Assembly: GCA_028819575.1 (NCBI GenBank)
Contig: JAPPLB010000007.1
Coordinates: forward strand, 1-64,000
Reading direction: 5' to 3'
DNA length: 64,000 nucleotides
Source of the DNA: Bryobacterales bacterium
Lineage (GTDB): Bacteria > Acidobacteriota > Terriglobia > Bryobacterales > UBA6623
In this document: positions 1 to 64,000 of the stretch, piece after piece
How positions within the stretch are numbered: the stretch's first letter is position 1
Layout of the letters: every line of letters starts with the position of its first letter
Notes under the pieces: model-generated
What the model saw: only the letters and a program-made list of their open reading frames with translations
Told to the model about the DNA's origin: nothing
Databases searched by the model: none
Position numbers and translations under genes: made by a program

Positions 1-64
1 CGCGCCTCGTCCTGACGGCCCTCTCACGCACTTCGCCTCGCCGCGTGGTGAGAAATGCAGGCTA
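1..64 (+). repeat. Repeat A copy 1, right end only
   Basis: The window opens inside a repeat A element. The visible part contains the conserved internal block (TCGTCCTGACGGCCCTCTCA) and the right inverted terminus GTGGTGAGAAATGCAGGCTA. It is the subtype that lacks the extra CTCCGCCCGGCTTGCGCC block, like the copies near 7.9, 61.7 and 63.1 kb. It lies 88 bases downstream of the epimerase gene stop codon. Confidence 0.85.
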
Positions 65-152
65 GCCGGAAGCAACGACGTTGCACCAAGAGACGCCGTC
101 GAAGCGAATGTAATAAATATCACATTCGACTCCGAGCGTCCCACGGCAGGCT

Positions 153-1145
153 CTACGACAACGCGCTCAGCACCTTGTCATCGAAAGAGAAATCCGCTGC
201 CGGCCGCTCTCGAGACAGGTAGCACTCAAACGTCCGCCGCAAACCCTTCTGCCAAGAGGTGGGTTCGAAACCGAGTTCCTGCCCGGCTCGCGCAGTGTTC
301 TGGGTAATCGGGGGCATGTCGAAATACTGCGCGAAGTAGAACGGTGGCTCGAAGATGTTGCCGCCGAGCTCGATCAATCGTTCGCGGGGAACGGGCACGA
401 GGTCGGCCCGACGGCCTGCCGCGTCCGCCAGCGCTTCGACGAGTGCGCGTTGCGTAATCGCCGATTGGTGCGCAATGTTATAAGCGCGTCCGGCGGAAAG
501 ATCCGTGTCAGCGGCCAGGATCGCCGCTCGGGCCAAATCATCGGCCAGGACGAACTGCATGAGGCGCTCTCCGTCGTCCGGAAGCAAGACCGGACGATCA
601 GCCAGCAGGCGATCCCAAAAGAACGCTTCGCGATAGAAGGGGTTCTCGGGTCCGTAGACATAGGGCGGTCGCAGAGTCGCGGCGGGGAGTCCTTCGTCTT
701 CATGAAGCCGGAAGAGCATGCGCTCCGTCTGCGCCTTGTTCCGCACATAATCTTCCGGGTGATCCTCGGGGGCCAGCGGGTGGTCCTCGGAGAGGTTCAG
801 ACCTTCTCCATATGCGGCGACGCTGGATGTGAAGACGTAGCGTCGAAGGCCGGGGGCAGCAGCAAGGGCTGATGCTTTCACCTGTTCAGCGGTTGTCCCC
901 CGTTGCCAGTCGTACACGTTGTCGTAGACGACATCGAACCGCGCGCTGTTCAGCTTCTGAGCGATGTCCGCCGTGTCGTTGCGGTCACAGAGGATTTCCG
1001 CGGCCTGACCGGCAAACGGTTGCTTTGTCCCGCGATGCAAAATCGTAACGTCGTCACCGCGAGCAAGCAGGCGTCGCACGAGCGCCCGCCCAATGAAGAG
1101 TGTGCCTCCGATAACGAGAGCGCGGTCGGGTCGTCTATCCTGCAT
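153..1145 (-). CDS. NAD-dependent epimerase/dehydratase (extended SDR family)
   Basis: A cytoplasmic nucleotide-sugar epimerase/dehydratase-like oxidoreductase of about 330 residues. Near the N-terminus a Rossmann motif reads GGTLFIG, the variant seen in isoflavone-reductase-like and CSP41-like members rather than the usual GxxGxxG. A Ser-Ser pair (FTSSVAAYG) and a Tyr-x-x-x-Lys pair (YVRNK) provide the SDR catalytic residues, followed by RPPYVYGP. The substrate cannot be told. I prefer the ATG at 1145, which follows a GAGAG ribosome-binding site; an in-frame GTG at 1160 is an alternative. Both the ATG and its ribosome-binding site lie inside a degenerate repeat A copy. The gene follows the inositol-3-phosphate synthase gene on the same strand, so the two may be cotranscribed, but a shared pathway is only a guess. 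Confidence 0.85.
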   Translation of the reverse strand: MQDRRPDRALVIGGTLFIGRALVRRLLARGDDVTILHRGTKQPFAGQAAEILCDRNDTADIAQKLNSARFDVVYDNVYDWQRGTTAEQVKASALAAAPGLRRYVFTSSVAAYGEGLNLSEDHPLAPEDHPEDYVRNKAQTERMLFRLHEDEGLPAATLRPPYVYGPENPFYREAFFWDRLLADRPVLLPDDGERLMQFVLADDLARAAILAADTDLSAGRAYNIAHQSAITQRALVEALADAAGRRADLVPVPRERLIELGGNIFEPPFYFAQYFDMPPITQNTARAGQELGFEPTSWQKGLRRTFECYLSRERPAADFSFDDKVLSALS

Positions 1146-1197
1146 TGCCGGCTCTCTCACGCACTTGCCTCGCCAGGTGGTGGGAAATGCCGGTCAG
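1137..1197 (+). repeat. Repeat A copy 2, degenerate short form
   Basis: A shrunken copy that keeps a left terminus (ATCCTGCATT), an internal CTCTCACGCACTTGCCTCGC segment and a right terminus (GTGGTGGGAAATGCCGGTCA). It fills the whole gap between two minus-strand genes. Its right tip TCA is the complement of the TGA stop of the inositol-phosphate synthase gene, and its left tip contains the ATG of the epimerase gene. Confidence 0.7.
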
Positions 1198-2513
1198 TCG
1201 TAGTATTCGAGGCCAAGATGCGTGATGAGATCTTCGCCCTTCATCCAGCGGAGTGTGTTCTTCAGCTTCATCAACTGGATGAAGATGTCGTGCTCGGGGT
1301 AGAGACCCTGCGCGGCCATCGGCGACTTGAAATAGAACGAAAGCCATTCCAGGATTCCCGACATGCCGGCGCGCTGCGCGAGATCGAGGAAAAGAGCCAG
1401 GTCCAACACGATCGGCGCCGCCAGGATCGAATCCCGGCACAGGAAATTGACCTTGATCTGCATCTTGTAGCCGAGCCAACCGAAGATGTCGATATTGTCC
1501 CAGCCCTCTTTGTTGTCGCCACGCGGCGGATAGTAGTTGATGCGCACCTTGTGGTCGAAGTCACCGTAGAGTTCCGGATAGAGCTTCGGCTGAAAAATGA
1601 CATCGAGCGCGGACAGTTTGCTCTCCTCCTTGGTCTTGAACGAATCGGGGTCGTCGAGGACTTCACCGTCGCGGTTCCCGAGGATGTTCGTCGAGAACCA
1701 GCCGTCGAGCCCGAGCAGGCGGGACTTCAAACCGGGGGCAAGCAGCGTCTTGATAAAGGTTTGGCCGGTCTTGTAGTCCTTACCGGCGATTGGCACTCCC
1801 TCAGCCTTCGACAGTGCGATCAAGGCGGGCGTATCGACGGTGAGGTTCGGCGCACCGTTGGCGAAAGGCACGCCGGACTTCAGCGCAGCGTATGCGTAGA
1901 TTTGGCTGGGCGCGATCTCAGGGTCGTTTTCCGCCAGCCCTCGCTCGAATGCAGCGGGACTCTGGTGCACGTCAGCGGGTTTCTGGAAGATCTCTGTGGA
2001 GCCGCACCAGACCATTACCGCACGCGCTGCGCCCGTGCGCTGCTTGAAGTTGCGGATATCCTCGATCAGCGCCTCCGCCAATTCCATCTTGTTGGCGCCC
2101 TTCTTGATGTTCGGGCCGTCGATGCGCGTGACAAAACGATGCTCGAACACGGCCGGCATGGGTGTCACGGCCTGCATTTCGGTTTTGACTTGATCGAGCA
2201 AGTCGCGCTGCAGCACACCTGCGTTTATGGCGGCGTCGTAACAGTTGTCCTCGTAGATGTCCCAGCCGCCATAGACAAGGTTGGAGATGTCGGTCAGCGG
2301 GACCAGCTCTTTTATCAGCGGATTGCGATCTTCGGTGCGTTTGCCGAGCCGGACGTGACCGATCTGGGTGAGCGAGCCGATGGGCTCCGCCTTGCCCTTC
2401 TTGACCGCCTCCACGCCGGCGATGAAGGTCGTGCTCACCGCCCCTAGCCCGGGCAGCAGGACTCCAAGTTTGCCCTCAGGGGGCGCGATATTCGGGATTT
2501 CTCGCACTGACAC
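1194..2513 (-). CDS. ino1: Inositol-3-phosphate synthase
   Basis: Converts D-glucose 6-phosphate to 1D-myo-inositol 3-phosphate with NAD as a recycled cofactor, the first step of inositol and inositol-lipid synthesis. The family is recognised from the N-terminal LLPGLGAVSTTFIAGV nucleotide-binding region, the GKDYKTGQT motif, the SFKTKEESK segment and the NYYPPRGDNKEGWDNIDIFG active-site region. Length, about 440 residues, fits the bacterial and archaeal-like form. The frame is open up to a TTG at 2528, but GTG at 2513 gives a natural N-terminus (MSVREIP) with GGAG nine bases upstream, so I chose it. The stop codon TGA coincides with the tip of a repeat A remnant. The epimerase gene follows on the same strand 48 bases away. 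Confidence 0.93.
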   Translation of the reverse strand: MSVREIPNIAPPEGKLGVLLPGLGAVSTTFIAGVEAVKKGKAEPIGSLTQIGHVRLGKRTEDRNPLIKELVPLTDISNLVYGGWDIYEDNCYDAAINAGVLQRDLLDQVKTEMQAVTPMPAVFEHRFVTRIDGPNIKKGANKMELAEALIEDIRNFKQRTGAARAVMVWCGSTEIFQKPADVHQSPAAFERGLAENDPEIAPSQIYAYAALKSGVPFANGAPNLTVDTPALIALSKAEGVPIAGKDYKTGQTFIKTLLAPGLKSRLLGLDGWFSTNILGNRDGEVLDDPDSFKTKEESKLSALDVIFQPKLYPELYGDFDHKVRINYYPPRGDNKEGWDNIDIFGWLGYKMQIKVNFLCRDSILAAPIVLDLALFLDLAQRAGMSGILEWLSFYFKSPMAAQGLYPEHDIFIQLMKLKNTLRWMKGEDLITHLGLEYYD

Positions 2514-2691
2514 CAAAACTGACTCCAAGTCGCGGATCTGTTTCTACCAAGTGGGACGGTGGAACGATTTGCGGGAGGGCTGAATGAGCAACTCCACCAC
2601 GAGGCCTTCTGGAAGAGGCCCGAGAATCGTAGTGTACACAATCGGATCGAGGGCTGTCCGCGCCAGGCGCTTCTGTTGTTGCTCCGGTCTA

Positions 2692-2896
2692 TCCTGCATT
2701 TCTCGCCACCCGACGGTCGAATCACGCCATACGACTGCCAGGACTTCGTTGCGTTTGCCTGCCGTGCTCAACGTACTGTTCAAGCACGCCTGCGCGCGCC
2801 AAGCGGCTCGCGCCTTTTTCCTCCGCCCGGCTTGCGCCTAGTCCTGACGGTCCTCTCACCCACTTCGCCTCGCCACGTGGTGAGTAACGCAGGCTA
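2692..2896 (+). repeat. Repeat A copy 3, full long subtype
   Basis: A full element of about 205 bases, from TCCTGCATTTCTCGCCACCC to ACGTGGTGAGTAACGCAGGCTA-like right end. It has the long internal block with CTCCGCCCGGCTTGCGCC. It lies between divergent genes (ino1 and the phosphatase-like gene) in a gene-free stretch from 2514 to 2976. The rest of that stretch (2514-2691) shows no gene I can recognise, and 2897-2976 holds the promoter of the next gene. Open frames through the repeat are artefacts of the repeat itself. Confidence 0.9.
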
Positions 2897-2923
2897 TCCG
2901 CCTCGTGTTCGTCCGGACATTCA

Positions 2924-2953
2924 TTGACAGATGGGCGCAGGGCTTCTGATACA
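2924..2953 (+). promoter_or_regulatory. Sigma-70-type promoter for the phosphatase-like gene
   Basis: TTGACA at 2924-2929, an 18-base spacer and GATACA at 2948-2953. The ribosome-binding site GGGAGG follows at about 2965 and the ATG at 2977. The promoter starts 28 bases after the right end of repeat A copy 3. Confidence 0.55.
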
Positions 2954-2976
2954 CTCATCAACTCGGGAGGGCCAGA

Positions 2977-4602
2977 ATGAGGCTTCCATGCCGCCTGCAA
3001 GGCCGGAGCGCGGTCGGAGTCCTTCTGTTGACGCTCTCGCTGTTTGCGGCCGCGCGTCCTCTTGCGGGGTCGGCTCCTCCTCTTATCGTGCTGATCACGT
3101 CGGAGCAACTCCGCTCCGACTATCTTCAGCTCTACGAAAACAGTTTCAGCGCCGGCGGATTCGGACGTCTGTTGACGGAGGGCGCGGTGTACCCCACGGC
3201 GAGGTACGACCACCTCGCGACGCTGGCCGGACCGAACGCGGCCGTGCTGGCGACGGGCGCATATCCGTCACTGCATGGGATCGTTGCCAACCGATGGCAT
3301 GAACGGTCTTACAGCAAGGTTGTGAGCGCCCTCGAATCGGGACCGTCGCAAGGCTCACTCGCCGTATCGCCGCTCCGTCTGATTGGCTCGACTTTCGCCG
3401 ATGAGCTGCGCTGGGCGACCGACGGCCGCTCGCGCATACTTGCGGTCTCGGGCAGCGCAGAGGGGGCCGTGTTCCTCGCCGGCCGCCGCCCTACCGGGTG
3501 CTATTGGATGGGGACCAGCGACGTCTTCCAGACCTCGAGATACTATCGTCAGGCTCTGCCCGGCTGGGTCGAGGAATTCAATGCTCTCCACGGTGCGGTT
3601 CGCGTTCGAGGCCGGAAGTGGTTCGCACTCGGGCAGCACACGGATTCCGTTCCCCTGCGGGTCATCAACGCTCGTACGGAAAGCGACCTGACCGCGCTCT
3701 ACCGGGCGTCGCCCTTTGACGCTCAGGACACGTTTGCTTTGGCTTTGCGGTCCGTTGTGGCGGAGGAACTCGGGCAGGGTGACTATCCAGACCTACTTGT
3801 CGTAAACGTGAGTGCGCCCGCCCGGTTGGCGGCGGAGACCGGGTCGCGCTCGCCGCTGATGCGAGACATGATTCTGCGGCTCGATCGCCTGTTGGACGCC
3901 TTCCTGAATGACTTGGATCGGATTCTTGGGCTGGAAAACGTAGGGATTGTTCTGACCGGTCTGCACGGCGCCGCGCCTTTGCCGGAAACGATCAGAAACG
4001 AAGGTTTGCCAGCCGGACGAATTCGCGGCGAGGATGTCGTCCATACGATTGACGAAGCGCTCCGGGAGAACTTCGGCCCCGAGGTCTACGTCGAGAAGTT
4101 TATTTACCCTTATGTGTATCTGAGCGCCGCCGCGCGTACGGCCGTTCCGGAACGCCGAGCCACTATCGTGAGAACGGCGGGAGAGGCTGCGCGGACCTTG
4201 ACCGGTATCGCAGGGTTTTACTCTCCGGAAACCGGCCCGGCGACTGCTCCGGGAGCAGACAAGATCCAGCGGAGCTGGTATCCGGATCGAGTGGGCGACC
4301 TGGCTCTTGTCTATGAGCCTTTTTTTACCGAGGACTTCGGTAACGGCCGCGGAACGGCGCCGGGCTCGTACTACCGATATGACACCGACGTGCCGTTGAT
4401 CTTTTACGGACGCGGGTTTCGAGCCGGCCGCTTCCAAGGCCCGGCCGATGCGTCCGACATCGCACCGACCCTTTCCGCCTGGCTGGGCATTGCCCCACCT
4501 TCATCCGCAACCGGCCGGGTTCTGGCCGAAGCCCTGCTTCCAAAACCAACCACCGACTTCGTCGATCCTGACTTCGTCGGTCCTCCGCCTAACTCGCCTT
4601 GA
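2977..4602 (+). CDS. Alkaline-phosphatase-fold protein lacking its catalytic residues (PafA-like pseudoenzyme)
   Basis: A 541-residue exported protein (signal peptide about residues 1-32) whose backbone follows the PafA-type alkaline phosphatase / phosphodiesterase family: GGFGRLLTEGAVYPTARYDH, YPSLHGIVANRW, LHGAAPLPE and YDTDVPLIFYGRG are all family landmarks. By eye the catalytic positions are replaced: the first metal Asp by Glu43, the nucleophilic Thr by Ala84, the GH after it by Asn-Ala, the Lys-x-Arg pair by Ser160 and Glu162, the Asp/His pair by Ala282 and Ala286, a further Asp by Leu329, and the C-terminal His by Pro462. Asn105 and His330 remain. I infer a non-catalytic exported protein. 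A GGGAGG ribosome-binding site precedes the ATG. The stop overlaps the start of pyrD (TTGA). Confidence 0.85.
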   Translation: MRLPCRLQGRSAVGVLLLTLSLFAAARPLAGSAPPLIVLITSEQLRSDYLQLYENSFSAGGFGRLLTEGAVYPTARYDHLATLAGPNAAVLATGAYPSLHGIVANRWHERSYSKVVSALESGPSQGSLAVSPLRLIGSTFADELRWATDGRSRILAVSGSAEGAVFLAGRRPTGCYWMGTSDVFQTSRYYRQALPGWVEEFNALHGAVRVRGRKWFALGQHTDSVPLRVINARTESDLTALYRASPFDAQDTFALALRSVVAEELGQGDYPDLLVVNVSAPARLAAETGSRSPLMRDMILRLDRLLDAFLNDLDRILGLENVGIVLTGLHGAAPLPETIRNEGLPAGRIRGEDVVHTIDEALRENFGPEVYVEKFIYPYVYLSAAARTAVPERRATIVRTAGEAARTLTGIAGFYSPETGPATAPGADKIQRSWYPDRVGDLALVYEPFFTEDFGNGRGTAPGSYYRYDTDVPLIFYGRGFRAGRFQGPADASDIAPTLSAWLGIAPPSSATGRVLAEALLPKPTTDFVDPDFVGPPPNSP

Positions 4603-5528
4603 ACACGGTACCCGACCTCACAACGGAAATCTGCGGCATCCGCCTCAAGAATCCAGTGATCGCCTCGAGCGGGACCTTCGGTTACGGACTCGAGTTCGCC
4701 GACATCGTCGACCTCGACGCCCTCGGCGGTTTTGTGGTCAAGGGACTTTCCCGCGACCCGATCGCCGGCAATGCGCCGCCGAGGGTGGTCGAGACGGCTT
4801 CAGGGATGCTGAATGCGATCGGTCTGCAGAACGTCGGCGTTCGCTCGTTCGCCGCCGAGAAGCTCCCAAAGCTCGCACAGCTTGATACGGCCGTCTTCGC
4901 CAATGTGTTCGGGTACACCCCAAACGACTACGTCGAGGTGCTGCGGGTCTTGGAAGACACCGACGGGCTGGCTGGTTACGAGCTGAATGTTTCGTGCCCG
5001 AATACGAAGCACGGAGGGATGCAGTTCGCATCTGACCCCGGCCTGCTGGGAGAGGTCGTCAGGCTGGCGCGCGCCGCCGTGAGCAGGCGTCCCCTGATCG
5101 TCAAACTATCGCCGAACGTGACGGACATCACCGTCATGGCGCGGGCCGCCGAGGAGGCGGGGGCAGATGCGATCTCGTTGGTGAATACGTTCGTGGGCAT
5201 CGCCGTTGACGCCGCCGAGCGGCGGCCACTTCTGGGGGCGAACTTTGGAGGACTGTCAGGGCCGGCGATCAAGCCCATCGCGCTACGCATGGTCTATCAG
5301 GCTGCGCACGCTGTAAAGCTGCCGGTCATCGGGCTCGGCGGCATCGCGACCGGCAGGGACGTAGCAGAGTTTCTGATCTGCGGGGCGCGCGCCACTCAGG
5401 TAGGGACCGCTACGTTCTGGGACCCGGAGACCCCGCAGCGGCTCATCGGCGAGTTGCGCCGATTCCTGGAGAAACAAAAGCTGAGTTCAGCCCGAGAGTT
5501 GGTCGATACGCTGCACCTGAACGGGTAG
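4599..5528 (+). CDS. pyrD: Dihydroorotate dehydrogenase, class 1B catalytic subunit
   Basis: Oxidises dihydroorotate to orotate in pyrimidine synthesis, using FMN. The class 1 barrel begins with GIRLKNPVIASSGTFGYG, and the catalytic Cys lies in ELNVSCPNTKHGG. PVIGLGGI and the GARATQVGTATF phosphate-binding end are also present. Length (309 residues) and the Cys base match class 1B, whose usual electron-transfer partner PyrK is not in the window. The start is TTG at 4599, overlapping the upstream stop by one base in a TTGA arrangement, so translational coupling with the phosphatase-like gene is likely. The TAG stop at 5526-5528 sits at the head of a short CAGCCCGTG motif related to repeat C. 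Confidence 0.93.
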   Translation: MNTVPDLTTEICGIRLKNPVIASSGTFGYGLEFADIVDLDALGGFVVKGLSRDPIAGNAPPRVVETASGMLNAIGLQNVGVRSFAAEKLPKLAQLDTAVFANVFGYTPNDYVEVLRVLEDTDGLAGYELNVSCPNTKHGGMQFASDPGLLGEVVRLARAAVSRRPLIVKLSPNVTDITVMARAAEEAGADAISLVNTFVGIAVDAAERRPLLGANFGGLSGPAIKPIALRMVYQAAHAVKLPVIGLGGIATGRDVAEFLICGARATQVGTATFWDPETPQRLIGELRRFLEKQKLSSARELVDTLHLNG

Positions 5529-5552
5529 CAGCCCGTGCCGAAGGAACAAAGG

Positions 5553-5592
5553 CTGACAGCCGCCAGGACACTCTTCCGGGACAGGCTGTCAG
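5553..5592 (+). terminator. Hairpin downstream of pyrD
   Basis: A perfect 9-base inverted repeat, CTGACAGCC at 5553-5561 and GGCTGTCAG at 5584-5592, with a 22-base loop. It begins 24 bases after the pyrD stop. There is no T run, so it could be a factor-dependent end, an RNA-stabilising hairpin or part of a repeat. The stretch from 5529 to 5839 holds this hairpin and repeat A copy 4, and no gene. Confidence 0.4.
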
Positions 5593-5635
5593 ACTTGCGA
5601 GCTCACACCCCAGAGGGGTTTCGGGTGTTCGCGAC

Positions 5636-5843
5636 CAGCCTGCATTTCTCACCACCCGACGGCCGGATCACGCGGTATGGCCGCCATGACTTCGTTGCGC
5701 TTGCTTGCCGTGCTCAACGTACGGTTCAAGCACGCCTGCGCGCGCCAAGCGGCTCGCGCCTTTTTCCTCCGCCCGGCTTGCGCCTAGTCCTGACGGCCCT
5801 CTCACCCACTTCGCCTCGCCACGTGGCGAGAAAGGCAGGCTAG
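5636..5843 (+). repeat. Repeat A copy 4, full long subtype
   Basis: A full-length element from CCAGCCTGCATTTCTCACCA to GTGGCGAGAAAGGCAGGCTA. It shares the long internal block with copies 3 and 6. The right tip CTA (5840-5842) is the complement of the TAG stop codon of the minus-strand aldolase gene, so the gene ends inside the repeat. Left and right termini are inverted matches over about 20 bases. Confidence 0.92.
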
Positions 5844-6679
5844 AACAATGCCGTCGGACGCCGAGTCCAGGACTTGCCTTTTTCTTCGGCAATCGATTCA
5901 AGCGCGGTCACATGCGCTGCCGCTTGCGTGAGCACGTGGTGCAGGTCGTTACCGATGCTGATGAAGGTGAAGCCCTTGTCGAGGAACTCGCCCACGCGGT
6001 CGGTGCCAAACAGGAACAGACCGAGGATGACGTCGTTTTTCCGGGCTTCGGTGACCAGCTTGTCAGTGGCCGCTCCGAGCTCATCAGACGTATACATGTG
6101 CGGGAACTCGTACTTCTCATAAAGGCCCATCGACATGCACAAGTCGTTCTGACCGAGGAACAGGATGTCGACGCCCGGCACGGCGGCGATTTCAGCCATG
6201 TTCTCGATACATGACGCCGTCTCGACCTGCAGCGCGACGATGATGTTGTCGTTCGCCGGGCCGACGTAGCCCAGTAGTCCGGCCTTGTTCGTACTGCGCT
6301 GCGGGAAGTAGACCGAGCGCGTGCCGAAGGTCGGATAGCGGGCGCAGCTCACGGCTTGGCGTGCTTCCTCGGCGCTGTTGATGTAAGGGATCAAAACGCC
6401 ATCCGAACCCAAGTCGAGCGCCTGCTGAATCCCGGGACGATCATCGAAGCCGCCTACGCGCACCATCGATTTGGCGCCGCCGCTGCCGATCGAACAGATC
6501 ATGGCGGACAATTTCTCGTGGTCCATCGGGCCGTGCTGCGTATCGACCAGCAGCCAGTCATAACCACTGTGCGCCAACTGCTCGGCCACCGTGGGTGTGT
6601 GGGCGTTCAAGAAGAGCCCCATTTTGGGCGATCCGTCGCGTAGCTGTTGCTTGAACTCCGCCCCGCTTATCTCGGACAT
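5840..6679 (-). CDS. HpcH/HpaI-type class II aldolase (2-keto-3-deoxy-sugar acid aldolase family)
   Basis: A 279-residue cytoplasmic aldolase-family protein, probably cleaving or forming a 2-oxo acid such as 2-keto-3-deoxy-rhamnonate or 4-hydroxy-2-oxoheptanedioate; the substrate is not readable. The family His is in LLVDTQHGP, the Arg in MVRVGGFD, the metal-binding Glu in QVETASCIENM and the metal-binding Asp in LFLGQNDLCMSMG (most relatives have GPSDLS or GPxDL). The ATG at 6679 is preceded by AGGAG nine bases upstream. The TAG stop is supplied by repeat A copy 4. A hydroxyacid dehydrogenase gene lies 138 bases upstream on the same strand, which fits sugar-acid catabolism, but the promoter between them suggests separate transcription. 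Confidence 0.85.
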   Translation of the reverse strand: MSEISGAEFKQQLRDGSPKMGLFLNAHTPTVAEQLAHSGYDWLLVDTQHGPMDHEKLSAMICSIGSGGAKSMVRVGGFDDRPGIQQALDLGSDGVLIPYINSAEEARQAVSCARYPTFGTRSVYFPQRSTNKAGLLGYVGPANDNIIVALQVETASCIENMAEIAAVPGVDILFLGQNDLCMSMGLYEKYEFPHMYTSDELGAATDKLVTEARKNDVILGLFLFGTDRVGEFLDKGFTFISIGNDLHHVLTQAAAHVTALESIAEEKGKSWTRRPTALF

Positions 6680-6749
6680 CAGAATCTACTCCTGTCTTTG
6701 GATCGGATTGGATTGCCGGACGGCAATCTCCATGAAGGTGAAATTCCAC

Positions 6750-6777
6750 CCTATCGAACCTTCTGGACGCATGTCAA
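6750..6777 (-). promoter_or_regulatory. Sigma-70-type promoter for the aldolase gene
   Basis: On the minus strand TTGACA (complement of 6772-6777), a 16-base spacer and GATAGG (complement of 6750-6755). It would give a leader of about 65 bases to the aldolase start at 6679. Confidence 0.5.
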
Positions 6778-6817
6778 AGTGAGAATGAGCCGGGCAGACG
6801 CCTGTCATGGCAACCCG

Positions 6818-7780
6818 TCAGAGCCGTACTTCATGCAGAAGGGGCTTGCCGTCCAAGCCCAGGGACAGATTCTCCACCGAGAGCCGGGCCATCTCGCGGC
6901 GGGTTTCAACCGTTGCGCTGCCCAGATGCGGGACCAGCGTCAGGTTGTCGAGTTGCAGCAGGGGATGATCACGCGGCAGAGGCTCCGGTTCCGTCACATC
7001 GAACGCCGCGCCGCCGATCACGCCGTCTCGCAGCGCCTCATACAGCGCTTGCGTGTCGACGACGGCCCCCCGAGCCACGTTGACCAGCGTCGCCGTCGGT
7101 TTCATCTTGGCGAGCGTTTCCACGTTGATCAGGTTCTGTGTCTCGTCCGTAAGCGGGCATGTCAGCATCACGTAATCCGACTCCCGGAGCAGATCGTCCA
7201 GCGGGCGATACGCGACGCCCAAAGCCGCTTCGTCCTCGCGCCGGCGCCGGTTGTGGTAGAGAACCGTCATGTCAAAAGCCCGCGCTCGCTTTGCGACCTG
7301 GCTGCCGATGGCGCCCATGCCGATGATGCCCAGCGTCATCCCGTGCACTTCGCGGCCCAGCATGTAACCCGGGTCGTAGCGCGTGAACTCCGGCGACCGC
7401 GCATGGCGGTCTCCCTTGACGATGAGGCGAGCGGCGGCCAGGAGCAGCGCCATCCCCATATCCGCAGTCGCTCCATCCAGAATGCCCGGCGTGTTGCCCA
7501 CCGGGATCCCTCGGGCCGAGGCATCCGGCACATTGATGTGGTCTACGCCGACCCCATAGTTGCTGATGATGCGGACGCCCGGCAGCCGGTCGAGCATCTC
7601 TCCGTTCAGCACGGGATGCCCGTACGTGTAGATCCCGTCGATCTGCTCGGACGTGCCTTCACGCGCGATATCCCAAGCCAGCAGTTCGAACCGATCCGCC
7701 ATGAACCCGAGAACCGTTTCATCGAGAGGACCATCCGCTACTACCCTGGGCCGCTTCCGTTCGCCTGCGTCCGCCATCAT
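6818..7780 (-). CDS. D-2-hydroxyacid dehydrogenase (glyoxylate/hydroxypyruvate reductase-like)
   Basis: An NAD(P)-dependent dehydrogenase of about 320 residues that interconverts a 2-oxo acid and its D-hydroxy acid. The nucleotide site is GIIGMGAIGSQVAKRA, with HNRRRR downstream, suggesting NADPH preference. The catalytic Arg is in NVARGAVVD, the Glu in the FDVTEPEPLP segment and the His in VPHLGSAT. The frame is open to 7819, but the ATG pair at 7777-7780 is the likely start because AAGGG lies just upstream. Codons above it belong to repeat A copy 5, which also carries the ribosome-binding site. Glyoxylate or hydroxypyruvate reduction is the best guess. Confidence 0.87.
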   Translation of the reverse strand: MMADAGERKRPRVVADGPLDETVLGFMADRFELLAWDIAREGTSEQIDGIYTYGHPVLNGEMLDRLPGVRIISNYGVGVDHINVPDASARGIPVGNTPGILDGATADMGMALLLAAARLIVKGDRHARSPEFTRYDPGYMLGREVHGMTLGIIGMGAIGSQVAKRARAFDMTVLYHNRRRREDEAALGVAYRPLDDLLRESDYVMLTCPLTDETQNLINVETLAKMKPTATLVNVARGAVVDTQALYEALRDGVIGGAAFDVTEPEPLPRDHPLLQLDNLTLVPHLGSATVETRREMARLSVENLSLGLDGKPLLHEVRL

Positions 7781-7783
7781 CCC

Positions 7784-7944
7784 TTGCCTGCCTTTCTCAC
7801 CAGCTGACGGCCGAAGCACGCGAGCAAAGGCCGTGATTCGTGAAAAACCTTATTGGCCATGTTGCGTGCGCCAAGCGGCTCGCGCCTCGTCCTGACGGCC
7901 TTCTCACCCACTTCGCCTCCCCACGTGGTGAGAAAAGCAGGCTA
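7784..7944 (+). repeat. Repeat A copy 5, short subtype with altered left half
   Basis: The left terminus TTGCCTGCCTTTCTCACCAG and the right part from GCGTGCGCCAAGCGGCTCGC to GTGGTGAGAAAAGCAGGCTA are clearly repeat A. The segment between about 7815 and 7860 does not match the other copies. It separates divergent genes, in a gene-free stretch from 7781 to 8226. Its left tip provides the ribosome-binding region of the hydroxyacid dehydrogenase. Confidence 0.88.
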
Positions 7945-8082
7945 GACCCGATATGGTGTACGCCATCGCCTATTATGGGCACGAGCGGCTTCGGGACTTC
8001 AGGCGCGAGAACTGCCGGTGGAGCTGAATCAACGTCAGCCCGATTACAGCGACAGCAGAACGGAAGCAGGGTTTCAGGCAAG

Positions 8083-8174
8083 TTTTTCCTCTGTCCGCGT
8101 GCGGATCATACAAGCAGAAAACATCCGGATGGGTGTCGACCCGGCTTGATAAACAGGATGTTTCAGGTCAGAAT
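8083..8174 (+). repeat. Repeat B copy 1
   Basis: About 90 bases that can be aligned by eye to 14103-14193: GTGCGGATCATA against GTGCAGATCATA, then ACATCCG against GCATCCG, then a CTTGAT…AGGATG…TTCAG(G/T)TCAGA end. It follows repeat A copy 5 by about 140 bases, and the second copy also directly follows a repeat A remnant. Function unknown. Confidence 0.5.
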
Positions 8175-8226
8175 AGGCGATCGCTAGCGGCACCCGGAGG
8201 CGCCAGCGCCGGGGCCTTTCAACTTC

Positions 8227-9480
<1,254 letters not shown>

Positions 9481-9494
9481 GCATCCCTGAGTCC

Positions 9495-9520
9495 CGCAAG
9501 GACCCATGAGGGTCCTCGCG
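9495..9520 (+). terminator. Hairpin between the desulfurase-like gene and glgB
   Basis: CGCAAGGACCC and GGGTCCTCGCG form an 11-base stem with one mismatch and a four-base loop, 14 bases after the upstream stop codon. There is no T run after it, so termination is probable but not certain. Confidence 0.45.
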
Positions 9521-9633
9521 AACATTGACTCATTGCTGGAAACGGCGGCGCCCCTACAGGCACCCGGAAACCTCGATTTCGGCTAGGATCGGATTTGCAA
9601 CGAAGTCCGGCGGCACATTAGCCCGAGCTGTAG

Positions 9634-11535
9634 ATGTCGAACACACTTCTGACCCCATTCGATCTCCGCCTGCTGGCCGAGGGGAACCACTACAAGAACT
9701 ACGAAAAGCTCGGAGCTCACCTGCTTGAGGCCGATGGCGTCAAGGGGACCCGCTTTGCGGTATGGGCCCCGAACGCCAAGTCCGTTGCAGTGATTGGGGA
9801 TTTCAATGACTGGGACCGCGACTCTCATCCGATGAGGAATCATCCCGAAGCCGGTGTTTGGGAAGTTTTCGTGCCCGCAGTTGGGCGGAATACTCGCTAC
9901 AAGTACTTCATTCGCTCACGCGCCAAAGGCTACGAAGTCGAGAAGGCCGATCCCTATGCCTTTGCGACCGAGATGCGCCCTGGCACGGCCTCGAAGGTAT
10001 GGAACCTGGCGGACTACGACTGGGGAGACGCCGAGTGGATGGCATCGCGCGCGCCCAAGAGCGCTCACGATGCCCCCATCTCCATTTATGAGGTCCATCT
10101 CGGCTCGTGGATGCGCGTGCCGGATGAGGGTGGCTGGCTCACTTATCGCGATCTGGCGCCGAGGTTGGCCGAGTACGCCGTGAAAATGGGCTTTACGCAC
10201 GTCGAACTGCTGCCGGTCACCGAGCACCCCTTCGACGGCTCGTGGGGATATCAGACCGTCAGCTACTACGCGCCCACTGCGAGATTCGGGACGCCGCAGG
10301 AGTTCAAGTTTCTCGTCGATACGCTTCACCAAGCCGGCCTGGGGGTTTTTCTAGACTGGGCGCCGGCCCATTTCCCCAAGGACGAGCACGGCCTCGGATA
10401 CTTCGACGGAACCCATCTTTACGAACATGCGGACCCTCGCCGTGGCCATCATCCTGACTGGGACACATTCATCTTCAACTACGGCCGCAAAGGGGTCGTG
10501 GATTTTCTGATCGGCAGCGCCCTGTTCTGGCTCGATCGGTATCACATCGACGGCCTGCGGGTCGACGCGGTCGCATCCATGCTCTATCTCGACTACGGCC
10601 GCAAGGAGGACGAATGGGTTCCCAACCAGCATGGAGGGCATGAGAATCTCGAGGCGATTGATTTCCTTCGGCGGTTGAACGAGCGTGTCAATGCCGAGCA
10701 CCCGGGCACGGTAACGATCGCAGAGGAATCCACAGCATGGCCGATGGTTTCGCGACCCACCTCGATGGGTGGGCTGGGCTTCGGATTCAAATGGAACATG
10801 GGCTGGATGAACGATACCTTGGCGTACATCGAGAAAGACCCGCTGCATCGCATGCAGCACCACAAGAAGATCACCTTCAGCACGCTCTACGCCTTCAGTG
10901 AGAACTTCATCCTGCCGTTTTCCCACGATGAAGTCGTTCATATGAAGGGATCGATGCTCGACAAGATGCCGGGCGACGAATGGCAGAAGTTCGCCAATCT
11001 GCGTACGCTCTACGGCTACCTGTTCACCTACCCGGGGAAAAAGCTGCTCTTCATGGGCAGCGAGTTCGGTCAGGGCAGGGAATGGACGCATGACGAGAGT
11101 CTCGAATGGCACCTGCTCGACAACCCACGGCATGCGGGCCTGCGCCGATGGGTGCAGGACCTGAATCGCTTATACCGGTCTGAGGACGCATTGTTCGAGA
11201 TCGACTCCGACTCCCGTGGGTTTGAATGGATTGACGGCAACGACCGCCAGAGGAGTGTCATCAGCTTCCTCCGCCGCGGAGTATCGCCGAACGACGAGCT
11301 TGTGGTGGTCTGCAATTTCACTCCCGTCCCCCGTGAGGGCTATCGCATCGGCGTTCCCCACGAAGGCTGCTGGCAGGAATTGCTCAACAGCGATGCGACG
11401 TGTTACGGCGGAAGCGGAGTCGGTAACCTCGGAGGTCTGAAAGCCGAGACAGAGCCGACCCACGGCCGGTCCCATAGCCTGAATCTCACGCTGCCTCCCC
11501 TCGGCTGTCTCATTTTCAAGAGAACCGAGTGCTGA
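9634..11535 (+). CDS. glgB: 1,4-alpha-glucan branching enzyme
   Basis: Creates alpha-1,6 branches in glycogen. The N-terminal part (about residues 20-110) is a CBM48-type domain, followed by the GH13 barrel. Conserved regions are [27 protein letters not shown] with the nucleophile Asp, TIAEEST with the acid Glu, and [15 protein letters not shown] with the third Asp. At 633 residues it lacks the extra N-terminal N1 domain of long GlgB forms. The ATG at 9634 starts the reading frame ([20 protein letters not shown]). No glgA, glgC, glgP or glgX is nearby, so it is an isolated glycogen gene in this window. A tRNA gene with its own promoter follows. Confidence 0.95.
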
Positions 11536-11544
11536 TCTCCGTCG

Positions 11545-11574
11545 TTGACACCTAAAAAAACATGCCGATACCAT
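11545..11574 (+). promoter_or_regulatory. Promoter of the CAU tRNA gene
   Basis: TTGACA at 11545-11550, an 18-base A-rich spacer and TACCAT at 11569-11574. The predicted start would be about a dozen bases before the tRNA 5' end. Confidence 0.6.
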
Positions 11575-11593
11575 GAAATCATCCTTGGAGTAC

Positions 11594-11670
11594 GCCGGAG
11601 TAGCTCAGGTGGTCAGAGCGAGGGCCTCATAATCCCTAGGTCAGCGGTTCAAGTCCGCTCTCCGGCACCA
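11594..11670 (+). tRNA. tRNA with CAU anticodon (elongator Met or lysidine-type Ile2)
   Basis: A 77-base cloverleaf: acceptor stem GCCGGAG/CTCCGGC, D arm GCTC…GAGC, anticodon loop CTCATAA with anticodon CAT, T arm AGCGG TTCAAGT CCGCT, discriminator A and an encoded CCA. The last anticodon-stem pair is a C-T mismatch. The TTCAAGTCC T loop and flanking bases resemble tRNA-Ile2 as much as elongator Met, so the amino acid is left open. It is not the initiator, since it lacks the three G-C pairs next to the anticodon loop. Confidence 0.93.
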
Positions 11671-11685
11671 CTTCCTCCCCCGCCA

Positions 11686-13209
11686 TTGCTTCGCGTCTCG
11701 CTCGCCCTTACGCTGCTGCTCGCAACCACCGGGTTGCCGGGACTCTCGAGTTGCAATAGCGTCGGCGACACTGCGGCGGCCTTACGGCCGAACTTTCTCT
11801 TTGCGATTTCCGATGACCAATCGTGGCTCCATACGGGGGCGATGGGCGACCCGAATGTCGAGACTCCGGCATTCGATCGCGTAGCACGCGAGGGTGTTCT
11901 TTTCACGCACGCATTCACCGCCGCACCTTCATGCACTCCCTCTCGCAGCGCCATCCTTACCGGCCAATCCATCTGGCGGCTTGAGGATGCAGGGGTGCTG
12001 ATGGGAACCATTCCGTCGAAGTTTGCCCTCTTTCCGCTCTTGCTGGAAGACGCCGGTTATGAGACCGGTTACACGGGCAAGGCCTGGGGGCCCGGCGACT
12101 GGCAGGCCGGGGGACTCGATCGTTATCCCACGGGACGCGAGTTCGCCCGGCGCAACTACGAATCCGTTCCGCCGGGCATACGGAACAACAATTACGCCGC
12201 CAACTTCGATGACTTCCTGGAGCAACGCGAAAAGGACATGCCGTTCTTCTTCTGGTACGGGGCGTCTGAACCCCACCGCGCCTATGACTATGACACGGGC
12301 TTGAAGAAAGGCAAGTCACCCGAGACGGTTTCCGTCCCCGTATTTCTGCCGGATACCGACGAAGTTCGCCGCGACATCCTCGATTACTACGTCGAAATCG
12401 AATGGTTCGATGCGCATCTGATGCGCATGATCGAGGCGCTCGAAAAGACGGGTGAGCTCGACAACACCATCATCGTCGTCACCAGCGACAACGGTATGCC
12501 CTTTCCCCGCGCGAAGACTACGCTGTATGACTGGGGCGTCCGCATGCCGATGGCGATCCGCTGGCCTGAGAAAGTTCCGGGAGGGCGACGGGTCGACGAC
12601 CTCGTCGGTCATACCGATTTCGCGCCGACATTTCTCGAAGCGGCGGGCCTTCCCGTTCCCGAGATGATGACAGGCCGCAGCCTGCTCAACATTCTCACTT
12701 CGGCGGAGGGAGGCCGAGTCGACCCCAGTCGCGACCGTGTGTTCACCGCGATCGAGCGGCATACATGGACCCGACCCAACGGCGCGCCCTATCCTAGCCG
12801 CGCCATCCGTACACAGGACTATCTCTACATTCGGAACTACGAACCCGAGCGCTGGCCGGCAGGAGACCCGGATCTGGATGCGGAGCCACAGAGCTTCTAC
12901 GGCGATGTCGATCGCTGCCCCACCAAGACCTTCATGTTGCAAGAGCCCAACAAGCGGAAGTTCGCCCGCGAGTTTGATCTGAGTTTCGGCCGCCGCCCCG
13001 CAGAAGAGCTCTACAAGGTCGCTGGCGACCCCGGCCAGATCAACAACCTGGCGAATCATCCGAACTACGCCGACACCCGTAAAGAACTAAGCGAAGCGTT
13101 GGCCGCTCACCTCGAGGAAACCGGCGACCCTCGCTCCCGCGGCGAGTCCCCTTGGGACTACTACCCTTATCGCCGAAGAGGCAAGGTACAGGTAGCCGAT
13201 CGCAAGTAA
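11686..13209 (+). CDS. Sulfatase, lipoprotein, formylglycine-dependent
   Basis: A type I sulfatase of about 508 residues. The formylglycine signature C-T-P-S-R is in APSCTPSRSAILTGQ, and the metal-binding Asp pair is in FAISDDQS. VVTSDNGMPFPRAK carries the second metal site and DWGVRMPMAIRWP follows. It resembles the N-sulfoglucosamine (heparan-type) sulfatase group, but the substrate is unknown. The open frame runs back through the tRNA gene; that part is artefact. A TTG at 11686 gives MLRVSLALTLLL…GLSSC, a lipoprotein signal ending at a Cys. The start lies only 15 bases after the tRNA and has no clear ribosome-binding site. It needs a formylglycine-generating enzyme encoded elsewhere. Confidence 0.88.
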   Translation: MLRVSLALTLLLATTGLPGLSSCNSVGDTAAALRPNFLFAISDDQSWLHTGAMGDPNVETPAFDRVAREGVLFTHAFTAAPSCTPSRSAILTGQSIWRLEDAGVLMGTIPSKFALFPLLLEDAGYETGYTGKAWGPGDWQAGGLDRYPTGREFARRNYESVPPGIRNNNYAANFDDFLEQREKDMPFFFWYGASEPHRAYDYDTGLKKGKSPETVSVPVFLPDTDEVRRDILDYYVEIEWFDAHLMRMIEALEKTGELDNTIIVVTSDNGMPFPRAKTTLYDWGVRMPMAIRWPEKVPGGRRVDDLVGHTDFAPTFLEAAGLPVPEMMTGRSLLNILTSAEGGRVDPSRDRVFTAIERHTWTRPNGAPYPSRAIRTQDYLYIRNYEPERWPAGDPDLDAEPQSFYGDVDRCPTKTFMLQEPNKRKFAREFDLSFGRRPAEELYKVAGDPGQINNLANHPNYADTRKELSEALAAHLEETGDPRSRGESPWDYYPYRRRGKVQVADRK

Positions 13210-13419
13210 GGAAAGCGCGCGACAAAGGCAGTTGCTACGTCAGCCGATTGATTTCAGCCATTCGGCCGGTTGCTCCTGCCAGCCCCAGTGCGAGGTTCGA
13301 CTCGCTCCGGAATGACCCTATCGTCCAGACTGCCTGACATGGAAAGCGACCTTCAAAACGGCAGGACGGTCATCGCCCGCTTCCATCATGGACTATCGCT
13401 GATTGTCTCCACGACGTGC

Positions 13420-14010
13420 TCATTCGGATTCAACAATGCTTCCTGGATGCTTCGACAGCTTCGTGATTGTCGGAGATCCGTTTTGTCTCGAGAGCATGTA
13501 GAGACCGGTGTAGACCTTCGGATCAACCAGAAAACCCTCGCCGGTGCGGGCGGCAAGCCAGGCGTCGACTTCATCAAGAGGCACCAGATGCACCTTGATG
13601 TCTTCGTTTCCGACGCCTCCGCCTTCGCCGACTCGCACAAGGTCCTCAGCCTGAAGGAACGTGATGATTTCCGAAGACATGCCGCCCGAGGAAGGACCGT
13701 GGCCGATCATCCGCAGCCGCCGGGCGCGGCATCCCGTTTCTTCTTCGAGTTCGCGGTTCGCCGCTTCCAGGAGGTGTTCTTCCTCAAACTCGGGTTCATC
13801 ACCCACAATTCCGGCAGCCCATTCGATCACACGGGCCCGCACAGGCTCTCGGTATTGTTCGATCAAGACAGCCTTGTCGTCGGCTGTGACGGCGACCACG
13901 ACGACCACCTCATTGACGCCCTTGCGGGCGACGTATTCCCAGCCGTTCCGCTTGCGCAGTTCAAGGAAGCGGCCTCCGCCGAGAATCGTTTCGCTCTGCT
14001 GTTCTCTCAT
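13420..14010 (-). CDS. NUDIX hydrolase, ADP-ribose pyrophosphatase type
   Basis: A 196-residue NUDIX protein likely cleaving ADP-ribose or another nucleoside diphosphate derivative. The NUDIX box is AGIVGDEP…AANRELEEETGC with the REL-EE-G core intact and a slightly lengthened insert before it. The upstream AVLIEQYREPVRARVIEWAAG segment is typical of NudF-like enzymes. The ATG at 14010 begins MREQQSETILGGGRFLELRKR. The neighbouring nicotinamidase gene on the same strand, 176 bases upstream, suggests a shared interest in NAD turnover. The 210 bases after the sulfatase gene (13210-13419) hold nothing I recognise. Confidence 0.88.
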   Translation of the reverse strand: MREQQSETILGGGRFLELRKRNGWEYVARKGVNEVVVVVAVTADDKAVLIEQYREPVRARVIEWAAGIVGDEPEFEEEHLLEAANRELEEETGCRARRLRMIGHGPSSGGMSSEIITFLQAEDLVRVGEGGGVGNEDIKVHLVPLDEVDAWLAARTGEGFLVDPKVYTGLYMLSRQNGSPTITKLSKHPGSIVESE

Positions 14011-14056
14011 CCGCTATTGCCGGTTGCTTTTCCAGGAGGAAGCTGACGGGCCTGTA

Positions 14057-14101
14057 CAGCCTGAATATCTCTCCTCGCAATGGGGTGAGGCATGCAGTCT
14101 A
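14057..14101 (+). repeat. Repeat A remnant, solo inverted termini
   Basis: CAGCCTGAATATCTCTCCTC followed after a few bases by GGGGTGAGGCATGCAGTCTA: both repeat A termini back to back with several mismatches and no internal part, as in the copy at 44277. It lies between the NUDIX and nicotinamidase genes and abuts repeat B copy 2. Confidence 0.55.
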
Positions 14102-14102
14102 G

Positions 14103-14193
14103 ATTTCCTTCTCCCGTGTGCAGATCATATGAGCATGAGGCATCCGAACCGGAGTCAAAGCCACTTGATCAGGAGGATGATTCAGTTCAGACG
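14103..14193 (+). repeat. Repeat B copy 2
   Basis: Alignable to 8083-8174 over its whole length. Its right end (TTCAGTTCAGACG) overlaps the TGA stop codon of the nicotinamidase gene at 14187-14189. Only two copies were found. Confidence 0.5.
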
Positions 14194-14798
14194 TCATCGC
14201 TGGCTACGACCCGCGCGCCGGCCTCTCTCATTTCCTGGAATGCACGATTCACATCTCCGGGCTTCAGGTCGATGCCACGGCAACCATCCTCGATGACAGC
14301 CACCCGGAAGCCTTCTTCGGCGGCATCGAGCACGCTGAACTTTACGCAGTAGTCCGTAGCCAGCCCAAGCAGATAGACTTCATCGACACCTTGTCCGCGC
14401 AAGTAGTCCGCCAGCCCGGTCGACCGCCGATGGGCATTGTCGAAGAACGTGCTGTAACTGTCGATTCGCGGATCCTCACCCTTGGGAAAGACCTTGTCGA
14501 TTGCCTGCGTGTTCAAGTCATGGTGAAATGCGGCTCCCCAGGTTTCTTGCACGCAATGGACCGGCCAGAGCACTTGCCGGAGACCGGCCAACTGAATGAT
14601 GTCTCCAGGTTGGCGGCCCTCGTGATGCGACGCGAAGCTGCCGTGATTCGGCGGATGCCAATCCTGGCTGGCCACGACCCAGTCGAACCTCGGCATCAGC
14701 CGGTTCGCCACTGCTACGACCTCGTCGCCGTGCTGAACCGGCAAGGCTCCTCCCGGCATGAAGTCGTTCTGTACATCGACGACGATCAGGGCTCGCAT
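14187..14798 (-). CDS. pncA: Nicotinamidase (bifunctional nicotinamidase/pyrazinamidase)
   Basis: Hydrolyses nicotinamide to nicotinate in NAD salvage. The catalytic triad is visible: Asp in VVDVQNDF, Lys in VFPKGEDP and Cys in GLATDYCVKF. Metal ligands are in ASQDWHPPNH and further His residues. The 204-residue length is typical. The frame is open to 15026, but the family N-terminus MRALIVVDVQNDF starts at 14798, with AGG six bases upstream; an ATG five codons earlier is possible. The upstream codons are not conserved-looking. It precedes the NUDIX gene on the same strand. Confidence 0.93.
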   Translation of the reverse strand: MRALIVVDVQNDFMPGGALPVQHGDEVVAVANRLMPRFDWVVASQDWHPPNHGSFASHHEGRQPGDIIQLAGLRQVLWPVHCVQETWGAAFHHDLNTQAIDKVFPKGEDPRIDSYSTFFDNAHRRSTGLADYLRGQGVDEVYLLGLATDYCVKFSVLDAAEEGFRVAVIEDGCRGIDLKPGDVNRAFQEMREAGARVVASDDV

Positions 14799-14998
14799 GC
14801 GCCTGCGTCTCATGGTAACCGAAGCACCCGGAACAGCCCGCCGGAGAGTGCATGGGCATCTCAGCTGGAGGGCGACTCCAACGGTCGGCCAACTGTGGGA
14901 AGTTCTCGATCGGTTCCTTGTTGAAGGCCATGGGATCCCGACTGGGTCCGCGCAAAAGAAGGCGACTGGAGGCGGATGATCCCGAATGCCGAGAGAGC

Positions 14999-16033
14999 CT
15001 ATGCCGCTGGCGCGACGGTCTCCCACCGGCCGCTCTCGCCGGAGCGAAACAGTGCGTCGAGAATGCTCATGTTGCGGACTGCGTTCTCCAGCGGGAATTC
15101 CAACGGCTCTCGTTTGCGAATCGCCAACGAGAAGTCGTCTCCCTGCGCCGTATACTGATCGACGATCTCGAAGGTCTCCGTTATCGCTGACGAGGTCGAT
15201 GGAGCGGTGCTGCCGTCATCGACGAGGATGCGGCACGGCCGGTCCGACGGCGCGTTGAACGGGATCTCGACCTCGGTCCGCCCGGCCGACCCGAACACCT
15301 GCATCCTTTGGTAGGGAACAAGTTGTGTCGAGCACACAAAGCTCGCCTGCCCTGCATCGAACTCCAGGATCGCGCTAGCCAGCCGGTCGATATTCATCTC
15401 GGGATCTCTCTCGATCAGGGCGATGACCCTGCTCGGTTCCGCTTCAAAGATGAACCGCGACATCGTAATGGGATAGCAGCCGATATCATAGATTCCCCCT
15501 CCGCCGATGTCGGCTTGATTGCGGATATTCGCCGGGTCGAGATTCGTGTAGCTGAAAAAGCCCTGTATGGCCCTTAGACGACCAATCCGGCCCTCGCGAA
15601 CCAAGTTCCGCGCATGCCTCCACTGTGGATGATGGCGAACCATGAAAGCCTCTTCGATCAGCACGCCGGTCCGGTCGCGCACGTCGACCAGTATTTTCGC
15701 CTCGGGCGCAGTCAAGGCCAGGGGTTTCTCGCACAGCACGTGCTTCCCCGCCTCCGCCGCCCTGGCCGACCAGGGGACGTGCAGGTGGTTCGGGAGAGGG
15801 TTGTAGATCGCCTCGATTCTCGGATCGTCGATCAATTCCTGATATGAGCCGTACGCCTTGGGAATATCCAGGTCCTGCGCAACCTGCCGCGCCCGCTCCG
15901 GATCGCGAGACGCGATCGCCGTGACACGGCTCAGCCGGCTCCGCTGCATTGCTGGTATGACCTTCTCGCGGCCGATCTTCGCCGTGCTCAGCACGCCCCA
16001 TCGAACGGGCTCGTAACCGACTGTCTCCGTCAT
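14999..16033 (-). CDS. Gfo/Idh/MocA family oxidoreductase
   Basis: A 344-residue NAD(P)-dependent sugar-type oxidoreductase. The N-terminal Rossmann fold begins WGVLSTAKIGREKVIPAM and leads to the family motif CEKPLAL, whose Lys is the catalytic residue. The C-terminal domain carries GGGGIYDIGCYPI with the usual Asp-x-x-x-Y/H region. It resembles the dihydrodiol/D-xylose dehydrogenase branch, but the substrate is uncertain. The frame stays open to 16165, yet the ATG at 16033 (MTETVGYEPVRWG) fits the family. The gene is followed by the nicotinamidase gene on the same strand after 200 bases. Confidence 0.88.
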   Translation of the reverse strand: MTETVGYEPVRWGVLSTAKIGREKVIPAMQRSRLSRVTAIASRDPERARQVAQDLDIPKAYGSYQELIDDPRIEAIYNPLPNHLHVPWSARAAEAGKHVLCEKPLALTAPEAKILVDVRDRTGVLIEEAFMVRHHPQWRHARNLVREGRIGRLRAIQGFFSYTNLDPANIRNQADIGGGGIYDIGCYPITMSRFIFEAEPSRVIALIERDPEMNIDRLASAILEFDAGQASFVCSTQLVPYQRMQVFGSAGRTEVEIPFNAPSDRPCRILVDDGSTAPSTSSAITETFEIVDQYTAQGDDFSLAIRKREPLEFPLENAVRNMSILDALFRSGESGRWETVAPAA

Positions 16034-16133
16034 TGGCCAACCGCAACCTGCCGGGTAGACAGGGAGTATGTTAGCAGGCCCTCCGGCTTTTTCTCCGTCA
16101 GAATAGGTAGAGGAATACCAGCACATCGCGCTG

Positions 16134-17006
16134 GTGAAGTCCGTTTTGACGGAAACCGAACGCAAGCCCCACTCTTCCGTAGTGGGCCGTCAACAGGCCT
16201 TCAATCGCCGTACCCGCAACAGCGGATCACTCTATCTTGCCCACCGGCACGTGGTGACCGAGGTCATTGTCGGGTCATCGCAAGTTGAGCGTAGCCGCCT
16301 TTGCGTTCTGGGAGCCGGGAATGCCAATGACCTCGACCTGCCTGTCCTGGTCAAAGCCTTCGGGCAGATTCACCTCGTGGATCTCGACAGTGAGGCTCTT
16401 TCTGAATTTGCCCGCCGCCATCCTGAACTCGACGGCCTCGTCACTCTGCACGGCGACACCGACCTCAGCGGCATCGCGGCTCGGTTGGATGCGCTTTCCC
16501 GACCGCTGCTTGATCGAGCGGTTGACCTGTTGATGGACTCCGCGCGTCGCGTCTCCCCACCTCGAATCGGCGGACCGTTCGACGTCGTCGCTTCGACCTG
16601 CCTGTTGACGCAGCTCTTTCATTCCGCCGCGGCCGCTCTGGGGGGGCATTCCGCGTGTCTCTCCGAGGTGTTCGAGGCGATTCGCATTGGCCACCTTCGA
16701 TTGCTTGCCGATCTCACCGCTCCCGGCGGCGCCGGCCTGCTCGTGACGGATCTGGCCTCATCGGATGATACTCCGGCAATCGCAACGGCGCACGAGCGGG
16801 ACCTTCCTGCACTCGCCTCCCGTCTTGCCGCCGAAGGAGCTTGTTTTGCCGGCATCGACCTCGGAGAAATGGAGGATCAATTGTCTGCCGACCCTCTACT
16901 AGTGTCGCGAGTCCGGGAGATAAGGCGACTCGGTGTTTGGCGCTGGCGGATCAACAAGACAAAAACGTTTCTCGTCGGCGGCCTGTCATTCCTTAAATGT
17001 GAATGA
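16134..17006 (+). CDS. SAM-dependent methyltransferase-like protein, function unknown
   Basis: A 290-residue soluble protein. CVLGAGNANDLDL followed by HLVDLDSEAL (about residues 57-88) is a class I methyltransferase nucleotide site with an acidic end to the second strand. The rest (FDVVASTCLLTQLF, LLVTDLAS) fits the same fold. The segment LAHRHVVTEVI before the glycine motif resembles a family of uncharacterised methyltransferase-like proteins. The GTG at 16134 is the longest start; the first 35 residues look unlike folded sequence, and a GTG further down is possible. It is divergent from the oxidoreductase and convergent with the PHP gene, with no obvious operon partner. Function not assigned. 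Confidence 0.6.
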   Translation: MKSVLTETERKPHSSVVGRQQAFNRRTRNSGSLYLAHRHVVTEVIVGSSQVERSRLCVLGAGNANDLDLPVLVKAFGQIHLVDLDSEALSEFARRHPELDGLVTLHGDTDLSGIAARLDALSRPLLDRAVDLLMDSARRVSPPRIGGPFDVVASTCLLTQLFHSAAAALGGHSACLSEVFEAIRIGHLRLLADLTAPGGAGLLVTDLASSDDTPAIATAHERDLPALASRLAAEGACFAGIDLGEMEDQLSADPLLVSRVREIRRLGVWRWRINKTKTFLVGGLSFLKCE

Positions 17007-17156
17007 ACCCGATCGGATTGCTCATGTTGCGCTACCGCAAGATGAGAGGGGTAACAGCTTGTGGATGAGGGCGCCGGGTGTTGGAAGCCGCCCCTGCGCC
17101 GTCGAGGTCAGATCATAGCCCTTGCGGTCTTCCACCTGACGAACGACTTTCACCGC

Positions 17157-18317
17157 TCATCGGGCGGTATGAGCACGATCAATCTGAACCTCTTCCGGAC
17201 TTTTGGCGAATGCCAAGCGGAAGGCCGGCCGAAGCTTCTTGTTCGCGATGATCCTGATCCCCTTGAGCAGGTATCTCAACGCGATCGGTTTCGATCTCGA
17301 TTCGAAGAGCTGAGTGAAGTTCTTCACACTGCCATCCATTTGCTTCCGAAAGAACCGCTCACTCCACCGCACCCAACCCAAGGAGTGATCGGGGTACTCG
17401 TCGAGGACGTCGCCAAGCGTTTGGATCACCCGCAGGAGGTGGGGCTCCCGGTATTGCGGCATGATCACAATGCGACTGTAGCCGTCACGAATGATTTCAT
17501 CCGCAAACTCCGCGAAGGTCGAGGCATTGGTGACGTTCAGCATCGCGTTCGGCTCACGTCCGTGGCGGTCGCCGCCCGAGATCAGCGGCAGTTGGAACTC
17601 CTCGGCGAGCTTGGTGACCCGCTGATTCTCGGCGACCGACCGCATTCCGTTGATTTCCAAGGCATGGATCGGCTCGCGATACCGCCGAATGAAATCATGG
17701 ACGCATTTTGCGTGCGGCTTGGCTCCCTGGCCCGTCTGATCCCACATCGGATGATTGAACACGATGAGCACTCCAGGCATCGCGGCCAACTCGTGCATCA
17801 ACTCATCCAGCAGAGCAAGTCGAGGTTCCTCTCTGTACGACAACAGACGCTCGAAGATCTTTTGCGCTGACTTCGGTGGAAGGTTGTGAACGCCAATATG
17901 GAAGTAGGTCGCTCCAAATGGCGACGTCCACTCCAGCGAGAGTGGTACGTGTTCGTTACGCGCCATGAGCTGCAGGTTCATCGGGGCATCGATGTTGTCG
18001 TGATCGGTGATGGAGACAATCGGGGCCATCTGCAGCTTTTCTACAATCTGAGATCTCTCGAGATGCAGCGCCTGGCCCGCCGAAAGCGGTGGTCTCCACC
18101 AGAGCCTGGCCAGTTCTCCTTCCAAGGTAGGGCTGTCGGACCGTGTCCGGTGGTGCACGTAGATCAGCCCTCTCACAAACAAAGATTGCTGCGTCAACCT
18201 CTTGATGAAGTTGACGCTTTCTTTCGAATGCAGGGTGTGACTGTGAAGGGAGATGCCCGTACAGAAACCCTCGTCCAAAGGACGATCCCGATCCTTGTAA
18301 AGGATTTTGTGGTTCAT
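17157..18317 (-). CDS. PHP-domain phosphoesterase
   Basis: A 386-residue cytoplasmic protein of the polymerase-and-histidinol-phosphatase superfamily. Metal-binding motifs appear in order: SLHSHTLHS near residue 25, SITDHDN near 105, FNHPMW near 190 and SGGDRHG near 245. The last 110 residues have no recognised domain. An insert of about 60 residues separates the first two motifs, more than in small PHP enzymes. I chose the ATG at 18317 because an AGGGGG ribosome-binding site lies just upstream; the longer frame to 18341 is less likely. The gene is divergent from a GT4 glycosyltransferase gene. Substrate unknown; phosphate ester hydrolysis is inferred. Confidence 0.78.
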   Translation of the reverse strand: MNHKILYKDRDRPLDEGFCTGISLHSHTLHSKESVNFIKRLTQQSLFVRGLIYVHHRTRSDSPTLEGELARLWWRPPLSAGQALHLERSQIVEKLQMAPIVSITDHDNIDAPMNLQLMARNEHVPLSLEWTSPFGATYFHIGVHNLPPKSAQKIFERLLSYREEPRLALLDELMHELAAMPGVLIVFNHPMWDQTGQGAKPHAKCVHDFIRRYREPIHALEINGMRSVAENQRVTKLAEEFQLPLISGGDRHGREPNAMLNVTNASTFAEFADEIIRDGYSRIVIMPQYREPHLLRVIQTLGDVLDEYPDHSLGWVRWSERFFRKQMDGSVKNFTQLFESRSKPIALRYLLKGIRIIANKKLRPAFRLAFAKSPEEVQIDRAHTAR

Positions 18318-18835
18318 CCGCACCCCCTGGTGACGAAGCACCAGGTCAAAAGAGAAAACCTCTGGCGGGCGGAACGATCGGCAGCGCCCACCATTCTGCT
18401 GACCGAGAAGCCGCAGTGTACCGCTCTTCTCAGTCTGTTGCCGGTCGTTAACGAGCCGTTTGCGGAAGGATTAAATTCGTGTGAAACACAACCCAGTGAT
18501 TCTGTTTCCACCAAGTCCCTGTTCGTCTTTTTGTACTCTTCCAATGGGGTCTCATTATAGCCTGTTCCGACACGTCGTGCTGCCCAGAGGGTAGCAAGCC
18601 GGAAGTTGGAGCACTGATGAACACTGCGCCGGCGCCGCCCGTCTTCGAACAAGAAATGGGTTTTCTGTTTCACTAAAAATTCATCTCCCGGCAACCACAC
18701 TGAGAGCTTCAGGCGGCATCATCGAAGTGGAATCACCCAATACGATTGCTCCGTCCACGACAGGCGGTGAGATGGCAGATCCGGTACACTTCGATTGGTT
18801 GCCTTTCAAGATCATCAACGGGAGCCGAGTCAGAC
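18318..18835. other. Gene-free intergenic stretch between PHP and glycosyltransferase genes
   Basis: About 520 bases between divergent genes. On the minus strand a perfect TATAAT (complement of 18554-18559) could serve the PHP gene, but it would leave a leader of about 230 bases and has no good -35 box. I see no RNA gene, repeat or protein gene here. Confidence 0.5.
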
Positions 18836-20191
18836 ATGACCGAAACTGCCCGCTCGGAACACGCTGGGGACTCCGGTGCGGGACAGTCGGCTCGCACGCC
18901 CGCAATGCACCTTGACCGCGGCCATGACGTGTCTGAGTTGCCCCCAAGCCAGGGCGCTCCACAAAACGAGGCGGACACGCCGCGAGTTCCCCGCATCGCC
19001 TTGCTAGCCGACAGCTTTCTCGAAGTCAATGGACTTGCACTGACCTGCCGCCAACTGCACGACTTCGCCTACCGTCGGCGCTTTCCCTTTCTTACACTGC
19101 TGGCCGGACCGAATACGGAGTTCCGGAAAGAAGGCACAACCTGTCTTGCGCAGCTCGGTTTCAGCCGTGCATCGCTGCCGATCGACGGTGGGCTCGTTTT
19201 CGACCCCGTTTTCTGGCGCCATTATCGGCGCGTCAAACAGGCGCTGGAAAATTTTCGTCCCGACTTGGTTCATTTCACGGCGCTCAGCAACTGTGGCATT
19301 CTCGGCGCGATCGTCGCCAAACGGTTGGGAATTCCGACGGTCGCCTCTTGGCATACGAACGTACATGAGTTCGGCGCCTTGAGGCTGGGTAAAGCCACAT
19401 CCTTCCTCCCCGACCGCCCCCGCAAGTCGATCTGCCGGTTTCTGGAGAGCTTCTCTCTCGCTGGCATTCTGGAGTTCTACCGCCCGGCGCGCTTGATGTT
19501 CGCTCCGAACGAAGAACTGGCCACCCTGCTTGAGACTCGAACTGGCAAACCGACGCGGATCATGCGGCGCGGTGTCAATTCCCATCTCTTCTCCCCTGAG
19601 AAGCGCAACCGCACCGACGATACCTTTGTTATCGGCTTCGTTGGAAGGCTGGCCGCCGAGAAGAACGTTCGTTTCCTGCCTGTGCTCGAGCAGGCTCTCA
19701 TCGCCGCCGGCCAGTGCAACTTCAAGTTCGCGATTGTCGGCCAAGGCAGTGAGAAGCCCTGGCTGGAAAAAAACATGCGGTTCGCCGACTTCCCCGGTGT
19801 TCTGGAGGGTGAGGACTTGGCTCGCGCCTACGCCAATTTCGATCTCTTCGTCTTCCCCTCTTATTCGGATACCTATGGCAACGTGATACAGGAGTCACAT
19901 GCCTCTGGCGTTCCCGCCGTCGTGACCAACAGAGGCGGCCCCAAGTTCCTCGTCGAGGACGGCGTCAACGGATTCGTGGCCAGGAACGATCAGCATTTCG
20001 TCGCATGCGTTCTTAGAGCCATGGATCCGCAAACGGATTTCGCCAAGATGAAGACCGCTGCCCGTGTGCAGGGAGAGCAGGCTTCTTGGGATCGAGTTTT
20101 CGAGAAGGTCTACAGCGACTACGAGATGTGCCTTGACATGCTCCGCGGTTCCTCGACCACCGACGGCAACAACGCGGGTCCGGGGAAGTGA
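18836..20191 (+). CDS. GT4-family glycosyltransferase
   Basis: A 451-residue glycosyltransferase with the GT-B fold. After a 50-residue low-complexity leader comes the N-terminal domain (PRIALLADSFLEVNGLALTCRQL). The linker PDLVHFTALSNCGILGAIVAKRLGIPTVASWHTNVHEF is typical of GT4 enzymes acting on lipid or sugar acceptors. The C-terminal donor-binding half has FVIGFVGRLAAEKN, VGQGSEKPWLE and the E-x7-E-like region FVFPSYSDTYGNVIQESHASGVPAV. Donor and acceptor are unknown; alpha-mannosyl or alpha-glucosyl transfer is typical. The ATG at 18836 was chosen over an upstream in-frame ATG at 18746, whose codons look non-coding. Confidence 0.87.
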   Translation: MTETARSEHAGDSGAGQSARTPAMHLDRGHDVSELPPSQGAPQNEADTPRVPRIALLADSFLEVNGLALTCRQLHDFAYRRRFPFLTLLAGPNTEFRKEGTTCLAQLGFSRASLPIDGGLVFDPVFWRHYRRVKQALENFRPDLVHFTALSNCGILGAIVAKRLGIPTVASWHTNVHEFGALRLGKATSFLPDRPRKSICRFLESFSLAGILEFYRPARLMFAPNEELATLLETRTGKPTRIMRRGVNSHLFSPEKRNRTDDTFVIGFVGRLAAEKNVRFLPVLEQALIAAGQCNFKFAIVGQGSEKPWLEKNMRFADFPGVLEGEDLARAYANFDLFVFPSYSDTYGNVIQESHASGVPAVVTNRGGPKFLVEDGVNGFVARNDQHFVACVLRAMDPQTDFAKMKTAARVQGEQASWDRVFEKVYSDYEMCLDMLRGSSTTDGNNAGPGK

Positions 20192-20266
20192 TGACGCCCG
20201 TGGCCGTCCAGTCAGCTGAGCGGCTTCCGGGTTACGATTGGGCTTCCCGAAGCAACGAGCTCCCAC

Positions 20267-21541
20267 TCAGTCAAAAAAGACCGATCCCTCCGCGAGATGG
20301 GCTCGGCAAACTTCTTCATTCAGTTCAATGCCCAACCCCGGCTTATTGGTCATCTCCAGATAGCCGTCTCGAAACACTTTGCCGCTTTCTGTTTGAACGA
20401 TGTCGTCCCAGTAGCCCAGTTCAACACTGTCGGATTCCAGCGTGACGAACGACTTGATCGCCGCGCAGGCGTGACCGTTTGCGATTGTGCCGACCGGGGT
20501 GCACATGTTGTGGCAAGCCATTGTGATGTAGTAGAGGTCCGCCCAATCGGCGATCTTCTTGGTCTCGAGCAACCCTCCCACTTTCTGTGGGTCCGGTTGG
20601 ATGATGTCGCACGCCTGCTTCTCGATAAAGTGCCGGAAGGTGTGGCGGCTGTAAAGGTTCTCCCCCGTCGCTGTGGGGGCCGGTGAGGAGCGCGTGAATC
20701 GCGCCATCGCATCAGCATTCTGCGGCGGGATCGGATCCTCGATAAACCACAGATTCAAGCCTTCAGTCATCTTGGCGAAGCGCATCGAGTCGCCCATGTT
20801 GTAGTTGAAATGCAAGTCGATCGCCAGCGGGTAGTGCGGTCCCAACTCCAACCGAATCGCCTCGAGGATCTTCACCCATTGCTCCATTTCCAGCGATGAG
20901 ATGCTGCGGTTGAATATCTCCCCACGGTACTGGAAGGGCTCGCCTGCTATCCATTGCCCTCGGCCCTCCCAATCGAGATCGAACTTTGTTGCTTTGAACC
21001 CGTATTCGACCGATTTCTGGGCCTCTTCAACCCACGCCGCGGGATCGGGTGTCTTGGGCGAACCGGTGTCGTGATAGATCAGCAACTTGTCGCGAAACTT
21101 GCCGCCCAATAGCACGTATGCCGGCACCTTCAGAACCTTTCCAGCCAGATCCCACAAGGCGGTTTCGATGCCCGCAATCGACGATGAAAGCGTCCCGGTC
21201 CAGCTTCCCGCACCCAGCTTCGCTTCCACCATGCGCTGATACAGGTAGTCGACTTGAAGCGGGTCCTGGCCGATCACGAGGTCTTTGAGGGATCGTATGT
21301 GGTCCAGAACACCGTCTCGGTTGAATGCCTCTCCGATCCCGAACAATCCGGCGTCGGTTTCGATCTTGACCAGGTGGGCCGGGTATTTGATCATTACCGA
21401 GGCTGTCTTGACATCGGTGATCTTGACCTTGCCGAATTCAGTCTCGGCTTGCGGCAAGGCTTTCAGGATCTGGGACTGCTCCGGCATGAATCCGGCCGCC
21501 GCCACGGCCGTTGCGGCTATGAAGTTCCGCCGTGTCAACAT
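20267..21541 (-). CDS. Enolase-superfamily (mandelate racemase/muconate lactonizing) protein with Tat signal
   Basis: A 424-residue sugar-acid dehydratase-like enzyme. It starts with a twin-arginine signal, LTRRNFIAATAVAAAGF, so it should be exported folded. Metal ligands of the superfamily are visible as Asp in LAIDLHFNYN, Glu in WFIEDPIPP and Glu in TATGENLYSR. The general base pair of the mandelate racemase subgroup is present as Asp in IIQPDPQKVGG and His in MACHNMCTP. Substrate probably an acid sugar such as galactonate, rhamnonate or galactarate. AAGGAGG sits seven bases before the ATG at 21541, a near-perfect ribosome-binding site. No sugar-acid operon surrounds it. Confidence 0.88.
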   Translation of the reverse strand: MLTRRNFIAATAVAAAGFMPEQSQILKALPQAETEFGKVKITDVKTASVMIKYPAHLVKIETDAGLFGIGEAFNRDGVLDHIRSLKDLVIGQDPLQVDYLYQRMVEAKLGAGSWTGTLSSSIAGIETALWDLAGKVLKVPAYVLLGGKFRDKLLIYHDTGSPKTPDPAAWVEEAQKSVEYGFKATKFDLDWEGRGQWIAGEPFQYRGEIFNRSISSLEMEQWVKILEAIRLELGPHYPLAIDLHFNYNMGDSMRFAKMTEGLNLWFIEDPIPPQNADAMARFTRSSPAPTATGENLYSRHTFRHFIEKQACDIIQPDPQKVGGLLETKKIADWADLYYITMACHNMCTPVGTIANGHACAAIKSFVTLESDSVELGYWDDIVQTESGKVFRDGYLEMTNKPGLGIELNEEVCRAHLAEGSVFFD

Positions 21542-21964
21542 GGGCGCCTCCTTCGTAACGCGAGTATTGGACCAGATCCCACACTCATTGTCGAGTTGAA
21601 ATCGTCTGCGCTGTCCGTCAGATAGCAAGAAAAAAACAGGACGGATTGAAAGAAATAGGCGGCCTCAAGGCGGTGCAATGCCGGTGCTGCTCGGCATCTT
21701 CGTGACCCAAGCGCCGAGTCGATCATCCATGTCCTCCTCAATCTCGACTCCTCCTGCGGAACCCCGGATCAGGCGTCATTCCTATGGCGTGCTCAAGCGG
21801 ACATGATCATTGGGCTACCAACGTAATTGCAGGTCGCTTGTGGCTCTCGTTATCATGGATAATGGGTCTGCTTCGCGTGTCGAAAGGACACAATTACACG
21901 TAACGGCGAGCGGCTTTTCGGCGTCTGTCGGTTATAGGTTCAGGAGGCCGGTAGGCACAACGTC
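21542..21964. other. Intergenic stretch upstream of the TonB-like gene
   Basis: About 420 bases between divergent genes. The right part holds the promoter at 21827-21856 and a small hairpin (GTGTC GAAAG GACAC, 21877-21891) in the leader of the TonB-like gene. Nothing else was recognised. Confidence 0.4.
21827..21856 (+). promoter_or_regulatory. Candidate promoter of the TonB-like gene
   Basis: TTGCAG at 21827-21832, an 18-base spacer and TATCAT at 21851-21856. It lies about 108 bases before the ATG at 21965. Confidence 0.45.
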
Positions 21965-23098
21965 ATGAACGAGTCACCAAACACAGGGTCCATGAACGGG
22001 TCGGCCAAAGATGCTTTCACCATGACCGTCGATTCGATTCACGAGCCTTGGTTCAGCTCGTTCAAGCGAGAAGTCGTGGAGATGTTCTCAGCGAAGCCGG
22101 CGGCGCCGCCGCTCCCCTCATATCGGCCGCCGCTGCCCGGCGAAGAAGACCTGGGACCGAAGGTTCTTGATACGGCCCACGAAGCTTGGTTCCAATCGCT
22201 ACGCCACACGTGGAAGACGCTCAGAGAACTCAAGAAGCTGCCGCCGCTGAAACTGACGGCTCGCCCGATCCGCGTCAAGAACATTTGGGGTTCCTACGAC
22301 TACAAAAAGCCCGGCATTGGATCTTCCTCCGCCGCCCACGTGGTCGTCGTAGCGCTCATGTTTACTGTCTTTGCACCATCGGATATCCAACAAGCGGCCC
22401 GCGGCTCGGTTAGTTTGATCATACCGGTCGACGTTTCGCCCTACTTGGCGGACATCAAGATGCTCGCGCCGGGTGATACCGGTGGCGGCGGTGGCGGCGG
22501 ACAGAATTCACCATTGCCCGCCAGTAAGGGTAAGCTGCCGCGCTTCTCGATGCGTCAGTTTGCCCCCCCGACCCCGGTCATCAAGAATGAGAATCCGAAG
22601 CTGGCCGTGGAGCCCACCTTGCTGGGGCCTCCGGAAATGCAAGTGCCCAACATCGCCATGAATGTGTTCGGCGATCCCTTCGGTAAAATCGGACCGCCCT
22701 CGGCCGGCCCGGGAACCGGCGGTGGCATCGGTAGCGGCAGGGGCACTGGCGTCGGCTCCGGAACAGGTGGAGGACTCGGTCCCGGTTCCGGCGGCGGAAC
22801 CGGTGGCGGCGTGTTCCGCGTTGGCGGCGGCGTTAGCGCTCCGCGGCTCATCAAGAAGGTGGAGCCGGAATACTCCGAGGAAGCCCGCAAGGCCAAATAC
22901 CAGGGCACGGTCGTTCTCGCCGTTCAGGTCTGGGAAGATGGACGTGCACACAACGTACGCATTGTCCGCAGCCTCGGCCTCGGCCTCGACGAGAAAGCCA
23001 TAGAGGCGGTTCGTCAGTGGCGCTTCGTCCCCGGCCGCAAAGAGAACAAACCAGTCAAGGTGGCGGCCACCATCGAAGTCAATTTCCGGCTTCTGTAG
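21965..23098 (+). CDS. TonB-like energy transducer with extended cytoplasmic N-terminus
   Basis: A 377-residue protein that probably couples proton-motive force to outer-membrane receptors. The C-terminal TonB domain spans about residues 285-377 (APRLIKKVEPEYSEEARKAKYQGTV, then AIEAVRQWRFVPGRKENKPV). A single membrane segment lies at about residues 119-137 rather than at the N-terminus. Ahead of it are two similar units, DSIHEPWFSSF (residue 23) and DTAHEAWFQSL (residue 69). Between membrane and TonB domain lie two Gly-rich stretches and Pro-rich spacer. An AGGAGG site is 15 bases upstream of the ATG, somewhat far. It has no exbB or exbD neighbour. Confidence 0.85.
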   Translation: MNESPNTGSMNGSAKDAFTMTVDSIHEPWFSSFKREVVEMFSAKPAAPPLPSYRPPLPGEEDLGPKVLDTAHEAWFQSLRHTWKTLRELKKLPPLKLTARPIRVKNIWGSYDYKKPGIGSSSAAHVVVVALMFTVFAPSDIQQAARGSVSLIIPVDVSPYLADIKMLAPGDTGGGGGGGQNSPLPASKGKLPRFSMRQFAPPTPVIKNENPKLAVEPTLLGPPEMQVPNIAMNVFGDPFGKIGPPSAGPGTGGGIGSGRGTGVGSGTGGGLGPGSGGGTGGGVFRVGGGVSAPRLIKKVEPEYSEEARKAKYQGTVVLAVQVWEDGRAHNVRIVRSLGLGLDEKAIEAVRQWRFVPGRKENKPVKVAATIEVNFRLL

Positions 23099-23322
23099 TC
23101 TAAACCGCATATCAAGCGCGAGGTCTATGGGTAACCCATGGACCAGATCGTTTGGGCGAGGCTCTCCACAAACCCCACCGTCCGTTACCGCTCCGGCCGC
23201 CTGAAGAAGATTCCCTATGCGAGTTATTGTCGGAATGGGTTGCTCCAAAAGGCGTGAAATGAGAGTCTGAGTTTCGCGAACTGCATGCTGCACTGTTCTT
23301 CACAGGGTTGTCGTAATCAAGT

Positions 23323-24426
23323 GTGTCAGTGATGTCAACAACGGAGGACGGCGTGTCCGAGAAGGCTCCGCAATCCAAGAAGGCAACGCGCGTCGGCGTT
23401 CTGCTGACCGTGGCCGCGCTCTTCATCATCCTGGCGGGCATGAGAGAAGCGCAGGAGATTCTTTTGCCTTTTCTGATCGCCGTCTTCCTCGCCGTTGTCA
23501 GCTCCCCGGCGGTTTTTTGGATGACGGCGAAACGCGTTCCCCGCGCCCTGGCGGTCTTGCTCGTTGTCGCGGCCATGGTAGGCGTCGGAACCGGCTTGGC
23601 TGCCCTGATAGGCACTTCCGTCAATAACTTCTCGCGGAACATCCCCACCTATCAGTCGAGACTTCAAGAAGAAATCTCGGCTCTTTTTGGCTGGTTGGAT
23701 GGGTTGGGGATAGACCTGTCCCTCGATGTGCTGCTCGACTATGTAGACCCGGGAGCTGCGATGGGCTTGGCCTCCAATCTACTCACAGGCCTCGGGGGCG
23801 TCTTTACGAATGCCTTCCTGATCCTGCTGACGGTTGTGTTCATCTTGCTTGAGGTCTCAAGCTTCCCGGGCAAACTGCGTATTGCGACCGGCGAGGCGAA
23901 GCTTGTCTTCCCTCACTTCACAAAGTTCACCGACAGCGTCAAGGGTTATCTGGCAATCAAGACTGCGGTCAGCTTGGTTCTTGGCGTCCTGGTCACATTC
24001 TGGGTCTGGGTGATGGGCGTCGATTTTCCTCTGCTCTGGGGTCTCCTCGCGTTTCTGCTGAACTACATCCCGAACATCGGATCGATCATCGCCGCCGTTC
24101 CCGCTGTGTTGCTGGCGTTCATTCAGTTCGGCTTCGGAACCGCGATGATCGTCACGATCGGTTACCTCGTGCTGAACGTAGTGCTCGGCAACATCATCGA
24201 ACCGCGTTTCATGGGTCGGGGACTCGGGCTCTCTACACTGGTGGTGTTCTTGTCGTTGATCTTTTGGGGCTGGCTCTGGGGGACGGTCGGCATGCTGCTC
24301 TCCGTCCCCCTCACGATGACCGTGAAGATCGCTCTCGAAAGCAATGAGCGGACACGCTGGTTGGCTGTCCTGCTGGGACCACCCGTTTCCGAGCTCATGC
24401 CGCAAGCCGAGGGGATCGGAGAATAG
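23323..24426 (+). CDS. AI-2E family (PerM-like) membrane permease
   Basis: A 367-residue inner-membrane protein with about seven or eight hydrophobic segments. The family is recognised from LLPFLIAVFLAVVSSPAVFWM at residues 48-68, from the soluble region after SVNNFSRNIPTYQSRLQEE, and from the conserved C-terminal NYIPNIGSIIAAVPAVLLAF and LGNIIEPRFMGRGLGLSTL motifs. Members export small molecules such as autoinducer-2 or act as Na+/H+ antiporters; the cargo here is unknown. GTG at 23323 and ATG at 23332 are both possible starts. The gene stands alone; the gene-free region after it holds repeat A copy 6. Confidence 0.9.
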   Translation: MSVMSTTEDGVSEKAPQSKKATRVGVLLTVAALFIILAGMREAQEILLPFLIAVFLAVVSSPAVFWMTAKRVPRALAVLLVVAAMVGVGTGLAALIGTSVNNFSRNIPTYQSRLQEEISALFGWLDGLGIDLSLDVLLDYVDPGAAMGLASNLLTGLGGVFTNAFLILLTVVFILLEVSSFPGKLRIATGEAKLVFPHFTKFTDSVKGYLAIKTAVSLVLGVLVTFWVWVMGVDFPLLWGLLAFLLNYIPNIGSIIAAVPAVLLAFIQFGFGTAMIVTIGYLVLNVVLGNIIEPRFMGRGLGLSTLVVFLSLIFWGWLWGTVGMLLSVPLTMTVKIALESNERTRWLAVLLGPPVSELMPQAEGIGE

Positions 24427-24572
24427 TCTGCCAGGCAAAGAAGAACGCTGTAGACAAGTCAAAGGTCTGGCTGGAGCAATCGAGGACGGTTATTGATTGC
24501 CGCCCCATCCATCCAGCTTTTTCTCAAGGTTTCTGCCTTGCTGCAGAGAGCGAAACTCACTGCCGGGACCCT

Positions 24573-24789
24573 ATCCTGCATTTCTCACCACCCGACGGTC
24601 GAAGCACTCGATACGACCGCCATGACTTCGCTTTTCCTTCGCAACGCTTGCTTGCCGTGCTCGACGTACGGTTCAAGTACGCCTGTGCGCGCCAAGCGGC
24701 TCGCGCCTTTTTCCTCCGCCCGGCTTGCGCCTAGTCCTGACGGCCCTCTCACCCACTTCGCCTCGCCACGTGGTGAGAAATGCAGGCTA
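24573..24789 (+). repeat. Repeat A copy 6, full long subtype
   Basis: The best-preserved full copy, running from ATCCTGCATTTCTCACCACC to GTGGTGAGAAATGCAGGCTA. It includes the long internal block and a 12-base local expansion (CTTTTCCTTCGCAACG) relative to copy 4. The gene-free stretch 24427-24942 holds this repeat and otherwise nothing I recognise. Confidence 0.93.
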
Positions 24790-24942
24790 CCGCCCGTTAC
24801 CAGCATCGAGGTCGAGCCGGTGATGGGAATCATGTTCACCGCGCCCCGGTTGAAGTTTCTCCCGTCCTGGTGACGGGGGGATTTGCTGAGGGGGGGTGGC
24901 TGGCTCGTTTGTAGTATTGTGTAGTGGAGGGGGTAGCCCGAA

Positions 24943-26208
24943 TTGTCTCGATATACTTCTTACTCCGCGCGGATGCTCGTCCGGAGTGTCCTCGGCGCCG
25001 GGCTGTTGCTCCTCTTGTTCGCGGGGCTCGCGCCGGCTCAGCAGTACGACCTGCTCATCAAGAACGGCCGCGTCATCGATCCCGGTAACGAGATCAACGC
25101 CGTGATGGACGTTGCCGTCTCCGGAGACAAGATCGCCAAGGTCGCCGAAGACATCCCTTCCGAGCAAGCCAAGAAAACGATTGACGCCGCGGGTCTCTAC
25201 GTCACTCCGGGACTCGTCGACCTGCACGCTCACGTCTTCGGATACTCAGGCTCTCTCTGGCCCGACGACACTCACCTCCTCACCGGCACGACGACCATCG
25301 TCGACTGCGGCGGCGCCGGATGGCGGACCTTCGAGACCTTCAAGGAAACCGTCATTGACCGCTCGAAGACCCGCGTCCTCGCATTCATCAATGTCGTCGG
25401 CGCCGGGATGGTCGGAACCGAGAGCGACATCGAAGACATGGATCATGAGAAGCTCGCCGCCAAGATCCAGCAGTACCCAGGCCTGATCGTCGGCATCAAG
25501 TGTGCTCACTACGGCCGCCGCGACTACTTCAACCTCGAACAAGCCGTCAAGGCGGGCAACATTGCCGGCGTGCCGATGATCGTCGATAACAGCATCCTTA
25601 CCAATAACGACCGAGACACCGAGACCAAGCTGCTGAAGTACTTCCGGCCTGGCGACATTCACACCCACATGTTCAACGACCGCCATATGGAGATCGTCGA
25701 CCGCTTTACCGGCAAAGTACAGCCCTACATGTACGAAGCACGCGAGAAAGGCCGCCTCTTTGACATCGGCCACGGCAACGGCAGCTTTGTCTGGCCCGCG
25801 GCCCACAAGTCGATGGAGCAGAAGTTCTACCCCGACACCATCAGCACTGACCTCCACAATATGAGCATCTTTTCGACCAAAGCAGATATGCCCAACGTCA
25901 TGTCGAAGATGATGGCGCTCGGCATGTCGCTCGAAGAGGCCATTTTCCGTTCGACCGCCCGCCCGGCGCAAGTCATTGACAAATACCCCGAGATCGGTAC
26001 GCTTGGCGAAGGCAAGGAAGCCGACATCGCGCTGCTCGTGCTCGAGCAAGGCATCTTCGGTTACTCCGACGCCTGGAAAAAAAAGAAGCTCGCCGATCTG
26101 CGGCTGCGTGCCGTTCTCACCGTACGCGCCGGCGAACTTGTCTTCGACGAGAGAGGGCTCGGATTCCCCGAGTGGGACACCGCCGGTGAATACGAGAGGA
26201 TCCCCTAG
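24943..26208 (+). CDS. Exported amidohydrolase, tandem paralogue 1
   Basis: A 421-residue metal-dependent hydrolase of the amidohydrolase superfamily, close to the dihydroorotase-like amidohydrolase/deacetylase group. A signal peptide (LLLLLFAGLAPAQ) implies export. Motifs run in order: YDLLIKNGRVIDPGNE, LHAH metal pair at about residue 90, GIKCAHYG with the bridging Lys, HTHMFNDRH, DIGHGNGSF, and STDLH with the catalytic Asp. The C-terminus rejoins the small beta domain (LTVRAGELVFD). I chose the TTG at 24943, which follows GGAGGGGG by about nine bases; the ATG at 24973 lacks a site. It heads a cluster of three paralogues. Substrate unknown. Confidence 0.88.
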   Translation: MSRYTSYSARMLVRSVLGAGLLLLLFAGLAPAQQYDLLIKNGRVIDPGNEINAVMDVAVSGDKIAKVAEDIPSEQAKKTIDAAGLYVTPGLVDLHAHVFGYSGSLWPDDTHLLTGTTTIVDCGGAGWRTFETFKETVIDRSKTRVLAFINVVGAGMVGTESDIEDMDHEKLAAKIQQYPGLIVGIKCAHYGRRDYFNLEQAVKAGNIAGVPMIVDNSILTNNDRDTETKLLKYFRPGDIHTHMFNDRHMEIVDRFTGKVQPYMYEAREKGRLFDIGHGNGSFVWPAAHKSMEQKFYPDTISTDLHNMSIFSTKADMPNVMSKMMALGMSLEEAIFRSTARPAQVIDKYPEIGTLGEGKEADIALLVLEQGIFGYSDAWKKKKLADLRLRAVLTVRAGELVFDERGLGFPEWDTAGEYERIP

Positions 26209-26235
26209 AGGAACGGTATCCCGTGCCGTTTTCTC

Positions 26236-27522
26236 ATGGGCATGCAAGACATCCAAGGTTTTGAAAACACCATGCGGTCATCCAAGACGTTCTTCCTGAT
26301 ATTTCTTCTTGTCCTGATCCTGCCCATACAGGCCCAAGACCCTGCCGCCGACACCACGATCTACGATCTGCTCCTGAAGAACGGCCACGTCATCGACATC
26401 AAGAACAACCTTAACGGCCGCTTCGACATCGCCGTCATCGGCGAGAAGATCCACACTGTCGCCGAAAACCTCCCTGCCTATCGCGCGAAGAAAGTCGTTG
26501 ACGTCAGCGAGTATTACGTCACTCCCGGCCTGATCGACATTCACACGCATTTCGACCAGTATGGCGCTTGGCTCAACCTAAATCCCGATCACAACACACT
26601 CCGCTACGGGGTGACAACGGCCGTCGACGCGGGTAGTTCCGGTCATGAGGGGTTCGAGAAGTTCAAATCGGAAACCATCGACAAGGCGCGCGTTCGCTTG
26701 CTGGCTTTTCTGAACATCGTCGGCGCAGGCATGTACGGCCGCGAGGTCGAGAACGACGTTGAGCAGATGGACGTCGATGCCGCTGTCGCCATGGTCAACA
26801 AGCACCCCGATGACATCGTCGGCATCAAGACCGCGCACTATCAACCGCAAGACTGGGAAGCGATCGACCGCGCCGTCAAAGCCGCCGAGATGAGCAACAG
26901 CGTCCTGATGGTCGACTTCCACCCCAAGGAAGGCCGCGGCTACGAGGAACTGATCCTTGAGCATATGAAGCCCGGCAACATCCACACGCACTTCTACGGA
27001 CGATTGACGCCGCAACTCGACGAGAACAAAAAAGTCCGCGATTACATGTGGAAAGCGCGAGAGAGGGGCATCCTGTTCGACGTCGGTCACGGCTCCGGGA
27101 GCTTCTGGTTCCGCATCGCCGTCCCCGCCATCAAGCAGGGTTTCCTGCCCGACACCATCTCCACCGATATTCACAAGAACAGCATCATGTTGCCGCGCGC
27201 TCACCTGAACAACGTGATGTCGAAGTTCCTTAACATCGGCCTGACCTTCGAACAGATCATCGAACGCACCACGGTCAACCCGGCGGAAGCGATCCGCCGC
27301 AGCGATCTCGGGACGCTCGATGAGGGCTCGACCGCCGACATCGCGATCCTCAAGATCGAAGAGGGTGAGTTTGCTTTCCTCGACTCCGGCCGCGGCAAGC
27401 TCACGGCGAAAAAAAACATCCGCTGCATGATGACCGTCCGCAAGGGAGAGATCATCTGGGATGCCGAGGGCATCAGCATGCCTGAGTGGAGTACCGCAGG
27501 GCCCTACAGCAACTTTCGCTAG
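26236..27522 (+). CDS. Exported amidohydrolase, tandem paralogue 2
   Basis: A second complete copy (428 residues) that starts 28 bases after paralogue 1. A signal peptide lies at FFLIFLLVLILPIQAQ. Metal-binding and catalytic motifs match paralogue 1: IHTH at residues 99-102 region, GIKTAHYQ, HTHFYG, DVGHGSGSF and STDIH. The start may be the ATG at 26272 (MRSSKTFFLI), which gives a cleaner signal peptide; 26236 is the longer choice. The protein is clearly diverged from paralogue 1 except around the active site, so duplication is old. Probable operon with the genes on each side. Confidence 0.88.
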   Translation: MGMQDIQGFENTMRSSKTFFLIFLLVLILPIQAQDPAADTTIYDLLLKNGHVIDIKNNLNGRFDIAVIGEKIHTVAENLPAYRAKKVVDVSEYYVTPGLIDIHTHFDQYGAWLNLNPDHNTLRYGVTTAVDAGSSGHEGFEKFKSETIDKARVRLLAFLNIVGAGMYGREVENDVEQMDVDAAVAMVNKHPDDIVGIKTAHYQPQDWEAIDRAVKAAEMSNSVLMVDFHPKEGRGYEELILEHMKPGNIHTHFYGRLTPQLDENKKVRDYMWKARERGILFDVGHGSGSFWFRIAVPAIKQGFLPDTISTDIHKNSIMLPRAHLNNVMSKFLNIGLTFEQIIERTTVNPAEAIRRSDLGTLDEGSTADIAILKIEEGEFAFLDSGRGKLTAKKNIRCMMTVRKGEIIWDAEGISMPEWSTAGPYSNFR

Positions 27523-27532
27523 GGAGCTCGGG

Positions 27533-28768
27533 ATGTCGCTGCAGCACGCGGCCCTGATTTGCGTGCTTGTTGTCCCAGTTCCAGTAACAGCACAGCCGTA
27601 CGACTAGATTCTCAAAGGCGGCCACGTGATCGATCCTGCCAACGGGATTGATCGCATCATGGATATCGCCGTCGCGGGCAAGACCATCGCCCGCGTCGCC
27701 GAAAACATTCCTGCCGAAGAGGCGAAGAAAGTCATCGACGTCACTGGCTATTAGGTCACCCCGGGACTCGTCGACATCCATGGGCATGTCTTCGGATATC
27801 GAGGCTCGATCTGGCCCGACGACACCCATCTCACCCAGGGAGTGACCACCGTTGCAGACTGCGGCGGATCGGGCTGGCGCACGTTCGACGAGTTCAAGCA
27901 AACGGTGATCGACCGTGCCAAGACCCGTATCTACGCCTTCATCAACATCGTCGGCAGGGGCATGGTCGGGTCGCAGGCGGAGAACGATGTCACCGACATG
28001 GAGGCAGACAAGACTGCCGAGAAGATCGAGCAATATCCCGACATCATCGTCGGCATCAAGACGGCGCACTTTGCCCGCAAGGGTTATCTGCCGCTGGAGC
28101 GTGCGGTCGAGGCGGGTAGGCGTACGAACACGCCGGTCATCGTCGACATGCAAGTCCTCACTCATCAGGCGCGCGATACGAAGACAAAGCTCCTTGAGAT
28201 CCTCCGTCCCGGCGACATTCATACCCACATGAACAGCGACCGGCAGCTTGAAATGGTCAACCGCGCCACTCGTGAGATGCAGCCCTGGATGTGGGAGGCG
28301 CGCCAACGCGGAATCATCTTCGATGTCGGACACGGTGCGGGCGCCTTCATCTTCCCCACCGCCTACGACTCGATGCAGCACGGCTTCCCGCCCGATACTC
28401 TCAGCAGTGACCTGCACAACACCAGCATCGTGAAGACCAAGCCCGCAATGCCGAATGTCATCTCGAAATTCATGAACTTCGGCATGACCCTTCAGGAAGC
28501 CATCTACAGATCCACGGCCTGCCCCGCGCAAGCCATCAATCGGTTCCCCGAAGTCGGCACGCTCAGCGCTGGCAAAGTCGCCGATGTCGCCGTCCTCCAA
28601 CTTCGCCGCGGCGTTTTCGGTTTCAACGATGCCAACCTCCGCCGCATGATTGGCACCAGGAAAATCGAAGCTGTCCTCACTCTCCGCGCCGGTGAGCTTG
28701 TCTTCGATGCCCATGGCTTGGCCTTTCCTGAATGGCACACCCAGGGAGACTACAATCGGATTCCGTGA
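27533..28768 (+). pseudogene. Exported amidohydrolase, tandem paralogue 3, interrupted by two in-frame TAG codons
   Basis: From the ATG at 27533, with GGGAG six bases upstream, one frame runs 412 codons to the TGA at 28768 and aligns end to end with paralogues 1 and 2. Only two codons break it: TAG at 27605-27607 (codon 25), where paralogue 1 has Leu in YDLLIKNG, and TAG at 27752-27754 (codon 74), where the paralogues have Tyr in YVTPGL. The signal peptide, IHGH, GIKTAHF, HTHMNSDR, DVGHGAGAF and SSDLH motifs are intact and no frameshift is seen. A GTG at 27842 could start a 308-residue fragment, but it would lack the first metal site. Most likely a young pseudogene; many other genes here end in TAG, which argues against recoding. 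Confidence 0.85.
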
Positions 28769-28903
28769 AGAGGTGTCGGAACGACTCCACCATATTCAGA
28801 CTCACATCGAGGACCAGTGTTGAGGTCTGCATTTTTATTCCCTGTCGCACGATCCCAGATGTTTGCCCCAGCCTGTTACAAAGTGAAATGAATGGCTGGT
28901 CAA

Positions 28904-29614
28904 TCAGCGGTTAAGGGCTTGGCCAATGGCTGCCAACGCCGCGATCACGGCGGTCTCGCATCGCAGAATGAGTGGTCCCATGTCGGCGTGTCGATAACCC
29001 TCCCGGATCGCCGCAGACACTTCGTCGGCGGTCCAGCCTCCCTCAGGGCCCGCAAGAAGCTGAATGGGCTGCTCCAGGCTCGAGCGCAAGACGCTTCCGA
29101 GAGGGTACCCGTCCGGATGCAAGATCAGCCTTGTACCCTCCCCTTCGTCCGGAACCGCTTCGAAAGGAACCATTTGTTCGATCGTTGGCGCGGCCAGGCG
29201 GCGGGACTGCTGTGCTGCCTGTTCGGCGATTCGCCTCCAGCGCTCCAGCCGTTTGGGCGCAGCCTTGATCAGATGAGACTCGCTGCGTGCCGCAGCCACC
29301 GGGACAATTCGGCTGACACCCAGCTCCGTCGCCTTCTCCACGGCCCATTCGAAGCGCGAGAACTGGAAGACCGCGATCTGTAGTGTTACTTCGGGTCCCG
29401 AAGAGATTGCCGCCAGCTCTTGGTCGATGACGAACTCGACTCGGAGGGAGTCCGCTTGCGCGACATGCGCCCGAAAGAGCCGGCGCCCGTCCGAAAGCTC
29501 GACTTCTTCCCCTTCGCGAAGCCGAACGACTCGTGCAAGATGATGCGCGGTCGGACCTTCCGCATGGGCTTCCCGGTCATCCACATGGTCGACAAATACC
29601 CGGCGCAATGCCAT
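28904..29614 (-). CDS. rsmE: 16S rRNA (uracil(1498)-N(3))-methyltransferase
   Basis: Methylates U1498 of 16S rRNA using S-adenosylmethionine. The 236-residue protein has the N-terminal PUA-like part (MALRRVFVD, HHLARVVRLREGEEVEL) and the SPOUT knot at the C-terminus, with LLAGPEGGWTADE and MGPLILRCETAVIAAL as the cofactor-binding signatures. Length and motifs are standard. It is divergent from ruvA: the two starts are 78 bases apart, so their promoters must overlap. The 135 bases between the broken amidohydrolase and the rsmE stop hold nothing notable. Confidence 0.95.
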   Translation of the reverse strand: MALRRVFVDHVDDREAHAEGPTAHHLARVVRLREGEEVELSDGRRLFRAHVAQADSLRVEFVIDQELAAISSGPEVTLQIAVFQFSRFEWAVEKATELGVSRIVPVAAARSESHLIKAAPKRLERWRRIAEQAAQQSRRLAAPTIEQMVPFEAVPDEGEGTRLILHPDGYPLGSVLRSSLEQPIQLLAGPEGGWTADEVSAAIREGYRHADMGPLILRCETAVIAALAAIGQALNR

Positions 29615-29637
29615 TGGAGGTCATCATACCCGTATGC

Positions 29638-29667
29638 TTGACAGGCTTTTTGAGCCACGGCGATAAT
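29638..29667 (+). promoter_or_regulatory. Sigma-70-type promoter of ruvAB
   Basis: TTGACA at 29638-29643, an 18-base spacer and GATAAT at 29662-29667, one mismatch from consensus. It predicts a leader of about 20 bases before the ruvA ATG. No LexA-like palindrome was seen. Confidence 0.7.
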
Positions 29668-29692
29668 TCGGGCTCCGGCCGCCGCCGTTCGC

Positions 29693-30283
29693 ATGATCGC
29701 CTCTCTCCGCGGAAGGTTGCTCGAAAAGCATCCGAACTTCGTCACCATCGATGCCGGCGGCGTTGGGTATGCCGTCACAGTTCCGGTCTCGACGTTCTCG
29801 CAAATCGGCGGAATCGGCGAAGAAGTCCGACTGCTGATTTATACCCACGTGCGAGAAGACACACTCGCTCTGTATGGCTTTGCCGGTGGGCGCGAGAAGG
29901 AGCTGTTCGAGAAATTGATCACGATCAGCGGGATTGGGCCTCGCCTGGCTGTCACGATCCTGTCAGGACTGCCTACAGACGAACTGCTCGACGCCATTCG
30001 CGTCGGAGACGCGAAGCGCCTGACTCGAATACCCGGTGTAGGTCGCAAGACGGGTGAGCGTATCGCCCTTGAACTGCGCGAGAAGCTGGAGCCCCTGGAC
30101 GGCGAGCCGCGCGAAGGGGGTTCGATTTCCGACGGCATGCAACGAGACGTCGTTTCCACCCTGGTAAACCTCGGCTGCAACCGCGCTGCGGCGGACAAGG
30201 CCGTTCGCAAGGCGGTGGCGGAAGGAGCCCCCGTGGAGTTCGAGCTTCTCTTTCGCCGCTCGATGGAGCTGATAAGCCGATAA
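29693..30283 (+). CDS. ruvA: Holliday junction branch migration protein RuvA
   Basis: Binds Holliday junctions and positions RuvB rings for branch migration in recombination repair. The 196-residue chain has the OB-fold domain (MIASLRGRLL, VGYAVTVPVSTFS), two helix-hairpin-helix motifs (LITISGIGPRLAVTIL and LTRIPGVGRKTGERIALELREKL) and the C-terminal RuvB-binding domain after an acidic linker. Length is typical. The ATG at 29693 directly follows a strong promoter. ruvB follows after 17 bases, forming an operon. Confidence 0.97.
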   Translation: MIASLRGRLLEKHPNFVTIDAGGVGYAVTVPVSTFSQIGGIGEEVRLLIYTHVREDTLALYGFAGGREKELFEKLITISGIGPRLAVTILSGLPTDELLDAIRVGDAKRLTRIPGVGRKTGERIALELREKLEPLDGEPREGGSISDGMQRDVVSTLVNLGCNRAAADKAVRKAVAEGAPVEFELLFRRSMELISR

Positions 30284-30300
30284 CATTAAGCTGAAGAGCA

Positions 30301-31326
30301 ATGCCGGACCAGCGTATCGTTTCACCGGAGCCGGAAGACGACGACCGCCAGTTCGAAATTACTCTCCGACCGAAATCCCTGCGCGATTTCGTCGGACAGT
30401 CGAAGCTCAAGGAGAACCTGTCGATCGCCATTGAAGCCGCACGAGGTCGTGGCGAGGCGCTCGATCACGTCTTACTGTACGGTCCGCCGGGGCTTGGCAA
30501 GACCACGCTAGCGCACATCATCGCTCGCGAACTGAACGTCCGAGTCGATTTGACCTCCGGACCCGTGCTGCAAAAGAAGCTCGATCTCACGGGTGCTTTG
30601 ACGGCGATACAGCCCCACCAGGTCTTCTTCGTTGACGAAATCCACCGCTTGCTTCCTGATGTGGAAGAGATGCTCTATGCGGCGCTCGAAGACTTTCGGG
30701 TGGACCTCATGATAGGCACGGGACCGGGGGCGCGGACGCATTCGATACCGCTGCCGCCGTTCACCACCATCGGAGCGACAACCCGTTCGGGCATGCTTTC
30801 CGGTCCGCTGCGCGGCCGCTTCGGGCTGACGCTACGGCTCAACCCGTACGATGTTTCCGACCTGACGAAGATCGTTTTCCGCTCTGCCGGCATGCTGGGC
30901 GTCGTGATCGACGACGGAGGTGCGGAAGAGATCGCCCGGCGCAGCCGGGGAACGCCCCGCATCGCCAATCGGCTCCTGCGCCGGGTCCGGGACTATTCTC
31001 AAGTACGGGCCGACGGTTCTATCAGCCGTGCCGTGGCCCGTACTGCGCTCGATCTGCTCGAAGTTGACGCTCACGGGCTTGACGAAGTTGACCAGAAAGT
31101 GATGCGCACAATCCTCGATAAATACGCCGGTGGACCCGTCGGTTTGAACACGATCGCCGCCTCTGTCGGCGAGGACGCCAGCACGATCGAGGAAGTCTAT
31201 GAGCCTTATCTGATGCAACTCGGCTTTCTCGACCGCACACCGAGAGGCCGCGTCGGAACCCGACTCGCCTTTTCATACTTCGGGATAGAGTTGCCGCGCG
31301 GCCCACAGGAGAGCTTGCGCTTCTGA
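30301..31326 (+). CDS. ruvB: Holliday junction branch migration DNA helicase RuvB
   Basis: The AAA+ motor of the RuvABC system. The Walker A motif is GPPGLGKTT near residue 62, Walker B is FFVDEIHRL, sensor 1 is TTIGATTRSG, and the arginine finger region is LSGPLRGRFG. The C-terminal winged helix follows (GGPVGLNTIAASVGED, RTPRGR). The 341-residue length is standard. It is the second gene of the ruvAB operon. No ruvC is in the window. The stretch 31327-31674 after it has no recognised feature. Confidence 0.97.
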   Translation: MPDQRIVSPEPEDDDRQFEITLRPKSLRDFVGQSKLKENLSIAIEAARGRGEALDHVLLYGPPGLGKTTLAHIIARELNVRVDLTSGPVLQKKLDLTGALTAIQPHQVFFVDEIHRLLPDVEEMLYAALEDFRVDLMIGTGPGARTHSIPLPPFTTIGATTRSGMLSGPLRGRFGLTLRLNPYDVSDLTKIVFRSAGMLGVVIDDGGAEEIARRSRGTPRIANRLLRRVRDYSQVRADGSISRAVARTALDLLEVDAHGLDEVDQKVMRTILDKYAGGPVGLNTIAASVGEDASTIEEVYEPYLMQLGFLDRTPRGRVGTRLAFSYFGIELPRGPQESLRF

Positions 31327-31674
31327 GTGCAGGATGTCTGCGCCGTCAGCCGACGCGATGCTCTGTAATTGGCTGCAAGCGGGATGAGCCGGGCCATGTT
31401 CCGGACTCCCTCGCCCTGTTTCCCGATGGCCCACTCAGCCAGGAGTCGAGGCATCCGACCGGCTGTGTGTCAGCATCGCGGCATCGTTCGCGTAACTGAG
31501 AGCCCTGGCCGCCAAGCCGGGCCGACCAACAACCCTCCTCGGCGGCGGCGCCCGAAGCTGTGAAATAATCTAGTATTCGCGGTACGTTCATTAAGAGCCG
31601 TTCTCTGTTGTTGCGTCCTCGACGACGGTTCTATCGAAACATGTGCTGCCAAGCCGTTGTTCGCGCTTCATCGG
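31327..31674. other. Gene-free intergenic stretch between ruvB and the deoxynucleoside kinase gene
   Basis: About 350 bases with no coding region, RNA gene or repeat I can support. It is moderately AT-enriched from about 31560 to 31640 (GTGAAATAATCTAGTATTCG), which is where a promoter for the kinase gene would be expected, but no clear -35/-10 pair was found. Confidence 0.4.
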
Positions 31675-32307
31675 ATGAGTCCGTCTCGTTACATCGCTAT
31701 TGAAGGACCCCTTCGGGTTGGCAAATCAAGCTTGGCTCAAGCACTGGCTGAGCGGATTCAAGCCAAGACGGTTCTTGACTCGGAAGAAAACCCCTTCTTG
31801 AACGATTTCTACCGCGGCCAACAGGGTTCGGCTTTTCGGGCGCAGATGTATTTCCTGGTGAACCGTTTCCAGCAGTTGTCCGCGATCGATCCCGGCCGGT
31901 CGCAGATGCCGGTCGTCACTGATTACCTCTTCGAGAAGGATAAGCTGTTCGCCTATATCAACCTCACCGATGATGAAGTGGCCGTGTACGACGAATACTA
32001 TCGCCACTTTAAGGAACAGTTGGTCGCGCCGGATCTCGTCGTTTACCTGAAGGCGACTCCGCAGGTGCTTCGCGAGCGCATCATCCGCAAGAATATCGCT
32101 TCCGAGGCACAAATCTCCGACGAGTACCTCGCCGAGGTCACAAGAGCCTACGAGCATTTCTTTTCCCACTACAAAGCGTCGGATGTCCTGGTCGTCGACA
32201 CCAGCCAAGTCGACTTCGTACATAAGGAAAACGACCTGAAAGAGTTGCTTGAGGAGTTGAGTCGGCCGGTTCGCGGTACTCAGTATTTTTTACCCTTGGG
32301 CACCTGA
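31675..32307 (+). CDS. Deoxynucleoside kinase (deoxyadenosine/deoxyguanosine kinase type)
   Basis: A 210-residue cytoplasmic kinase for deoxynucleoside salvage. The P-loop is EGPLRVGKSS at about residue 9. FLVNRFQQL and TDYLFEKDKLFAY match the family substrate-binding and ERS-like region, and LRERIIRKN is the lid with Arg residues. The nucleoside specificity is not readable. I prefer the ATG at 31675 (MSPSRYIAIEGP) to the TTG at 31657. No partner genes are adjacent. Family relatives are common in Acidobacteriota and Bacteroidota. Confidence 0.87.
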   Translation: MSPSRYIAIEGPLRVGKSSLAQALAERIQAKTVLDSEENPFLNDFYRGQQGSAFRAQMYFLVNRFQQLSAIDPGRSQMPVVTDYLFEKDKLFAYINLTDDEVAVYDEYYRHFKEQLVAPDLVVYLKATPQVLRERIIRKNIASEAQISDEYLAEVTRAYEHFFSHYKASDVLVVDTSQVDFVHKENDLKELLEELSRPVRGTQYFLPLGT

Positions 32308-32721
32308 CAGTTCGTGAAAAAGTCACTTCGGTGGTGTAAGGCGGGCTGAGGCCGATGGACTGGGAGTCTGCCCCACAGAAAAAGGGGAACAGACTCCTGG
32401 CGCCGGGGCGCTCCTAAAACGCGGCGCCATGCTCTCCGCGCCGTTGTTCGAAGCGGCGCATGTCCATCGGCGTGACGCGCATGGGCGGTTGTCGGCATTA
32501 TCGTTCGTCGGATCAGATCACCCCGGATTGCTTTTTCGCTCACCCCGCTGCAAGCGACTGCGGAGTCCAGACGTGCCTTCCCCGAGGTGTCCCCCGGGGC
32601 GTCCATCATGGGTTTCCGGTCTCCTCCGGCTCACGGCGCGCCTTGTGGTTTCGTATACTCTCTCTCGATGGTTTGAAACGTACCCGGCCTATCGGTGGCT
32701 GCGGCGTATGGAGGAGGATAA
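32308..32721. other. Gene-free intergenic stretch between kinase and aquaporin genes
   Basis: About 410 bases. It contains repeat D copy 1 and several GC-rich short palindromes (for example around 32590), plus a TATACT -10-like box at 32654-32659 without a good -35 box that might serve the aquaporin gene. No gene is supported. Confidence 0.45.
32362..32400 (+). repeat. Repeat D copy 1, palindromic
   Basis: GGGAGTCTGCCCCACAGAAA continuing to GGGGAACAGACTCCTGG: a hairpin with inverted arms GGAGTCTG and CAGACTCC. It is the reverse complement of the sequence at 63623-63660 with few mismatches. Confidence 0.65.
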
Positions 32722-33366
32722 ATGAATAGCAAGGCATTGGTCGCGGAGTTCGTGGGGACTTTCACGCTGATCTTTATTGGAGCTGGCGCAGCGGCCATCA
32801 GCGGGAGTTTGGTTGCCGTTGCGCTCGCCCACGGTTTGGTTGTTCTGGGTTTCGCTTACGCCTATGGTCCCATCTCCGGCACTCATATCAATCCGGCGGT
32901 TACGATCGGGCTGCTCGTTGGAGGACAGATCGATTTCGCGAAGGCGGCTGGGTACATCGTTGTTCAGTTGATAGGGGGCGTTGCGGGCGCCGCGGCATTG
33001 AACTTTGTGCTCGGCGCACAGGCCGGAACGCTTGGTGCGACGGTTCCGGCGGAGGGCGTCGGTGTGGCGCAGACGTTCGTCCTGGAGATGCTCCTGACGT
33101 TCTTCCTCGTCAATGCGATCTACTTCACGGCCGTGAGCGGTAAGGCAGGTGACTTTGCGCCGATCGCAATCGGCTTGACGCTGGCGTTTTGCATCTTGAT
33201 GGGCGGCCCGTTGACAGGTGCGTCGCTCAACCCGGCGCGGTCATTGGGTCCGGCGCTCTTCAGTAGCGCTCCCAACGCCCTCTCGACCTTGTGGATCTAT
33301 TTCGTGGCCTGCCCGTTGGGCGGCGTACTGGCGGCGTTGCTGTACGGGGCGTTGAAAGACGAGTAG
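32722..33366 (+). CDS. MIP-family aquaporin
   Basis: A 214-residue inner-membrane channel with six transmembrane segments, conducting water and perhaps small neutral solutes. The two pore motifs are intact: GTHINPAVT after the second membrane segment and GASLNPARS near residue 182. The AqpZ-like pattern AEFVGTFTLIFIGAG starts the chain. A very strong ribosome-binding site (GGAGGAGG) precedes the ATG at 32722, which suggests high expression. It is followed 22 bases later by a GC-rich hairpin. Confidence 0.94.
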   Translation: MNSKALVAEFVGTFTLIFIGAGAAAISGSLVAVALAHGLVVLGFAYAYGPISGTHINPAVTIGLLVGGQIDFAKAAGYIVVQLIGGVAGAAALNFVLGAQAGTLGATVPAEGVGVAQTFVLEMLLTFFLVNAIYFTAVSGKAGDFAPIAIGLTLAFCILMGGPLTGASLNPARSLGPALFSSAPNALSTLWIYFVACPLGGVLAALLYGALKDE

Positions 33367-33694
33367 AGAACACCGGCGGTCCTGTTGGCCGGCTTCTGTG
33401 CCGGCGCGAGGTCGGCCAGAGCTGGAATAGACAACTTGAATGTGGTGGAGGGATTCGCTATTTCCGAGCTGCTCGACAATCAGGCTGTGAAGGACATGCC
33501 ATGGCTTCCGTCTCTTATTTAGCCCTTGCTCTACCGAGAGAGCGTGCGATGCGGGATCCCTGTAAACGGCGAATGCCGTCCAGTGGTTCGCTGTGGCGGC
33601 ATCTTCGTCAGAGCCGTTGCGAAAAACGGGCGCCACGGCATCGATGAGGTTCTGAAGATGTTGGTGTGCTTCTCTCCGAAGAAGAGTTGATGCG
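33367..33694. other. Gene-free intergenic stretch upstream of rsmI
   Basis: About 330 bases with no recognisable gene. Frames on either strand are short or have no family features. The left end holds the hairpin at 33388-33405; otherwise I see nothing in it. Confidence 0.4.
33388..33405 (+). terminator. Hairpin after the aquaporin gene
   Basis: GCCGGC TTCTGT GCCGGC, a perfect six-base stem 21 bases after the stop codon. No T run follows, so termination is likely but not proven. Confidence 0.35.
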
Positions 33695-34528
33695 GTGGCT
33701 GCCGGCACGATCTACTTGGTAGCCACGCCGCTGGGCAATCTCGAAGATATCACTCTGCGCGCTCTGCGTGTCCTGGGCGAGGTAGATCTCATCGCCTGCG
33801 AGGACACACGCCACACAGGGAAGTTGCTCAAGCATTTCCACATCAACAAGCCTCTGCTGAGTTTTCACGAACACAATGAGTCCGCGCGGGCGAGCGGCAT
33901 TGTCGAGCGGGTGTCGGGAGGGGAGTCGATTGCCGTCGTATCCGATGCCGGCATGCCGGGGGTCTCGGACCCGGGTTACCGCCTCGTAGCCAAGGCGATC
34001 GCCGCCGGCGTCGTCATCGTGCCGATTCCCGGCCCGGTGGCTCTCGTGACGGCCTTGGTTGCTTCGGGGCTTCCCACGGAATCCTTCCGGTTTGGCGGGT
34101 TTCTGCCGGCCAAGGCTACCCAGCGGCGCAAGACATTGCAGGCTCTCATTGACGATACTGCCACGCTGGTCTTTTACGAGGCGCCCCATCGGATCGTCAA
34201 AACGTTGCGGGATGTGCTCGAAATCCTCGGCGACCGCCGCGCCGTCATTGCTCGCGAATTGACCAAAGTGCACGAAGAGTTCCTGCGAGGCCCGGTATCG
34301 GACTTGCTTGCCACACTTGACCAGCGCGGTGTGGTGAGAGGGGAAATCACTTTGCTGATTGGCCGCGATGAATCTCCCCGCACCAGGGAGGGCACGATCG
34401 CTGATCGCGTCGACGTATTCATGAGTCAAGGCGCCGGGCGGATGGACGCCGTCAAACAGGTGGCGAAAGAACGCGGGCTATCGAAGCGGGAAGTCTATCG
34501 CTTGCTGGAAGAACAGCGTAGGCGCTAG
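33695..34528 (+). CDS. rsmI: 16S rRNA (cytidine(1402)-2'-O)-methyltransferase
   Basis: Methylates the ribose of C1402 in the decoding centre of 16S rRNA. The tetrapyrrole-methylase fold is recognised by IYLVATPLGNLEDITLRA, ACEDTRHTGKLL, VVSDAGMPGVSDPGYRLV and IPGPVALVTALVASGL. The C-terminal part (KEVAKERGLSKREVY-type helix, here VAKERGLSKREVYRLL) is the usual DNA/RNA-binding extension. The GTG at 33695 starts the family N-terminus. Length of 277 residues is normal. Confidence 0.96.
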   Translation: MAAGTIYLVATPLGNLEDITLRALRVLGEVDLIACEDTRHTGKLLKHFHINKPLLSFHEHNESARASGIVERVSGGESIAVVSDAGMPGVSDPGYRLVAKAIAAGVVIVPIPGPVALVTALVASGLPTESFRFGGFLPAKATQRRKTLQALIDDTATLVFYEAPHRIVKTLRDVLEILGDRRAVIARELTKVHEEFLRGPVSDLLATLDQRGVVRGEITLLIGRDESPRTREGTIADRVDVFMSQGAGRMDAVKQVAKERGLSKREVYRLLEEQRRR

Positions 34529-34587
34529 GATGCGAAGCGCGAGCCGCTTTACGCGCCTCGAATCACATACTGGAGCTTGGAACCGTC

Positions 34588-35268
34588 ATGAAGTCTTCAC
34601 TGGGTGTCTCTTTCCGACTTGCCGCTGCCATCATTGCCTTGGCTTTTCTGACTGCCGATCTCGCGTTCACCCAACAGAATCGGCCTCGCCCTCGCAAGCT
34701 GAAGCCGGGTTGGGTGCAGCTCTTCAACGGCAAGGACTTTACGGGTTGGCGAAAAGTTGGCGCCGAGAAGTGGGAGGTCGATGAAAACGGTGCGATCTAC
34801 GGTGCGGGGATCTCCGACAAGTACGGCTACCTCGCGACGGAGAAAACCTATCGGGACTTCCACCTGTCGCTGCGCTTCAAATGCGAGGCTGAGGGGAACA
34901 GCGGCGTCTACATCCACACGAAGTTCGAGGGTGACACGCCCAGGATCATTGCCGGACGGCAAATCGAGATCGACCCCACGATCGGCAACCGCTCACCGAC
35001 AGGTGGCATCTATGGCGACGGTCGCGGCTGGGTGGCCTGGCCCGCTCCGCAATACAACGCTGTGATGCGTCCGTACGATTGGAATGACATGCTGATCCAG
35101 GTCGAGGGCAACCGCTATATCGTCCACCTGAACGGCATAATGATCCTCGACTTCACGTATCCCAACCCTGGCTCTGAAGAGGGCCTGATCGCTCTGCAGC
35201 TTCACTCCGGCGGCAAGGGACGGATGCGCTTCCGGGATATCTACGTTCGGGATCTGACGAATCCCTGA
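34588..35268 (+). CDS. Secreted DUF1080 (3-keto-disaccharide hydrolase-like) protein
   Basis: A 226-residue exported protein with an N-terminal signal peptide (about residues 1-30). The DUF1080 concanavalin-like domain covers the rest: WVQLFNGKDFTGWRKVGAEKWEV, FKCEAEGNSGVYIHTKFEG, and WNDMLIQVEGNRYIVHLNG are its characteristic patches. Some members cleave 3-keto-glycosides; others only bind sugars, so the activity here is inferred. The ATG at 34588 begins 59 bases after rsmI. It is convergent with the M24 peptidase gene. Confidence 0.86.
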   Translation: MKSSLGVSFRLAAAIIALAFLTADLAFTQQNRPRPRKLKPGWVQLFNGKDFTGWRKVGAEKWEVDENGAIYGAGISDKYGYLATEKTYRDFHLSLRFKCEAEGNSGVYIHTKFEGDTPRIIAGRQIEIDPTIGNRSPTGGIYGDGRGWVAWPAPQYNAVMRPYDWNDMLIQVEGNRYIVHLNGIMILDFTYPNPGSEEGLIALQLHSGGKGRMRFRDIYVRDLTNP

Positions 35269-35484
35269 CGTTGGCTCGCTCTGAGAAGACTCTGATTGAT
35301 GGGTCCTCGCTGCGTTCAGGCCGTACATGCCTGCTGGAGAAAGGAAAGTCGAATTCCGGCCGTAGGAACACCTTGACCGAGGCCGGCTCCGAACGATGTC
35401 AGAAGTGCATCTGTCGAGAGCGATTTTGCTGAGCACGGCAACGCCCCATTTGTGGGGAGCCCGCGAAAGAGCCGGCGCACGTTT

Positions 35485-35501
35485 CCCCCCTTTACCGGGG
35501 G
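35485..35501. terminator. Hairpin between convergent DUF1080 and M24 peptidase genes
   Basis: A C-run at 35485-35490 faces a G-run at 35497-35501 with a six-base loop, 12 bases beyond the peptidase stop codon. It could end transcription from either side; no T run is present. Confidence 0.35.
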
Positions 35502-35512
35502 TGGGATGCTTG

Positions 35513-36661
35513 CTACGTCAAATCCATCGGGAAACGGTCAAGGGCGGTTGTCCCTTCGGGCGTGACGAGATAGTCGTGCTCTAGACGGATGCCTCCTTGC
35601 ATCGCATCTGCATAGAGCCCAGGTTCGCAAGCGAGCACCTCGCGATCCAGGATCGTTTCTTTGCTTCCCGGGGTGAGCCAAGGCAGCTCCCAGCCATTGA
35701 GACCTACGCCGTGGCCGGCATGATGCCAGAAGGAACCCTGGGCCGGCTCGAATTTGTCGAGATGCGTCTTGATCGTCTCGTACACTTCCTTCGCGGGAAC
35801 GCCGGGCGCGATGTTGCGTCGCGCGATCTCGTGCGCTTCCATGACGTGCCCCCAGGCGTCCTGCTGGATTTGCGTCGGTCGGCCCACGACGAAGGTACGC
35901 GTGAAATCGCACATGTAGCCCTGAAAGATCGGGAACGTGTCGAAGATGTAGAGGTCGCCGAGCTGCACCCGTCTGGGCGTCGGTGGGCCGCCGCCCTTGA
36001 CGTTGCGAAGCCCGGTCGCGAAGTCGCCTGCCAGCTCGACGGATGTGCCGGCGTTCGCCACCATCGCTTCGTAGTAGATCGAATAGGCCCGAAACTCGGT
36101 CATGCCGGGTTCGAGTCGGGCCTTGATCGCAGCTAGTCCGGCTTCGACGAGGGTCACCGCTCTGCGCATGCACTGAATCTCGTCTGGGTCCTTCTGGCGG
36201 CGCATCTGATCGATGGCGGGGGTCAGGTTCTTAGGAGAGCCGCTGCACGCCACCTCGCGGGCCGCATCGCTTACGGCGAATGGCGCCGCGTCGAACTCAA
36301 GCCCCAGCGCGCCGCCCGTGGGAAGGAACTGTTGCGCGGCCGCTTTCAGCATGACCGCGACATCTTTTGACCAGTTCGTCACGGTGTTGTCGCGCTCCAT
36401 GCTGTGGAAACGGTACATCTCCACCTTGTCCGCGGCCGCATGGGGCTTTTCTCCCGGATCGAGTACCGGAGCATCGGTCAGCAATGCCGATTTGCCGGAC
36501 GCATCGAGGAGGTAGGCATGCGGCAACGTGGGATTCACGAGAACGCCCGAGAAGTAGTAGACGGTCTTTGGGTTCGTGATGACCGCCAAGTCGATGGAGT
36601 CCTGTTCCATCACCTTGAGCAGCCGTTGTTGCCTCTCGCGGCAATTGTCGAGGTTGAGCAT
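35513..36661 (-). CDS. M24-family metallopeptidase (Xaa-Pro aminopeptidase/creatinase-like)
   Basis: A 382-residue cytoplasmic peptidase. The creatinase-like N-terminal domain is followed by the pita-bread catalytic domain with all five metal ligands: Asp in YIFDTFPI, Asp in YMCDFTRTF, His in HAGHGVGL, Glu in ACEPGLY and Glu in RLEHDYLV. This pattern fits Xaa-Pro aminopeptidase-like enzymes, but creatinase or prolidase activity cannot be excluded. The ATG at 36661 follows a GATAAA box closely, so the message may have a very short leader. Convergent with the DUF1080 gene, divergent from the aminotransferase gene. Confidence 0.9.
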   Translation of the reverse strand: MLNLDNCRERQQRLLKVMEQDSIDLAVITNPKTVYYFSGVLVNPTLPHAYLLDASGKSALLTDAPVLDPGEKPHAAADKVEMYRFHSMERDNTVTNWSKDVAVMLKAAAQQFLPTGGALGLEFDAAPFAVSDAAREVACSGSPKNLTPAIDQMRRQKDPDEIQCMRRAVTLVEAGLAAIKARLEPGMTEFRAYSIYYEAMVANAGTSVELAGDFATGLRNVKGGGPPTPRRVQLGDLYIFDTFPIFQGYMCDFTRTFVVGRPTQIQQDAWGHVMEAHEIARRNIAPGVPAKEVYETIKTHLDKFEPAQGSFWHHAGHGVGLNGWELPWLTPGSKETILDREVLACEPGLYADAMQGGIRLEHDYLVTPEGTTALDRFPMDLT

Positions 36662-36744
36662 AAGGCCGATTTTATCAGGGAGTTATGAATGAACCGGCGT
36701 CTTTCGGTGTGTACGCGGCTCCCACCGACCCTTGCGCTAGAATC

Positions 36745-37002
36745 CTAGCAACCCGTGGCGAAAGCCCCGTGGAAGGCGCGGCGGGCTCCTGCGGTTGCTC
36801 GGTGCGGAGTAAGGAGGATGGCGACCCGGGTGATCTCCTCCTTGCGAAGGAAAAAGCGAACGACAAAGCTGACGACCGCAAATGTCCGTTGCCCGAAGGA
36901 ATACGCGCTGCATTCGGTTGGCTGGGCGGAGAGCGCGTCACTGCGTTCCTGGAGCGGCCACTCGTAATGCCGCCTGCGTGACTTTTGCCACGGGCTGCTG
37001 AG
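36745..37002 (+). repeat. Repeat C, 258-base stretch flanked by inverted ends
   Basis: CTAGCAACCCGTGGCGAAAG at the left and CTTTTGCCACGGGCTGCTGAG at the right are inverted copies of each other with few mismatches. Between them is a GC-rich segment with its own hairpin (AAGGAGGA…TCCTCCTT, around 36810-36845). The right terminus recurs at 57177. No gene in it is supported. It fills most of the gene-free stretch 36662-37005 between divergent genes and ends three bases before the aminotransferase ATG. Confidence 0.6.
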
Positions 37003-37005
37003 ACC

Positions 37006-38223
37006 ATGATGTTCGACGAGATGATTTCCGAAGACGCCAAGGTCATGAAGTCTTCGCTCATCCGACAGTTGACGGGTTTGGTGAACCGGCCGGACGTCAT
37101 CTCCTTCGCCACAGGTTCGCCCAACGCGGAAATGTTCCCGCACGAGCAACTGGCGGAGATCTTCAACCATCTGATCGCTGTAGAGAAGGGAAGGCTCTTT
37201 CAGTACAGCGTCACCCGCGGCAACGCCGAGCTGATCGAGGCCGTTCGCGAACGCAACGCCCGTGTGCACGGCATTGAAGCCGCGGCCGTGGAGACCATTC
37301 TCGTCAGCGGATCACAGCAGGGTCTTGATTTTGTAGCCCGTGTGCTGCTCGACCCCGGCGACGCCGTTTTCGTTGAACTGCCCAATTACATCGGTGCGAC
37401 GGCATCATTCGAGAACTTCCGGGCGCGCATGGTGGGCATTCGAAAAACCTCGGCCGGCATGGATCTCGACGATCTCCGGATGAAGATCCGCCAAGTCCGT
37501 TTGGAAGGCTCGCCTCCGAAACTCATCTACGTCATCCCGAACTTTCAGAACCCCTCGGGGCACACCTGGGATGTGCAGACCCGCAAAGGTCTGATCGAAG
37601 TGGCACGCGAAGAAAACCTGCTCATCTTCGAAGACAACGCCTATGGCGAGGTCTACTTCTCGGGTGATGATCCCGATATCCTGAAACCCATCAAGTCCTA
37701 TGACGGTGCGGAAAACGCTCTGTATATGTCGACCTTCTCCAAAGTCCTTGCGCCGGGGTTGCGGGTCGCCTGGATCGTCGGGCCCAAGGAGATAGTCCGC
37801 CGCATCGAGCTTGCCAAGGAGACAGGTGATCTCTGTACTTCGACTGTGGGCCAGAAGCTGATTCTCGAATATCTCAAGCGGGACTGGCTCGACGCCCATC
37901 TCGCTGGAGTTCGCGCATTCTACGAAATGAAGTGCGTCCTGATGCAGGCGGCGCTCGAACGGCACATGTCCAGGCTCGCCAAGTGGAACCGTCCGCAAGG
38001 GGGCCTCTTTTTGTGGGTGGAGTTGCTGGAGCAAATCGATACGCTGCCCCTGCTGCGCCAGGCGGTGGAGGAAGAGAAGGTGGCGTTCATTCCCGGTCAA
38101 CCCTTTTTCGTGGACGGCAGCGGCGCGAATACGCTGCGTCTTTCTTTTTCGAACGTCAGCGACGACAATATAGAGTTGGGCCTTGAGAAGATCAGCCGTC
38201 TGATGGCACGGGCCGCTCGATAA
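37006..38223 (+). CDS. PLP-dependent aminotransferase (2-aminoadipate/MocR-like class I)
   Basis: A 405-residue fold-type I aminotransferase resembling LysN or aromatic/aminoadipate transaminases. The N-terminal segment DVISFATGSPNAEMFP is characteristic of this subgroup. SGSQQGLDFVARVL, VIPNFQNPSGHTW with the PLP-contacting Asn, FEDNAYGEVYF with the Asp, and YMSTFSKVLAPGLRVAW with the PLP Lys are visible, ending with the Arg in NTLRLSFSN. There is no MocR-type DNA-binding domain. ATG at 37006 or 37009 is chosen; the upstream frame from 36985 lies in repeat C. Substrate not assignable. Confidence 0.88.
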   Translation: MMFDEMISEDAKVMKSSLIRQLTGLVNRPDVISFATGSPNAEMFPHEQLAEIFNHLIAVEKGRLFQYSVTRGNAELIEAVRERNARVHGIEAAAVETILVSGSQQGLDFVARVLLDPGDAVFVELPNYIGATASFENFRARMVGIRKTSAGMDLDDLRMKIRQVRLEGSPPKLIYVIPNFQNPSGHTWDVQTRKGLIEVAREENLLIFEDNAYGEVYFSGDDPDILKPIKSYDGAENALYMSTFSKVLAPGLRVAWIVGPKEIVRRIELAKETGDLCTSTVGQKLILEYLKRDWLDAHLAGVRAFYEMKCVLMQAALERHMSRLAKWNRPQGGLFLWVELLEQIDTLPLLRQAVEEEKVAFIPGQPFFVDGSGANTLRLSFSNVSDDNIELGLEKISRLMARAAR

Positions 38224-38338
38224 CCCCTCCCGCTGAGCGGTTCAGTGATTTCGGGGCTCGCGAATCTACAAGCAGCTTGGATCTCCGGGAAAAGCCGGTT
38301 TCACTCTTCGGCTTTCGAGCCGGCAAGCTCCGTTAGTC

Positions 38339-41257
38339 ATGAAGCAATACCCCACCGATCTCGCCGACCAGTTCCGCAAGGAAATCGAGGGCGAGGTCCG
38401 CTTCGACAAGTACTCGAAGATCCTCTACAGCACCGATGCCAGCGTCTGGCAGATTGAGCCGATCGGTGTTGTGATCCCCAAGCATAAGCAAGACGTAGCA
38501 GCGATCGGCCGGGTCGCCGCGCGCCACAAGGTCCCGATCCTGCCGCGAGGCGGAGCCACAAGCCTTTCGGGCCAAACCGTCGGAAACGCTGTTCACATCG
38601 ACTTCGCCAAGTACATGCGCAGTGTGATCGAGCTGAACACCGAAGAGCAGTGGGTGCGTGTTCAGCCGGGGGTCATACAGGATCATCTGAACGACTACCT
38701 GCGGCCTCACGGGTTCGGTCTGGGGCCGGATACTTCCAGCAGCAGCCGGGCGACTCTCGGCGGCATGGTGGGCAACAACTCCGCCGGATCGCACTCGATC
38801 GTCCACGGCAAGATGATCGACCATGTCATGGAAGTGAAGACCGTGCTGTCGGACGGCTCGGAAGCAGTGTTCGGGCCTGTAAACGGGGGCTGTCTTGACA
38901 GCTTGCGACGTGGCGACAGCCTGGAGAACCGTCTCTACCGCGAGGCGCTCGGCATTGGCGAAATCTACCGAGACGAGATCTTGGCGCGGTTCCCGAAGCT
39001 CATCCGGCGCGTCAGCGGCTATAACCTTGACGAGCTGGTCAGGAACAACGGCCACTACGGCGCGGGCTACTCGAGCCGGCCCGGACCTTTCAACCTGGCT
39101 CGCCTGCTGGTGGGTAGCGAGGGTACGCTGGCGGTCGTCAGCGAGGCGAAGATCCGTATCGTTCCGTTGCCGAAGAGGAAGGCCCTTCTGCTCGTGCACT
39201 TCAGGTCATTGCTCGAAGCGGTGGAGTCGGTGGAGGAGATCCTGCAATTCGAACCTGCCGCCGCTGAGTTGATGGACGACTTCAACCTCAAGCAGGCTTT
39301 CGCGAAACCTGAATTTGCTGAGCAGATGGGCTTCGTCGACCGCGCGGCCAACGCGTTGATGGTCGTCGAATTCTACGGCGTTACCGAGCCGGAAGTTGCG
39401 TCGAAGCTGGACAGGCTCAAAGTACACCTCGAAAAGAAGCGGATCGGTTTCAGCTACCTGCCTGTTGTCAATCCGGTGCAGCAGGCCAACATCTGGAACA
39501 CTCGCAAGATGGCCTTGGGACTTTTGATGAGCGTGTCCGGCGACAAGAAGCCGATCGCGTTCGTGGAAGATCCCGCAGTGCCGATTGCGAAGATGCCGGC
39601 GTTCCTGCGAGGCTTCCAGGAGATCCTCGAGGCCCACGACGCCCACGGTGGCTATTACGGGCATGCATCGGTGGGCTGCTTGCACGTGCGCCCCATGATC
39701 AACCTCAAGAAGGCGTCTGAAGTTGAAAAGATGGGCAGTATCCTCGACGAGGTGTCGGCCCTCGTCGGCGAGTACGGCGGCTCGATGAGCGGCGAGCACG
39801 GCGACGGTATCGCGCGCGGGAAATACAACAAGCACCTCTTCGGCGCCGAGATCTACGGCGCTTTCAAGAGGGTAAAGGCTATCTTCGATCCGGAGAACAT
39901 CATGAACCCCGGCAAAGTCGTCGACGCGCCGGAGCCGACCGAAAGCTTGCGCTGGGGTGCGGACTACCAAACGATTCAGATCGACACCAAGCTCAACTTC
40001 AAACGCGAGGGCGGCTTTGCGCGGGCGATCGAGAATTGCAACGGCATGGGTGTCTGCCGCAAGCGTGACGTAGGAACGATGTGTCCGTCGTATCATGCGA
40101 CGCTCGACGAGGAGCACTCGACGCGCGGTCGTGCCAACGCGCTTCGTGCGGCGCTATCGGGGAGGCTGCCGGCTGCCGAGCTGACCTCGAAGCGTATGTA
40201 CGATGTGCTGGATCTTTGTCTGGAATGCAAGGGCTGCAAACGCGAATGTCCGACGAACGTCGACATGGCGAAGATCAAGTATGAGTTCCTGGCGCACTAT
40301 TACGCCCAAAACGGCACGCCCCTGCGCGCTCGCATGTTCGCCGGTGTCGAAACGCTGAACAAGTGGGGCAGCCGCTTTCCGTTGCTCGCGAACTTCACCA
40401 TGGGTCTCGCGCCGGTGAAGTGGATGCTTCACGCGTTCATCGGAATCGACCGGCGGCGCAAGATGCCGCCGTTCGCGTCGCCGACCTTCGTGAAGTGGCA
40501 CCGCCGTCGCAGCGGCGGGACGTCAACCATGGGCAAGCCGAAGATCGTGCTCTTCCATGACTGCTTCATGAACTACAACTACCCTCAAGTCGGGCGCGCC
40601 GCGACGGAAGTGCTGGAGAAGGCCGGGTACGAAGTCATCCTGGCGGACAAGAAGTGCTGTGGCCGCCCCATGATCTCCAAAGGATTTATCGAAGACGCCC
40701 GCGATGCCGCCAGACACAACGTGCGTACATTGGCGCCGTACGCCGAGCAAGATATCCCGGTTGTCGGCTGCGAGCCGAGTTGCCTGCTCACGCTGAGAGA
40801 CGACTACTTCGACCTGGTCTCCGACGAGCGGGTCGAGAAGGTGGCCGAGAACGCCTGGATGCTCGACGAGTTCCTGGTTCGCTTGCATCGGTCGAATCAA
40901 CTGATGCTTCGGTTCCAAGACGATTCCGGGCAGGTTCTCTTTCACGGCCATTGCCATCAAAAGGCTCACATCGGCAACTCCTCCAGCCTGGACGCGCTCC
41001 GTCTCGTACCGGGTCTGGACGTCAAAGAGGTCAATTCCGGCTGTTGCGGCATGGCCGGTTCCTTTGGGTTTGAGAAGGAGCACTACGAGATTTCTGAAAC
41101 CATCGGCCGCCAAAGGTTGCTGCCCGCGGTCGAAGCGGCGTCTCTCGACACCGAGATCGCCGTCAGCGGTGTTTCCTGCCGCCAACAGATCACTCACTTC
41201 ACAACGCGTCGGCCGCGCCACGTGGCCGAGATTCTACGGGGAGCAGTCGCGGATTAG
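38339..41257 (+). CDS. FAD-binding and Fe-S oxidoreductase, D-lactate/2-hydroxyacid dehydrogenase type
   Basis: A 972-residue fusion of a GlcD-like flavin half with a GlcF-like Fe-S half, likely a membrane-associated or respiratory-chain-linked D-2-hydroxyacid dehydrogenase. The FAD-binding PCMH domain starts near residue 35 (ILPRGGATSLSGQTVG, GGMVGNNSAGSHS). The C-terminal flavin cap ends with GEHGDGIARG. A ferredoxin-like pair follows: NGMGVCRKRDVGTMCPSY and LCLECKGCKRECPTN. Two CCG domains close the chain: DKKCCGRPM and NSGCCGMAGSFG. D-lactate or another D-hydroxyacid is the probable substrate. ATG at 38339 is the natural start. Stand-alone gene. Confidence 0.92.
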   Translation: MKQYPTDLADQFRKEIEGEVRFDKYSKILYSTDASVWQIEPIGVVIPKHKQDVAAIGRVAARHKVPILPRGGATSLSGQTVGNAVHIDFAKYMRSVIELNTEEQWVRVQPGVIQDHLNDYLRPHGFGLGPDTSSSSRATLGGMVGNNSAGSHSIVHGKMIDHVMEVKTVLSDGSEAVFGPVNGGCLDSLRRGDSLENRLYREALGIGEIYRDEILARFPKLIRRVSGYNLDELVRNNGHYGAGYSSRPGPFNLARLLVGSEGTLAVVSEAKIRIVPLPKRKALLLVHFRSLLEAVESVEEILQFEPAAAELMDDFNLKQAFAKPEFAEQMGFVDRAANALMVVEFYGVTEPEVASKLDRLKVHLEKKRIGFSYLPVVNPVQQANIWNTRKMALGLLMSVSGDKKPIAFVEDPAVPIAKMPAFLRGFQEILEAHDAHGGYYGHASVGCLHVRPMINLKKASEVEKMGSILDEVSALVGEYGGSMSGEHGDGIARGKYNKHLFGAEIYGAFKRVKAIFDPENIMNPGKVVDAPEPTESLRWGADYQTIQIDTKLNFKREGGFARAIENCNGMGVCRKRDVGTMCPSYHATLDEEHSTRGRANALRAALSGRLPAAELTSKRMYDVLDLCLECKGCKRECPTNVDMAKIKYEFLAHYYAQNGTPLRARMFAGVETLNKWGSRFPLLANFTMGLAPVKWMLHAFIGIDRRRKMPPFASPTFVKWHRRRSGGTSTMGKPKIVLFHDCFMNYNYPQVGRAATEVLEKAGYEVILADKKCCGRPMISKGFIEDARDAARHNVRTLAPYAEQDIPVVGCEPSCLLTLRDDYFDLVSDERVEKVAENAWMLDEFLVRLHRSNQLMLRFQDDSGQVLFHGHCHQKAHIGNSSSLDALRLVPGLDVKEVNSGCCGMAGSFGFEKEHYEISETIGRQRLLPAVEAASLDTEIAVSGVSCRQQITHFTTRRPRHVAEILRGAVAD

Positions 41258-41307
41258 CAGACGTCGCCTCCCGGGCGGAGGTCTGCCGGACCGGTCGCTC
41301 CCATTGC

Positions 41308-42246
41308 ATGTCACGAACGGAAACCATCAACCACCTCACTCTCAGTGGTACTCTCGCGGCGCTGACGACTTGCATCCTTTGGGGTGGCAATGTAGTTGCC
41401 CTGAAGATCGGTTTGCAGACCTTTGCGCCCTTCTGGAGTGCCTTTTGGCGGATGTTGGCGGGGATCGTAGTGGTCGCGGTGTGGGGTTGGAGCCAGAGAA
41501 TCCCGCTCGTACCGACTCGGGGCGAACGGCGGTTGCTGGCTGGGTTGGGATTCTTGTTTATCGTACAGATTTCAGCGCTGAACTTCGGCGTGCATTGGAC
41601 CTCACCGGCCTATGCCGTCGTGTTGCTGAACTCCCACCCGGTCTTTGCCAACTTCGTCGGGCACTTCTTCGTGCCCGAGGACCGTTTGTCGTGGACGCGC
41701 GTGCTCGGTCTCGCGCTGGCGTTTGGCGGGATTTGCGTCGTTTTCCTGGGCAGGCCGGATATCTCTCTGGGCGCGAGGCCCATCCTCGGTAATTTGATGG
41801 TCACTTTCTCTGGTTTCCTGCTCGGAGCGCGCACTGTCTACACACAGCGGCTGGTTCAGACGATTGATCCTGTTCAACCCATCCTGTGGATGATGATATT
41901 TTCCCTTCCGGTGTTTCTCGTCGCCGCTTTGAGTCTCGAGAAACCCTTCCTGCAGCCAGTCAGTGCTGAAGCCGTTTGGGCCATCCTCTTTCAAGGGGTT
42001 GTCATTGCGGGTTTCTGTTTCATGGTTTGGACGACGCTGCTGAAGACCATCAGTCCCGGCGCTCTCTCGATGTTCGCATTCAGTACGCCCATTTTCGGTG
42101 TCCTGTTGAGCGGCCTGATCTACGATGAGGCGATCACCGCGAGGCTGATCTTCGGAGTCTTTGCCGTTACGGCGGGCATCCTGATCGCCACCGGCAGGCG
42201 CCCCGGAGAGCGGGTGCCCGTTTCCGTCAAGGAGCCTGCGCGATGA
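41308..42246 (+). CDS. EamA/DMT-family permease, tandem paralogue 1
   Basis: A 312-residue inner-membrane protein with ten predicted membrane segments built from two EamA repeats. TCILWGGNVVALKIGLQTFAPFWSAFWR is the hallmark of the first repeat, and FCFMVWTTLLKTISPGALSMFAFSTPIFGVLLSGLIYDE that of the second. Members export amino acids, nucleosides or other metabolites; cargo unknown. It begins the three-gene cluster and its last bases overlap the next start by ATGA, so the first two are cotranscribed and translationally coupled. Confidence 0.9.
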   Translation: MSRTETINHLTLSGTLAALTTCILWGGNVVALKIGLQTFAPFWSAFWRMLAGIVVVAVWGWSQRIPLVPTRGERRLLAGLGFLFIVQISALNFGVHWTSPAYAVVLLNSHPVFANFVGHFFVPEDRLSWTRVLGLALAFGGICVVFLGRPDISLGARPILGNLMVTFSGFLLGARTVYTQRLVQTIDPVQPILWMMIFSLPVFLVAALSLEKPFLQPVSAEAVWAILFQGVVIAGFCFMVWTTLLKTISPGALSMFAFSTPIFGVLLSGLIYDEAITARLIFGVFAVTAGILIATGRRPGERVPVSVKEPAR

Positions 42247-43274
42247 GAGCCCTTCTTAAAGGATGGCAGGCGCGCGCTATCCCCGCGGTCACCCCGTCGC
42301 CGCCGCTCGAAATGGGCGACGGCGCACCTCACCGCAACAAGTCCGTAGGTGTGGCGGTCGCGCTGGTGGCTCTCTGCATTTCTTTCTTCTGGGGCGCCAA
42401 CATCGTAGCGTTGAAAGTTGGTCTGTCAGTCTTCGCGCCGTTCTGGGGAGCCTGCTGGCGAATGGGCATTGGTGCGGTCATCATCGGTCTGTGGGCGCGC
42501 GGCGAAAGGGTTCGCCTTTGGCCCGATCGCGAAGAGTGGGGTCCCTTGCTGGCGCTCGGACTGTTCTGCTACGTCCAGATCTCGCTGTTGAACCACGGCG
42601 TGAACCTGACTTCGGCCGCTTACGCCGTGATGCTCATCAGCGCGCACCCCATCTTTACCAATCTGCTGGCGCACTACTTCGTGCCGGGCGATCGTGTTTC
42701 CAGGATGCGCGTTGTCGGTTTGAGCGTTGCGTTCGCTGGCATCTGTTGCATTTTTCTCGGCAAGCCTGCTGCCCACTTGGCCCCGCATCCCTATTGGGGC
42801 AATATCATCTGCACCGTATCGGCATTTTTTGTCGCGGCCCGCACGGTCGCAACCAAGAGAGTCGTCCAGCGGGTTGACGCAACCCGCGCCATTTTTTGGA
42901 CGTTGGTCATCGCCGAGCCGTTCTTTCTCGCAACGGCGCTGCTCTTCGAGCCGGTAACGATTGCTCCGCTGACGTGGTTGCCGGTTGCCGCAATCATTTA
43001 TCAGGGCGTGATCGTGGCGGGCTTCTGTTTCATCATGTGGACGCGGCTCCTGCGTGACTATCCGCCGGGCGTGATTTCGGTTTTCGCCTTCCCGGCGCCC
43101 TTGTTCGGCGTGCTTTTCAGTACTCTCGTCTTTTCCGAGAGTCTGCCGGCATCGTTCATGGTGGGCGCCGCCGGCGTCGTTACGGGCATTATCATCGTCG
43201 CCCGGCATCAACCCCGCAAGACAGTCGAGCCGATCAGAACCGAGCAGACCGAGCCGGTCAAACGCGCCGCATAG
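42243..43274 (+). CDS. EamA/DMT-family permease, tandem paralogue 2
   Basis: A 343-residue permease of the same two-repeat design. A 30-residue soluble N-terminal extension precedes the first membrane segment, ISFFWGANIVALKVGLSVFAPFWGACWR. The second repeat reads FCFIMWTRLLRDYPPGVISVFAFPAPLFGVLFSTLVFSE. Start ATG at 42243 overlaps the previous stop. The two proteins are clearly diverged, so they may carry different substrates or form a heterodimer; neither is shown by sequence. A gap of 76 bases separates it from paralogue 3. Confidence 0.9.
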   Translation: MRALLKGWQARAIPAVTPSPPLEMGDGAPHRNKSVGVAVALVALCISFFWGANIVALKVGLSVFAPFWGACWRMGIGAVIIGLWARGERVRLWPDREEWGPLLALGLFCYVQISLLNHGVNLTSAAYAVMLISAHPIFTNLLAHYFVPGDRVSRMRVVGLSVAFAGICCIFLGKPAAHLAPHPYWGNIICTVSAFFVAARTVATKRVVQRVDATRAIFWTLVIAEPFFLATALLFEPVTIAPLTWLPVAAIIYQGVIVAGFCFIMWTRLLRDYPPGVISVFAFPAPLFGVLFSTLVFSESLPASFMVGAAGVVTGIIIVARHQPRKTVEPIRTEQTEPVKRAA

Positions 43275-43350
43275 AAGCGGTTCCGTTCTGTCGACGGCCA
43301 AGCCGACCGGATCCCGGCCTGCGGAGGGATCCTGCTAAGCTGGGCTGCCT

Positions 43351-44265
43351 GTGGCTTCTCGACTGCAGCCGATCGGCTGGACGACCGCTCTGATCGCCTT
43401 GGGCGTATGCTTCTTCCGGGGTGGAAACCAGGTTGCGCTCAAGTTTGGCCTCACCGGTTTTCCCCCTTTCCCCACCGCTTTTCTTCGCATGATTGTCGGG
43501 GCGCTCGCCGTGGGTCTGTGGGCGGTAGTACGCGGCGCGGACCTCAAAATCCGAACGGATGAGCGCCGCCCCCTGGCGCAACTCACTCTCCTGTTCCTCG
43601 TGCAGATCGGCATCTTGCATATTGGCGCCGACTACACATCTCCCGCCTATGCCGTCATCCTCATCAACTCGAACCCGATCTTCGCGAACCTCATCGCCCA
43701 CTTTGTCGTGCCTGAAGATCGGCTGTCGCCGGCGCGGGTGCTCGGCCTGGCCGGCGCCTTCATCGGTGTCGTCGTCGTCTCGTTGGGCCGCCCCGACGCG
43801 GCTCTCGCAAGGAACCCGTTAGCGGGCAACTTCGCTGTTCTGGTCTCTGGAATCCTGGTCGCCGCGAGGCTTGTCTATACGCAACGGCTGGTACAGAGAA
43901 TCGAGCCCGCCAAACTGGTCTTCTGGCAAATGGTTCTATCGCTGCCCGGTTTCGCTTTGGCCGCCTGGATCGCGGGTCAGGGCATTCGGGGGCCGGTGAC
44001 CTGGCAGGCTGTCGCTGGCACGAGCTACCAGGGGGCTGTCGTTTCCGGCCTGACCTTTATGGCTTGGGCGGTCCTGCTGCAGAAGCATAGTCCGGGTTCG
44101 TTGTCCGTCTTCTCGTTCACGGTGCCGATCTTCGGAATATTGTTGAGCGGCTGGCTTTTCGGGGAAGCACTCACGTCCAGGCTGATCTTCGGCGCTCTGA
44201 CGGTCACCGGCGGCATCGCAGTAGCGACACGCGCGGGACGCAAGGCCGTCATCGAGGCGGGATAG
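43351..44265 (+). CDS. EamA/DMT-family permease, tandem paralogue 3
   Basis: A third EamA protein, 304 residues, starting with GTG at 43351. The first repeat opens ALGVCFFRGGNQVALKFGLTGFPPFPTAFLR, in which Arg replaces the Trp seen in the other two copies. The second repeat has SGLTFMAWAVLLQKHSPGSLSVFSFTVPIFGILLSGWLFGE. It is closer to paralogue 1 than to 2 in the second half. It ends 11 bases before the solo repeat A copy and is convergent with the aminotransferase gene. Cargo unknown. Confidence 0.89.
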   Translation: MASRLQPIGWTTALIALGVCFFRGGNQVALKFGLTGFPPFPTAFLRMIVGALAVGLWAVVRGADLKIRTDERRPLAQLTLLFLVQIGILHIGADYTSPAYAVILINSNPIFANLIAHFVVPEDRLSPARVLGLAGAFIGVVVVSLGRPDAALARNPLAGNFAVLVSGILVAARLVYTQRLVQRIEPAKLVFWQMVLSLPGFALAAWIAGQGIRGPVTWQAVAGTSYQGAVVSGLTFMAWAVLLQKHSPGSLSVFSFTVPIFGILLSGWLFGEALTSRLIFGALTVTGGIAVATRAGRKAVIEAG

Positions 44266-44276
44266 AATGCGGCCTG

Positions 44277-44314
44277 ACCTGCATTTCTCACCACGTGGTG
44301 AGAAAGCCAGGTTA
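44277..44314 (+). repeat. Repeat A copy 7, solo inverted termini
   Basis: Both termini joined with no internal part. The core TTCTCACCACGTGGTGAGAA is a perfect 20-base palindrome, flanked by ACCTGCATT on the left and AGCCAGGTTA on the right. The final TTA is the complement of the TAA stop of the aminotransferase gene. It lies between convergent genes and may act as a hairpin terminator. Confidence 0.92.
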
Positions 44315-45481
44315 ACCCAAGATGCCGCGCATCATTCTGTCGATGCGGTCGAGAGCTTCGTGGATCTGGTCCAGCGCGGTCGCGTAGCTGAAGCGCAGGT
44401 AGCCCTCGCCGAACGAGCCGAAGCTCGTCCCCGTCAGGCAGGCCACTCCGGCCTCGTTGAGAATGCGGTCGGCCAGATCATCGGAAGGAATTCCCGTTTT
44501 CTTGACGTTCGGGAAGGCGTAGAATGCTCCCCCGGGCATGGTGCACGAAAAGCCGGGAATGCGGTTAAAGCCCTCAACGATCACCTCGCGCCGTCGCTTG
44601 AATTCCGCGACCATCTCGATTACGGCTTCTTGTGGGCCCGTGAGGGCTTCGATGCCGGCTCGCTGCGAAAAGCTGGCCGTGTGCGATACACAGTTGACCA
44701 TCATCAGGCAGACCCCGTCCACGAGCCATTTCGGCATGACTCCATAACCCATGCGCCAACCGGTCATGGAGTACGTCTTGGAGAAGCCGTCAAGGATGAT
44801 CGTCTTCTCGACCATCCCCGGTAGTGACGCGATCGAGAATGGCTTGCGGTCGAAGTAGATGTTGCTGTAGACCTCGTCGGAGAGGACCATGATGTCGCGG
44901 TCGCGGACCAATTCGGCGATAGCTCGGATGTCCTCTTCGGGGATGACGCCGCCCGTCGGGTTCTGAGGCGAGTTGATCATCAGAACCTTGGTGCGGGGAG
45001 ACAGCTTTGCACGCAGCATGTCGAGGTCGAGCGAGAACCCACGCTCTTCAACCAGTGGAAGCGGCACTGGCGTCGCTCCGCAGTAACGAATGACGGACTC
45101 GTAGATGGGGAAGCTTGGGTTCGGATAGAGTACCTCGTCACCGGGTTCGAGCAACGCCAGCAATGGGAAGAAAAGGATGGGCTTGCCGCCAGGCGTTACG
45201 ACGACGTTCTGCTCGCTGACGGAAATGCCGCGTGTTTTCGAAACCAGTTCTGCGATCACCTCTCGTAACTCGGGATCGCCTTGTGTCGCACCGTATTTCG
45301 TCCAGCCGTCGGCAAGCGCCTGCCGGCCGGCCTCGACAATATTCACTGGCGTCGGGAAGTCGGGCTCGCCGATTTCCATGTGGATGATGGAGTGACCCTT
45401 GGCTTCGAGAGCCCGTGCTTTCACCAGAACATCAAATGCGCCCTCGCCGCGGACGCCTTCCATACGGCTCGAAAGTCTCAT
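44312..45481 (-). CDS. Class I aminotransferase (aspartate/aromatic type)
   Basis: A 389-residue PLP aminotransferase of the AspC/alanine-type group. IHMEIGEPDFPTP and YGATQGDPELREVIA mark the N-terminal domain; NSPQNPTGGV and LSDEVYSNIYF hold the Asn and Asp/Tyr contacts. DGFSKTYSMTGWRMGY carries the PLP-binding Lys and FRFSYA-like YLRFSYATAL the C-terminal Arg. The amino acid cannot be assigned. The start at 45481 gives MRLSSRMEGVRGEG. The TAA stop is provided by solo repeat A copy 7. An SMP-30 lipoprotein gene lies 60 bases upstream on the same strand, so cotranscription is possible. Confidence 0.91.
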   Translation of the reverse strand: MRLSSRMEGVRGEGAFDVLVKARALEAKGHSIIHMEIGEPDFPTPVNIVEAGRQALADGWTKYGATQGDPELREVIAELVSKTRGISVSEQNVVVTPGGKPILFFPLLALLEPGDEVLYPNPSFPIYESVIRYCGATPVPLPLVEERGFSLDLDMLRAKLSPRTKVLMINSPQNPTGGVIPEEDIRAIAELVRDRDIMVLSDEVYSNIYFDRKPFSIASLPGMVEKTIILDGFSKTYSMTGWRMGYGVMPKWLVDGVCLMMVNCVSHTASFSQRAGIEALTGPQEAVIEMVAEFKRRREVIVEGFNRIPGFSCTMPGGAFYAFPNVKKTGIPSDDLADRILNEAGVACLTGTSFGSFGEGYLRFSYATALDQIHEALDRIDRMMRGILG

Positions 45482-45540
45482 GGTCTTTTACGTTTCCTGC
45501 CGAGATGGTTCCGCTGGATTCCGCTCATATCACCGCGTGG

Positions 45541-46545
45541 CTAGCGGCGGGTGCCCTTGATCTCGGTGTTGAACTTGAACAGCGTTTTACCGGCTGTGAC
45601 GTAGAGGGTCTTCATGTCGGGACCTCCAAAGGCGCAGTTCGTAATGATGTCCTCAGGGATCGGAACGAACTGTATCAGCTCGCCGTCCGGTGCGAAGACG
45701 TGCACGCCGCACTTCGTGTCGAGGGTCTCGCTGGTCTTGCGCAGACGATGCAGGCCGGCGGCTACGTAGAGGTTGCCTTCGCTGTCGATGGTCATTCCGT
45801 CTCCGCTGCGGCCAGGATAGAAATCGTGAAAGACCCTCATGTTCGTGACCGTTCCGTCAGGCCGCAGGTCATAGGCTCGGATCATCCGGGCGCGGTCGGC
45901 GTCGGGATGCGCCTCGATCAGATAGAACGTCTTGTCGTCCGGGGAAATGACAAGGCCGTTCGGCTTGTCGATGTCGGGCGCTTTGAGGATCTGGTGGATC
46001 GAACCATCGGTGTCGATGCGGTAGACGGCGTCGACGTTCGTCTGGTCGGGCGCGGGATCCCTGCGGGGGCGGTCTGTGAAATACAACCGGCCCTGACTGT
46101 CGAATGTGACGTCGTTCGGCTGGCTGAGGCGTTTGTCCCCGAAGGATTCTGCGATGACCTCGATCTCGCCAGTCTCCAGGTTGGTGCGGGTCAGCCTCGG
46201 GTTGTCGAGTTGGGCGTTGCTGCCTTCGCAGGCGATGAGGCGCCACTGGTCGTCGAAAACGAGGCCGTTGGCGCGATTGCTGTTCTCCCTGAAGACAACA
46301 AGCTCGCCATCGGGCATCGCCCGCATGATGCGGTGGCTCCTTGTATCGGTGAAGAAGACGCTGCCGTCTTTGTAGACCGTCGGACCTTCGGTGAAAGCGA
46401 TGCTCGCGGCGGCCTCGACCTTGGGAATGACGCCCGCAGGGGCGCTCTCCATCACGGACTCGGAAGCCGGCGCGCAAGCGCTACCGGTCAGCCATGCACA
46501 ACCCAAGGCCAGTGCTAGAATGGTGATCCCAATTACTCGGTTCAC
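45541..46545 (-). CDS. SMP-30/gluconolactonase-family lipoprotein
   Basis: A 334-residue exported six-bladed propeller. The GTG at 46545, preceded by GGAGG at the right distance, starts a lipoprotein signal (MNRVIGITILALALGCAWLTGSAC). Metal-ligand positions are visible: Glu in IAFTEGPTVY, Asn in LSQPNDVTFD and Asp in GRSGDGMTID, with the extra Asn in DKPNGLVISPD. This matches lactonases that open sugar lactones, but related proteins have other activities. The longer open frame to 46668 runs through the purE start region and is rejected. Divergent from purE. Confidence 0.88.
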   Translation of the reverse strand: MNRVIGITILALALGCAWLTGSACAPASESVMESAPAGVIPKVEAAASIAFTEGPTVYKDGSVFFTDTRSHRIMRAMPDGELVVFRENSNRANGLVFDDQWRLIACEGSNAQLDNPRLTRTNLETGEIEVIAESFGDKRLSQPNDVTFDSQGRLYFTDRPRRDPAPDQTNVDAVYRIDTDGSIHQILKAPDIDKPNGLVISPDDKTFYLIEAHPDADRARMIRAYDLRPDGTVTNMRVFHDFYPGRSGDGMTIDSEGNLYVAAGLHRLRKTSETLDTKCGVHVFAPDGELIQFVPIPEDIITNCAFGGPDMKTLYVTAGKTLFKFNTEIKGTRR

Positions 46546-46666
46546 AAGGTCCTCCGAAGGGTCTTCGCGTCGAGAAACCGTAACAGTATACCCCGCGTTT
46601 GGAGCGCGGCGAGCTTGTTGAGCCCCGTGCGGCGGACGCATCCATTTCCCTAAGTGAGTCAATGGC

Positions 46667-47161
46667 ATGGCAGATCAGGAAACACCTCTCGTCGGAATCC
46701 TCATGGGTAGCACGTCCGATTGGGAGACGATGAAAAACGCGTCGGATGTGCTGAAAGACTTCGGCGTGCCCCATGAATGCAGGGCGCTGTCGGCGCATCG
46801 CACGCCGGAGGCGGTGGTGGAGTTTGTCTCGTCGGCTGAGGACCGCGGTATCGAGGTCATGATCGCGGCGGCAGGTGGAGCGGCTCACTTGGCCGGCGTC
46901 GTGGCGGCGCACACCATCCTGCCGGTGCTCGGCGTGCCGATGTCCAGTGTGTTGAACGGACTGGACTCGCTGCTTTCGACGGTTCAGATGCCCGGCGGAA
47001 TCCCGGTCGGAACTCTCGCCATTGGCAAGGCCGGTGCGAAGAACGCCGCGCTGCTGGCGGTCGCCATCCTGGCGCGCAAGCGGCCCGAGCTGCGCGAGAA
47101 ACTGATCCGGTTTCGCGAGTCGCAGACAGAGAAGGTCAAGGCCGCGACCTTGCCGGTGTGA
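46667..47161 (+). CDS. purE: 5-(carboxyamino)imidazole ribonucleotide mutase
   Basis: Rearranges N5-CAIR to CAIR in purine biosynthesis. The 164-residue length and motifs are class I: LMGSTSDWETM, ALSAHRTPE, IAAAGGAAHLAGVVAAHT and STVQMPGGIPVGTLAIG. The usual partner purK is not next to it. The ATG at 46667 begins MADQETPLVGILMGS. lepA follows after a separate promoter. Confidence 0.97.
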   Translation: MADQETPLVGILMGSTSDWETMKNASDVLKDFGVPHECRALSAHRTPEAVVEFVSSAEDRGIEVMIAAAGGAAHLAGVVAAHTILPVLGVPMSSVLNGLDSLLSTVQMPGGIPVGTLAIGKAGAKNAALLAVAILARKRPELREKLIRFRESQTEKVKAATLPV

Positions 47162-47187
47162 CCATCCGCCGGCTCGCGGCCCCGAAA

Positions 47188-47216
47188 TTGACACCCCTGA
47201 GGATCGCTGATAGCTT
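47188..47216 (+). promoter_or_regulatory. Candidate promoter of lepA
   Basis: TTGACA at 47188-47193, a 17-base spacer and TAGCTT at 47211-47216, 40 bases before the lepA ATG. Confidence 0.4.
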
Positions 47217-47255
47217 GAAACCTGCGGCTGCGGTTTCTTGCCGCCGGCCCTCCTG

Positions 47256-49061
47256 ATGGACCCCTCCCACATCCGTAATTTCTGCATCATTGCGCATATC
47301 GATCATGGCAAGTCGACGTTGGCCGACCGCCTGCTCGAGTTGACCGGCGCTTTGACCGCCCGGGAAATGAAGGCGCAGGTCCTCGACAGCATGGACCTGG
47401 AGCGGGAACGCGGCATCACGATCAAGGCGCAGGCCGTCCGGCTTGAGTACGAGGCCGAAAACGGCGAGCGCTATCAACTGAATCTGATCGACACGCCCGG
47501 TCATGTTGACTTCTCCTACGAAGTCTCACGAAGCTTGGCGTCGTGCGAAGGAGCGTTGCTTGTCGTCGATGCTGCCCAAGGGGTGGAGGCCCAGACACTG
47601 GCCAACACGTACCTGGCTCTCGACCACGGCCTAGAAATCATACCGGTGGTCAACAAGATTGACCTGCCCGCGGCGGAACCCGAGCGGGTGCGCGAGGAGA
47701 TCGAATCGACGATCGGGCTCGACGCTTCCGGCGCGCTCCTCGTCAGTGCGAAGTCGGGCCAAGGCGTCCCAGGCATTCTCGAAGCCGTCGTCCATCGCAT
47801 ACCGCCGCCTCGAGGCGCCCCGGACGGTCCCTCCAGGGCTTTGCTGTTCGACTCCTGGTATGACACCTACCGTGGAGTCGTCATGCTCGTCCGTATGATC
47901 GACGGGTCATTGCGCAAGGGCATGACGATTCGTATGTGGTCGACCGGACAGGCTTTCACCGTAGAGGAAGTTGGTTTTCGCACGCCGAAGGCGCAGGTGA
48001 GCCCATCGCTGCGTTGTGGCGAGGCTGGTTGGGTTGTCGCGAACATCAAGGATGTCATCGAGACCAAGGTCGGCGACACGATTTACGACGCCGCCAACCC
48101 GCCGTCCGAGCCGCTGCCAGGCTTTCAGGAGTCTCGGCCGATGGTCTTCGCCGGGCTCTATTCCGTGGAATCCCATGCGCACGCCGCTCTGCGCGAGGCG
48201 CTGCTGAAGCTGCAGCTCAACGACCGCTCGTTCCAGTTCGAGCCGGAAAGCTCCGCGGCGCTCGGGTTCGGTTTCCGGGCCGGTTTTCTCGGACTGCTGC
48301 ATCTGGAAATCGTGCAGGAACGGCTGGAGCGGGAGTTTGGCCTCGATCTCATCACAACGGCCCCGGGAGTACGGTATCGCATCCGCAAGACCGACGGCGA
48401 AACCATCGAGGTCGATAACCCCAGCCGTTGGCCGAACACCCCGGACATCGATCATGTCGAGGAGCCTGTGTTCACCGTCACGGTCATCACCCCGGATGAC
48501 TATCTGGGCGGCATACTGAAACTGCTCGAAGACAAGCGCGGCGTCCAGAAGGGTTTCGAGTACGTTGCGAGCAATCGGGTTGTGTTGACCTACGAAGTTC
48601 CGCTGAGCGAGATCGTGCTGGATTTCTACGATCGGCTCAAGACAGCCTCCCGGGGCTACGCCTCGGTCGACTATCATTTCGCGGCCTATCGTGAGTCGCC
48701 GATGGTCAAGCTCGATGTTCTTGTCGCGGGCGGCCCGGTGGATGTCCTCTCGATCATCGTGCACAAAGAGGCGGCGCACGAGCGAGGCAAGGCGCTGATC
48801 GAAAAGATGCGCAAGCTGATTCCCCGGCAGATGTTCGAGGTCGCCCTACAGGCGGCCATCGGCAACAAGATCGTTGCCAGGAATAGCATTGCTGCGCTGC
48901 GCAAGAACGTCCTGGCCAAGTGCTACGGGGGAGACATTACTCGGAAACGCAAGCTCATTGAAAAACAACGAGAGGGCAAACGTCGCATGAAACGTGTGGG
49001 CAAAGTGGATATTCCCCAGGAGGCGTTCTTGGCCGTTTTGAGTGTCGGTGAGGAGGCCTGA
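47256..49061 (+). CDS. lepA: Elongation factor 4 (LepA), back-translocating GTPase
   Basis: A 601-residue ribosome-associated GTPase. G motifs are [10 protein letters not shown], the RGITIKAQ switch region, DTPGHVDF and NKIDLP. The domain order follows EF-G without domain IV, with the LepA-specific C-terminal domain ([37 protein letters not shown]) intact. The ATG at 47256 ([21 protein letters not shown]) is the family start; the upstream codons to 47238 are not needed. It stands between purE and the ABC-transporter operon. Confidence 0.97.
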
Positions 49062-49101
49062 AACCCGTTCCTGCAAGCGTCCTGAGTAAGGCGCCGATCC
49101 G

Positions 49102-49132
49102 TTGACAATCCGCCTGGTGTTTGCGGCATAAT
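49102..49132 (+). promoter_or_regulatory. Candidate promoter of the Gld-type ABC operon
   Basis: TTGACA at 49102-49107 and CATAAT at 49127-49132 with a 19-base spacer, within an AT-rich patch. It leaves a leader of about 85 bases before the ATPase gene. Confidence 0.5.
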
Positions 49133-49223
49133 AAAGTTTACTGATATTGTTCAGGTTTCTCTGAGCAACCGTTGTCGAAGTAAACCTCCATTTATCGGCG
49201 TTCGCCGGATTACCTGTTGAGCA

Positions 49224-50321
49224 ATGATCAAAGTTGAGCGTTTGACCAAGCGGTACGGTCCGACTTTGGCCGTCAAGGACATTACCTTTGAGGTCGAAAA
49301 AGGTGAAATTGTCGGCTTCCTCGGACCGAACGGCGCCGGCAAGACCACCACGATGCGCATCCTGACCGGATTCTTGCCGCCCACATCGGGTACAGCGAGC
49401 GTGGCGGGCCACGACGTGCTGGAGGAGCCCCTGGAGGTGAAGAAGCACATCGGTTACCTGCCCGAGTCTCCGCCCGTCTATCCCGAAATGCCAGTCGAGG
49501 GATACCTCGATTTCGTCGGCCGGCTTAAGGGCATTCCCAGCGGAGAGGTGAATCAACGCGTCGATAGCGTCGTCGAAGGGTGTGCGTTGGGAGACGTTCG
49601 CCAAAAGCTGATCGGACAGTTGTCCAAGGGTTACCGCCAGCGGGTCGGCTTGGCGCAGGCTCTGATTCACGACCCCGCAGTTCTGATCTTCGACGAGCCC
49701 ACCGCCGGACTGGACCCCAAGCAGATCGCGGAAGTCCGGCAACTCATTCACGACCTCAGCGGCGACCACACGATCATCCTGAGCACGCACATCCTGTCGG
49801 AAGTGCAGAGCATTGCGAGCCGCATCATCATCATCAATGACGGCAAGCTTGAAGCCAGCGATACGCCGCAAAACTTGATGGCGCGCATGCGGGGTCATGA
49901 GTCTTTGCTGATCGAGATCGACGGTCCGCCCGAGGACGTTGAGGAACGTCTGTTGGCGGTCGAAGGAGTCAACGGCGTGAGCCGGAAGAACGGACATGCC
50001 GGCCGCACGAGTTGGTCAGTCGAGACCAGCAAGGATGCCGTCATCCGAAGTGATCTCGCTCGCGTGGTGGTGGAATCCGGCTGGGGTCTCTATGAGATCC
50101 GCCCGATCGGTATGAGCCTCGAGGATATCTTCCTCAAGCTGACGGCGTCGGAGGACGCCGCCGAGGCTGCCGCACAGGATGAACCGGTTGCTGAAGCCGG
50201 CGCCGATTCGCCGGACGAAACCGAGGAGCCGACCGCTTCCGAAGCCGCGGCTTTACCTCAAGAGGAGCCGCCCGAAGAGCAGGAAGAATCTTCGAAACAG
50301 GAAGGAGCCGCTGCGTCATGA
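49224..50321 (+). CDS. ABC transporter ATP-binding protein, GldA-like, with acidic tail
   Basis: A 365-residue ATPase that should pair with the ABC-2 permease encoded next. Walker A is GPNGAGKTT, the Q-loop lies in IGYLPESPPVYPEM, the signature motif is LSKGYRQRVGLA, Walker B is LIFDEPTAGLDP and the switch His is in LSTHILSE. The last 55 residues or so (from about 310) are a Glu/Ala/Pro-rich tail without predicted fold, an addition to the usual 305-310 residues. The ATG of the next gene overlaps its stop (ATGA). The Gld name comes from Bacteroidota gliding genes; a gliding role here is not implied. Confidence 0.92.
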   Translation: MIKVERLTKRYGPTLAVKDITFEVEKGEIVGFLGPNGAGKTTTMRILTGFLPPTSGTASVAGHDVLEEPLEVKKHIGYLPESPPVYPEMPVEGYLDFVGRLKGIPSGEVNQRVDSVVEGCALGDVRQKLIGQLSKGYRQRVGLAQALIHDPAVLIFDEPTAGLDPKQIAEVRQLIHDLSGDHTIILSTHILSEVQSIASRIIIINDGKLEASDTPQNLMARMRGHESLLIEIDGPPEDVEERLLAVEGVNGVSRKNGHAGRTSWSVETSKDAVIRSDLARVVVESGWGLYEIRPIGMSLEDIFLKLTASEDAAEAAAQDEPVAEAGADSPDETEEPTASEAAALPQEEPPEEQEESSKQEGAAAS

Positions 50322-51085
50322 GAAACGTTTGGACGATCGCAAGCCGCGAACTGAGGAGCTACTTCGCTTCACCGATCGCCTATATCCTTCTCGCGATGTT
50401 TTCGCTCATCTTCGGCTATTTCTTCTTCAGCGCGGTCGCGATATTCGTGGACTTTGCGAGCCGCGGCCAGATGGGCATGCAGATGCCCCCGATGAACGTG
50501 GATCAGTTCATCATCCAGCCGACCCTCGGCAATTTCAGCATCATTCTGCTTTTCCTCTCGCCGATGATCACGATGCGGCTGTTCGCTGAAGAGAAGCGGA
50601 GCGGCACGATCGAGCTGCTGCTCACGTCGCCGGTACGGGACTTCGAGATCATCTTCGGCAAGTGGCTTGCCGCCGTGCTGTTGTTTGCCTGCATGCTGGC
50701 GATTTCGATGCTGAACCTGGCGGTGATCTTCCTGCTCAGCACGCCGGATTGGCGGGCTCTTCTCGTCGGCTACCTGGGGCTGTTGCTGATGGGTGGAACG
50801 TTCCTCGCGATCGGTGCGTTCATCTCGACCTTGACGAAGAATCAGATCGTCGCCGGCGCCTTGACTTTCGGCGCGTTCCTGCTGCTGTGGGTTCTGGACT
50901 GGGTCAACGCCTATAGCACATCGACGGTCGGCAAGGTGTGTCAATACATCGCGATCGCGCCGCACTTCGAGCAGTTCTCGAAGGGAGTGATCGAACTGAA
51001 GGATACGGTCTACTACTTGAGCGCCATTGGGCTGGGTCTCTTTCTGAGCAAGCGCTCATTGGAATCACTGCGCTGGCGCGCATGA
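50318..51085 (+). CDS. ABC-2 type permease, GldF-like
   Basis: A 255-residue inner-membrane protein with six membrane segments. RELRSYFASPIAYILLAMFSLIFGYFFFSA starts it, and the conserved loop MITMRLFAEEKRSGTIELLLTSPV is diagnostic of this family. It joins the upstream ATPase to form the transporter. ATGA overlaps occur at both ends (50318-50321 and 51082-51085), so the first three genes are translationally coupled. Confidence 0.92.
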   Translation: MRNVWTIASRELRSYFASPIAYILLAMFSLIFGYFFFSAVAIFVDFASRGQMGMQMPPMNVDQFIIQPTLGNFSIILLFLSPMITMRLFAEEKRSGTIELLLTSPVRDFEIIFGKWLAAVLLFACMLAISMLNLAVIFLLSTPDWRALLVGYLGLLLMGGTFLAIGAFISTLTKNQIVAGALTFGAFLLLWVLDWVNAYSTSTVGKVCQYIAIAPHFEQFSKGVIELKDTVYYLSAIGLGLFLSKRSLESLRWRA

Positions 51086-52542
51086 AGCGGGAGGTGGTCC
51101 AAAAGATGGATTGGGATTGGGTCAAGACAAGACAGACGAAATACGGGGCGTACTCGGCCGTATATGTCCTCGTCACGATTGCGATTCTGGTAGCGGCGAA
51201 CTATCTTGCGAACCGCTACAACGAGACTTTCGATGCGACCAGGAACAAGCTCTACAGCCTGTCCGATCAGACGGAGAAGATCCTGGACAACCTTGATCGC
51301 GACCTCACGATCTACTACTTCGACCGCAGTACGGACTTCGGCGCCGCCCGTTCGTCGCTCGTGCGGTACGAGAATGCTTCCAGCCGCGTGTCGGTCGACT
51401 ACATCGATCCTGATAGCCAACCTGAAATGGCGCAATTGATGAACATCCGTACCTACGGTACGGTGCTCGTCGAGGTGGGAGGCAATCGCGAGGAAGCTTC
51501 TTCCAGTGAGGAAGAGGACGTCACGAACGCCATCATCAAAGTGCTCAAGGGCGAGGACAAGAACGCCTGCATTCTCACGGGACATGGTGAGGCGGATACG
51601 GATGACACCGATCGCGACGGATTTTCGGGCGCCCAGCAGGCGATACAGGACGCGAACTACGAGACGCAGGTAGTGTCGTTGCAGCAGGAAGTTGAAGTCC
51701 CTTCCGATTGCACTCTGGTGATTCTTCCCGGTCCCGAAGCGGGCTATCTGCCGCCCGCGGTCGAAACCCTCAAGCGTTACGTCGAGGGCGGTGGCCGCGC
51801 GCTCATCATGATCGATCCCGACAACAGCCCCGCGCTGGCCGGGATGGTCGCCGGCTGGGGCATCCGTGTCCGTGACGAAACGGTGGTCGATTTCTCGCCG
51901 GTCGGCCAGTTCTTCGGCATGGGGCCATTGTCCCCGTTGGTTGCTGACTATGAGGATCATCCGATTACTGACGTCATGGGTAACACGGCGAGCTTCTTCC
52001 CGATGTCCCGCGGTGTCGACGCGGGCGACGCCGTATCCGGCTGGAACGTCGAGGAGCTCTTCAGCACTACCGCGGGGGCTTTCGCTACGGCCGAGTTGAA
52101 GGTGGAAGACGGAGAGTTGATCCGGGACCCGGCCGCGGAGCGCGAGGGCCCCATTACGCTTGCCGTTGCGGCGACTCAAGATGTGCCATCGGATACAACT
52201 GGCTCCGAAGAATCCGCCGGTGACAATGAGGCGGATGCGGATGTTAGCGAAAGCGCGTCAGACGACACAGATGAGAAAGAGTCGAGAGTAGTGGTCGTCG
52301 GTTCCTCTCGGTTCGCCCGCAATTACGCTTTGGGCCGCGGCGGGAACCTTGACCTGTTTCTCAATATGATGAACTGGTTGAGTTCCGATGAGGACCTGAT
52401 TTCCATCCGTCCCAAAGACCCCGAGAATACGCCGCTGGACCTCTCGCAGGCGCAGGTGTCGCGCCTGTTCTGGATCAATGTCATCGGACTGCCGCTGGTG
52501 ATTGTGATCTTCGGCGTCCGCGTGTGGTGGATGCGCCGCTGA
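51082..52542 (+). CDS. GldG-like ABC-associated protein
   Basis: A 486-residue protein of the uncharacterised ABC-type transport component family. A membrane segment near residues 22-40 (YVLVTIAILVAANYLA) is followed by the conserved NKLYSLSDQTEKILDNLDRDLTIYYF and the GHGEADTDD region, and a second membrane segment closes the chain (IGLPLVIVIFGVRVWWMRR). A 35-residue acidic low-complexity insert sits at about residues 375-410. The start at 51082 overlaps the permease stop; the longer frame from 50938 is inside the permease gene and rejected. Large domain is probably periplasmic. Confidence 0.88.
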   Translation: MKREVVQKMDWDWVKTRQTKYGAYSAVYVLVTIAILVAANYLANRYNETFDATRNKLYSLSDQTEKILDNLDRDLTIYYFDRSTDFGAARSSLVRYENASSRVSVDYIDPDSQPEMAQLMNIRTYGTVLVEVGGNREEASSSEEEDVTNAIIKVLKGEDKNACILTGHGEADTDDTDRDGFSGAQQAIQDANYETQVVSLQQEVEVPSDCTLVILPGPEAGYLPPAVETLKRYVEGGGRALIMIDPDNSPALAGMVAGWGIRVRDETVVDFSPVGQFFGMGPLSPLVADYEDHPITDVMGNTASFFPMSRGVDAGDAVSGWNVEELFSTTAGAFATAELKVEDGELIRDPAAEREGPITLAVAATQDVPSDTTGSEESAGDNEADADVSESASDDTDEKESRVVVVGSSRFARNYALGRGGNLDLFLNMMNWLSSDEDLISIRPKDPENTPLDLSQAQVSRLFWINVIGLPLVIVIFGVRVWWMRR

Positions 52543-52600
52543 CCCGCGCGATCACCGGCTCGACCTTCTTCCCGTCAAAGATGAGCAGGGAGGCAAGACT

Positions 52601-53989
52601 ATGAACCCCTTGAGGCTTCTGATCGCCGCTGGCATTCTTGCCGTGCTTGGAGGGCTGGTCTATTGGAGTGAGGAGAACCCGCCGGTATCCGACGACGAAA
52701 GAACGCCTGTCGTCGATCTCGAGACAAACGAGGTCCGGGCGCTCACGGTGGAACGTCCTGGGCACGACGCGATCATGGTTGTGCGAGGTGAAGATGACGA
52801 GTGGAAGTTCGCCCCGCCGCTTACGATCCCCGTTAACGGATCGTCGATCAACCTGTTGCTGAATAATCTCACCCCGATGAACTCCGACCGCGTTGTCGAG
52901 GAGGAAGTCGCCGACTGGCGTCCCTATGGCGTCGATGGCGATGACTGGTCGCTGCGAGTCGACGTGACGGCCAAGAAAGAGGACCAGGAGGAAGAGACCT
53001 ACCGGGTGGTCTTTGGCGACGAGACACCGACCGGCTCGGGGGTTTTTGTGCGCCTCGACGGCGATCCCCGCTTGTTTACGGTTTTTAGCTACATCAAGAG
53101 CGGATTCGAGAAGGAAGTCTTCGACCTCAGAGAGAAGAAGCTGCTGAAGGTCGACCAGGACAGGATTTCTCGCGTTACCGTCGACGTTGGATCTCGATCG
53201 ATCGAGTTTGGCAAGAGCGGAGATGCGGATTGGCAGATCCTCAAGCCAAAGCCTCTCCGGGCCGACAATTTCAGCGTGGGCGATTTGGCTCGCTCGGCCT
53301 ACAACGCCGAGATGGTTTCGGTCCTCGAGGAAGGCGAGCCTACTGGTAAGTATTCCTTCAGGCGACCCTTCGCCACGGTCGAGGTCGTCGACGAGGCGGG
53401 CGCGCATACTTTGACCATCGCAAAGGATGCCGACGACAAGTACTACGCCAAGAGCAGCGACCTTGACGGCGTGTACGAGGTCTCGTCAACGCTCCCGGAG
53501 GCGCTCGACAAGCCTCTGGAGGACTTTCGCAACAAGAAGCTCTTCGACTTCGGCTTCGTTGATCCGGAAGCCGTCCAAGTGCGCGACGGCGATGCTCATC
53601 TGACGATCGCCAAACAAGAGGACAAGTGGGTCCTCACTTCCGACGAGGATCGCGAGCTGGACGCCGAGAAAGTCCAGACCCTGCTCGATGCCCTACGGGG
53701 ACTTTCCGTCAAGGAGTTCACTTCCGATGAGTCGGCCGACCAGACGAAGTTCGGTCTTGAGGCCCCAACGATCGAGACTGAGGTGGTGCAGGCGAGCGGC
53801 GGCGGCACGGAGCAGGTCGTGATCAGTGATCCCTCCTCCGATCAGGTCTACGCTGCGATACCAGGCCAAGCAAGCACCTATGAGCTCGAGAAGGGCGATA
53901 TCGAGGAACTGCGGACCAGCATCTCTAACCTCGCAAAGCCGGACGAGGAAGAAGAGGAAGCTGGCGAGGACAAAGAGTCGGAATCCTGA
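52601..53989 (+). CDS. DUF4340-domain protein, last gene of the Gld-type operon
   Basis: A 462-residue membrane-anchored protein: one N-terminal membrane segment (LLIAAGILAVLGGLVYW) and then repeated DUF4340-type beta modules (for example FVRLDGDPRLFTVFSYIKSGFEKEVFDLREKKLLKV). The C-terminus is a Glu-rich tail of about 20 residues. DUF4340 genes are regular neighbours of GldA/F/G-like transporters, so it is probably an accessory subunit facing the periplasm. It starts 58 bases after the GldG-like gene and is convergent with the TolC-like gene. Confidence 0.86.
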   Translation: MNPLRLLIAAGILAVLGGLVYWSEENPPVSDDERTPVVDLETNEVRALTVERPGHDAIMVVRGEDDEWKFAPPLTIPVNGSSINLLLNNLTPMNSDRVVEEEVADWRPYGVDGDDWSLRVDVTAKKEDQEEETYRVVFGDETPTGSGVFVRLDGDPRLFTVFSYIKSGFEKEVFDLREKKLLKVDQDRISRVTVDVGSRSIEFGKSGDADWQILKPKPLRADNFSVGDLARSAYNAEMVSVLEEGEPTGKYSFRRPFATVEVVDEAGAHTLTIAKDADDKYYAKSSDLDGVYEVSSTLPEALDKPLEDFRNKKLFDFGFVDPEAVQVRDGDAHLTIAKQEDKWVLTSDEDRELDAEKVQTLLDALRGLSVKEFTSDESADQTKFGLEAPTIETEVVQASGGGTEQVVISDPSSDQVYAAIPGQASTYELEKGDIEELRTSISNLAKPDEEEEEAGEDKESES

Positions 53990-54012
53990 CCCGCTGCTTT
54001 CCTCTTAGCGGG
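53990..54012. terminator. Hairpin between convergent DUF4340 and TolC-like genes
   Basis: CCCGCT at 53990-53995 and AGCGGG at 54007-54012 with an 11-base loop. It overlaps the TAA stop of the TolC-like gene (54005-54007) and could serve both strands. Confidence 0.4.
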
Positions 54013-55975
54013 CAATGGTTCGGCGAACGTCCAATAGCGCTGCCTGAGAATCCGGAGGAATCGGATCTGCGCTCTTCGATACGCTTCCGTCGTAAGCCTC
54101 ATCGATTGAGATATTGCTCTTCTCCAGAGTCTGGCCGGTCGATAGGTCCAGGCTGATCTTGGCCTTGATGTAGTTGTTCTGGGACCGAATCTCGTCCGTG
54201 CGGGAGAATGCCAGGTCCCGCTGGACCTGCACGATCTCGAAAATCGTTGATGCTCCAAGATTGAATTTCTTCTGCTCGGCTTCGAGGGTCTTCTCTTGCA
54301 GGACTCGGGACTTCCGGGCCGCTTCGTATTGCGCCCTTGCTTGACGCACGCCGATCACTGCGTCCTGAACTTCGCGGCGAATCGTGTTCTCTGACTGCCG
54401 CAGGCGAATCTCGGCTTGGCGCTTCTCGAGTAGAGACGCGGCCAGGTCCGCTTGTGCCTGGCGGTTCTTGAGGGGAATGCGCAGTTGGACGCCGATCTGA
54501 TAATCGGGGAAGTTCCTGCGGAACACCTGCCCCAGGCTTGTGCCCAATCCACCGAGAAAATACTCCGTGGGTGTGACGAGCGTCTGCCCGGGGAACGGCA
54601 GGAAAAGGTTGTTCACCTCCCCCGCGAGACCGTTGTTCGTGAGGTCGCCGACCAGGTTTACTTGGGGTTTCAGCGAGTTGCGCACACCCTTGAGGTTGAT
54701 GTCGCGATTGGTCAATTGCACCCGGCTGCGCAGGATTTCCGGCCGCGCCTTGAGCGCAAGGTTCATCAGGTCCTGAATCGGCTGCACGGTTTCCGTGGCG
54801 GGTACTTCGATGCGGTCCGTCGGAACGATCTCGGCTTCCAGGACGGAAGGGCTTTGCAGACCATTCTTGCTGATCGCGTTCTTGAGCACGTTCTCCTGCT
54901 GCTGAACATTGGTGATGGCAGCCGTCAGGTTCTGCTGTGCGGTGGCGACCTCGGCTTCGGCGCGAACGATCTCGATTGGCGCCAACGTGCCGATCTCGAC
55001 CCGGCGCTTGTTGTCCTGATAGAGTTTCTCCGCCCTCCGAAGGTCCTCTTGCCGACCTTGCACGTCCGCGATGAACGTGACCAGGTCCCAGTAAAGGTTC
55101 TGTACCTGGGCCACCGTTGCAATTACCTGCTGTTTGAAGGCCAGGTCCGATATCTCCTGGTTGTTCTTGGCGACACGAATGATTCGCGAGTTCAGACTCC
55201 GGCCGAAGCCCTGAATCAGCGGTTGCGTCACGGTCAGGCTGATATTGCTCGCAAGGTTGGGGTTGAAGTTGCTCCGGAGGCTGTTGGTGATGCTACGGCG
55301 ATTGTTCCATCCCAGCGAAGCCGTAGCACCGCTGAGAAAACCCTTGCGCATAGTGATGTTCGAGTTGCTCACCTCTCTGATGAACGTGTTCGTGCCGGTG
55401 ATGAAATCGGTGGTCTGAGGATTGCTGAAATGCCCCCAATCGATACCGGCGGTGATCCGCGGGTCGAGGTTCGGCAGCGCGGTGCCGAAGAACGTGCTTG
55501 CGTCGCCGACGCCGGCCGCTCCTTGCCCGCCGCCGCCTGCCCGATCGTCGATGCCCGTGACGTCACCTCCCCGTCCGCCAACGCCCCCTGCGGCGGATTG
55601 GCCTGTCGACAGCGTGCTGATCTGAGTCTGAACGCCACGCAGTTGCCCTCCCGAATGGGCTCGCAGCACATCCGCATCCGCCTTGAGAGGTTCGTACCGC
55701 GCGTAGACGATATCCAGGTTGTTCTCGACCGCAAGAGCAATCGCGTCCGCCAGAGAAAGATATATCTTTCCGCCCCGCATCAATTGGTCAAGGCGCGGAG
55801 AATTCGCAAAATCCACCGGAGCCGGTTCGGGCACCTTGTACACGTTCGTGAGGCTCCAACGGTTGCCGAACGTGCTGTAATCGACGGGTTGCCCCGGCGG
55901 CGGCCCTTGCGCCCATGCAGGCAGCGCAAGACATGTTGTCAGAATGAAGACAAGAGATCTCTGTATCGGTTTCAT
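54005..55975 (-). CDS. TolC-like outer-membrane efflux protein with Gly-rich insert
   Basis: A 656-residue outer-membrane channel, longer than the usual 430-500. A signal peptide (MKPIQRSLVFILTTCLALPAWAQ) starts at the ATG at 55975, with GGAGA eight bases upstream. Two TolC repeats are visible: LSLADAIALAVENNLDIVYARYEPLKAD near residue 70 and the second with VQLTNRDINLKGVRNSLKPQVNLVGDL. The extra length includes a Gly-rich stretch near residues 125-155 (AAGGVGGRGGDV, RAGGGGQGAAGV). It probably works with an efflux or secretion system. The Gld-type ABC operon is adjacent but convergent. Confidence 0.88.
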   Translation of the reverse strand: MKPIQRSLVFILTTCLALPAWAQGPPPGQPVDYSTFGNRWSLTNVYKVPEPAPVDFANSPRLDQLMRGGKIYLSLADAIALAVENNLDIVYARYEPLKADADVLRAHSGGQLRGVQTQISTLSTGQSAAGGVGGRGGDVTGIDDRAGGGGQGAAGVGDASTFFGTALPNLDPRITAGIDWGHFSNPQTTDFITGTNTFIREVSNSNITMRKGFLSGATASLGWNNRRSITNSLRSNFNPNLASNISLTVTQPLIQGFGRSLNSRIIRVAKNNQEISDLAFKQQVIATVAQVQNLYWDLVTFIADVQGRQEDLRRAEKLYQDNKRRVEIGTLAPIEIVRAEAEVATAQQNLTAAITNVQQQENVLKNAISKNGLQSPSVLEAEIVPTDRIEVPATETVQPIQDLMNLALKARPEILRSRVQLTNRDINLKGVRNSLKPQVNLVGDLTNNGLAGEVNNLFLPFPGQTLVTPTEYFLGGLGTSLGQVFRRNFPDYQIGVQLRIPLKNRQAQADLAASLLEKRQAEIRLRQSENTIRREVQDAVIGVRQARAQYEAARKSRVLQEKTLEAEQKKFNLGASTIFEIVQVQRDLAFSRTDEIRSQNNYIKAKISLDLSTGQTLEKSNISIDEAYDGSVSKSADPIPPDSQAALLDVRRTIAR

Positions 55976-56243
55976 CACGGATTCTCCGAGACTGCAAGCG
56001 AACTCCAACCCGAGCGGATACGATCAAACTGGGTTCGGCCGGCTCCGTTCTGCGAGTACGCTGTCGTTGCTGTAGCTTGTGGTGGGGTAACCCTGCAGAA
56101 GGTTTGCAGGCATGGGTGGCGGAAGTTCTTTGTTATCCTAACACTGCGCTGATTCGCTGACAATGGCCACCCTATTAGAGACGCCTTCGGAGCCCGAAAG
56201 GTTAGCGGTTGCCCGTGACGCTCTGCACTTCCGCTGATTTCGG

Positions 56244-57086
56244 ATGCGCCATTTCAAAGCGACTCTCGCCTACGATGGTACGGACTTCCACGGCTGGCAG
56301 ATCCAGCCGAATCGCCCCACCGTTCAAGGCGTCCTGAAGGACGCGCTCGCCGAGATCGAAGGCGTCCCTGTCGATGTGCAGGGCGCCGGACGGACCGACG
56401 CTGGTGTTCATGCGCTGGGCCAGGTTGCTTCGTTCGCACTCGCCAACCCCATTCCCACCGGCAATCTCCTCAGGGCAATGAACCGCTTGCTCCCGGAAGC
56501 GGTTCGGGTTGTCTCGCTCGAACAGGCATCCCGGGAGTTCCACGCCCGCCACTCGGCCAGCGGCAAACTCTACGAGTATCGGGTCTGGCGGGACGCTATC
56601 TGCCCGCCCTTCGTTGCCCGCTACGTCTACCATCATCCTTACCCGCTTGACGAGGCGGCGATGTGCAAGGCCGCTGAGCGATTTGTCGGGAGACACGACT
56701 TCCGATCGCTCGCCGCGTCGGGTGGCGACGAAGCTGCATCACCGGTACGAACGATCTTCTCTTCCGTGCTGAGCCGCGACGGCGAACGGCTGATCTATCA
56801 TGTCCGAGGGGATGGATTCCTTTATCACATGGTCCGGAACATCGTCGGTACGCTGCTCGACGTAGGCCGCTGCCGGCTCAATGCCGACGATGTCTCTGCT
56901 ATTCTCGACAATAAGCGAAGATCGGCGGCCGGCGCCACGGCCCCGGCGAAAGGGCTCTGTCTGGTCCGCGTGGAATACCCGGAATCCACAGAGAACCGCC
57001 TGGAGTCTCGAACAGTCCGTGGTGAAGCCCCGCGCAGCACCGAGAGTGGCCCGCATAGCACCGTGAACGGTGCTGCGTCCGGCTGA
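56244..57086 (+). CDS. truA: tRNA pseudouridine(38-40) synthase
   Basis: Isomerises uridines 38-40 in the tRNA anticodon arm. The catalytic Asp is in GAGRTDAGVHA at about residue 52; FKATLAYDGTDFHGWQIQPNRPTVQG and FLYHMVRNIVGTLLDVG are family landmarks. At 280 residues it is about 30 longer than average because of a Ser/Glu-rich C-terminal extension. The ATG at 56244 begins MRHFKATLAYDGTD. It lies upstream of the FAH pair but 168 bases separate them. Confidence 0.95.
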   Translation: MRHFKATLAYDGTDFHGWQIQPNRPTVQGVLKDALAEIEGVPVDVQGAGRTDAGVHALGQVASFALANPIPTGNLLRAMNRLLPEAVRVVSLEQASREFHARHSASGKLYEYRVWRDAICPPFVARYVYHHPYPLDEAAMCKAAERFVGRHDFRSLAASGGDEAASPVRTIFSSVLSRDGERLIYHVRGDGFLYHMVRNIVGTLLDVGRCRLNADDVSAILDNKRRSAAGATAPAKGLCLVRVEYPESTENRLESRTVRGEAPRSTESGPHSTVNGAASG

Positions 57087-57176
57087 CAAAGGTGCGACCA
57101 TGGAGCATATTGAACATATTCGACCGGGAAGCAACGCAGTTCAGCCGGGGTGCATCGCCGCTTGAATGTACCCGGG

Positions 57177-57196
57177 CTTTTGCCACGGGCTGTTAA
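57177..57196 (+). repeat. Repeat C terminus, isolated
   Basis: CTTTTGCCACGGGCTGTTAA matches the right terminus of the 36745-37002 element over its first 16 bases. No inverted partner is obvious upstream in the truA-FAH gap. Confidence 0.45.
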
Positions 57197-57253
57197 ATCC
57201 GATCTGATTTGCTAAACTGGCGCCGACCTGTGACGGAGGCGCATCACACAACC

Positions 57254-58114
57254 ATGAAAACCACACGAAGAACATTCATGGCCGTAACGGCGGGTGCAGC
57301 GGCATGGAGCTGCGGCTCGTCGATGCCGGCCGAGTTCAGCCGTTTCGTTCGCTACGAACATGGCGGTGAGATCGCCTTTGGCGGCCTCGACGGCGAAATG
57401 GTGTATCCGATCGAGGGGGATCTGTTTGGAAGCCGCACTCCGACAGGCGAAAGCCTGCCGCTCAGTGAGGTGAAGCTGCTTTATCCCATCCAGCCGACGA
57501 AGGTTTTCGCTCTGGCGGGGAACTATTTGAGCCACCTCGGGGCGGGCCGCGAACCGCCGGAACACCCGGAGCCGTTCTATAAGCCGATCACGAGCCTGGC
57601 CCACCCCGAACAAGACATTGTGTTCCCCAAAGGCGCTCAGGATGTGCACTATGAGGCCGAATTTGTGATTGTGATCGGCAAAGAGGCGAGCAAGGTTTCT
57701 GAAGCCGAGGCCGCAGACTACATCCTCGGCTACACCTGCGGTAACGACGTGAGCGAGCGCAACTGGCAGAACGGCTCGATCGACGGTCCTGAAAACAAGG
57801 ACATGCAATGGTGGCGCGGTAAGGGCAGCGACACGTTCGGACCCATGGGCCCGGCCATTGCAATCGGCCTCGATTATGAAAAGTCGAAGATTCAGCTCCG
57901 CCTCAACGGTGAGGTGAAGCAGGAACAGATGCTCAGTGACCTGATCCACAACCCGGTGCAGACGGTCAGCTTCATCAGCCAGTTCGTGACGCTCCTTCCC
58001 GGTGATGTGATCTTCACCGGAACGCCCGGCACGACGAGTGCAATGAAGGCTGGCGACGTGGTCGAAGTGGAGGTCGACGGCATCGGCATCCTTCGCAACA
58101 AAATAGCGGGGTGA
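57254..58114 (+). CDS. FAH-family protein with twin-arginine signal, tandem paralogue 1
   Basis: A 286-residue fumarylacetoacetate hydrolase-family protein. The N-terminus TTRRTFMAVTAGAAAWSC is a Tat signal, and the Cys may mark a lipoprotein, unlike the cytoplasmic norm for this family. Metal ligands are visible as Glu residues in HYEAEFVIVIG and Asp in GNDVSERNWQ; MVYPIEGDLFG is the small N-terminal domain and FTGTPGTTSAMKAGDVVEVEVDGIG the C-terminal signature. Members hydrolyse or decarboxylate 2-oxo or acylpyruvate compounds. The ATG at 57254 was chosen; the upstream frame to 57209 is unlikely. Confidence 0.87.
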   Translation: MKTTRRTFMAVTAGAAAWSCGSSMPAEFSRFVRYEHGGEIAFGGLDGEMVYPIEGDLFGSRTPTGESLPLSEVKLLYPIQPTKVFALAGNYLSHLGAGREPPEHPEPFYKPITSLAHPEQDIVFPKGAQDVHYEAEFVIVIGKEASKVSEAEAADYILGYTCGNDVSERNWQNGSIDGPENKDMQWWRGKGSDTFGPMGPAIAIGLDYEKSKIQLRLNGEVKQEQMLSDLIHNPVQTVSFISQFVTLLPGDVIFTGTPGTTSAMKAGDVVEVEVDGIGILRNKIAG

Positions 58115-58169
58115 ATGGCTTCTGTGGAACTTCGGCGGTATCAGCCGACTTTTTGGACAACGGATTCCT

Positions 58170-59027
58170 GTGCATACAACGCGTAGAACATTTTTTGCCG
58201 CTTTAGCAGTGGGAGGTGCAGCAATGGCTCAGTCAGGCTCGGGTTCGGGTTCAGCGACCCATTTCGTACGTTTCGAGCAAGGGGGTGCGACCTCCTACGG
58301 TATTCTCGACGGCGACTCCATTCAGCCGATTGGAGGTGGCCTCTTCGGGGACCGTGCGCCGAATGGAGACCCTGTCGCCCTCGGTGACGTGAAACTTCTC
58401 TATCCTTGTGATCCGCCGAAGGTCTTGTGTGTCGGGCTCAACTACAAGAGCCACTTGGGTGAACGGAAACCGCCGGAGACGCCGGAAATTTTCTACAAGC
58501 CTCCTTCAGCGCTGCTTGACCCAGGGGGCGAAATCGTCATCCCCGCCGGCGCCAAAGACGTTCATTACGAAGCCGAGCTGGTCATCGTGATCGGCAAAGA
58601 GGCGAAGTCCGTCTCGGTCGAGAATGCGGCAAACCACATCTTCGGTTACACCTGCGGAAACGATGTCTCCGATCGCAACTGGCAGAACGGCACCAAAGGC
58701 GACCAGAAGGACGTGCAGTGGTGGCGAGCCAAGGGCGCTGACACGTTCGGTCCGCTCGGGCCGTCTATCGCGACCGCCCTCGATTACGACAAGGCTCGCA
58801 TTCAGCTCCGGCTCAACGGCCAAGTCAAGCAGTCACAGTTGGTCAGCGATCTGCTCTTCGGACCGGCTCAGGTCGTCAGTCATGTCAGCCACTTCGTCAC
58901 GCTGTCGCCTGGCGACGTAATCTACACCGGCACTCCGGGTAGTACGAGCCCCATGAAGGCCGGTGATGTCGTGGAAGTAGAGATCGACGGGATCGGCATC
59001 CTCAGGAATACGGTCGCCTCGGGTTGA
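58170..59027 (+). CDS. FAH-family protein with twin-arginine signal, tandem paralogue 2
   Basis: A 285-residue second copy starting with GTG at 58170, 55 bases after paralogue 1. TTRRTFFAALAVGGAAMAQ is a Tat signal. The linker SGSGSGSAT is new. Active-site segments HYEAELVIVIG, GNDVSDRNWQ and YTGTPGSTSPMKAGDVVEVEIDGIG match paralogue 1 closely, while the N-terminal domain differs more (for instance LCVGLNYKSHLGERKPPETPE against LAGNYLSHLGAGREPPE). Both copies keep the metal ligands, so both may be active. Confidence 0.87.
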   Translation: MHTTRRTFFAALAVGGAAMAQSGSGSGSATHFVRFEQGGATSYGILDGDSIQPIGGGLFGDRAPNGDPVALGDVKLLYPCDPPKVLCVGLNYKSHLGERKPPETPEIFYKPPSALLDPGGEIVIPAGAKDVHYEAELVIVIGKEAKSVSVENAANHIFGYTCGNDVSDRNWQNGTKGDQKDVQWWRAKGADTFGPLGPSIATALDYDKARIQLRLNGQVKQSQLVSDLLFGPAQVVSHVSHFVTLSPGDVIYTGTPGSTSPMKAGDVVEVEIDGIGILRNTVASG

Positions 59028-59074
59028 CCCAAGCCAGGTCAAGGTTCTCCGGACGGCTGTCAGCAGTGGGCAAT

Positions 59075-59133
59075 GTGTGCTCCGGCACACGCTCTCGCGG
59101 CGGAAAGTTCCCATGGAATAATAAGGTGGGAAC
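59075..59133 (+). terminator. Two consecutive hairpins after the FAH genes
   Basis: GTGTGC TCCG GCACAC (59075-59090) has a perfect six-base stem and a TCCG loop. GTTCCCA…TGGGAAC (59107-59133) has a seven-base stem. They begin 48 bases past the stop of paralogue 2. No T run follows either. The rest of the 59028-59274 gap shows no gene. Confidence 0.4.
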
Positions 59134-59274
59134 AAGGCCGGACTTTCAGCAGGGCGTAATGCGGGCGCTTTCTGAAGTGAAACCCGAGAGTCTTCGCCTG
59201 GCGGCCCTTGGTGAAAGTCCCATGGCGCGAAGGAAAAAGCGCGGCGGCCACCCGACCTGGAAACGCCCCCTGTC

Positions 59275-61023
59275 ATGCGAAGCATCACCACTATCGGTCT
59301 GGGCCTGCTTCTGATTGCTGCTGCATCGTCGGCGCAGTCTTCCGTCGAGGCCTGCAAACCAGGCGGCTTTTCGATTATCGGATTGCCCAACGAAATCAAC
59401 CCCAGGGCGGAAGGCAAGCTCGGCGTCAACTTCGATGAACGATTCGATGGCCGATTTCTTACGACGGAGAACGTCTGGATTCCGTCGATCGACAGCGGCG
59501 TCGAGCGCTGGAATGGGATCAGTGGGGCGGACTGGACGTTTGAAAATCACGGGCTCAGCGCCGGATTTGCTGATTTCGAGGACGGGCTGGTCACGATCGC
59601 GTCGTGCGGCGGACTGTTCGCTTGTCCCGATCCGTTGCCCGAGCAACCCGGATCTTCCGTCCCTGCCTTTTTCTCCGAGACCCCCGAGCACAATGCCGTC
59701 ATTGCGGTGACGTTGGTTGTCGACGACGTTGTTGCCGGAGGTATTGCGGACGCAGACATTTTCTTCAACCCGACGTTCCCGATCAGCTCCCATCCGCGAG
59801 TCGAACAGATTGACTTTGAATCGGTGCTGGTCCACGAGCTGGGACACGCGCTTGGACTGGATCACAACGACAACTGCGTCGTCGGTCCGACGATCATGGG
59901 GGCCGTCATCGATGTCGGCGAGATCAGGAGAGACCTATTTCGCGCCGAGCGTGAAGGTGTCCGCTTTCTGTATCCCGCTGACGATGCCCCAGCCGCGCGT
60001 ATCTTCGACCGGGACAACACGCTGCGTTTTGATGCGGAGCAAGGCGGCCTCCCCCCATTCCCTCAGACGGTTTCGATCTTCGGACCGGGAGGAGCCAAAT
60101 GGGAGCGGACGATCACGACTGCTGATGACGTAAGGGCCGACGATTGGCTCCGGGCCATTCCGGAAAAGGGTGATTTCCCCGGCGACGGTGAGATGGAAAT
60201 CAGCGTCGATCCGAGCTCTCTGCCGCCGGGAGAGTATCAGGCAACGGTGGAAGTCAACATAGAAGGCCATCAGGGGCATCCCGTCAGCATCGCGATTCAA
60301 CTGGCCGTGCTTGCCGAGGAGTCGCCTGGAACGGACCCACCCTTCCTGACAGAGGCGGGTATCACCAACAGCGCGAACTTGCGCTCGTCCCGGCTGGCTG
60401 GCGGCTCGCTGTTCACCATCTTCGGCAACTCCATGGCCACATCGGTTGAGCAGGCCGCCTCCTGGCCGCTTTCGACCACTCTGGGAGGGGCACGCGTGCT
60501 CGTGAATAACGAGCCGGCAGTACTTCTCTACTCCTCACCGACACAAATCAACGGACAGATTCCACCGGGTGCGAGTCTCGGCCCGGGCGGCATCGTCGTG
60601 CGGAATGGGTTTGGTGATTCGGCGCCTGTTTCCATACGAATCGACGCTACCGCCCCGGAGCTGTTTCTGGTGGGCGATGATGATGCGCTCCTCCTCAATC
60701 CGGATGCGACTGTCAACTCGGCGGCGAATCCAGCGATGTCCGGTAGCATCGTCAGTGTTTTCTTGACGGGACAGGGCGCCGTTTCCACGCCTCCGGCAGC
60801 AGGACGGCCCGCATCGTCAAGACCACACTCACAGGTCATTTCGATCTCCGATGCCGAGATCGATGGGCAGGAGGCGAATCTACACTTCCTTGGGCCGGCC
60901 CCCGGTTACTTGGGAATGGCTCAGGGCAATGTGGAAGTCCCCGCAGGCGTTTCCGGACGCGTGAGCATCCGAATTCGTATCGGTGAAACTTGGAGCAATG
61001 TCGGATTCATCTATGTGAACTGA
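59275..61023 (+). CDS. Secreted matrixin-type metalloprotease with Solibacter-type C-terminal domain
   Basis: A 582-residue exported protein. After a signal peptide (about residues 1-20) comes a zincin domain. The zinc motif HELGHALGLDH is near residue 190, followed by a Met-turn-like TIMG. A middle region has a beta-sandwich look (GEYQATVEVNIEGHQGHPVSI). The last 230 residues match the pattern of the TIGR03437 Solibacter C-terminal domain: GGSLFTIFGNSMA, LGGARVLVNN, YSSPTQINGQIPPG, TGQGAVSTPPAAG and GPAPGYLGMAQGNVEVPAG. Probable secreted protease attached by that domain. Substrate unknown. The next gene starts three bases later. Confidence 0.88.
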   Translation: MRSITTIGLGLLLIAAASSAQSSVEACKPGGFSIIGLPNEINPRAEGKLGVNFDERFDGRFLTTENVWIPSIDSGVERWNGISGADWTFENHGLSAGFADFEDGLVTIASCGGLFACPDPLPEQPGSSVPAFFSETPEHNAVIAVTLVVDDVVAGGIADADIFFNPTFPISSHPRVEQIDFESVLVHELGHALGLDHNDNCVVGPTIMGAVIDVGEIRRDLFRAEREGVRFLYPADDAPAARIFDRDNTLRFDAEQGGLPPFPQTVSIFGPGGAKWERTITTADDVRADDWLRAIPEKGDFPGDGEMEISVDPSSLPPGEYQATVEVNIEGHQGHPVSIAIQLAVLAEESPGTDPPFLTEAGITNSANLRSSRLAGGSLFTIFGNSMATSVEQAASWPLSTTLGGARVLVNNEPAVLLYSSPTQINGQIPPGASLGPGGIVVRNGFGDSAPVSIRIDATAPELFLVGDDDALLLNPDATVNSAANPAMSGSIVSVFLTGQGAVSTPPAAGRPASSRPHSQVISISDAEIDGQEANLHFLGPAPGYLGMAQGNVEVPAGVSGRVSIRIRIGETWSNVGFIYVN

Positions 61024-61026
61024 GCC

Positions 61027-61599
61027 ATGTCATCGATTTCCATTCGCTGTATCGCCTTCCTGGCTTTCATGGCCGTGTCGGCCGCTCCGTTGGCGGCCTC
61101 GACCGTCCTGCCGGTCGATTTTGCCCGGCTTTGCCAAACGGCGCATCACGTGGTCGCCGGCCAGATCGTCGAGATCAGCCCTCTCCGCGACGAGCAGACG
61201 GGACACATCTACTCCGATGTCGCCATACTCGTTTCTCATTCCAGCCCCGACTCCCTCGCCGGGCATCGCTACACCTTCCGCATGATCGGCGGTGAGATGG
61301 AGGGCAAGCGGCTCTCGATCGTTGACTTCCCGCAATTGCAGTTGAATGACCGTGTCGTGCTTTTTCTCAATGACAGGACATCCACCGTTTTTGGTCCCAC
61401 GATTGGCCTCTGGCAAGGGGTTTTCTTCGTCGACGACAGCGAAAACGCCACGGTCGTCGACCACCTTCGTCACCCTGTGGTCGGTGTCAGGCAGGAACAA
61501 CTTCTCCGTTCCGCCAAGTCCGCCGGGACCGTTGGTGGCATCAGCCTCGACGATTTCTTCGATGAAATCAAGGCGCACCGCTTAACAGCTTCCCGGTAG
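61027..61599 (+). CDS. Small secreted protein encoded after the matrixin protease, function unknown
   Basis: A 190-residue protein with a signal peptide (MSSISIRCIAFLAFMAVSAAPLAAS). Its mature part contains a conserved-looking core: HHVVAGQIVEISP, HIYSDVAILVSH, YTFRMIGGEMEG and LNDRVVLFLND, consistent with a beta-barrel or OB-like fold. Only three bases separate it from the protease stop, so they are surely cotranscribed. Candidates are an inhibitor, chaperone or binding partner of the protease; the sequence does not decide. The TAG stop starts a degenerate repeat A-like stretch. Confidence 0.8.
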   Translation: MSSISIRCIAFLAFMAVSAAPLAASTVLPVDFARLCQTAHHVVAGQIVEISPLRDEQTGHIYSDVAILVSHSSPDSLAGHRYTFRMIGGEMEGKRLSIVDFPQLQLNDRVVLFLNDRTSTVFGPTIGLWQGVFFVDDSENATVVDHLRHPVVGVRQEQLLRSAKSAGTVGGISLDDFFDEIKAHRLTASR

Positions 61600-61692
61600 G
61601 CTACCTTTGTCGTCCCGGGGATAGGCGAAGTGCGTGAGAGAGCAGTCGGCAAAGGCGCTGTCGCGCAGTCCCACGGACTGGAACCGATCCTC
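61597..61692 (-). repeat. Repeat A remnant, degenerate
   Basis: TAGGCTACCTTTGTCGTC followed by GGCGAAGTGCGTGAGAGAGC resembles the inverted right half of repeat A. It starts on the TAG stop of the preceding gene and runs up to copy 8. Identification is tentative. Confidence 0.4.
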
Positions 61693-61874
61693 TAACCTGC
61701 CTTTCTCACCACGTGGCGAGGCGAAGTGGGTGAGAGGGCCGTCAGGGCGAGACGCGAGCCGCTTGGCGCGCGCAGGCGTACTTGACAGTACGTTGAGCAC
61801 GGCAAGCAAGCGCAACGAAGTCCTGGCGGTCGTATCGCGTGCTCCGGCCGTCATGTAGTGAGAAATGCAGGTTA
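61693..61874 (-). repeat. Repeat A copy 8, inverted orientation
   Basis: A full short-subtype copy reading in the opposite direction: TAACCTGCCTTTCTCACCAC at the left and GTAGTGAGAAATGCAGGTTA at the right, both ending in TAA/TTA. The interior is the reverse complement of the block in copies 1, 5 and 9 (GCGAGACGCGAGCCGCTTGG). The gap 61600-61929 contains this copy and the preceding remnant only; ThiG starts 56 bases beyond. Confidence 0.92.
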
Positions 61875-61929
61875 AGCTTCCTGGCGGAGTTCATTGCGGC
61901 CCCTTCGTGCCAACACCTACAATCGGGGC

Positions 61930-62700
61930 ATGGGCTTGAAGATCGCCGGTCGAGAGTTTTCGTCGCGTTTGATTGTCGGGACGGGGAAGTATCGCAGCTT
62001 TGCGCAGATGGCTCGATGCCATGAGCTCAGCGGCACCGATTTTGTCACCGTGGCGGTGCGGCGGGTCAATCTGACCGATCGCTCGAAAGAGTCTTTGCTT
62101 GACTACATCGACCGCGACAGGATTTCCTTGCTTCCCAACACTGCCGGCTGCTATACCGCCGACGAGGCGATACGCACCGCTCGCTTGGCCCGCGAAGTCG
62201 GTCTCTCCAACTGGATCAAGCTCGAAGTCATCGGTGACCAGAAGACGCTTTTCCCCGACAACGAAGGGTTGCTCGAAGCTACGGAGGTTCTTGTCAAAGA
62301 AGGATTTGTCGTCTTGCCGTACACCAATGACGACCTCATCTACGCGCGCAAACTGATCGATGCGGGAGCGGCCGCAATCATGCCCTTGGCCGCACCCATC
62401 GGTTCCGGGCTCGGTGTGCAGAACCACAACAACCTGCGCATCCTGCGCGAGATGATCACCGGCGTCCCGCTGATCGTCGATGCCGGGGTGGGCACCGCCT
62501 CCGACGCCGCGGTTGCGATGGAGTTGGGCGCCGACGGCGTCCTCATGAACACCGCGATCGCAGAAGCTGAGGAGCCGGAGAAGATGGCCTTGGCGATGAA
62601 GTTCGCCGTTGACGCCGGCCGTCTCGCCTACGAGGCCGGACGCATGACGATGCGATCCTACGCCTCGGCCAGCAGCCCGCTTCGGGGCATGGTCAGATAA
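61930..62700 (+). CDS. thiG: Thiazole synthase
   Basis: Forms the thiazole phosphate of thiamine from deoxyxylulose phosphate, dehydroglycine and ThiS thiocarboxylate. The 256-residue barrel has [11 protein letters not shown] at the start, [24 protein letters not shown] with the Schiff-base Lys, [20 protein letters not shown] and [16 protein letters not shown]. All family signatures are present. The ATG at 61930 ([10 protein letters not shown]) is preferred to the upstream frame from 61894. thiS, thiF, thiH and thiC are absent from the window and no TPP riboswitch is seen in the short leader. It is tail-to-tail with ftsB. Confidence 0.95.
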
Positions 62701-63003
62701 TCATTCTTTCTCAGGAATCTTGACGACAATCTCGCCGGGTTTGGCCCAGCCCAGATCCTCGCGAGCGATCCTCTCGACAGCTTGGCCGTCGGGCGCCAAT
62801 TCCTTGATGGTTGTTTCGAGCTGATGGTTCTCCAGTTCGAGCCGTCGGATGGCCTGCTCCATCTGCTTTTCTTTCTCCCACGAATCGGTCAACTCACCCA
62901 ACGCGTCATGGCCGGTCAGCCAAAAAAATCCTGTGACTCCCAGCAGCAGCAGGCCATAGAACATCCAGCGGAGTATTCTTCCTGATTGCAACTTCTCTTT
63001 CAC
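62701..63003 (-). CDS. ftsB: Septum formation initiator (FtsB/DivIC-like)
   Basis: A 100-residue cell-division protein, member of the FtsB/DivIC family that links FtsL and FtsQ at the septum. A membrane segment lies at about residues 13-30 (WMFYGLLLLGVTGFFWLTG), followed by a coiled coil (EKQMEQAIRRLELENHQLETTIKEL) and the conserved ERIAREDLGWAKPGEIV end. It stops immediately beside the thiG stop, with no spacer. The usual upstream enolase partner is not next to it. Confidence 0.85.
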   Translation of the reverse strand: MKEKLQSGRILRWMFYGLLLLGVTGFFWLTGHDALGELTDSWEKEKQMEQAIRRLELENHQLETTIKELAPDGQAVERIAREDLGWAKPGEIVVKIPEKE

Positions 63004-63063
63004 TTTTCCGAATTATAGCCAAGATAACACGCGAAGCTGCTCTGTTTCAGTAAGATCGGAGTC

Positions 63064-63245
63064 TAACCTGCATTTCGTATCACTCGACGGTCGCAGCACG
63101 CGATACGACCGTCAGGACTTCGTCGCGCTTGCTTGCCGTGCTCAACGTACTGTCAAGTACGCCTGCGTGCGCCAAGCGGCGCGCGCCTCGTCCTGACGGC
63201 CCTCTCACGCACTTCGCCTCGCCACGTGGTGAGAAATGCAGGCTA
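63064..63245 (+). repeat. Repeat A copy 9, short subtype
   Basis: A full copy from TAACCTGCATTTCGTATCAC to GTGGTGAGAAATGCAGGCTA. It is nearly the same size as copy 8 and shares the TCGTCCTGACGG interior. The left terminus has a small substitution (TTTCGTATCAC for TTTCTCACCAC). It lies between ftsB and cutA in the 63004-63270 gap. Confidence 0.93.
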
Positions 63246-63270
63246 AGTCTTGTGCTGAAGGAGTCGATCC

Positions 63271-63624
63271 GTGACCGACAAAGTCATCGTCTACACCACC
63301 TGCGGAAATATCACCGAAGCCGAATCGATCGCGCGCAACCTCATCGACAACCGCTTGGCCGCCTGTGTGAATGTGGTTCCAGGTCTGCTCTCCTACTACC
63401 GCTGGCAAGGTAAAGTCGAAAACGATACCGAGTTGCTTCTGATGATCAAGACTGCCGGCAGTCTGATAGACGAAGTGCGTAATGCACTCGAGACGCTCCA
63501 TAGCTATGACCTGCCGGAGATGATCGTGCTGCCCATTATCGGTGGCTCTCCGAATTATCTGGAGTGGCTTGAACAAGAGGTTCAGCCCGAGTCGCCCGCA
63601 GAAACGGCTCCCGAAGCCGGCTAG
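63271..63624 (+). CDS. cutA: Divalent-cation tolerance protein CutA
   Basis: A 117-residue cytoplasmic trimer-forming protein of the CutA1 family, linked to copper tolerance in enterobacteria but of unclear general role. Signatures: VIVYTTCGNITEAESIARNLIDNRLAACVNVVPG, YYRWQGKVENDTELLLMIKT and DLPEMIVLPIIGGSPNYLEWL. The GTG at 63271 has AAGGAG seven bases upstream. A 12-residue Pro/Glu-rich tail ends the chain, and its TAG stop is the edge of repeat D copy 2. Confidence 0.94.
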   Translation: MTDKVIVYTTCGNITEAESIARNLIDNRLAACVNVVPGLLSYYRWQGKVENDTELLLMIKTAGSLIDEVRNALETLHSYDLPEMIVLPIIGGSPNYLEWLEQEVQPESPAETAPEAG

Positions 63625-63660
63625 GAGTCTATCCCCCTTTTCTGTGGGACAGACTCCTGG
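63623..63660 (+). repeat. Repeat D copy 2, palindromic
   Basis: AGGAGTCTATCCCCCTTTTC continuing to TGTGGGACAGACTCCTGG; arms AGGAGTCT and AGACTCCT pair perfectly. It is the inverse of copy 1 at 32362. It may also end cutA transcription. Confidence 0.65.
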
Positions 63661-63824
63661 GGCGCACGGCGGCAGTTGGAAAAGGAGAAATCCGCTGTTG
63701 TCTTGTTCGTCACCGTCCCGTGTGATTTGGGCGCGGGTGGGGAGCCTGCAATGCGAAGGCCCCGGAAGGAGCCGTGGCGGGCTGGCTGAAAGGGGCTCTT
63801 GGCGAGAAACGGATCGCAGACTGA

Positions 63825-64000
63825 TCAGGGGCCGCCGACCTCTTCCACTTCCTCGATCGTTTTTTTGAACTGCGCGTGAGGCTCGAGGAAGCGGGAATCC
63901 AGGAGGGCAGCTTTTCGGATATGCTCCATGCCTTCTGTTTTCCGGTTCGACGCAATCAACGCAACGCCGAGGTTGAAATGGCCCTGCGCGGAGAGGGGGT
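63825..64000 (-). CDS. TPR-repeat protein, C-terminal end only (cut by window edge)
   Basis: The last 57 codons of a minus-strand gene, ending in TGA at 63825-63827 and continuing beyond the window. The translation contains HFNLGVALIASNRKTEGMEHIRKAALLDSRFLEPH, a tetratricopeptide unit with the Gly/Ala/Ala spacing typical of TPRs, followed by an acidic tail (KKTIEEVEEVGGP). Nothing can be said about function. The 165 bases between repeat D copy 2 and its stop show no gene. Confidence 0.6.
   Translation of the reverse strand, partial: PLSAQGHFNLGVALIASNRKTEGMEHIRKAALLDSRFLEPHAQFKKTIEEVEEVGGP

Follow-up and report, generated by a model that had tools for sequence, protein, structure and literature searches.

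The window, a 64,000-nucleotide stretch from the draft genome of an uncultured Bryobacterales bacterium (G000; 5.37 Mb in 200 contigs, 98.7% complete), contains a tandem of three amidohydrolase genes, the third of which is interrupted by two in-frame amber codons (Table 1). The reading frame of gene 3 begins 10 bp past the stop codon of gene 2, is preceded by a GGGAG-like ribosome-binding site, and terminates with TGA. Its translation contains no stops other than the TAG codons 25 and 74, in agreement with the preliminary description, which had listed the 412-codon frame, its ribosome-binding site, and the two ambers as its only interruptions.

Pfam and NCBIfam searches assigned the interrupted frame of gene 3 to the family of genes 1 and 2. 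Scanned by itself, the open part of gene 3 scored 276.8 bits, below the NF006689 cutoff of 371, and the frame with its stops bridged by X exceeded the cutoffs of PF07969 and PF01979. All three genes of the tandem are members of the amidohydrolase superfamily, with NF006689/PRK09237 (COG3964-type) as the closest family, and the genome contains at least 18 family matches. Solved structures of relatives of the tandem family include 8je0, 2ics, 2ogj, and 8wzy. Gene 3 resembles the amidohydrolase/deacetylase family metallohydrolases of COG3964/PRK09237 (NF006689) in fold family, length, and metal-site residues, and the frame is 53–64% identical to intact proteins over its full length; unlike these proteins, it is interrupted by two nonsense codons. 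As had been proposed, the sequence motifs are retained: residues K176, H232, H267, and D293 are invariant in the family alignment, and the H83xH85 motif is also present in gene 3. From general knowledge of the amidohydrolase superfamily, we take all of these to be metal-site residues. The full-length protein identity, together with the 94% DNA identity to the syntenic gene of a related genome, indicates that the frame of gene 3 is more than a product of chance.

Table 1 Features of the amidohydrolase tandem, in coordinates of the window.
Feature	Position (strand)	Remarks
Gene 1, intact COG3964-type amidohydrolase (NF006689/PRK09237)	24943..26208 (+)	372.6 bits, cutoff 371; intact in G002
Gene 2, intact amidohydrolase, same family as gene 1	26236..27522 (+)	389.5 bits, cutoff 371
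Gene 3, probable amidohydrolase pseudogene	27533..28768 (+)	412 codons, interrupted by two in-frame TAGs
In-frame TAG, codon 25	27605..27607 (+)	TAC (Tyr) in G002 orthologue; Leu or Ile in other relatives
In-frame TAG, codon 74	27752..27754 (+)	TAC (Tyr) in G002 orthologue; Tyr in genes 1 and 2
HxH metal motif (His-Gly-His), codons 83–85	27779..27787 (+)	3' of both ambers, 5' of first possible restart codon
Longest open frame past the ambers, 308 aa from GTG	27842..28768 (+)	Lacks the HxH motif
Site of the base missing from the G002 orthologue, codon 207	28151..28151 (+)	Separate 1-bp deletion (frameshift) of G002; window intact here

A repeat of about 220 bp lies 5' of the tandem (24573–24793) and is absent from the corresponding site of G002. 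Matches to it number at least 50 in G000 and 46 in G002; its copies in G001 are diverged, and G005 has none. The repeat ends in 17-bp inverted repeats and looks like a genus-specific MITE-like element. Elsewhere in the window, the 375-residue frame at 45541–46668 has a 467-residue counterpart in G002 (contig C27, 51461–52865), of which only 70% aligned, and this gene may also differ between the two genomes by an indel or a truncation.

The three-gene tandem is also present in the related genomes G001, G002, and G005. The comparison within the genus comprised three genomes, G000 included, and the closest of the genomes compared is G002, the metagenome-assembled genome "Bryobacterales bacterium APA_bin_29". 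The third gene is intact in G001 (64% identity) and G005 (63%). The syntenic third gene of G002, the sister species, is 94% identical to gene 3 in DNA. It has TAC (Tyr) at both TAG sites of the window and is also broken, by a different lesion, the loss of a single base opposite codon 207. The copies of gene 3 in G000 and G002 have no lesion in common. Substitutions at columns conserved in relatives have occurred in both lineages, at C330 in the window and at S53, S169, and D386 in G002. Genes 1 and 2 and about 150 other family copies among the matches listed in the relatives are open, except for one TAA in a G001 copy. That copy was considered as a second broken family member and rejected, since the TAA is located at the natural C-terminus of the protein. 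The preliminary description had given the corresponding residues as Leu at codon 25 in paralogue 1 and Tyr at codon 74 in both paralogues. These assignments are correct, as genes 1 and 2 both have CTG at codon 25 and TAC at codon 74; in the nearest orthologue, however, codon 25 specifies Tyr instead of Leu. Literature searches returned nothing bearing on gene 3.

The interruptions of gene 3 could be assembly or base-call errors in an intact gene, given that both genomes are draft assemblies, that of G002 and probably that of G000 derived from metagenomes. We consider this very unlikely. Among 76–78 coding frames paired with their counterparts in G002 (about 29,000 codons), from which antisense shadow frames were filtered out by third-position divergence, mid-gene ambers were found only in gene 3, and the other internal stops were located near gene ends. 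A random error rate that would place two hits in one gene and no other mid-gene stops in this sample is not credible, and the orthologue is broken independently.

The divergence of gene 3 from its G002 counterpart retains the signature of a constrained gene. Gene 3 has a dN/dS ratio of 0.24, higher than those of gene 1 (0.19) and gene 2 (0.09), and the neighbouring genes span 0.03 to 0.39. For codons 75–411 of gene 3, the part past the ambers for which a selection test had been proposed, dN/dS is 0.14, and the ratio of nonsynonymous to synonymous changes is 15:30, as compared with 31:67 in genes 1 and 2 (p = 0.85). The rate of evolution in this part of gene 3 does not exceed that of genes 1 and 2, and no decay can yet be seen in it, which speaks against a pseudogene. 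However, changes at second codon positions are in excess over the whole gene (12/412 in gene 3 versus 5/849 in genes 1 and 2, Fisher p = 0.003), as would be expected if selection were relaxed, but some of this excess is located in the variable signal peptide. Since the divergence past the stops is still constrained, the bulk of it probably arose under constraint, and the inactivation would be recent in each lineage.

Restart of translation downstream of the ambers could produce a shortened functional protein, and the 308-residue frame that starts from a GTG is open and recognized by NCBIfam. We regard such a product as extremely improbable. There is no ATG, GTG, or TTG between codons 74 and 104, so that a restarted protein would have neither the HxH motif nor the N-terminal strands, and the frameshift in codon 207 of G002 would break the corresponding product there as well.

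The constraint past the stops might alternatively reflect the decoding of TAG as a sense codon. The genome encodes release factor 1 (prfA, 527.5 bits), and no tRNA with a CUA anticodon was found among 44 RF00005 matches, an absence that is not absolute in an assembly that is 98.7% complete. The sole tRNA-Tyr found has the anticodon GTA. Two tRNAs truncated by contig ends have, by eye, the anticodons GAT and CAC. The pyrrolysyl-tRNA synthetase PylS had no match above the cutoff of 178.15, the weak matches scoring 22–29 bits (best 28.6). TAG terminates 160 of 437 long frames (37%) in 0.97 Mb of scanned sequence, which bears out the earlier remark that many genes here end in TAG. A scan of the same 0.97 Mb for frames split by a stop recovered the stop of gene 3 at 27752 and detected 17 TAG, 13 TGA, and 7 TAA cases. 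Most of them were ordinary adjacent genes with a start codon nearby, and those without a near start comprised three TAG and three TGA, and thus no excess of TAG. The presence of release factor 1, the lack of a detected CUA tRNA, the many genes ending in TAG, and the lack of other mid-gene ambers together indicate that TAG functions as a stop codon in this genome. The readthrough or suppression that the preliminary description had called remarkable, naming a TAG-decoding tRNA and pyrrolysine genes as what to look for, thus finds no support.

A class II tRNA of G000 that was called as Trp(cca) (contig C13, 3099–3187, minus strand) was considered as an amber reader and rejected. It has a long variable arm, a tRNA-Leu-like 5' end, and the anticodon CCA, which reads UGG. 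It coexists with a normal tRNA-Trp(cca), was not found in G001, G002, or G005, and could be degenerate or acquired.

In spite of these results, a suppressor tRNA that reads both TAGs as tyrosine, or as another residue, and restores the full enzyme would fit the alignment of both ambers with tyrosine codons (TAC) of the sister copy and the apparent constraint on codons 75–411. We give it next to no probability, in view of the tRNA complement, the release factor, and the regular use of TAG as a stop, and because neither the paired codons nor the 0.97-Mb scan revealed a further clear mid-gene amber. Furthermore, a frameshift has inactivated the sister copy, so that the enzyme is dispensable there. 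There is just as minimal a chance that UAG is read as tyrosine by a tRNA encoded in a part of the genome missing from the assembly and that the two TAC-to-TAG changes are near-silent in the lineage. Basal readthrough, pyrrolysine-type decoding, or programmed recoding, which could yield low amounts of full-length protein from a frame that is open and conserved past the stops, is scarcely credible, since two serial stops would multiply low rates to a negligible level, every PylS match is far below the cutoff, and the absence of both TAGs from the sister copy is at odds with a conserved recoding signal.

The occurrence of two ambers in one gene can be explained by ordinary substitutions. About 2.5–2.8% of random substitutions in gene 3 create a stop, and TAG accounts for 54% of these stops, so that the chance that both members of a pair of nonsense changes are ambers is near 0.29. 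With 30% of the window's branch neutral, two or more nonsense changes would have a probability of about 0.13, and with half of it neutral, of about 0.3. Two nonsense hits within a short neutral interval are therefore somewhat unlikely; however, the finding was selected for its lesions, and for such a finding the pair is unremarkable. The preliminary description had found it puzzling that there should be two independent ambers without frameshift decay. The puzzle largely dissolves, as the sister copy does contain a frameshift and more than half of the possible nonsense changes give TAG. A loose end is that both ambers are located at sites where the sister copy has Tyr, which makes TAC-to-TAG changes twice a little unusual. 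Given two nonsense changes, the chance of this is about 0.003–0.01, a post hoc figure that presupposes Tyr as the ancestral residue of codon 25, a position occupied by Leu or Ile in other relatives.

Based on these comparisons, gene 3 is very probably a recently inactivated pseudogene in a three-gene tandem of the COG3964 type, the sister copy of which was inactivated separately. The preliminary description had preferred a recent pseudogene, and the two TAGs, the 1-bp frameshift of the sister copy, and the lack of detected TAG-decoding machinery support that choice. The two nonsense substitutions would halt translation after 24 codons, which leaves a product only of the size of a signal peptide. 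In the sister species, the counterpart would have been lost separately through the 1-bp deletion. The likely cause is redundancy, because the many related copies in the genome may have freed gene 3 from selection in both lineages. Both genomes carry lesions, none of them shared, and no TAG-decoding machinery was detected; from this pattern, we infer in which order the events took place and that no product is made. The frameshift in G002 means that the loss is tolerated in a close relative, and the independent break makes a functional gene in either genome unlikely.

The phenomenon represents ordinary gene decay. Gene 3 resembles other bacterial nonsense pseudogenes of multi-copy families in its null lesions, redundancy, differently broken sister copy, and recent age, and nothing essential differs, apart from the slightly unusual pair of TAC-to-TAG changes. 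At the level of sequence evidence, the question of recoding is closed for G000. The value of the finding is mainly in annotation: two closely related acidobacterial genomes have probably each lost a redundant tandem amidohydrolase in a separate event.
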